Shown one piece after another: positions 1-26,060 of a stretch of DNA of 26,060 bases. The notes under the pieces are model-generated. The model saw nothing but the letters and a program-made list of their open reading frames with translations. It did no database searches and was not told where the DNA came from. Location: positions 1 through 26,060 of the IMG/VR virus record IMGVR_UViG_3300045454_000020, one strand, 5' to 3'. This stretch comes from a virus. The translations under genes and the position numbers were made by a program. Position 1 is the stretch's first letter; each line of letters opens with the position of its first letter.

Positions 1-810
1 CGCCGCGGAACCGCGGCCGCCGCTGGTGCTGTAGAGAAGCTCCTGTCTTATGACTACTCTCGGCTCCCGAGGCAAAAGGGAGCCACTGCCCGCCACGCCA
101 TTCATGGCGGGCAGTGGCGGGGGTCGGATCGAGAGGATGAAGCGCCCCTTTAGGGTCGCGAGCCTCTCGGCCATCGCCGCAAACTGGGTCGGATCGAAGA
201 GTCCCTTGCCGTAGTCATCTTCCGAGTTCCAGTAGGGCGGGTCGAGATAGAACAGCGTTTCGGCCCGATCATAGCGGTCGACGAAGGCCCGCCAGTCCAG
301 GTGCTCGATCACAACGCCGGCGAGCCGTTCGTGGATGACTTCGAGCAGCGGAGCCAGTCGGGTGAGGTTGAACCCTCCCGCCGATCGCGGATCGACGCCG
401 AAGTTCTGACCGGCCACCTTGCCGCCGAACGCCAGGCGCTGGAGATAGAGAAAGCGGCCGGCCCGCTCCAGATCGGTGAGGGTGCTCGGGTCGCTCGCCT
501 TGAGGCGCTCGAATTCCCGACGGCTCGTGATCTGGAACCGCAGCGTGTCCATGAACTGCGGATAGTGACGCTGGAGGATTCGAAAGAGGTTGGCGACCTC
601 GCCATTGCGATCGTTGATGACCTCGGCCGGCGGGCGGACCGCGCGCCGGAAGAAGACGCCGCCCATGCCAACGAATGCCTCGCAATAGGTGCGGTGCCGG
701 ATGCTGGCGATTCGCCGGCAGAGTTCACCTGCCAGCCGCCTTTTGCCGCCGATGTAGCCGGCGGGAGGCCGGACCGGCTCGACGGCTGACATTTCAGCTC
801 GATCGTTCAT
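1..810 (-). CDS. Dam-type DNA adenine-N6 methyltransferase, C terminus off the window edge
   Basis: The frame is open from ATG at 810 to base 1, 270 codons without a stop. It carries the order expected of the D12/Dam class: an N-terminal GYIGGKRRLA segment (residues 18-27), the AdoMet-binding FVGMGG (46-51), a conserved NDRNGEVANLFR helix (66-77) and the catalytic LDPPYW motif (189-194, DPPY). Such enzymes methylate adenine in short DNA sites; in a phage late region the likely role is protecting its own DNA from host restriction, as Mu's mom does from the same genome position. An in-frame TAG at 817-819 excludes a longer N terminus. No good ribosome site precedes 810, and ATG at 792 is an alternative start. 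Residues 229-251, after RFILSI, do not look like the family and coincide with two DNA palindromes. The family-like ending (YSTSGGRG, 260-267) then resumes. Confidence 0.85.
   Translation of the reverse strand, partial: MNDRAEMSAVEPVRPPAGYIGGKRRLAGELCRRIASIRHRTYCEAFVGMGGVFFRRAVRPPAEVINDRNGEVANLFRILQRHYPQFMDTLRFQITSRREFERLKASDPSTLTDLERAGRFLYLQRLAFGGKVAGQNFGVDPRSAGGFNLTRLAPLLEVIHERLAGVVIEHLDWRAFVDRYDRAETLFYLDPPYWNSEDDYGKGLFDPTQFAAMAERLATLKGRFILSIRPPPLPAMNGVAGSGSLLPREPRVVIRQELLYSTSGGRGSAA
62..117. repeat. Two adjacent palindromes inside the methylase gene
   Basis: The first palindrome has perfect 13-base arms at 83-95 (CCACTGCCCGCCA) and 105-117, with a 9-base loop. The second has 7-base arms at 62-68 (GGCTCCC) and 78-84, with a 9-base loop, and shares two bases with the first. 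Together they encode about residues 232-250 of the methylase, and the reading frame stays open through both. They may be an inserted palindromic element or structured coding RNA. Confidence 0.75.
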
Positions 811-843
811 TTGGTGCTAACCCAGATCGGGCCACCCTCCATC

Positions 844-858
844 GCCCCTTTCGGGGGC
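844..858. other. Small GC hairpin between the HNH/DnaA-like gene and the methylase gene
   Basis: GCCCC at 844-848 and GGGGC at 854-858 form a 5-bp stem with a 5-base loop. On the minus strand the loop reads CGAAA. It lies in the 121-bp gap between the stop at 932 and the methylase start. There is no U tract, so it is a weak candidate for a terminator or leader structure. Confidence 0.3.
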
Positions 859-931
859 AGCGGGTGCGGCGGTTATCTTCGATCATCGTCGGGCGGGGCT
901 GGTTTGGCGATCGGACCCGCCGCCGGCGCCG

Positions 932-2626
932 TCAAGCGCCGGCCATCCGTGGCTTTTCCCGGTCCTCCTCCTGCTTTGCTTGCCGCCGCAGCTCGGCGGC
1001 CAGCTCATCCATCAGTTCGTCGAAGGCGTCGTCGTCGCGTCGGTCCTCGATTACGTGATTTCCGTGCAGAACCGTGGTGCGGTCGCAGTCGGTAGCGTCT
1101 CCCACCATCCTCATGCTGAATTCCAGTTCGACATTGAGCAGATAGCGGAACACCTGCCGGGCGAATGCGACCTGGCGGGTCGAACGTGTCCGGTCGAGCG
1201 CGCTGTTGAGGTCGGGCTTGGAGACGCCGAACTGCCGCGCCACGACCGCCGCCGCGGCGTCGACGATGTGCTGGGGGATCGCCTCCCGCGGCTTCTTGCG
1301 CCAGTCGACCGGCACCGGCTTCAGGTGCTCGGCCGAGAAGCAGGTGTCGTTCCAGCAGCAGTGGTCGACGACGTAGCCCTTCGGAATCGCAATGCCGGCG
1401 AAGAAGAGCGCCGCCCGCTCGGGCTTCATGTGTTTGCCGCCGCCGATGTCGATCGCACCGGGCACCGGGCCGATGAAGTGCCGGCAGCCTTCGGCGTTGG
1501 GAGGTGAGAGCCGCCGCTCGAATCGCCTCTCCGGCGACACCGCCTTGAACCGGAAGACCTTCTTGCGGCTGACGAAGAAGCTCCGGTTGCGGGCGCGCTG
1601 CGCAGCCTTCTCCTCCCGCGCCGCCGCCTTCTTCGCCGCACGCGCGGCCTTGCGCTCCTCCATTTGCCGGACGCGCTCGCGTTCTTTCTCCACGCGGCGC
1701 GCCTGGCGCTCCCGCCGGCGCTCCTCGTTCCGGCGCGCCACGGCCTCGGCTTTGGCCCGCTCACGCTCCTCCTTTGCCCGCTGGCGCTCGACGCGGGCCG
1801 CGGCCTTTGCCTCCTCTCGCGCCCGGCGGAGGAGGTCCTTCGCCTCCTGGGCAAGCCGCCGGCGCTCGGCCCATGCCCGGCTGCGCTGTTCGGATCGGGC
1901 GTGCGCGGCGGGCGAGGATGGCGGCCGCGGCGCTTTCGGCCCGGCCGTCCGGGCCTGCCGGGGCCGGTTACCACAGACGGCCTTGGCCGCGCGCGCTTCT
2001 GCGGCGCGTTTCCGCTTCCGGTCGGCAGACACGGCGTCGACCTGCTCGCGAAAAGCCACGTCGGCGGTGCGGCGGCGGTTCCATTGCCCTACGCTCGGCC
2101 ATCCGTCCCGGCCGGTGCAGATTGCCCCCTTCTCCTCGCCCGCCTCGTAGCGCCGCGCAACCTCGGCCCATCGCTCCTCGCTCACCGGACCGGCCTTGTC
2201 GGTCGGCAGCGCCTGGTAGATCTCCGAGGCCTTCACGCGAGCCAGCATGTCGGGATAGCGATGGATCGCCTGCCGGAACTGCCGCGCGGTCGGAAGGCCG
2301 TCCATTCCGCCCCAGACGGACGGGAACTCGCCACCCTCGTAGCGCTTCAGCGCCTCGTCCCATTTCGCCCAGGGGATGCCGGCGATCTCGGCCGGCGGCG
2401 CCGCCGAGAAGGCCGCCGCGCAGTGGGGGCACCGGAGCGCCAGCATCTTCGTGTCCCGCTGCCAGCCGGCAGCATCGGCGCGCTTGAGCAGCTCGGCATA
2501 GGCGTCCTGGAGCGCCGCGTGGCTGTCGGGCGCATCGATGCCAAAGCCGCGGTCGCCGTGGCCCTCCGGGCAGCCGTTGGAGGTCAAGGCCGGTCCAGTG
2601 CAGCGGAGTTCGATCCAGAGCGTCAT
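932..2626 (-). CDS. Multidomain protein: zinc-ribbon-like, HTH-like repeats, coiled coil, HNH-like, DnaA domain IV-like
   Basis: 564 residues, with the start ATG overlapping the TGA of the baseplate gene (ATGA). Residues 1-75 resemble a small alphaproteobacterial phage protein (MTLWIELRC start, cysteines 9, 19, 66, 69). Residues 86-132 and 151-198 are two copies of one unit (W.E...RYE.GE, then DG.P...Q), similar in feel to HTH units of terminase small subunits. Residues 245-345 are an extremely Arg/Glu/Ala/Lys-rich helix, probably a coiled coil. Residues 380-440 resemble an HNH_3 nuclease (VDHCCW at 420-425, C429, EHL at 433-435), but the usual Asn of the CxNP motif is Ser431. Residues 448-530 match DnaA domain IV, ending in CDRTTVLHG (514-522); bacterial DnaA has DHTTVLH there, so His is replaced by Arg516. 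A sequence-specific DNA-binding role is likely. Cleavage is uncertain and the biological task is unknown. Confidence 0.8.
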   Translation of the reverse strand: MTLWIELRCTGPALTSNGCPEGHGDRGFGIDAPDSHAALQDAYAELLKRADAAGWQRDTKMLALRCPHCAAAFSAAPPAEIAGIPWAKWDEALKRYEGGEFPSVWGGMDGLPTARQFRQAIHRYPDMLARVKASEIYQALPTDKAGPVSEERWAEVARRYEAGEEKGAICTGRDGWPSVGQWNRRRTADVAFREQVDAVSADRKRKRAAEARAAKAVCGNRPRQARTAGPKAPRPPSSPAAHARSEQRSRAWAERRRLAQEAKDLLRRAREEAKAAARVERQRAKEERERAKAEAVARRNEERRRERQARRVEKERERVRQMEERKAARAAKKAAAREEKAAQRARNRSFFVSRKKVFRFKAVSPERRFERRLSPPNAEGCRHFIGPVPGAIDIGGGKHMKPERAALFFAGIAIPKGYVVDHCCWNDTCFSAEHLKPVPVDWRKKPREAIPQHIVDAAAAVVARQFGVSKPDLNSALDRTRSTRQVAFARQVFRYLLNVELEFSMRMVGDATDCDRTTVLHGNHVIEDRRDDDAFDELMDELAAELRRQAKQEEDREKPRMAGA

Positions 2627-5600
2627 GGGTATTCCGCCATGACGCCGCGACCGAAGGTCGCCGAGAGCTGACAGACGCGCCAGCGGATCGAAGTGAGCAG
2701 TCCGCCGAAGTCGGCCGTCTGGTCGGCTGCGGAATAACTCCATGCCTGAACGCTGACGCCGGATATGGTGCGGACGACGGAGGCGCCGTCGAGCGAAAGG
2801 ATTTCGAGGTCGTAGCGCTCGGTCTCCTCGCCGAGCGGCACGTCGGGGACGTTCCAGTTGTCGCCGCCGATGCGCGTCCGTCTGATCCAGGAGAGCGCGA
2901 TCGCGTCGTCCTCCTGCCATTGGGCGCGCAGATGGACTGGCGAGAGCGGCCGGCGGCCGCGGCCGAAGAGGGTGAGCGTCGATTGCGTCACGCCGGGGTC
3001 GGAGACGCTGCGATCGGCCGCACCGACCCGCCAGTTGAGCGGCATGTTGAGGAGAGCGCTGGGGATCGAAAGCTGGCCGACCGAAGCCGAGTTGAGCGAG
3101 ACGACGCGCGCGCCGGCCGGGACCGGGTCGCGCATCGCGTGCTCGGTGCCCTTTTGGCCGCGGAGGAGATCGGTGAGAATCCATGACCGGCCGCCGTTCG
3201 GCGTCGCCGTGGCGAACTGGATCAGTTCCCATTCGCCGTCCTGGTTCTCGACCAGGATCGCGTTCGCACCGTTGAGCACTGCCAGCTCTGTCGCCGAGGT
3301 CAGCGAGCCGCGCTTAAGGTCGAGGTAGATCGAGGTGACGCGGTCCCAGCGCGCCACCGGTCCGCTGTAGAGGTCTGCGGTGATCTGGCCGAAGGAGCCG
3401 GGAACCGGGATCACCGAATCCAGCTCGTAGCCGGAATCGCTCGGCGACCGCCAGAGAGCGACGCCTGATCCGAAGGGCGACTTCAGGCCGACCACATAGG
3501 GCGTATGCGCTGCGTCTTCGTCGCGCAGCAGCGGGCCGTCGATGATGATCGCCTCGGCTGGCAGGATGGAGACCTGCGGCGCCTGGGGTCCGCCGCCGGT
3601 TTCCGTATTGACCGTCCCGCCGGCCAGCGGGTCGACCTCGAAGGCCTCGATCCGACGCGCCTCGGCTTCGCCGATCATATCGACGCGGATCGGGTGTCCG
3701 GAAGGCGAGAACGCCAGAACGTCGCCGGGATCGAGCGCCAGCCTGGAGGGCGGCAGCGTGAAGGCGTAGCGTTCACGGCCGACCCAGGCGGCGTGAAGCT
3801 CCAACTCGGCCATTTCGCGGGCGCGGGTGTCAGCCATCACGACCGGCGGCGAATATTCGACGATGCGAAGCGAGCGGCCCGACGACCGGCGCGCCTCGCT
3901 GGCGCCGGGCTGGTCGTCCTTCGCCTGGTCGCCGTATCTGATCTTCACCGCGTCAGGCAGCTCGGTCTCCTGGGCGCGGGTGCGGCGGAATCGCGGCGCG
4001 TCCGGACCGTCCGGCCCGACCACGAGATCGTCGGCCGACACCGTCGCCACCGGCGCCCGGCCGTGGCGGGCGAGGAACTTGATCACGCCGTCGCTCTCGA
4101 CCGCGTCGAATTGGTAGGCCGGCCGCAGCGAATCGAGCAGCGATCGCGGCGAAACAAGGTTGCCGACCGTGATGCCGTCAACGACACCGGGGATCGGCTC
4201 GATCGCGTGGAGGGCGAACTCCGCGTCGGCGAGGATCGTGCGGATGGTCTCCAGCGCCGGCGCCGAACCCATGCGACCGGAAATCCAGTGCCCCGATTGC
4301 CAATTCGGCCAGTCGCCCCAGAAATTGCGGGTGATGGGAAAGGAAGGCCACGGCCGGGTGTCCCAAGCCCAGACGTTCGACCGGCCGAGGTCGAGCATCG
4401 GCCCGCCGTAGACCGAGGAGACCGGGTTGTTGGCGACTTCGCCGTAGTGACCGATCATCGCCTGCACGTAGCTGCGCTGCATCTGATCGTCGCGGGCGCG
4501 CGTCGAGAACCACGGGAAGCCGCCCTCCGAGGAGAGCCGGTCGGGAAAGAGGTTCGGCTGGTTGGCGCCCTTGTCGACGGCCGGGCACCCCATTTCCGTG
4601 AAGCGGACCGGCTTCGACTGCGGCGTCCAGGCCGTTGCCGAGCCGCTGCGGACGCCGGCCGGGCGGTTATGATGCGCATTGAGCCACCAATCGCGCAGCG
4701 CCTTGTTGCGATAGACCCACGGCTCGCCGTAGGCGCCATCGGTGATCGGGGTCCTGGTCTGGGCGGTGCGCGCCGCCTCGTCGGCGTAGAACCAGTCGAA
4801 ATATTCGCCGCCCTCGACGTTCGACCGCAGGTAGGCCTGGTCGTAGATGGTGGTCGGGCCGGCCGGGTCGAAATCCAGGTGGCCGGAGCCGTCGCGCCAG
4901 TCGGACAGCGGCAGATAGTTGTCGATGCCGATGAAGTCGATCTCGTCGTCCGCCCATAGGGGATCGAGGTTGAAGTAGAGGTCGCCCGAGCCGTCGCCGG
5001 GCCGGTGGCTGTGATATTCCGACCAGTCCGCGCCGTAGCCGATCTTGACGCCGGAGCCGAGGATCGCGCGGGCCTCGCCGGCGAGCGCGATCAGGGCGGA
5101 GACGAACGGATAGGCCGAGGCGGAGGAGCGGACGGTCGTCAGGCCGACCATTTCCGACCCGATGAGGAAGGATTCGACGCCGCCCGCGAGCTGGGCGAGC
5201 TTGGCGTTGTGGAGGATGAAGCGGCGGAAGCTCCACTCGGCCGGGCCGGAATAGGAGACGGTCGTTCCCGACCCACCGAAGTGGGCAGCGCTCGCCGAGC
5301 CGACAAAGGCCGCCACCTGGTCGGCAGCGGTCGAGGTCTTGTCCGGCGAGCCGGCCAGACCCGGCGCCGGCGAACAGGTGATGCGACCGCGCCAGGGGAA
5401 GGCGGGCTGGCCGACGCCGGCGGCGTTGTCGGTGTAGGGGTTCGGCAGCTCGTTGTCCGGCGCCACGTCCATCATGATGAAGGGGCAGTAGCAGACCTCC
5501 AGACCGCGGCTGGTCAGTTCCTGGATGCCGCGGATCACGCTCGCGTCGTCGGGCGTGCCGCCGTAGGCCGGCTTGCCGTCGACATAGGTCACGACCAGCG

Positions 5601-6519
5601 CGGTGTCGCGGGTGAGGCCCGAGACGCGCCACTGATGAGGCTCGGTATTCTTGATCGCTTCGATCTTCGGCCGGAGCGTGCACGAGCCGGCGCGAAGATC
5701 GTCGCCGAACCATGAGACGACGAGCATGACGTGACGGATCGACGGACAGAGCATCATCAGCCGGTCGATCGACGCGGCGAGGTCGGTTGCCGCCACGAGG
5801 GTGTGGCGGTTCTCGCTCGGCCCGTCGACCTGGTAGACGTGCGTCGTGTCGAGGCCGTGCTCGTTGCCGGGGATCAGGGCCACGGCCTCGATCAGCGGCT
5901 CCAGGTCGCCGACCGGCCGGAACACCTCGGCCGTGACCTGCGGCAGCCGGTTGCCATATTGCGTGAGGTCGAGCCGCTCGAAGACGATGTAGCAGACGCC
6001 GCGATAGGCGGGCGCCGATCCTTCCTTCGCCTCGATCAGCGGATCGGTCTGCTGGCTTTCGGTGCCGAGGTAGACGCGGAACTCGACCTCCGTCTGGTCG
6101 ACCTCCTTTCCGTCCGCCCAGATGCGGCCGATGCCCGCGACCGGCCCCTCGCACAGCCCGACCGCGAAATTGCCATAGTAGGTGTAGGTGGTCGTCTCGA
6201 TCTTCGGGCCGCCGAAGCCCTTGCCGCCCTGGCGCTCGGTCGTGACCTTCTCCTCGAAACGGGTCGCCCAGATCACCTGGCCGGCAGTGCGCGCGCGGCC
6301 GTAGACCCGGTTCATCGGCGAGCCCTCGGTCGATGTCTGGATATCGGTCGTGGTCAACCGCGGCCCCTCGCGGCGCATGGGCGGCGTCAGCGCGGAAATG
6401 ATCGCCTGGTCGAGCATCGACCCGACCAGGGCGCCGGCTGCCCGGCCGACGATCGCGCCGATCGGGCCGAAGATGCCGCCGAGCGAGGCGCCCGCTATGC
6501 CGAGGAGGACGGTCGCCAT
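2623..6519 (-). CDS. GTA-type baseplate/tail tip protein with TIM-barrel domain
   Basis: 1298 residues, close to the roughly 1300 of Rhodobacter GTA gp15, the large tail-tip protein that contacts the host surface. It opens with a glycine-rich hydrophobic stretch (residues 2-38). The family segments follow: a conserved N-terminal part with YRGVCYIVFERLDL, then the GTA TIM-barrel region, a glycoside-hydrolase-like fold (EVCYCPFIMMDVAPD, FLIGSEMVGLT, DFIGIDNYLPLSD, FTEMGCPAVDKG), and a C-terminal phage tail_3-like part. I chose ATG at 6519 because it overlaps the NlpC/P60 stop (TGATG); the longer open frame to 6885 lies inside the peptidase gene. It is the last gene of the DUF2460-DUF2163-NlpC-megaprotein series conserved in GTAs and many siphophages. 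Whether the barrel cleaves a sugar is not shown. Confidence 0.93.
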   Translation of the reverse strand: MATVLLGIAGASLGGIFGPIGAIVGRAAGALVGSMLDQAIISALTPPMRREGPRLTTTDIQTSTEGSPMNRVYGRARTAGQVIWATRFEEKVTTERQGGKGFGGPKIETTTYTYYGNFAVGLCEGPVAGIGRIWADGKEVDQTEVEFRVYLGTESQQTDPLIEAKEGSAPAYRGVCYIVFERLDLTQYGNRLPQVTAEVFRPVGDLEPLIEAVALIPGNEHGLDTTHVYQVDGPSENRHTLVAATDLAASIDRLMMLCPSIRHVMLVVSWFGDDLRAGSCTLRPKIEAIKNTEPHQWRVSGLTRDTALVVTYVDGKPAYGGTPDDASVIRGIQELTSRGLEVCYCPFIMMDVAPDNELPNPYTDNAAGVGQPAFPWRGRITCSPAPGLAGSPDKTSTAADQVAAFVGSASAAHFGGSGTTVSYSGPAEWSFRRFILHNAKLAQLAGGVESFLIGSEMVGLTTVRSSASAYPFVSALIALAGEARAILGSGVKIGYGADWSEYHSHRPGDGSGDLYFNLDPLWADDEIDFIGIDNYLPLSDWRDGSGHLDFDPAGPTTIYDQAYLRSNVEGGEYFDWFYADEAARTAQTRTPITDGAYGEPWVYRNKALRDWWLNAHHNRPAGVRSGSATAWTPQSKPVRFTEMGCPAVDKGANQPNLFPDRLSSEGGFPWFSTRARDDQMQRSYVQAMIGHYGEVANNPVSSVYGGPMLDLGRSNVWAWDTRPWPSFPITRNFWGDWPNWQSGHWISGRMGSAPALETIRTILADAEFALHAIEPIPGVVDGITVGNLVSPRSLLDSLRPAYQFDAVESDGVIKFLARHGRAPVATVSADDLVVGPDGPDAPRFRRTRAQETELPDAVKIRYGDQAKDDQPGASEARRSSGRSLRIVEYSPPVVMADTRAREMAELELHAAWVGRERYAFTLPPSRLALDPGDVLAFSPSGHPIRVDMIGEAEARRIEAFEVDPLAGGTVNTETGGGPQAPQVSILPAEAIIIDGPLLRDEDAAHTPYVVGLKSPFGSGVALWRSPSDSGYELDSVIPVPGSFGQITADLYSGPVARWDRVTSIYLDLKRGSLTSATELAVLNGANAILVENQDGEWELIQFATATPNGGRSWILTDLLRGQKGTEHAMRDPVPAGARVVSLNSASVGQLSIPSALLNMPLNWRVGAADRSVSDPGVTQSTLTLFGRGRRPLSPVHLRAQWQEDDAIALSWIRRTRIGGDNWNVPDVPLGEETERYDLEILSLDGASVVRTISGVSVQAWSYSAADQTADFGGLLTSIRWRVCQLSATFGRGVMAEYP

Positions 6520-6980
6520 CAGCCGTCGTCCTCCGCCGGCGGAAAGGCGAAGGCCCCGGCGATGCGCTGGCGCCATGTGGCGGCGATGTAGCCCTCGGCG
6601 ACCCGTCCTGCGGCCTGATAGGCATGCACCATCCGGTCCGGCTCGGTCACGATGCCGCAGTGCTTCGCGGGCAGGTGCGGGCGCCAGCGGAAGATCAGCA
6701 CGTCGCCCGGCATGAAGGTTCCGGCTGGCCGGATTTCCATGTGCCTTGAAGCGGCGTTCAAAAGGGTTTCCTCGCCGGTGATCTCGGCCCAATCGGAGGT
6801 GTAGGCGGGCGGCCGCTCGGGGTCGGCGCCGTAGATCGTGCGCCAGACGCCGCGAACCAGACCGAGGCAGTCGCACCCGATCCACTTGGCGCTGGCCTGG
6901 TGACGGTAGGGCGTGCCGATCCAGCTCCGCGCCTCGGCCACGATCCGGTCGACGAGGTCAGTTGAAGAACGAACCGCCAT
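6519..6980 (-). CDS. NlpC/P60-family tail peptidase (GTA gp14 type)
   Basis: 153 residues with the Cys-His-His arrangement of NlpC/P60 hydrolases: GCDCLGLVRG with the likely nucleophile Cys38, AKHCGI with His107, and VHAYQ with His119. In GTA-type tails this protein sits at the tail tip and is thought to cut peptide cross-links of peptidoglycan so DNA can cross the cell wall. The start overlaps the 3' end of the DUF2163 hub gene by 23 bp, and the stop overlaps the next ATG. Residue Cys36 next to the nucleophile is a common companion and should not be mistaken for it. Confidence 0.92.
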   Translation of the reverse strand: MAVRSSTDLVDRIVAEARSWIGTPYRHQASAKWIGCDCLGLVRGVWRTIYGADPERPPAYTSDWAEITGEETLLNAASRHMEIRPAGTFMPGDVLIFRWRPHLPAKHCGIVTEPDRMVHAYQAAGRVAEGYIAATWRQRIAGAFAFPPAEDDG

Positions 6981-7836
6981 CGTTCACCTCGTCCTTCTTG
7001 GCGACGCCGAGCGCAAAGTCGTCGCCGGGGATGTGGGGGAAGCCGCGGAAGTTCTGGCCGTTGTCGAACCGGGCGCGGCACATGTCCCAGCTCTTGTCGC
7101 ATCCGGCGACGATCGTGAACTCGTCGCCGGCCTCTACAGGCAAAGCCGCCCGCCGCCAGAGCGAGAGGCTGGAACCGGAATGGCCCCTGATCTCGACCGA
7201 GACGCCGGCATTCGCGCCGCTGGTCCAGGTGAGAAGCCCATGCGCGAAGAGGCCGCTGGCAAAGTCTCCGAGGCCCGACACGATCAGGAGGCGATCGTCG
7301 GTCGAGGAAACGACCTCGCCGGCACCGGAGAAGCTCGGATCGTCGAGGTCGACGCCGCAGCGGGCGTCGCCCAGAACGGCATCGCAGAGACGCTGATAGG
7401 TCCGCCCCTGCTCCTGGTTCAGACGGTGGGCGAGGCCCCTGATCTCGGCCTCATAAGCGAGGTCGCCGCGGGTCACCTCGCCGATCGAGCCCTTCTTGTC
7501 GATCACGCGGTTCGCGACGTTCGACCAGTCGACGATCCAGATTTCAACGTCGGCGTCGTCCCAGAGGCCGAGGGAAATATCCTCGTCGGTGATGCGCTCC
7601 GAGGAGACGGCGCCGGCCACCTCCATCGTGTCGACGGCCAGACCGAGCGACGCCTCTGTCTCGGCCGCGGTGAAGCCGGTCTCGGGCTCATAGTCGACGC
7701 CGCCAAAGGAGAGCTGGCGGTCGTGGTCGGTGAAGCCCATCACGACGCCGTCGCGCCGTTCCAGGCGCCAGCACCGGCAGAGCGTCGTCACGCCCGAGGC
7801 GAGGAGGTCGGCAAGGCCGGTCGGGATCGTCTTCAA
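6958..7836 (-). CDS. DUF2163 tail hub protein (GTA gp13 type)
   Basis: 292 residues, the GTA gp13/DUF2163 family, with its C-terminal signature FDNGQNFRGFPHIPGDD. It forms the hub that joins the tail to the baseplate megaprotein, between the DUF2460 and NlpC genes as in GTAs. Four cysteines (151, 160, 246, 253) are spaced like those of lambda gpL and relatives, a tail-tip family known to bind an iron-sulfur cluster, so a metal cluster is a reasonable inference. Cys20 and Cys22 near the N terminus are additional. The start overlaps the DUF2460 stop by four bases (ATGA). Confidence 0.9.
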   Translation of the reverse strand: MKTIPTGLADLLASGVTTLCRCWRLERRDGVVMGFTDHDRQLSFGGVDYEPETGFTAAETEASLGLAVDTMEVAGAVSSERITDEDISLGLWDDADVEIWIVDWSNVANRVIDKKGSIGEVTRGDLAYEAEIRGLAHRLNQEQGRTYQRLCDAVLGDARCGVDLDDPSFSGAGEVVSSTDDRLLIVSGLGDFASGLFAHGLLTWTSGANAGVSVEIRGHSGSSLSLWRRAALPVEAGDEFTIVAGCDKSWDMCRARFDNGQNFRGFPHIPGDDFALGVAKKDEVNDGGSFFN

Positions 7837-8468
7837 ACCCTGATCTCCTTCAGCAGGATTGAAGGGATGTCGCCGATCGCCGCCGTGCGGTGGCTGATCT
7901 GGTCGAGACGGCAGTCGAACCGGACGGGCACATGGAACTCGCCGCCCCAGGTGAGCGCCTCGCCGATCGCCGGAGCTGCGGCGAAGGTCACGATTCCGGT
8001 CGCCGCGTCGAGCGTCCAGCCCGCCGGCGTGTTCACCCCGCCGACGCCGATCAGGATGGTTCCTGCTACCGGCTTCTTGATCGTCCGGAAGAACTCGTGC
8101 GCGCCGCGGGCGTAGCGCTTAACGAGCTGGAATGCCGTGGTCTCGCCGTCGCCGGCGCCGAGGTCCTGATCGTTGTGCGTCGGCATCTGGTGCGGCGCCC
8201 GGCTGCGATAGTCCGACCAGTCCTTCAGGCGGAAGCCGTGCAGCCGGCCCTTGGCCACCAGGTAGAGTTCCAGCACCTCGTAGAGCTCGTCGGGCGTCCG
8301 GACGCCGTAGCGCGCGTCGTAGGTGCGCAGCGGGGCCGAAACGCGGGTGTTGCGCTCCTCGTGACCGGAGGCGAGCGTGACGATCTCGGCCGGCCAGTCC
8401 GGCCCGCCGGCAGTGCCCGACGAGACGTGGACGGGGAAGAGCTGGTCCTCAAGGAATGCGACCGGCAT
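7833..8468 (-). CDS. DUF2460 distal tail protein (GTA gp12 type)
   Basis: 211 residues. The family pattern is clear: FLEDQLFPVHVSSGTAGGP at the N terminus, then GHEERNTRVS, LVAKGRLHGFRLKDWSDYRS, and a C-terminal VPVRFD segment before the end. DUF2460 proteins are distal tail (Dit-like) proteins that cap the tube and carry the hub. ATG at 8468 overlaps the tape-measure stop (TGATG). The length and order match the GTA-like tail cassette. Confidence 0.92.
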   Translation of the reverse strand: MPVAFLEDQLFPVHVSSGTAGGPDWPAEIVTLASGHEERNTRVSAPLRTYDARYGVRTPDELYEVLELYLVAKGRLHGFRLKDWSDYRSRAPHQMPTHNDQDLGAGDGETTAFQLVKRYARGAHEFFRTIKKPVAGTILIGVGGVNTPAGWTLDAATGIVTFAAAPAIGEALTWGGEFHVPVRFDCRLDQISHRTAAIGDIPSILLKEIRV

Positions 8469-10495
8469 CAGCTATGCCTCCCGCTTCGGGCCGCGAGCCG
8501 GCCGGCAGCGCGCGCTACGGTCGAGCGGCTCTCTGCGAAGGCCCTCGGGTTCGGCGTCTCGACATGGAAGTTGTTGATGACGGTCCCGCCGCCATACTTG
8601 CGGGCGAGCTGATCCGGCCAGCCGACCTCCTCGCCGTCCATCGCGATCACCGGCCGCTCGCCCGGCTTCAGCCATCCGCCCCCGTGCAGTCGCGGCGCAT
8701 CTACGAAGACCGCGGACGGCACCATGCGGGAGACCGCCGGCGACGGGCCGACGCGGCCGCCGCCGTGATAGAGGCCGCCGCTCAAGATCGGCATCGGCGC
8801 CGGCGGGAAATAGTTCGGCCCGTAGCCGCCTCCGAGGCCGAACAGGTTTCCGATCAGGCCGAAGGCACCGCCGGGGTTTCCAGCGCCGCCCCCGCCCAGG
8901 AGGAGTTGGTCGAGCGCGCGCAGCGAGAAGTCGAGGAACCGTTGCGAGACGGACTGGATCACGGAGGCGAGCGCCTGGCCTGCATCGCCGGTGCGCCGGA
9001 GCACCATGCCGAACTGATGCACCGCGCCCTGGAGGAGGCGGAACTCCTCAGCTAGGTCGGCGGTGATGCCGCTGCCTGTCGAATACCGATCCGGCGGGAT
9101 CGGGCCGGCGGGCGGCAGCACCACGCCAACATAGCCGCCGGTCGCATAGCCCCGCACGCCGGCGCGGATGGCGTCCAGGTTGCCGACGCCGATCCGGGCG
9201 GTCGATTCCGCGTCGAAGACATACTCGCGGCCGTGGACGAAACCCGCGACCCGATCAGATGGTATGTGCCCGGTGTAGCCGCCCGATGCGAAGCCTCGGC
9301 CTTCGAGAATCGGCGTCACGGCCGAGCGCGCCGGCGACGGCAGTTCGGGAGCAGTGCCGCCGCCGATCGACTTCAGGAGCCTGTCGTATTCAGTGAGCGC
9401 CGGGATCGCGGCCGCGGCCGCGTCTCCGGATTCCCTGATCTGGGTGTTGCTGCCGCCGATCGCCTCGCCAGCGGTCGACGCGCCGTCAGTCAACTCGCGG
9501 TATTTATCCGCGCTGCCGCCCAGCGCCGTCGCCGCCGCCTCGGAATCGCCCTTCAGGCCCTGGAGGAGATCGCGCGAACGGGCCAGCTCGGCTTGGAGTT
9601 CGGCCGCCGCCTGGGTGTCGGCGAAGATCTCCTCCGCCATGCCTCGGAAGGGAGATTCGTCGGGCAGGTCCTCGGCGATCTCCGCGACCTTCTGTCGGAA
9701 CTCGATCACGTCGGCCGTGCCGTCCCGCAGCTCCTGCCGCAGCTCGGCGACCAACTCCTTGAACGGCCCGAACCGGCCGAAGGGATTGCCGAGAACGTCG
9801 GATGGTCGCAGCGCGTCGCTGCCGCGGAACAGATCGCGCTGCGCGGCTGCCGTCGCGTCCTCTAGGCGATTGACGTTCTGCTGGCTCTCGAAACGGAGCT
9901 GGGCGATCGAGGTGACGCCGTAGGACGAGGCCGCGCCCTCGGCTTCGGCCCAGGCACCCTTGATGCGGCCGACCAGCCCGGCATGGTTCTGAAGGGCGCG
10001 CTCGATCATCGGCTGGTTCGACGTGATCTCGCGGAATAGGTCGCCCGCGAACCCCGCCGCTACCTTCAGCCCTTCGCCGATCGCCGTGATGGCGATGCCT
10101 GCTGCCAGACCGCCGGCCGCTCCGATGATGACGCTGCCGAGATTGGAGAACTTGCCGCCGGCGGTATCTGCGGCGTCCCCTGCCTTGACGATTTCCGGCG
10201 TGACCTCCTGGGCCGCCTGGGCGATCTCGTCGACGCCGGTGGCCGCCTGCCGGCTGTCCTCGCCGAGCGCGCGAACCTGCTCGCGCGCCTTTTCAGTGCG
10301 CAGGCCGAGTTCCTCGATCCGCTTCTGGTGATGTTCCTCGCCGCCCCAGTCGATCGAGCTTCCGACCTGGTCGAGCTTCCGGCCGGTCTCTTCCGACTTG
10401 CGGCCCAGCTCCTCGACGGCCGCCGCGGTCTGCTCAAGGGCGCGCTTAGCGCCGGAGCCGTCGCCCTCGATGACGAGCGAGAGGCGCATCGTCAT
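8468..10495 (-). CDS. Tail tape measure protein
   Basis: 675 residues. The N-terminal 110 residues are helical and charged. A glycine/alanine hydrophobic stretch follows (about 119-150), then further helical segments and a glycine-rich C-terminal half with repeated ASGGYTG, YATGGYVG and GGLYHGGGRVG motifs and a LHGGGWLKPGERPVI block typical of short GTA-like tape measures. The protein sets tail length and is probably ejected with the DNA. At about 0.15 nm per residue the tail would be near 100 nm, which is inference. The start has a good ribosome site (GGGAGGA, seven bases upstream). It sits directly after the chaperone genes, as in all siphophages. Confidence 0.9.
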   Translation of the reverse strand: MTMRLSLVIEGDGSGAKRALEQTAAAVEELGRKSEETGRKLDQVGSSIDWGGEEHHQKRIEELGLRTEKAREQVRALGEDSRQAATGVDEIAQAAQEVTPEIVKAGDAADTAGGKFSNLGSVIIGAAGGLAAGIAITAIGEGLKVAAGFAGDLFREITSNQPMIERALQNHAGLVGRIKGAWAEAEGAASSYGVTSIAQLRFESQQNVNRLEDATAAAQRDLFRGSDALRPSDVLGNPFGRFGPFKELVAELRQELRDGTADVIEFRQKVAEIAEDLPDESPFRGMAEEIFADTQAAAELQAELARSRDLLQGLKGDSEAAATALGGSADKYRELTDGASTAGEAIGGSNTQIRESGDAAAAAIPALTEYDRLLKSIGGGTAPELPSPARSAVTPILEGRGFASGGYTGHIPSDRVAGFVHGREYVFDAESTARIGVGNLDAIRAGVRGYATGGYVGVVLPPAGPIPPDRYSTGSGITADLAEEFRLLQGAVHQFGMVLRRTGDAGQALASVIQSVSQRFLDFSLRALDQLLLGGGGAGNPGGAFGLIGNLFGLGGGYGPNYFPPAPMPILSGGLYHGGGRVGPSPAVSRMVPSAVFVDAPRLHGGGWLKPGERPVIAMDGEEVGWPDQLARKYGGGTVINNFHVETPNPRAFAESRSTVARAAGRLAARSGRHS

Positions 10496-10557
10496 GATGG
10501 AGTCCTCCCGTCCGGCTCGCCGCCCGATCGGCGGTCATGCATGAATATGCATTTCAT
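10492..10557 (-). CDS. Possible 21-residue peptide between the chaperone and tape measure genes
   Basis: A short frame (starts MKCIFMHDRRS, ends GRTPS) whose ATG overlaps the GT stop and whose TGA overlaps the tape-measure ATG. That is the same coupling seen through the rest of the operon. GTA clusters carry a small gene at this spot, but this one is much shorter and has no recognisable domain. It may serve only to carry ribosomes to the tape-measure start, or be chance. Confidence 0.3.
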   Translation of the reverse strand: MKCIFMHDRRSGGEPDGRTPS

Positions 10558-10561
10558 GCAT
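10537..10561. repeat. Three ATGCAT palindromes in 25 bp
   Basis: ATGCAT occurs at 10537-10542, 10547-10552 and 10556-10561 in a locally AT-rich patch. This stands out in a window where AT-rich hexamers are rare. It spans the GT stop and the start of the 21-codon frame. Confidence 0.5.
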
Positions 10562-11281
10562 TTCCTCCGTTCAGGACATCGCGGGCGGCCATTTCCATCG
10601 TCTGGACGCCGGCGAGCCGCTCGGCCGTCAACTCGACGCCGCGGGCGCCCCAGGCGATCGCAGCGCCGGCATAGTCGAGACCGATCCACATGGTGCGAAG
10701 GCGTCCTTCCTCGATCGTGACGGCGGTCCGCCACTGCGTGGCGCCTGCCAGGAAGGCGTCGACGACGGAGCAATTGTCCGGCCAGACGCCGCGAAATGTC
10801 CCACCTGTCCGGCCGGACGCGAGGAACGCCTTCAGCGCCTCGACCTCCGGTCCGGACATCCCCCAGCGCCTCGCGTCGGCGACCGCCTCTTCGTCATCCG
10901 CCGCCGCGGCGGGTTCGATCAGCGAGCCCCCAGCCCAGGCCCGCGCGGCGGCTTTCAGTTTCCCTGGAGCGCCTCCCGGAACGCGCCGAGATAGGCGGCG
11001 ACCAGGGCGGCCCGCACATGCGGCGCGTTGATCAGCTTGTGGCGCACCGCCTCGGTCAGGGAGAGCCTGGAGCCGTCCAGCGCCTCGACCTCGTCGATGT
11101 CACGGAGCACCTCGCCGAGGAAGGATCGCGTCCCTTCCTCGGAGGCGAGGTTGAACTCGTTGAAGCGGTCGATCTCCAGCGCGACGAACTTGGCGCGGAA
11201 GGTCTCGACCTCGGCGCCTTCGCCAGGCCGGCGCACCTTTACGGGCGCCCAGAATTCGGGTGTGGGGTCCAGACGGAACAA
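10554..11281 (-). CDS. Tail assembly chaperone GT fusion (DUF1799 tail), made by -1 frameshift
   Basis: If ribosomes slip back one base at the heptamer at 10958-10964, the G protein is extended past its stop. The -1 frame has no stop and enters the DUF1799 frame directly, giving about 242 residues: 108 of G, a 33-residue linker starting LKAAARAW, and 101 residues with the DUF1799 pattern (GVWPDNCSVVDAFL, TQWRT, GLDYAGAAI, LAGVQTMEMAA). This is the lambda G/GT arrangement, in which the long form recruits tail tube subunits to the tape measure. An ATG at 10859 could start DUF1799 alone, but it has only a GGGG before it. Confidence 0.72.
10955..11281 (-). CDS. Tail assembly chaperone G
   Basis: 108 residues. 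It starts with TTG (reads as MFRLDPTPEFWAPV) behind a very strong ribosome site, GAGGAGG five bases upstream, which overlaps the TGA of the tube gene. Size, acidic/helical character and position between the tail tube and DUF1799/tape-measure genes are those of siphophage G-type chaperones, which coat the tape measure during assembly. It ends QGN-stop exactly on a slippery heptamer. The unusual start codon is well supported by the ribosome site, and no ATG fits better. Confidence 0.8.
   Translation of the reverse strand: MFRLDPTPEFWAPVKVRRPGEGAEVETFRAKFVALEIDRFNEFNLASEEGTRSFLGEVLRDIDEVEALDGSRLSLTEAVRHKLINAPHVRAALVAAYLGAFREALQGN
10958..10964 (-). promoter_or_regulatory. -1 ribosomal slippery heptamer G-GGA-AAC
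   Basis: On the minus strand the last sense codons of G are CAG GGA AAC followed by TGA. The heptamer GGGAAAC is in the required X XXY YYZ phase and lies directly before the stop. Lambda uses GGGAAAG at the same gene junction. The -1 frame leads straight into DUF1799. Confidence 0.8.
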
Positions 11282-11291
11282 GGTTTCCTCC

Positions 11292-12224
11292 TCAAGTCAG
11301 GGCGAGAGTCCACTGGTCGTTGCCGGCAGTCGGCAGCGGGACCAGGCGCAGCGGCCATTCGGCGATATCCTGCGCATTCTCCAGGCCGGCCGGGCGCTGG
11401 AGCTGGGCGGTGTCGATCGCCAGCGTGGCGATGCGTCCGGCGACCGTGCCGTGGACCAGCTCGACGGGGACCGTCTCCTGGTCGTAGGCGCGGTCGAACG
11501 GGTCGAAGCTCGACAGCGGCACCGCCTCCACCTGGCAGGTCGCGATCTCGGCCTTGTCCGTGATCAGGATCGATTCCGATCCGACCAGGAAGCGCGGCTC
11601 GACGCGGTTGCCGAGGTCGAGCGCGAAGGACCGCATCACGAAGGCGGTTGCGTCGATCTCGAAGGTCGGCGTCTTTGCGCTCGTCACCAGATCCGGCTTC
11701 AGGAAGCCGGTCAGCGTCGACGCCGGCCGCGCTTGCTCCGAGGGCAGCGCGAACAGGCCCCGGAGGTCGAACTCCAGATAGGGGATACCCTGGGCATTGA
11801 AGCGCATGACGCAGGTGCCGCGGGTCCCCTTGATGACGAAGCGGGTGCCTCCGATCCAGAAATGGATCGTCACGCTCTCATGGCCGTCCGTCACCGGGTT
11901 GTAGGTGACCGAGGTGTCGGCGACGATCGTCTCGGCCACCGCGCAGGCGCGAAGCAGCGGCCCCCAGGCCGGGGCGACGCCGGCAGCGCCCGAAGGCACC
12001 ATTTCGACCCGGAACTGGAGCCGGCTGTGCAGCCCGGCCGGGATGGTCGCCTGGGCGGCCAGCCAAGGCAGTTCCAGCTCCCGCGACACGTCCTGCCCCT
12101 CCATCGGCGTGAGCACGATGTTCGTGGCGAGGATCGCGTTGCTGCCGCCGGTCGGCGCGGAGTCCGTCGCATAGACCGTTTCGATCTTTGCCAGGAGGAT
12201 TTTCGAGCGCCATTTGATCGGCAT
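11292..12224 (-). CDS. Phage tail tube protein
   Basis: 310 residues starting MPIKWRSKILLAKIETVYATD, with the N-terminal pattern found in tail tube proteins of Mu-like siphophages (a conserved block with TGGSNAILATNIVLTPMEGQ). The rest alternates beta strands, as expected for a tube-ring fold. It would polymerise into the non-contractile tube. There is no sheath gene anywhere in the window, so the tail is siphoviral and not the Mu myoviral type. The ribosome site AAGGAG lies eight bases before the ATG. Confidence 0.85.
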   Translation of the reverse strand: MPIKWRSKILLAKIETVYATDSAPTGGSNAILATNIVLTPMEGQDVSRELELPWLAAQATIPAGLHSRLQFRVEMVPSGAAGVAPAWGPLLRACAVAETIVADTSVTYNPVTDGHESVTIHFWIGGTRFVIKGTRGTCVMRFNAQGIPYLEFDLRGLFALPSEQARPASTLTGFLKPDLVTSAKTPTFEIDATAFVMRSFALDLGNRVEPRFLVGSESILITDKAEIATCQVEAVPLSSFDPFDRAYDQETVPVELVHGTVAGRIATLAIDTAQLQRPAGLENAQDIAEWPLRLVPLPTAGNDQWTLALT

Positions 12225-12225
12225 T

Positions 12226-12417
12226 TCAGCTCTCCTTCTTCAGGGCCTTGCCGGCCGGAGCGGCGGTGGGCGCCGGGGCCGGGGCTTCCGGTTTCGGCGT
12301 GGTCGGCCCCGCGGCATAGCCGCGGGCCAGCGTTCCGTCCGGATGGCGCACCCAGCTTCCGCCGGATGCCGGCAGCGCCGGACGCTCGGCCGGCTTGCGC
12401 GTCGGTTTCTTCGTCAT
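12226..12417 (-). CDS. Small Pro/Ala/Lys-rich phage protein
   Basis: 63 residues, basic at both ends and Pro/Ala-rich in the C-terminal half. The central segment GGSWVRHPDGTLARG loosely resembles the small DUF2635 proteins that precede tail genes in Mu-like phages. It is coupled to the gene before it by ATGA, and its stop abuts the ribosome site of the tube gene. The function is unknown. Confidence 0.65.
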   Translation of the reverse strand: MTKKPTRKPAERPALPASGGSWVRHPDGTLARGYAAGPTTPKPEAPAPAPTAAPAGKALKKES

Positions 12418-12854
12418 GCGACGATCCTCACTTGTGACTGGAGCCCGAAGTCGAGCTGGTAGATGACGGCGCCCGCCTCGGCCGACAGGAGTTGGCCGCG
12501 GCGAAGGTGGAAGACGCCGATCGCATCCTCCGGCCCCCAGCCGCAGACCGCCTCGATCACGGCCCAGACCAGCGTGTCGATCGACGGCAGAGCGCGGCCG
12601 CCGGTGATGTCGCCAGAAGCCCGCACGAAGAGGACGACGCCGAACACTTCGTCGACCATTTGCGTGAAGGCTCCGGCGGCGGCGTCGCCGTGGCTGGCGG
12701 CGTGGAGCCCGAGCGGCAGCACGAAGGCAAAGGGCGAGGCCTGCGGCAGCGCCTTCCGCTTCACCAGTTCCGACAGCTCGGCCGCGCCCTCGACGCGGCG
12801 GGTGAGCTGCGGCACAGCGGCGTCCAGACGCGTCACCAGGTCAGCGACGAGCAT
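12414..12854 (-). CDS. Tail terminator / head-tail joining protein (gp37 position)
   Basis: 146 residues. It lies between virion protein G and the tail tube gene, where Mu-like phages encode the gp37/tail terminator protein. The sequence shows the usual alternation of an N-terminal helix (LVTRLDAAVPQL) with strands (ASPFAFVLPLG, EVFGVVLFV, YQLDFGLQSQVRIV). The N-terminal 14 bp overlap the preceding gene and the stop overlaps the next ATG. The assignment rests mainly on position and shape. Confidence 0.6.
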   Translation of the reverse strand: MLVADLVTRLDAAVPQLTRRVEGAAELSELVKRKALPQASPFAFVLPLGLHAASHGDAAAGAFTQMVDEVFGVVLFVRASGDITGGRALPSIDTLVWAVIEAVCGWGPEDAIGVFHLRRGQLLSAEAGAVIYQLDFGLQSQVRIVA

Positions 12855-13365
12855 CAGCGCCCCCCGAGCCCGCGTCGTCGACAGCCCCTAGCCAGTCGGC
12901 GCACAACGCCCTGATCTCCGCCTCGTCCTCGTCGTCGAGGCCGAGGAAGGCTCGCCGCGGCATCGTCACTTCCTGCTTCGTCACCCAGCCGCCATTGCCG
13001 GGGCCGCGAAAGCGCAGCCCCCGCGAGGTCTTGGCGCGGATCGTCCCGCCGGTCTGATGGATCGCCGCGTAGATGAGGTTCGTGCCGACAGCGACCGAGT
13101 TCTCGGATGCGGCGTGCGTCATCGAGCTGACAAGCGCGGCGGTGTCGGTGAGCGTCCGGCCGCCCATCAGCGTCTTGCGCAGCGAGTCCGGCCAGGGGTT
13201 GCCCTCCGGGTCCTCCTCGCGCTCGAAACGCTGCTGGGTCGAAAGGACTAGGGATGCGCCGATCGCGTCGAACAGGCCGCGCTTATCGTCGGTCCTGGCG
13301 ATCGCGCCGCCGAGGACGCTGAGCGTCTCCTCGGCCCCGGTCAGTTCCAGGCGCGCGCCGGTCAT
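12841..13365 (-). CDS. G: Phage virion morphogenesis protein (Mu gpG type)
   Basis: 174 residues from ATG at 13365. It contains the family motifs of Mu G: QQRFEREEDPEGNPWPDSLRKT (shortened here), the block LTDTAALVSSM, the YAAIHQTGGTIRAK segment and a C-terminal MPRRAFLGLDDED. Mu G is needed for joining heads and tails or for head completion. In Mu the gene lies before the protease, whereas here it follows the capsid genes. The longer frame to 13464 is excluded because this ATG overlaps the stop of the small gene before it. Confidence 0.88.
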   Translation of the reverse strand: MTGARLELTGAEETLSVLGGAIARTDDKRGLFDAIGASLVLSTQQRFEREEDPEGNPWPDSLRKTLMGGRTLTDTAALVSSMTHAASENSVAVGTNLIYAAIHQTGGTIRAKTSRGLRFRGPGNGGWVTKQEVTMPRRAFLGLDDEDEAEIRALCADWLGAVDDAGSGGADARR

Positions 13366-13526
13366 GGCCGCCGGCCTCCCGGCCAGATCAGCCACAGCGT
13401 GAAGCAGGGCACGACATTGACGCACAGCCGCCGGTTCTGGGCGCTCCAGTGCGCGCCCACCCAAACGCTACCCGGCCGGAAGAGCATGCCGGCGGCTAGG
13501 GGCAGCATCCGCGACGCGGCCGGCAT
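13362..13526 (-). CDS. Small conserved phage protein, 54 residues
   Basis: The start ATG overlaps the DUF1320 stop (TGATG) and the TGA overlaps the gpG start (ATGA), so it fits the operon exactly. The sequence starts MPAASRMLPLAAGMLFRPG and has a Trp/Cys-rich core, VWVGAHWSAQNRRLCVN, followed by VVPCFTLWLIWPGG. I recall similar tiny proteins at this place in alphaproteobacterial Mu-like phages. The hydrophobic stretch is too short for certain membrane insertion. Function unknown; the gene is easily missed because of its size. Confidence 0.7.
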   Translation of the reverse strand: MPAASRMLPLAAGMLFRPGSVWVGAHWSAQNRRLCVNVVPCFTLWLIWPGGRRP

Positions 13527-13954
13527 CAGATGTAGCCCTTCATCGTGGCGGCCGAGAGCGGCCGTTCCGGCTCGTTGGTGCGAACCTCCGAAGCGCCGGA
13601 AGCGGCCGGCTCGGCTCCGTCCAGGTCGAGGCGGATGAGCCCCTTGGAAAGGTGCTCCAGCGTCTTCAGCGCCTCCTCGTAATCGCGCCTGATCTTCTCG
13701 GCGGCGACATGGGCGTGTGCGTAGTAGATCGAAATCCGGAGCGAGAGGTCCTTCACCAGGCGCGGGACCGACGCCAGCGGCAGGGCATAGCGCACCTTCA
13801 GGTAGCCGTCGATCAGCGCGTCCGCGTCGGCGATCGCCCGGTCGATCAGCGCCGTGTCGACCGCAACGGCCGGAACCTCGCCGCGATCGGAGATCTCGAT
13901 CAGCATCCGCTCCGAGTAGCGGTCGATCAGCTCCTGAAGGGTGCAGTAGGCCAT
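13526..13954 (-). CDS. DUF1320 head-tail connector (Mu gp36 type)
   Basis: 142 residues starting MAYCTLQELIDRYSERMLIE, the standard opening of DUF1320 proteins, followed by the conserved IDRAIADADALIDGYLKVRY and VPRLVKDLSLRISIYYAH segments. DUF1320 covers Mu gp36 and is an adaptor-like head completion protein, largely helical. It is coupled on both sides by short overlaps. Confidence 0.92.
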   Translation of the reverse strand: MAYCTLQELIDRYSERMLIEISDRGEVPAVAVDTALIDRAIADADALIDGYLKVRYALPLASVPRLVKDLSLRISIYYAHAHVAAEKIRRDYEEALKTLEHLSKGLIRLDLDGAEPAASGASEVRTNEPERPLSAATMKGYI

Positions 13955-13955
13955 G

Positions 13956-14108
13956 TCAGGCGAAGGCTCCCGTCCACCAAAAGAAGAGCAGGACCCAAAT
14001 CGCGCAGACGACGGCGGCATAGACCATGCCGTGCCCGTTGCGGCGGGACGCCTGGATGCCAAAAGCGCCGAAGGCGATCACTGCCATTAGTCCGAAGACG
14101 AACGACAT
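13956..14108 (-). CDS. Small two-helix membrane protein, 50 residues
   Basis: It begins MSFVFGLMAVIAFGAFG and has a second hydrophobic segment, MVYAAVVCAIWVLLFFWW, separated by a basic loop (ASRRNGHG). ATG at 14108 overlaps the stop of the HhH/FluMu gene, and the stop at 13956 lies 1 bp from the next ATG. Two membrane segments with a positively charged turn would suit a holin-like or membrane-anchor protein, but its position among head genes argues neither way. Function unknown. Confidence 0.65.
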   Translation of the reverse strand: MSFVFGLMAVIAFGAFGIQASRRNGHGMVYAAVVCAIWVLLFFWWTGAFA

Positions 14109-14656
14109 CAGACCAGCTCCACGGTCAGCACTGGCTCGGCGAGCAGGCGCTCCAGCTCGGCCGGCGAGAAGCGCCCGGCTTCGTGGTCGGTGGGGGCCTT
14201 CGGATGGGCCACGCCGCAGCGCCGGAAGCCGTCGCGCCTCGACGCGATCCGGATCACCGGCTCGCGGAACTCGCCGGTCAGTGAAGCGGCCCACGCCTCG
14301 ACCGCCGCGGCCAGGAGGGGATGAGCCTCGCGAAAGGCCTGGCGCGTCATCGCCTGGTCGAGCGGCTCGCCCTCGTCGCTATCGCCGAGCTGGTCGTCGG
14401 GACCGCTCCCCACCGGCGGTGGCGGGGTATCCGCAGCGGCCGGCCCGCCGGCGCCGGCGGTCGCGATCTTGTCCTTCAGTGCGGCCAAGGCCTCGGCGAT
14501 CCAGGCTTCGGCCTCGGCCTGGCTGCGGGCCAGCTCGATCAGCGGCTTGTCGGTAGGCTGCATCGCGGCGAGCCTGGCAAACCCGTCGATCCCCGCCGCT
14601 GCCAGCTTCTTCGCCGTAGCCGGGCCGATGCCTTTGATGATGGTGAGATCGTCCAT
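14108..14656 (-). CDS. Helix-hairpin-helix plus FluMu-type C-terminal domain fusion
   Basis: 182 residues. Residues 1-25 form a helix-hairpin-helix (LTIIKGIGPATAKKLAAAGI), a non-specific DNA-binding motif of the Rpb1/RuvA/50S L21-like type. A Pro/Gly-rich linker follows (about 68-95). The C-terminal part, PVIRIASRRDGFRRCGVAHP with GRFSPAELERLLAEPVLTVE, matches the FluMu N-terminal/HI1506-type domain of Mu gp35 neighbours. It lies directly after the major capsid, as gp35 does in Mu-like phages. The ribosome site GAGGA lies nine bases upstream of the ATG. The HhH suggests a role near packaged DNA; this is inference. Confidence 0.8.
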   Translation of the reverse strand: MDDLTIIKGIGPATAKKLAAAGIDGFARLAAMQPTDKPLIELARSQAEAEAWIAEALAALKDKIATAGAGGPAAADTPPPPVGSGPDDQLGDSDEGEPLDQAMTRQAFREAHPLLAAAVEAWAASLTGEFREPVIRIASRRDGFRRCGVAHPKAPTDHEAGRFSPAELERLLAEPVLTVELV

Positions 14657-14688
14657 CGTTGCCGATCCTCGTGGTTGCCGATGAAGAT

Positions 14689-14724
14689 GCCCGCCGCCCC
14701 GCGGCAACAATCGGGGCGGCGGGC
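14689..14724 (-). terminator. Stable GC hairpin downstream of the major capsid gene
   Basis: Perfect 13-bp arms (GCCCGCCGCCCCG at 14689-14701 and its complement at 14712-14724) enclose a 10-base loop, about 90 bases after the capsid stop and 33 bases before the next start. There is no U tract. It may partly stop transcription or protect the abundant capsid mRNA. Confidence 0.5.
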
Positions 14725-14814
14725 GCTCGGATCACGCCGGGAGGAGGTGGCGTTTGCCGAGAGTGGGTCCGCGCGGCGGCCGTGGTGGCCGCCGGCGGTA
14801 TCACGTGCCGGCCG

Positions 14815-15708
14815 TTAGGCGAGCCAGGGGACGACGAGCAGCTCGGCCGAGCCGGCCCACTTGTTCGTCTCGCCACCGTTGACGAGCTGCGACTTCAGGA
14901 GTCCGCGGGCCGCGCCCTCCAGCGTCGGCGGCACGACCAGCAGATCGGGCATCAAGCCGAGCGGGCGGCCGTGGTCGCCCTTCATGCCCATCAGCGCGGC
15001 GCGAGCTTCCTCGTAGTTCGCCGCATCGAGCGTCTGTTTGGAACCCCAAGCCATCTGCCAGAAGCCGTAGCCGACGTTCCACCGGCCGTCCGACCCGTAG
15101 ACGAACTCCTTGTTCATGAAGACCCGCTCGTCGCGCGGGTTGTCCTTCGCCACGAAGGCCGGCTTCTCGCGCTCCTGGTAGATGATCGGCTTCAGCGCCC
15201 GCTTGGTGCAGAGCAGGAACCAGGGCGTGCCGGCGCCACCATCCGTATTCGCGACCGAAATCACCGATCCGTCCTCGGCGATGACCGGATGGTCCGTGTC
15301 GAAGAAGTTCTGGCCGTCGTAGCAGGGCTGCGAGAAGCCGTTCTTCAGCGCGCTCCAGACCAGCATGTCGGGATGCGCGGCGACGGACTCGCCCATTTCG
15401 ACGAACAGGGGCTCGTAGACGCCGAGATTGTCGTCCTTGATGTCGTCGCGGTCGACCGAGATCGTCAGCTCGTAGCTCTTGTTCTTGATCGCGTAGTCGT
15501 GCTCGGCGAGGCCGTGAACGTGGCGCGGGCCGACCCACTCGCGCATGTTCGGCAGCTTGCCGAGCCAGCCGTATTTGTTCTCCTTGGTGGAGGACGGGAC
15601 GGTGGTCGCCACGCGTGAATACATGGCCGTCGCCTGGCCGAGGCCGCGGCGATAGGAGGTCGAGAAACCGACCCGGATGGCGTCGAGATTTGCGGTGTTG
15701 ATGATCAT
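14815..15708 (-). CDS. T: Major capsid protein (Mu gpT type)
   Basis: 297 residues, the Mu-like major head subunit. It starts MIINTANLDAIRVGFSTSY and contains the conserved KYGWLGKLPNMREWVGPR, AIKNKSYELTISVDRDDI and DNLGVYEPLFVEMG blocks and a C-terminal PDLLVVPPTLEGAAR segment with AELLVVPWL at the end. It has the HK97-type fold. The N terminus is not extended by a scaffold domain, consistent with a separate scaffold from the I/Z gene. A ribosome site (GAGGAA) lies about 12 bases upstream. Confidence 0.95.
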   Translation of the reverse strand: MIINTANLDAIRVGFSTSYRRGLGQATAMYSRVATTVPSSTKENKYGWLGKLPNMREWVGPRHVHGLAEHDYAIKNKSYELTISVDRDDIKDDNLGVYEPLFVEMGESVAAHPDMLVWSALKNGFSQPCYDGQNFFDTDHPVIAEDGSVISVANTDGGAGTPWFLLCTKRALKPIIYQEREKPAFVAKDNPRDERVFMNKEFVYGSDGRWNVGYGFWQMAWGSKQTLDAANYEEARAALMGMKGDHGRPLGLMPDLLVVPPTLEGAARGLLKSQLVNGGETNKWAGSAELLVVPWLA

Positions 15709-15748
15709 CGAAGAAGGTTCCTCGGGAGGGGGTTAGCGGAGTGGGGCG

Positions 15749-16186
15749 TCAGGCCAGGTGCGCCTGGAGCATCGCCTCGTCGAAGCGGACCCAGACGCCG
15801 AGCGAATCGACGTTGTCGACGAAGCCCGCCGGCGACCTGGTGCCGGTGCCGTCCGTTTTCGCGACCGTCTGATCGTCGACGATGAAGCAGACGCTGCCGA
15901 TATCGGCGATGGCGATCGCGTCTGCCGCGGCCGAGTTGGCGAACCGGAACACGCCGGGCCGGTAGGTGACCTCTACGTCGCCGGCAGCGCCGCCCGAATT
16001 GTCGGCCCGCTTCTCGGCGCGGCCGACGCCCACGTGAGCGGCGGCCGTGGCGCCCTCGGTGAGATAGCCGGACGCGTTGCGCATCACGATCGCGCCGGCA
16101 TAGATCAGCGTGGCTGCGGCGACGCCGCCGGAGCGCAGATCGCCGACTGCCTGCGGCGTGTTTCGGTCCTGGGTGAGAGCTGCCAT
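15749..16186 (-). CDS. Head decoration-like protein
   Basis: 145 residues located between the protease/scaffold and the major capsid. Glycine/alanine-rich with many short strands: LIYAGAIVMRNASGYL, VEVTYRPGVFRFANSAAADA, SVCFIVDDQTVAKTDGTGTRS. This family is frequent directly before gpT in Mu-like phages. The shape and place suit a head-surface decoration or cement protein, but the exact role has not been demonstrated to my knowledge. The AAGGA ribosome site is about 11 bases from the ATG. Confidence 0.75.
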   Translation of the reverse strand: MAALTQDRNTPQAVGDLRSGGVAAATLIYAGAIVMRNASGYLTEGATAAAHVGVGRAEKRADNSGGAAGDVEVTYRPGVFRFANSAAADAIAIADIGSVCFIVDDQTVAKTDGTGTRSPAGFVDNVDSLGVWVRFDEAMLQAHLA

Positions 16187-16237
16187 CGGGACGGTCCTTC
16201 GGTTAGGTGCGGGGTTTGGGGTCGGAGCTGGAGGCTG

Positions 16238-16852
16238 CTAGAGCGCGGCCTCCGCGGCACGCTCGGCCTTGATGGTCTCGGCATAGTCCTTCGGGTCCTG
16301 GCCGAGCATCTTGGCGACGGCGATCTGCTCGGCATTGAGCGAGACCTCGCCTTCCTTCGCCGGCGGCGTCTGGGGCACGATCGAGCCGCCGGAGCCGAGG
16401 ACCGGCATCGCCTCGATCAGCGCCCTGGCGCCGTCCGGGTCGCTCATGTGCATGGTGACGTAGCGGTCGCGGACCGGCTTCAGGCCGACGCGGCCGCGCT
16501 TGATCTCGCCGTCGACGTAGGCCTCCGCCTTCTCGCGGCTCGTCGCCTCCGTCAGCGTGTTGAGCTTCCTGGTGACATCGGCCAACTCGGCCTGGAGCGC
16601 GGTCACGGCGGCGTCATCGGACCCGCCGCCCTTCGCCACGGCCTGGGCGCTGGCCAGCACCTCCTCGGCCGAAGCGGTCTCTGCCAGGCCGAGGGCCTTG
16701 GCGATCGGCGACAGCGCGGCCTGCATGGCCGTCTCGTCCTTTTTCGCCTTGCCGGCTTCGGCGACCATCGCGGTCACCTTATCGACGACCTGGTCCTCGC
16801 TCGTGTCGGCGGACAGGCCGAGGGCCTTCAACAGCTTTTCTAGCAGCGTCAT
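16238..16852 (-). CDS. Z: Capsid scaffold from internal in-frame start (Mu Z type)
   Basis: An internal ATG at 16852, in the same frame as the protease, is preceded by a strong ribosome site (AGGAG, six bases away at 16859-16863). It would make a 204-residue protein starting MTLLEKLLKALGLS that contains only the scaffold part. Mu makes its Z scaffold from gene I in this way. The better ribosome site here than at the full-length start suggests excess free scaffold, which is inference. Confidence 0.75.
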   Translation of the reverse strand: MTLLEKLLKALGLSADTSEDQVVDKVTAMVAEAGKAKKDETAMQAALSPIAKALGLAETASAEEVLASAQAVAKGGGSDDAAVTALQAELADVTRKLNTLTEATSREKAEAYVDGEIKRGRVGLKPVRDRYVTMHMSDPDGARALIEAMPVLGSGGSIVPQTPPAKEGEVSLNAEQIAVAKMLGQDPKDYAETIKAERAAEAAL

Positions 16853-17356
16853 ATCGGTCTCCTGGTGAAGCGCGGTCAGCCCGCGCAGGTTGGGGCGGTT
16901 GACGAGCGAGGCGCGCAGGATCGCGGTGACCTCCCCGTTCTTCAGGTGCTGGATCACGGGAGAGAGCCCGCGATAGGCGCGGCCTGCGACCAGGCGGCGG
17001 CCGGCCGCTGTCCACTCGACCCGGCCCCAGACGCCGTCGTGGCGCGACTGAAGCTCGACGATCCAGCCGCGCGCCGGCGCCGGCTCCCCGCGGGGCGCGG
17101 CGAGGTCCGTCGCGTGGTTCTCGTCGATCGGAAGACGGTCGCCGGGGGTCAGGCTTGCCGAGAGCAGCGCCGCCGTGTCGCGGACGCGGTAGGGGCCACG
17201 GCCATCGCCGGTCCGGATTTCCCCTGCCGGAAGGAGGTGCACCCATTCGGGCGCCGTCCCGTCGTCGGCCGGAAGGGTTACGGCCGCGCAGAGCGCCACC
17301 GCGTCGTCGGGCGACGAGGCGTGCAGGGAGACGGTGTATCGGCGGTCACGAAACAT
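16238..17356 (-). CDS. I: Head maturation protease with C-terminal scaffold (Mu I type)
   Basis: 372 residues from ATG at 17356 (MFRDRRYTVSLHAS). The protease part shows the Mu I family pattern: PIDENHATDLAAPRG with likely catalytic His81, ARGWIVELQ, a VWGRVEWT block, and YRGLSPVIQHL with Ser132, then LVNRPNL. From residue 169 the protein becomes a charged helical scaffold with a coiled-coil middle (ADVTRKLNTLTEATSREKAE). The frame stays open to 17494, but that extension runs through a palindrome and is unlike the family. No clear ribosome site is seen before 17356. This gene starts a new block after the 527-bp gap, as gene I does after promoter PI in Mu. Confidence 0.9.
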   Translation of the reverse strand: MFRDRRYTVSLHASSPDDAVALCAAVTLPADDGTAPEWVHLLPAGEIRTGDGRGPYRVRDTAALLSASLTPGDRLPIDENHATDLAAPRGEPAPARGWIVELQSRHDGVWGRVEWTAAGRRLVAGRAYRGLSPVIQHLKNGEVTAILRASLVNRPNLRGLTALHQETDMTLLEKLLKALGLSADTSEDQVVDKVTAMVAEAGKAKKDETAMQAALSPIAKALGLAETASAEEVLASAQAVAKGGGSDDAAVTALQAELADVTRKLNTLTEATSREKAEAYVDGEIKRGRVGLKPVRDRYVTMHMSDPDGARALIEAMPVLGSGGSIVPQTPPAKEGEVSLNAEQIAVAKMLGQDPKDYAETIKAERAAEAAL

Positions 17357-17390
17357 GGGCCGCAGATTGGCCGGCCCGGCTGCCGCTAAC

Positions 17391-17412
17391 CATGCCCGCG
17401 GCGGCGGGCATG
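17391..17412. promoter_or_regulatory. 22-bp palindrome upstream of the protease gene (site 1)
   Basis: Arms CATGCCCGC (17391-17399) and GCGGGCATG (17404-17412) are separated by GGCG. It lies 35 bases before the protease ATG. A near copy sits before the lysis genes at 25453-25474 (19 of 22 bases identical, same spacing). On the minus strand both are followed by GGT. It is a candidate binding site for the Mor/C-like activator, in the place of Mu promoter PI. It could instead be a chromosomal-type interspersed palindrome. Confidence 0.55.
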
Positions 17413-17665
17413 AACTGCGGCGAGAGAGAGGAGACGCGGCCGGAGGTGGCGAAAAGCGGCGGCCGCCGGCGGCGCGACGACGAGAAGCTGTCACGGCCGG
17501 CTAAACGGGTCAAGGCGGCTTCCGGGCGGTCCGGCCCCGAAGGGACCAATCGAACGCGCCGGATCGTGCCGTTAAACGGGTTTTGAACGGCCCTGGATGG
17601 CCGAGACGGCCTTTGCCGGTCCATCGGGCCGCGCAAGGGCCTCCAGGCGCGTCTGTGAGGCGATT

Positions 17666-17694
17666 TTGGCTTTTGCGCCTCGATCGGCTAGGAT
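17666..17694 (+). promoter_or_regulatory. Sigma70-like promoter of the plus-strand gene, probably leaderless
   Basis: TTGGCT at 17666-17671 and TAGGAT at 17689-17694 are 17 bases apart, each matching four of six consensus bases. The ATG begins seven bases after the -10 box, about where transcription should start. The mRNA would then have no leader, a situation common in alphaproteobacteria. The AGGA within the -10 box could alternatively act as a ribosome site on a longer transcript. Confidence 0.45.
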
Positions 17695-17700
17695 GGGTTC

Positions 17701-17883
17701 ATGGGATGGCGAGCGCAGCATGCTTACGACGAAGATCAGCGCGAGGAATGGCGCCGCTTCATGGCGGCCCAGCCGCTCCGGCGCCGCATCTACATCCGCG
17801 CCAGGCAGTCGCTGTTCATCGGCGCGATCGCGGCGATCCTCTTCGGCCCCTTCGTGGCCAGCATCGTGCGCGGATATCTCTGA
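17701..17883 (+). CDS. Small membrane protein on the opposite strand (candidate moron)
   Basis: 60 residues. A highly charged N-terminal half (DEDQREEWRRF, PLRRRIYIRARQ) precedes one hydrophobic helix, SLFIGAIAAILFGPFVAS (about 37-54), and a short tail. The basic residues before the helix predict a cytoplasmic N terminus. It is the only supported gene facing right, it sits in a gap of the late operon, and its stop directly abuts the stop of the F-like gene. Its own promoter would allow expression in the lysogen, so it may be a host-benefit or superinfection gene. Transcripts reading past its stop would be antisense to the F-like gene. No family recognised. Confidence 0.55.
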   Translation: MGWRAQHAYDEDQREEWRRFMAAQPLRRRIYIRARQSLFIGAIAAILFGPFVASIVRGYL

Positions 17884-18570
17884 TCAGGCGGCAATATCCA
17901 AGCCGACCATGCCGACATTGTAGGCGAAGCCAGGGTCGATTCCGGCCGGTGTCTCGACCGGAACGCCGCGCACGAACTTGATGACGGTCCGCGCCGGCGG
18001 CGCCTCGGCCGACACCTGCCAGCCGTAGCGCGCGAGATCTCGCTCGGAGAGCGACTGGACGTAGCAGCGGCAGTTCCAGCCGTTCGGCGGATAGTGCGTC
18101 ACCCACCATTCATGGTCCACCGGCAGGATCACGCCGTGCCATTCGGCGTGCTCCTCGCGCGACCAGCGTTGCGTCAGCTCGGGATCGACGTGGACATAGC
18201 GGAGATACGGCCGCACGCGCTTCAGCCGCTGGATTTGCTGCCACCTGCCTGCGGCGTAGGCCTGGGCGGTCATGACACGGAAGGCGAGCGCCGCGCGGTG
18301 GGCGGTCTCGAAATCGTCGCCGGCGCTCCAGCCGTGCCGGCGGGTCGCCTCGACCCAGCCGTCCAGGAAGGCGTCGAAGCCGCTTCCGTCCTCGACCGCC
18401 TTCAGCAGCTCGCGCAGGATATCGGTCACAAGCGCATCCGACATTCCCGCCGATCGGTCGCGGGCGGCCCGGTCTATCTGCCGGACCAGCTCGCCCCAGC
18501 GGTCGGCCGGCAGGGCCAGACGGCGCCGCAGGAAGGCGATCGCCTCCTCGAAACGGACGTCAGTCGCCAT
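17884..18570 (-). CDS. F: Mu F-like minor head protein (SPP1 gp7/Mu gp30 family)
   Basis: 228 residues. The N-terminal two thirds are helical. The C-terminal family block is clear: EHAEWHGVILPVDHEWW, HYPPNGWNCRCYVQSL with the Cys167/Cys169 pair. These minor head proteins bind the portal and are packaged inside the procapsid. It is about half the length of Mu gp30, lacking the longer C-terminal part, which is common in alphaproteobacterial relatives. The start overlaps the portal gene by 11 bp. Confidence 0.9.
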   Translation of the reverse strand: MATDVRFEEAIAFLRRRLALPADRWGELVRQIDRAARDRSAGMSDALVTDILRELLKAVEDGSGFDAFLDGWVEATRRHGWSAGDDFETAHRAALAFRVMTAQAYAAGRWQQIQRLKRVRPYLRYVHVDPELTQRWSREEHAEWHGVILPVDHEWWVTHYPPNGWNCRCYVQSLSERDLARYGWQVSAEAPPARTVIKFVRGVPVETPAGIDPGFAYNVGMVGLDIAA

Positions 18571-20161
18571 CGCGGCTCCTGTCGGCCTCCGCAGCCTCGC
18601 CCGAAAGCCATGCCAGGAGGAGCGCCTGGCGCATCGCGGCCGTGAGGTCGGCCGGTGCGTCCCGAGCCGCGCTGGCGTTCTCGAGCGCGCGGATCGCCTC
18701 CTCGAGACTGCCAGCCTGGGCGACCAGACCCCGAACGCGCTCGACCATACCGCCGACCGCCGGGCCGGCCAGAGCCAGCGCTGCGTCGGCGATCAGCTCG
18801 TCGGCCATGCGGCCGCCGGCGTGGCGCTCCTGGTGCAGCGTCGGCCGCCCGTCGCCCGGCCTCGGGTCCGCCGGCATACCCGCGGATTCCGGCGCTGCGG
18901 CCGGGGACCTGGGCGGAACCAGCACCTCCGCCCCGGCCTCCGGATCGGAGAGGCCGAACTTGTCCCTGATCTCGCTCGCCTGGACGCGCAGGCCGAGCGG
19001 CACGAGCTGCGCCAGCAAGGACGAGAGCTGGGCGAGGTCCTCCTCGTCGGGCCGGGCGATGCGCAGTCGCGGGTAACGCTTCTGCGGCCCGTATTCGAGG
19101 TCGATCCAGACGCGGATCAGGTCGCGGTTGAGGATTGCCGCCAGCGCTCTGGCGTCGGCGCGCTCGATGTCCTCCTGGACCTGCCGATGCTCCTGGCTGA
19201 CGGCATGGCCGCCGGAGATCGCGTCGGTCGTGGTCGTCTGGCCGAGCACGGCCTTGGACACCTGGCGGTCGAGCCAGTCCACGCGCTTCTCGTAGAGGTC
19301 GGACGAAGCGCCGATCGACTTCGATTCGATGAAGTCGATCACCATCCCGTCCGGAATGATCGCCGCGCAGTCGCCGGCGATGTTCGCCACCGCCCGGTAG
19401 AGCGTGTCGCGGTCCTGCTCGGTCGCGCCTGGGCCGTATTTGCCGATGCGGATCGGCTGCCCGAAGGTCTGGGTGAAGATCGCCCAGTCGCGGTTCGAGA
19501 ACGCCTTGAACATCCATGCCCATGAGACGATTCGCGCCAGGCCGGAGCGGATCGGGAGACCCGACTTTGCGCGCAGGACCGCGGTGATGAACTTGCCGCC
19601 GGGGAGCGGCAGCTCCTCGCCGCTCTCGCCGAGCATCAGCGGCGTTGTGAGGTCGTGCCTGGCGGGCCGGAACCAGCGTGGGTCGCGCCATTCCAGCCGC
19701 GACGGCCGCCACTGGCCTTCCGAGGTTTCCCAGATGATCTCGGTGAAGGAGTAGCCCTTGCCGACCGCGTCCAGGATGTCGAACAGCTCGTCGGCCAGCT
19801 CGTCGCGGAGCAGCCAGTCGCGGACCAGGTCGGCCTTCTCGACATCGGCGGCATCATCGCTCGCCGCATCGACGGTCACCTCGATCTGGGCGACCGAGCG
19901 TTTGCGGGTCGCCAGCACGCCGGCATAGTGCAGGTCGCGTTCCTCGATCGTCTCCGCCAGCTCCAGATAGCGCAGTGGGTCGCCCGCGTCGGCCTCGCGC
20001 AGGATCGACGCGAGCCGCATCGGGTTCAGGCCATCGCCGGGATAGCCGGACAGCGGCGAGCGGACGCCGGTGATGGTCGGCGCGGCGATCTCTTCGGTGA
20101 GCTGCCGGCGCTCGATCGGCCGGCCCCACTGGTCGAGCAGTTTCGGTTGATGGTCAGCCAT
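18560..20161 (-). CDS. Portal protein (DUF935, Mu gp29 type)
   Basis: 533 residues. DUF935 family signatures are present: QLTEEIAAPTITGVRSPL near the N terminus, LNPMRLASILREADAGD, HYAGVLATRKRSVA, KGYSFTEIIWE (135-145), WAWMFKAFSNRDWAIFTQ, and the VSKAVLGQTTTTDAI block. The portal is the dodecameric ring at the head vertex through which DNA is packaged. The C-terminal region after about residue 400 has a Pro-rich linker followed by an Ala-rich helical part. The start overlaps the preceding gene by 8 bp. Confidence 0.94.
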   Translation of the reverse strand: MADHQPKLLDQWGRPIERRQLTEEIAAPTITGVRSPLSGYPGDGLNPMRLASILREADAGDPLRYLELAETIEERDLHYAGVLATRKRSVAQIEVTVDAASDDAADVEKADLVRDWLLRDELADELFDILDAVGKGYSFTEIIWETSEGQWRPSRLEWRDPRWFRPARHDLTTPLMLGESGEELPLPGGKFITAVLRAKSGLPIRSGLARIVSWAWMFKAFSNRDWAIFTQTFGQPIRIGKYGPGATEQDRDTLYRAVANIAGDCAAIIPDGMVIDFIESKSIGASSDLYEKRVDWLDRQVSKAVLGQTTTTDAISGGHAVSQEHRQVQEDIERADARALAAILNRDLIRVWIDLEYGPQKRYPRLRIARPDEEDLAQLSSLLAQLVPLGLRVQASEIRDKFGLSDPEAGAEVLVPPRSPAAAPESAGMPADPRPGDGRPTLHQERHAGGRMADELIADAALALAGPAVGGMVERVRGLVAQAGSLEEAIRALENASAARDAPADLTAAMRQALLLAWLSGEAAEADRSRDGD

Positions 20162-20645
20162 GCGGCTCCCCCTGATTGGGCTCGCCCGCCGCGAAGAGAT
20201 CGGCGATCCAGCGGCAGATGCGCGACGGCACCGCGCCGCGCTGGCCGTCCCAGCTCTTGGCGTAGTCGGGACCCGAGCGGCGCGCGGCGGAATGGAACGA
20301 GACCTGCCCGGTCGGCAGGTCGACATAGAGGACGTGCCGGTGCGGATCGCGGGCCGGGTCCTCGCCCCAGCCCCAACCGATCCCCAGGCGGTGTCCGTGC
20401 TCGCCGAGCGCGGCGACCAGGTTGTCCATCGCCCAGCCCTTCCGGTCGTAGGCCATGCGGCGGTAGCTGCCGCGGCCGCGCTCGCCGCCACGGTAGACCT
20501 TGGCGCGGGCGCTCGCCTTCTGGGTGCGGAACAGTTCGACGGCGATCGCGCCGGCCGGCCCGAACGCGCCCAGGCGAGCATAGAGCGCCTTTGTCGCATC
20601 CCCATCCGAGCCGGTGTAGACGGCAAGCACCTGGGCGAAATCCAT
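20154..20645 (-). CDS. Conserved phage protein of unknown function between terminase and portal
   Basis: 163 residues starting MDFAQVLAVYTGSDGDATKA. The ATG overlaps the terminase stop (TGATG), fixing the start inside a much longer open frame. Distinctive features are YRGGERGRGSYRRMAYDRKGW, a GIGWGWGEDPARDPHRHVLY segment and LPTGQVSFHSAARRSGPDY. The dense aromatic/His/Asp pattern looks like a compact enzyme-like or nucleic-acid-binding domain. I recognise it as a recurring hypothetical protein in alphaproteobacterial phages but know no function. The position suggests packaging or head assembly. Confidence 0.75.
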   Translation of the reverse strand: MDFAQVLAVYTGSDGDATKALYARLGAFGPAGAIAVELFRTQKASARAKVYRGGERGRGSYRRMAYDRKGWAMDNLVAALGEHGHRLGIGWGWGEDPARDPHRHVLYVDLPTGQVSFHSAARRSGPDYAKSWDGQRGAVPSRICRWIADLFAAGEPNQGEPHG

Positions 20646-22036
20646 CAGAGACCTCCGCGGATGCCGGCGCCGAGCGGCGAGCGGAAGGGATCGCGCGCGC
20701 CGTCGTCGCGATCGCCCGGCGGCTGGTAGAAGTCGCGGCCCCGGCCGAAGCCTTGAAAGCCCGTTGAAACGGCCTCGTAGCCGTATTGATAGCCGGTCCC
20801 AGCGGCGGCGTTGACGGCGAGGAAGCAAGCCCAGGCGCGGTCGGCGTGGTCGTCCGTCCGCTCGGCGACAAACCGCGGGGCGCCGGTCGGCCCGGACACC
20901 TTGCGGAGCTTGTGGAGGTCGGCGCGCAGCGCGGGCCGGCCCTCCGGAATGCGGATGGTGCGATCCTCGAAGCGCTCCTTGCCGGCGGTAGCCATGACGA
21001 GCTTGTTCGGCCCGGTGAAGAGGACGCCCTCGATCCGGTTGACGCCGTAGCGGCGCTGGGCGTCCTCGACAGGCTTCTCGCCCATGCCGGTCTGGTCCAT
21101 GCAACCGCGAGCGACCCGGTAGCGGCGCATGACCTGGTCGAGCGCCTCGTCCTGCTCGGCGAAGGTCGCGCGCTTCAATTCGATGATCTCGCGGGTCCAG
21201 AGCACGTCGCCGACCAGCTCGACGACCCAGATCACGAAGAGGTCGTTGCGCCGGCCGATGTCCACGCCGATGAAGCAGACGCCGCCCTGGTAGCGTTCCG
21301 GGTCGCCCGCTTCCGCGTCCTCGACCGAGGAGATCAGGTCGTAGGGAAGCCAGGCGCTCGCCTCGTCGAGATATTGCAGCTCGTATTCCTGCGCCCAGGC
21401 GTCCTCGTCGGCGATGCCGGCGCGCAGCGCGTCGATGTCGCGGGGCAGGCCGTCCGCCACTGCCTTGTAGATGTCGACCGTGTGACGCGACCAGGTGTCG
21501 TCGTCGGCAGTGTCCAGTTCGTAGAACTTCCCCGACTTGCCGTTCGGGGTCGAGGTGATGCGCAGCTTCCAACCGGCCGAGATCACCGGGAAGAGCGCTT
21601 TCCAGATCGCGCCGGAATCTCGATGGAAAGCAAACTCGTCGAGGAAGACGTTGGCCGAGAAGCCGCGGGCGGTGTCGGGGTTCGCCGGTAGCGCCGTGAT
21701 CTTCGATCCGAAGGGCAGCTCGACCTCCAGCGCGCGGTAGGAGCCGGACTCGCCTTTCCAGTCGAACTCGTTGGCCTCCAGGGCCAGCCCGTAGGCTTGC
21801 GCGTGGCGCTTCACGCCTTCGTCCATCGCCTCCTTCGCCTGCCGCTCGCCGCGCGACAGGATCACCCAGCGCGACCGGCGTTCGTTCACGGCATGCTCAA
21901 AGCAGTCGTCGACCACCTCCAGCGTAGTCGTGAAGGTCTTGCCGGTCTGGCGCGCGAACTTGCCGAGCTTGAAGCGCGAGCGGTCGAGAAACCAGCGCCG
22001 CTGGAAACCGTAGAGCGGGACGGCCGGCGCGCTCAT
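20645..22036 (-). CDS. Terminase large subunit (Mu gp28 type)
   Basis: 463 residues. The ATPase part has a Walker A variant RQTGKT (29-34), Walker B VFLDEF (120-125, Asp123 Glu124) and the coupling motif STPNG (152-156). The nuclease part has the three acidic positions expected of the RNase H-like fold: GVDIG (Asp249), MDQTG (Asp304) and DDHAD (Asp385 to Asp389). It drives DNA into the procapsid and cuts it when the head is full. ATG at 22036 overlaps the gp27 stop by four bases. All key residues appear intact. Confidence 0.95.
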   Translation of the reverse strand: MSAPAVPLYGFQRRWFLDRSRFKLGKFARQTGKTFTTTLEVVDDCFEHAVNERRSRWVILSRGERQAKEAMDEGVKRHAQAYGLALEANEFDWKGESGSYRALEVELPFGSKITALPANPDTARGFSANVFLDEFAFHRDSGAIWKALFPVISAGWKLRITSTPNGKSGKFYELDTADDDTWSRHTVDIYKAVADGLPRDIDALRAGIADEDAWAQEYELQYLDEASAWLPYDLISSVEDAEAGDPERYQGGVCFIGVDIGRRNDLFVIWVVELVGDVLWTREIIELKRATFAEQDEALDQVMRRYRVARGCMDQTGMGEKPVEDAQRRYGVNRIEGVLFTGPNKLVMATAGKERFEDRTIRIPEGRPALRADLHKLRKVSGPTGAPRFVAERTDDHADRAWACFLAVNAAAGTGYQYGYEAVSTGFQGFGRGRDFYQPPGDRDDGARDPFRSPLGAGIRGGL

Positions 22037-22617
22037 CGCTCGAATATCCCGTAGATGTCTTCGCGGATTTTCTTCAGCACGGCCGCTCCATCGCCGGCGG
22101 CGGCTCCTGCCTGCTTTAGCTCGGCCTCGGCCGCGTCGACCGCGTTCTTGACCTTGGTGGCGATACCGGCCTCCAGGCGGGCCTTGTGCTCCGCCGACAT
22201 CTTCTGGGCCGAGCCGATCGCCTGGACGGCGCGGGCCAGCTCCATCGCGCCTTTTGTGTCGACCTTGCCGCCGCCTTCGAGCAGCTCGTAGACCCGGGTC
22301 TTGATGAGCTGCGCGATGGCGGTCGTCAGCGCATCGTCGTCGGCCGGGCCTAGGGCGGCGGTGATGGCGTTAGAGATCTCGCGCACCTCGCGCAGGCGGG
22401 TGAACGCCATGCGCTTCCGCAGCGCATATCGCGAGAACGCCGAGTGCGAGATCGGGCCGATGCCGCGATCGGCCAGACGGGCGTTGAACTCTTGCCAGAT
22501 ATCGACCTGGAGGCGGCCACCGGTCTCGATCTCCCCGATCGCCCAGGCAACGTCGGCCTCGGCCTCCGGAGGAAGGAGGTCTATCGTCGACGGCCGATGG
22601 CGACGCGCCCTCGTCAT
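22033..22617 (-). CDS. DUF3486 protein (Mu gp27 type), probable terminase small subunit
   Basis: 194 residues starting MTRARRHRPSTIDLLPPEA, the classic DUF3486 opening. An HTH-like region follows (IGPISHSAFSRYALRKRM), then a long helical C-terminal half. The gene directly precedes the large terminase, as Mu gp27 precedes gp28. A small terminase role (DNA recognition for packaging) is the usual inference. Confidence 0.9.
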   Translation of the reverse strand: MTRARRHRPSTIDLLPPEAEADVAWAIGEIETGGRLQVDIWQEFNARLADRGIGPISHSAFSRYALRKRMAFTRLREVREISNAITAALGPADDDALTTAIAQLIKTRVYELLEGGGKVDTKGAMELARAVQAIGSAQKMSAEHKARLEAGIATKVKNAVDAAEAELKQAGAAAGDGAAVLKKIREDIYGIFER

Positions 22618-22621
22618 GGGC

Positions 22622-22924
22622 TTACTCGCCTGGCCTGGACGGACGCTTCACGCCCTCGATGGCAATCTCGCGGCGAAGGTGGCGGTGGCCCTTCTCGGTT
22701 AGCGTGGCGACCTGGACCGTGCCGATCGCCGCGACCAGGACAGCCCCGACCTCGGCCAAGTAGGCGAACTCCTCGTGCACCCATGCCCGGCTCTTGCGGA
22801 TGCCGAAGGGCTCCAACTCGTGGATCATCAGGTCGCTGTTGAGCTGCTCGTCGACCTGGGCGGCGAGCGCCTTCAAAATGATGAGGCGGGCCTGCTCCCG
22901 CACAAGGGTGTCCATGTCCTTCAT
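22622..22924 (-). CDS. Mu gp26-like winged-helix phage protein
   Basis: 100 residues from ATG at 22924, which overlaps the DUF2730 stop (ATGA). Pattern: LIILKALAAQVDEQLNSDLM, LEPFGIRKSRAWVHEEFAYL, VQVATLTEKGHRHL, ending VKRPSRPG. This is the VpaChn25_0724-type family found at the Mu gp26 place. The helix-turn-helix/wing spacing and the LTEKGH turn suggest a winged-helix fold. The role is unknown; packaging regulation or DNA binding is possible. Confidence 0.85.
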   Translation of the reverse strand: MKDMDTLVREQARLIILKALAAQVDEQLNSDLMIHELEPFGIRKSRAWVHEEFAYLAEVGAVLVAAIGTVQVATLTEKGHRHLRREIAIEGVKRPSRPGE

Positions 22925-23304
22925 CGCTTCGCCTGTTCCAAGAGCAGTTCCTGCATGCGGTCGGCGATCGCCGCCACCGGCTTGAGCTTCTCGTCCAGCG
23001 TCTCTATCCGGCCGTTCAGCGTCGCGATCGCCAGTTCCAGCCGATGCGACGCTTGCACGTCGGGAAGGTGCTCGATCGCCGCCTCGGTCTTGAGCACCCT
23101 CTGTTCCAGCAGCGAGAAGCGGGCGACCACCGCCTCGTCGGCGATTTTCCGCTTCTCCCGGTCCTGCTCGCATGCCGCCGACAGCTTCTCGATTGCGGCG
23201 ATCGCCTTGGAGGCGCGCGAGGTCAGGAAGGTGTAGAGGGAGGTTGCCAGCGTGATCGCCGTGTTGGCGGCGACGATCCAGGCAATGATCTGTTCAGGCG
23301 GCAT
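22921..23304 (-). CDS. DUF2730 membrane-anchored coiled-coil protein (Mu gp25 type)
   Basis: 127 residues. An N-terminal membrane helix (IIAWIVAANTAITLATSLYTFL, about 6-27) is followed by a long charged coiled coil to the C terminus. This is the DUF2730 layout, seen between the zinc-finger gene and gp26 in Mu-like phages. The shape is also that of an inner-membrane spanin, so a lysis role cannot be excluded. ATG at 23304 overlaps the previous stop. Confidence 0.85.
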   Translation of the reverse strand: MPPEQIIAWIVAANTAITLATSLYTFLTSRASKAIAAIEKLSAACEQDREKRKIADEAVVARFSLLEQRVLKTEAAIEHLPDVQASHRLELAIATLNGRIETLDEKLKPVAAIADRMQELLLEQAKR

Positions 23305-23528
23305 CAGGCGCGGCTCCGTCTGCGGTTCTCGGCGAAGGTCGCGCAGTTGATGCACTTGTCGGTGTGCGGGACGGCGCGGCGTCGGGCTTCGGAAATCGGC
23401 TCGCCGCAGTCGCAGACGAGCCGGCCCGACGTGCCGGCGAGGGCCGCCCTGGCGCGGGCGATTCCTGCGGCTGTCTCCTGCTCGACCCGATGCTCGGCCA
23501 GCTCGATCGCGGCATTGCCGGCCTTCAT
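23304..23528 (-). CDS. DksA/TraR-type C4 zinc finger protein
   Basis: 74 residues. A helical N terminus leads to the zinc finger CDCGEPISEARR...KCINC, with Cys39, Cys41, Cys59 and Cys62. Small TraR-like proteins bind the RNA polymerase secondary channel and change promoter choice. In phages they probably tune host or late transcription. The start at 23528 overlaps the upstream stop (TGATG), so the longer frame is not used. DksA's acidic coiled-coil tip is not obvious at this size. Confidence 0.88.
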   Translation of the reverse strand: MKAGNAAIELAEHRVEQETAAGIARARAALAGTSGRLVCDCGEPISEARRRAVPHTDKCINCATFAENRRRSRA

Positions 23529-23869
23529 CAGAACGATCTCGGCGGCACGAAGAGGCAGATTGTCGACCCGTCCGGCCGACCGCCCACCGAACACCAATGG
23601 AACCGGCCGTCCGGCGAATCCCGCACCTTGGCGGAACTCATCGGAATGACCTCTCCGGTGGCAACGATCACATAGCCCTCCGGGCGCTCCTGGATGGCCG
23701 CGTCGTCTACCTCCCGGCAGTCCAGGCCGGAGCAGCACGCAAACGGATAGCTCCAGCCTGTCGGCGCGTCATGGGCGCCGGCGGGCATTGGGAAGACGAG
23801 CCACAGAAGCGCGGCCGCGAGCGCGGTCGCGGCCAGCGCCGTGCAACAGGTGCGCCAGACGCCGTTCAT
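23528..23869 (-). CDS. Small secreted Cys-rich phage protein
   Basis: 113 residues. A signal peptide is clear: a hydrophobic core TALAATALAAALLWLVF and a likely cut after AGA near residue 32. The mature part has five cysteines (45, 46, 51, 93, 105) in motifs YPFACCSGLDCREV and HWCSVGG...TICLFVPPRSF. Similar proteins occur in rhizobial and related phages. It lies in the lysis block next to the spanin-like pair, so an envelope role at lysis is plausible. Function unknown. Confidence 0.75.
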   Translation of the reverse strand: MNGVWRTCCTALAATALAAALLWLVFPMPAGAHDAPTGWSYPFACCSGLDCREVDDAAIQERPEGYVIVATGEVIPMSSAKVRDSPDGRFHWCSVGGRPDGSTICLFVPPRSF

Positions 23870-24060
23870 CGGTCGCACTCCCACTGCGCATAGCGGCCGC
23901 GATGCATCGCGACCGACTGCGCGAACGGCCTGTCGTTGGCGACCAGATAGCGGTTCGTTTCCGGCTTCGGGTCCATCCGCACGAGCACGTCGCATGGATC
24001 AGTCACCGCTGTCCGGCTCTGGCAGCCCGCAACCGCCAAGCAGAGCGCAAAGAGCGTCAT
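23866..24060 (-). CDS. Small lipoprotein, candidate outer-membrane spanin
   Basis: 64 residues, starting MTLFALCLAV with a lipobox LAVAGC that puts the lipid on Cys13. The gene overlaps the 3' end of the anchored protein before it by 62 bp in another frame, the layout of Rz/Rz1 pairs. The mature part is not as Pro-rich as lambda Rz1. An alternative start at 24081 would add seven residues ahead of the signal. The spanin call rests on topology and overlap. Confidence 0.55.
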   Translation of the reverse strand: MTLFALCLAVAGCQSRTAVTDPCDVLVRMDPKPETNRYLVANDRPFAQSVAMHRGRYAQWECDR

Positions 24061-24262
24061 CGTCGGCCCCCAGCACCTCATCGTCGATCTTCCTTCCGTC
24101 CTTCAGGATGGTGATGCGGTCGGATTGGAGCCGCTCGATCACCGCGGCCCGGCCGTCCGCGCGGCCCTTGAAATAGGCGCCGCCAAGGGCGACGCCGGAG
24201 AACGCGAGCACGCCGGCGACCAGCCAGGGCGTGAGCGTGCCAGTGGGGATCAGGCCCATCAT
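23999..24262 (-). CDS. Membrane-anchored small protein, candidate inner-membrane spanin
   Basis: 87 residues. One N-terminal membrane helix (LTPWLVAGVLAFSGVALGGAYF) is followed by a charged helix GRADGRAAVIERLQSDRITILK and a C-terminal acidic/Cys part ending in LCALLGGCGLPEPDSGD. Immediately downstream of the endolysin (ATGA overlap) and overlapping a lipoprotein gene, it fits an i-spanin. The periplasmic helix is short for that role, so confidence is moderate. Confidence 0.5.
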   Translation of the reverse strand: MMGLIPTGTLTPWLVAGVLAFSGVALGGAYFKGRADGRAAVIERLQSDRITILKDGRKIDDEVLGADDDALCALLGGCGLPEPDSGD

Positions 24263-25344
24263 TCGGGCACCTCGACGGTCCTGTGGCTGCGCCACCACCC
24301 CCACGCGGCCCAGGCCAGACCACCGATGACGAGCGCGGCCGCCAGGACGGCGAGCGCCGCCGACGCCCATTCGAGGCCGGGAACCCAGGCCAGGCGGTCG
24401 GCCGCCTCTGAAACCTGCTGGCGCGCGACCTCTGTTGCCACGCCCCCGCCGAGTCCCCCGGCGAGGCCGTCGCGCACCTCCTTGACCTCCATCACCGGCC
24501 GCTCGCCGGGGCGGTCGTCAGGCCCTTGGCGGAAGCGGTCCAGGGCGCGCATCGTCTGCGGCCCGGCGACACCGTCCACGTCGAGCCCCGCCCCCTCCTG
24601 GAACGATCGGACGGCGCGCTCGGTGGCCGGCCCGTAGTCGCCGTCCACGGTGACGGGATGACCGGCGCGCACCAGGAGCGTCTGAAGCTCGCGGACCCGA
24701 GCGCCCGAACTGCCGAGCCGCAACATGCCGTCCGACGCCGGGGCGCGCGAACTGGCGCTCGGCCCGGCATGGCGGCGGTAGGCCTCGGCCAGCTTCGTGT
24801 GGTAGCCGTAGCGGGCAAAGGCGGGACCGTTGTAGCCGCGGGCGAAGGCGGTCCAGTCGCGCCGCTGGAGGGCGCCTGTCAGCCCGGCCTTTTCGATGTA
24901 ACGGCCCATCAAGTCGATCTGGCCCGACACGCCGGCGCGGGCCGTGTTCACGAGCTGCGCAACGCTTTCATAGCCGAGCCACTCCCAATGGGCGCCCATG
25001 ACCTGGCCGAGGCCCCAGGAGGTGGACTCCAGCGCGGCTGCGGCGTCGATCTCGATCGCGCGGTTGAGCAGCCGCCAGCGGCCCTCCTGGCCAGCCGGGT
25101 TCTTGACCGCGCCGGCGACCGGATCGGCGAGGCCCAACTCGCGTGCCCGCTTCCTGGCCTCGCCCGTCAGACGGCGGTCGAAGTAGTGTCCCTCGAAGCG
25201 GATCACCGGCTCTTGTCTGCCGGCCACGAGCGCATAGACCTTCCCGGCACTCTCGATCTCGATCACGGCGAGCACCGCCGCCGCCTCGCAGCCCAGCCGC
25301 GCAGCCCACGTCTTCGCCGCAGCTTTCGTCTCGGAATCGAACAT
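24259..25344 (-). CDS. Endolysin: muramidase, peptidoglycan-binding domain and C-terminal membrane helix
   Basis: 361 residues. The N-terminal domain (about 1-195) is a DUF3380-type N-acetylmuramidase: VIEIESAGK with candidate catalytic Glu29/Glu31, RQEPVIRFEGHYFDRRL, STSWGLGQVMG and a FARGYNGPAFARYGYH block. A PG_binding_1 domain follows (about 206-265; LRLGSSGARVRELQTLL, DGDYGPATERAVRSFQ). The C terminus holds a strong membrane helix, SAALAVLAAALVIGGLAWAAWGWW (about 328-351). It is placed directly after the Mor/C-like regulator, as lys is in Mu. The tether means it may be inserted in the inner membrane and released by loss of potential. No separate classic holin is seen nearby. Confidence 0.9.
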   Translation of the reverse strand: MFDSETKAAAKTWAARLGCEAAAVLAVIEIESAGKVYALVAGRQEPVIRFEGHYFDRRLTGEARKRARELGLADPVAGAVKNPAGQEGRWRLLNRAIEIDAAAALESTSWGLGQVMGAHWEWLGYESVAQLVNTARAGVSGQIDLMGRYIEKAGLTGALQRRDWTAFARGYNGPAFARYGYHTKLAEAYRRHAGPSASSRAPASDGMLRLGSSGARVRELQTLLVRAGHPVTVDGDYGPATERAVRSFQEGAGLDVDGVAGPQTMRALDRFRQGPDDRPGERPVMEVKEVRDGLAGGLGGGVATEVARQQVSEAADRLAWVPGLEWASAALAVLAAALVIGGLAWAAWGWWRSHRTVEVPE

Positions 25345-25370
25345 GGATGCCTGCCTTCCGCTAGGGCGAT

Positions 25371-25414
25371 CGGCCGGCGCTTTCCCCGAAAATCGTGTCG
25401 GGGAGCGCCGGCCG
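25371..25414 (-). terminator. Long stable hairpin between the regulator and endolysin genes
   Basis: Arms at 25371-25389 and 25398-25414 pair over 17 bp (CGGCCGGCGCT plus CCCCGA) with a two-base bulge and an eight-base loop. It lies between palindrome site 2 and the endolysin start. There is no U tract. It may end the regulator transcript or form the leader of the late mRNA. Confidence 0.5.
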
Positions 25415-25452
25415 CTTCAGATGGCAGGATGGTCGGGCGGGCACGGGCAGAC

Positions 25453-25474
25453 CATGCCCGCGGACGCGGGCATA
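25453..25474. promoter_or_regulatory. 22-bp palindrome upstream of the lysis genes (site 2)
   Basis: CATGCCCGC and GCGGGCATA flank GGAC; the core pairing is nine bases each side (25454-25462 with 25465-25473). It is the near copy of site 1 at 17391-17412. It lies between the activator gene and the endolysin gene, in the place of Mu promoter Plys. Candidate operator for the activator encoded next to it. Confidence 0.55.
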
Positions 25475-25495
25475 ACGTCCGGGGTCGATCGAACT

Positions 25496-25864
25496 TCAGA
25501 AGAAGAGGTCGCCCTGGCGCGGGTCGCGGCTGCCCTTCACGGGCTTGTTCGGCATGGCGTTGAAGAGGCGATCGACGCCGCTTTCGCTCATCCCCAGCCG
25601 CCGGGCGATCTCCGCGTTGGATGCGCCGGCCGCGCGATAGTGCCGGGCGCGGAGTTCCCGTGCAAGAGGCACCCTGATGTAGTTCCCGCCGTATCGGCTG
25701 ACCAGAGCGCGCGCGGCGTCGGCGCCGATCATGTCGGCGAGCGCGCTGCCGTCCTCGGCGGCCGGCACGTAGAGGCGGGTCCCGCCCTTGTGCTCGGCGA
25801 GGCGCACGAGCCCCTCGGCCCCGAGCAGGTCGATCAGGACGGCGGAAAGGCGGGGCTCGCTCAT
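25496..25864 (-). CDS. Mor/C-type late transcription activator
   Basis: 122 residues. The N-terminal half (LIDLLGAEGLVRLAEHKGG, TRLYVPA) and the C-terminal GGNYIRVPLARELRARHYRA followed by the helix-turn-helix SNAEIARRLGMSESGVDRLF match the Mor/C family, in which a beta strand and HTH bind interrupted dyads upstream of late promoters. It sits directly upstream of the endolysin, where Mu has gene C. Only one such activator is visible here; the Mor place lies outside the window. The start overlaps the previous stop (ATGA). Confidence 0.88.
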   Translation of the reverse strand: MSEPRLSAVLIDLLGAEGLVRLAEHKGGTRLYVPAAEDGSALADMIGADAARALVSRYGGNYIRVPLARELRARHYRAAGASNAEIARRLGMSESGVDRLFNAMPNKPVKGSRDPRQGDLFF

Positions 25865-26060
25865 TGCGCCGCCTTCAGCTCGGTTTCGAGCCTGATCTGT
25901 CGCGCGGTCAGCTCGCGCAGGCGAACTTCCAATTCCAGGCGGTAGTGCGCGCGCGGCTGGAGGCGGGCGATCCGCTCCGCCAGGGCGGCGCGCTCGGCAG
26001 TCAGGCGCTCGATTTCCGACTGCTCGCGCCAGACCAGGAGGGGCGGAGGCGGCGGGACAT
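25861..26060 (-). CDS. Partial coiled-coil protein, N terminus off the window edge
   Basis: The frame is open from the right edge to TGA at 25861, about 66 codons, ending LKAAQ. It reads PPPPPLLVWREQSEIERLTA and continues with heptad-like Leu/Arg/Glu repeats (LAERIARLQ, LELEVRLREL). The stop overlaps the ATG of the activator. No family recognised. The start codon must lie beyond the window, since the ATG at 26060-26058 is in another frame that stops early. Confidence 0.6.
   Translation of the reverse strand, partial: VPPPPPLLVWREQSEIERLTAERAALAERIARLQPRAHYRLELEVRLRELTARQIRLETELKAAQ

Follow-up and report, generated by a model that had tools for sequence, protein, structure and literature searches.

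The late operon of a Mu-like siphophage ends with a gene for a 564-amino acid protein (P0001) that joins a zinc-ribbon-like N terminus, two TerS-like helix-turn-helix (HTH) repeats, a charged linker, a degenerate HNH domain, and a C-terminal domain with the DnaA domain IV fold (Table 1). This arrangement is real and new: as in the initial annotation, no described family with this module order was found, and every single module is known. From the modules we infer, tentatively, a DNA-binding protein of several modules that is expressed late and probably does not cleave; its gene occupies the right-end accessory slot of Mu-like transposable siphophages. The window, that is, the whole stretch of 26,060 nucleotides that was analyzed, is a 26-kb virus record of such a phage; its large terminase is 53–64% identical to those of vB_ThpS-P1 (which encodes a Mu transposase), vB_RhkS_P1, and their relatives, it contains matches to Mu Gp27 and Mor, and its tail end is of the gene transfer agent (GTA) type.

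Table 1. Features of the window and copies of the non-coding element in other phage contigs (positions without a prefix are those of the window)
Feature	Position	Strand	Basis
D12-class adenine-N6 DNA methylase, extending beyond the contig end and altered in its C-terminal part	1..810	minus	Pfam, PHROG
Conserved non-coding element, overlapping the last codons of the gene	815..950	minus	common to 8 phage contigs
Gene P0001, 564 aa	932..2626 including stop codon	minus	open frame, full-length homologues, dN < dS in every domain
DnaA-domain-IV fold, GafA-N/GafY (PRK06030-like) branch, residues 446-550	977..1291	minus	profiles, model, tree
Degenerate HNH domain, residues 356-445	1292..1561	minus	D421, H422, H434 kept; N96-equivalent is R443; upstream AHR replaced by PER
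Arg/Ala/Glu/Lys-rich linker, residues 207-350	1577..2008	minus	composition
Second TerS-like HTH repeat, residues 144-206	2009..2197	minus	as first repeat; L033 copy matches Pfam
First TerS-like HTH repeat, residues 79-140	2207..2392	minus	internal repeat, helical model, fold matches
Zinc-ribbon-like N terminus, residues 1-78	2393..2626	minus	alignments, structure model, weak phrog_8303 match
ATGA overlap, start codon overlapping the stop codon of the gene for the tail-tip (GTA-TIM-type) protein	2623..2626	minus	sequence
Element copy	L002:16444-16573
Element copy	L003:15808-15945
Element copy	L005:15163-15305
Element copy	L008:14659-14806
Element copy	L011:14664-14801
Element copy	L075:1-140	minus
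Element copy	L076:4031-4172	minus

The gene is a single uninterrupted frame, as initially annotated, and lies on the minus strand, which the annotation had not given. Full-length homologues are present in an IMG/VR contig (L002:14877-16460, 53% identity) and in a Mu-like prophage of Phyllobacterium leguminum ORS 1419, a member of the Hyphomicrobiales (L031:10001-11614, 52% identity), and the domain order first proposed is kept in full in these three independent genomes. Because two independent full-length homologues share this order, a sequencing-error join of separate genes is excluded. The ATGA overlap with a preceding tail gene is found in all three, with a tail-tip gene in L031 as in the window and with a short tail-fibre-like gene in L002, in agreement with the late-operon position assigned before. 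For every domain pair with estimable dS, the HNH included, dN is below dS (0.2–0.36 versus at least 0.9 in the HNH and DnaA-like domains), and judged from these ratios the full architecture is under purifying selection. The gene is rare, being found in one of 397 Hyphomicrobiales genomes and one of 385 class-level genomes, which are the same genome, and searches of phages, plasmids, and further genomes, in which pattern scans reach close relatives only, found none other than the three members and one N-terminal relative (L033); L037 gives a weak match to residues 105-196. In P. leguminum it is the last gene of the prophage, between apparent hmuT and hmuU; the left part of this prophage contains a Mu transposase match (E 4.5e-47), and inverted copies of its right-end sequence are found about 36 kb off, close to the left end.

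Across four aligned proteins, C9, C19, H23, C66, and C69 are invariant, phrog_8303 matches weakly in all three full-length proteins, and the N-terminal module is modelled as beta-beta-alpha-beta-beta (mean pLDDT of the whole model 80.7); this module would presumably bind zinc. The RYE-GE...DG-P repeat of the initial annotation is confirmed by the alignment of residues 79-140 with 144-206, whose score of 58 is reached by none of 2000 shuffles, and its HTH-like nature by a helical model with Sf6 TerS as the top PDB fold matches, with weak E-values. The L033 copy of the repeat matches Pfam Sf6_terminase above the cut-off (E 1e-6), whereas the window copies fall below it. We assign the repeats, with some reserve, to the Sf6 TerS-like HTHs, with which they share the pattern GE...I....DGWPT..QW..; they differ from Sf6-type TerS in occurring here in two copies fused to other modules, and in that the window phage has another small terminase candidate. 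The L033 protein (L033:2216-3808), a phage protein of 530 amino acids whose gene lies near one for a large terminase, has only the zinc/TerS-like N-terminal module in common with P0001, and it apparently carries at least one further HTH repeat copy around residues 320-390. The Arg/Glu/Ala/Lys-rich stretch that follows the repeats, also noted before, is evident in the composition of residues 206-350 (26% Arg, 26% Ala, 14% Glu, and 8% Lys); this linker is probably helical and is the least conserved part overall, with 42–50% identity.

These repeats bring in the main rival reading, that the protein is a DNA-packaging accessory in which the TerS-like repeats and the HNH cooperate with the terminase (at the phage ends, for instance) and the DnaA-like domain picks the site. 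It would fit the Sf6 TerS likeness of the repeats, the L033 N-terminal module encoded close to a large terminase gene, the assistance that HNH proteins give to terminases in other phages (PMC5304195), and the P. leguminum gene lying about 20 bp from the right-end repeats of its prophage. We nonetheless consider it unlikely, given that a Mu Gp27-type protein and a large terminase are already encoded by the phage itself, that the HNH is without the N96-equivalent, and that the gene is missing from close relatives whose tail is the same.

In the whole protein, the HNH_3 signal is sub-threshold (E 4e-4), and with the 93-residue domain scanned alone it is exactly at the curated Pfam cut-off (24.8 bits, E 1.6e-5), which upholds the HNH-like module proposed earlier. 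The HNH part matches 35 phage records, many of them annotated as HNH or endonuclease, and with alignment A6 it matches I-HmuI (1u3e) at E 1.7e-4; the AlphaFold model of this part has a pLDDT < 50 and was not used as evidence. The likeness to the HNH_3/I-HmuI-type phage HNH endonucleases lies in the core GC...G...P.G.[VI][DE]H.C.N..C....HL, and the difference in the large fusion and in two replaced motifs. In I-HmuI, residues D74, H75, and N96 are catalytic (PMC12724721), and their positions in the three homologues are occupied by D/E/E, H/H/H, and R/M/R, respectively, so that the catalytic D/H/N set is incomplete, with D or E and H present and Asn absent in all three. The Asn equivalent to N96 is present in all seven related phage HNHs but lost in all three members, in each of which the upstream AHR is also replaced by PER. 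The initial annotation had placed the key Asn change at Ser 431, but the N96-equivalent is position 443 (Arg); position 431, which is Ser in the window and Ala in the other members, varies among related HNHs, with Arg in EvePickles gp63. Its suggestion that cleavage may be lost is nevertheless strengthened to a probable one by the missing Asn, and because the N96-equivalent is lost yet dN is well below dS, the HNH appears to be kept as a probably non-cleaving module. A module without the canonical metal ligand could still cut if another residue substitutes, and a site-specific HNH nuclease that is still active, or a free-standing endonuclease of the homing type, taking its specificity from the DnaA-like and TerS-like modules, would suit a domain that is recognizable in all three members, is related to I-HmuI-type enzymes, and keeps the D/E-H pair, as well as a sporadic distribution in a fixed slot that fits mobile genes. 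The change of the catalytic Asn to Arg, Met, and Arg, together with the uniform AHR to PER replacement, makes this reading decidedly doubtful.

The slot between the tail genes and the right end contains a D12 methylase in the window, L005, and L011, and a Mu Com homologue in L003, L008, and L076, while in L031 the present gene is last. The DNA methylase noted initially next to the gene is borne out (Pfam MethyltransfD12 E 1.2e-16; PHROG 56 E 3e-66) and is 80% and 75% identical to the genes of L005 and L011. A constant methylase flank is not, as close relatives have the methylase without this gene, and in the P. leguminum prophage about 13 kb separate the gene from the methylase homologue. Because the slot holds varying accessory genes, the association with the methylase is positional and not proof of a functional one. 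The likeness to the mom/com slot of Mu is in the right-end position after the tail genes, where relatives carry Com or a methylase, and the difference is that the 564-amino acid protein is homologous to neither Com nor Mom. The Com homologues are at L003:15946-16110 (PF10122 E 1.2e-14), L008:14807-14932, and L076:4666-4791 (reverse strand); in L003, Com is followed by an apparent cytosine methylase start, a candidate with no confirming profile match. In the window, the methylase frame diverges from those of its relatives beyond about residue 228 and apparently converges with them again roughly 25 residues further on (positions 60-125). A perfect 14-bp inverted repeat is found there (82-95/105-118), which gives the impression of an in-frame insertion of a small palindromic element. 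A defence system was considered, and PADLOC gave no match of note.

The non-coding element downstream of the gene stands at the end of the tail operon in all eight contigs, with the methylase or Com next where the contig continues (the D12 methylase in three phages and the Mu Com gene in three others). Its sequence conservation is strong. A first hairpin around the stop codon is partly re-formed by different bases, the second part is an invariant stem-loop, GGCGGG...TCGCCAAAC...CCCGCC, and the third consists of GATAACCGCC.CACCCG followed by a GCCC/GGGC hairpin. Because the covariation term is unfavourable (+1.17) and the single-sequence z-score weak (only -0.85), the structure is suggested but not proven. 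The element has no Rfam match above the cut-off and no match in annotated phages; it could be the late terminator together with a leader of the modification genes. If P0001 were a Com-like regulator of the adjacent methylase, accessory to a DNA-modification module and acting on this conserved leader, then its zinc-ribbon-like N terminus, its place directly before the element and methylase in the window, and the Mu Com and further downstream gene that relatives carry at the same place would be explained; but L005 and L011 have the element and methylase without this gene or Com, and L031 has the gene without the element or an adjacent methylase, so improbable a fit that we give it little weight.

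The DnaA domain IV-like end proposed before is supported by a Bac_DnaA_C (Pfam) match to residues 459-523 above the cut-off (E 2.6e-8) and by the AlphaFold model, which is mostly of high confidence over this domain and has DnaA domain IV (3pvp and 1j1v) as its best PDB matches in Foldseek, with a TM of about 0.8 by target length. PRK06030 models (E 1e-10 to 4e-7) outscore the DnaA model, with a score of 41.8 bits that is far below the NCBIfam equivalog cut-off of 148. When 61 genomes from relatives of P. leguminum are scanned, proteins of 130–190 amino acids give the best partial matches, and real DnaA comes last (E 1e-4 to 1e-3). Most of the small proteins fetched adjoin DUF6456, the C-terminal half of GafA, as is also seen in L034, and such a split GafA organization has been described for the Hyphomicrobiales (PMC9638019). 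The L034 record (MW462191.1 72882-81157) was deposited as 'Bacteriophage sp.' and looks like a bacterial chromosome, with a split gafA locus in the order DnaA-like protein, DUF6456, and annotated sulfur acceptor protein (SufE). The motifs DR[TS]T and ED.RD are common to the phage domain and most of the small proteins, whereas DnaA has DHTT; in the window, D-R-T-T is followed by the signature IEDRRDD. In an 18-sequence tree, the DnaA clade is split off at 99.8/100 with the phage clade outside it, and branching among the GafA-N-type proteins is not settled. By score, signature residues, and tree, we place the domain with the alphaproteobacterial GafA-N/GafY-type proteins, and these same criteria rule out a plain DnaA derivative; the His to Arg change taken initially as a sign of altered specificity is instead a signature of this family. 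A profile search found no AAA+ ATPase domain III in the 564 residues, a further difference from DnaA, and the equivalent of DnaA H434 is Arg or Val. The recognition motif is DRTT in two members and DVAT in L031, and because this helix differs the target sites may differ between members. The phage domain differs from GafA-N and GafY in being fused behind the zinc module, TerS-like repeats, and HNH, in its tail-operon location, and in having no partner: DUF6456/GafZ was found neither in seven phage records searched, that of L002 included, nor in the window protein.

The least probable reading is the initially proposed aim at replication origins, in which the DnaA-like domain would bind DnaA boxes and interfere with host replication: the DnaA domain IV fold, beyond which it has no positive support, and the D-x-T-T residues partly kept in two of the three members are outweighed by the grouping with GafA-N by signature and score, the family-typical DRTT, the DVAT of L031, and the lack of any DnaA box matching TTWTNCACA in the window.

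Because the DnaA-like part matches gene-transfer-agent regulators, a regulatory DNA-binding protein seems more likely than a nuclease aimed at origins. Promoter activation by both GafA-N and GafY has experimental support: GafA-N is needed for activation of the RcGTA promoter (PMC9638019), and GafY together with IHF activates Caulobacter GTA promoters (PMC11150451). In the DNA-binding protein that we favor, the GafY-type domain would bind DNA in a sequence-specific way, with additional contacts made by the zinc module and the TerS-like repeats, the charged helical linker would space or oligomerize the modules, and the former nuclease would be retained as a DNA-gripping module, such that the protein may act late in infection as a regulator or organizer of DNA, either in transcription or in DNA traffic. 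Counting against a regulator are the last place in the late operon, which is odd for a late activator, and the missing DUF6456/GafZ partner in the phage records searched.

A more specific proposal, which we regard as very unlikely, is that the phage acts with its GafY-type reader on regulatory sites of the host gene transfer agent and in this way blocks GTA production or hijacks it. The P. leguminum genome contains the prophage gene and, on another contig, its own GafY/GafZ-type pair; the contig with the pair also carries a second GTA_TIM gene. What the finding adds is a DNA reader of the GafA-N/GafY type in transposable phages, joined there to HTHs of the packaging type and to a degenerate nuclease. 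Should the protein prove to control transcription, it would tie the late regulation of a phage to that of gene transfer agents, and this connection is testable in P. leguminum, where both systems are present.
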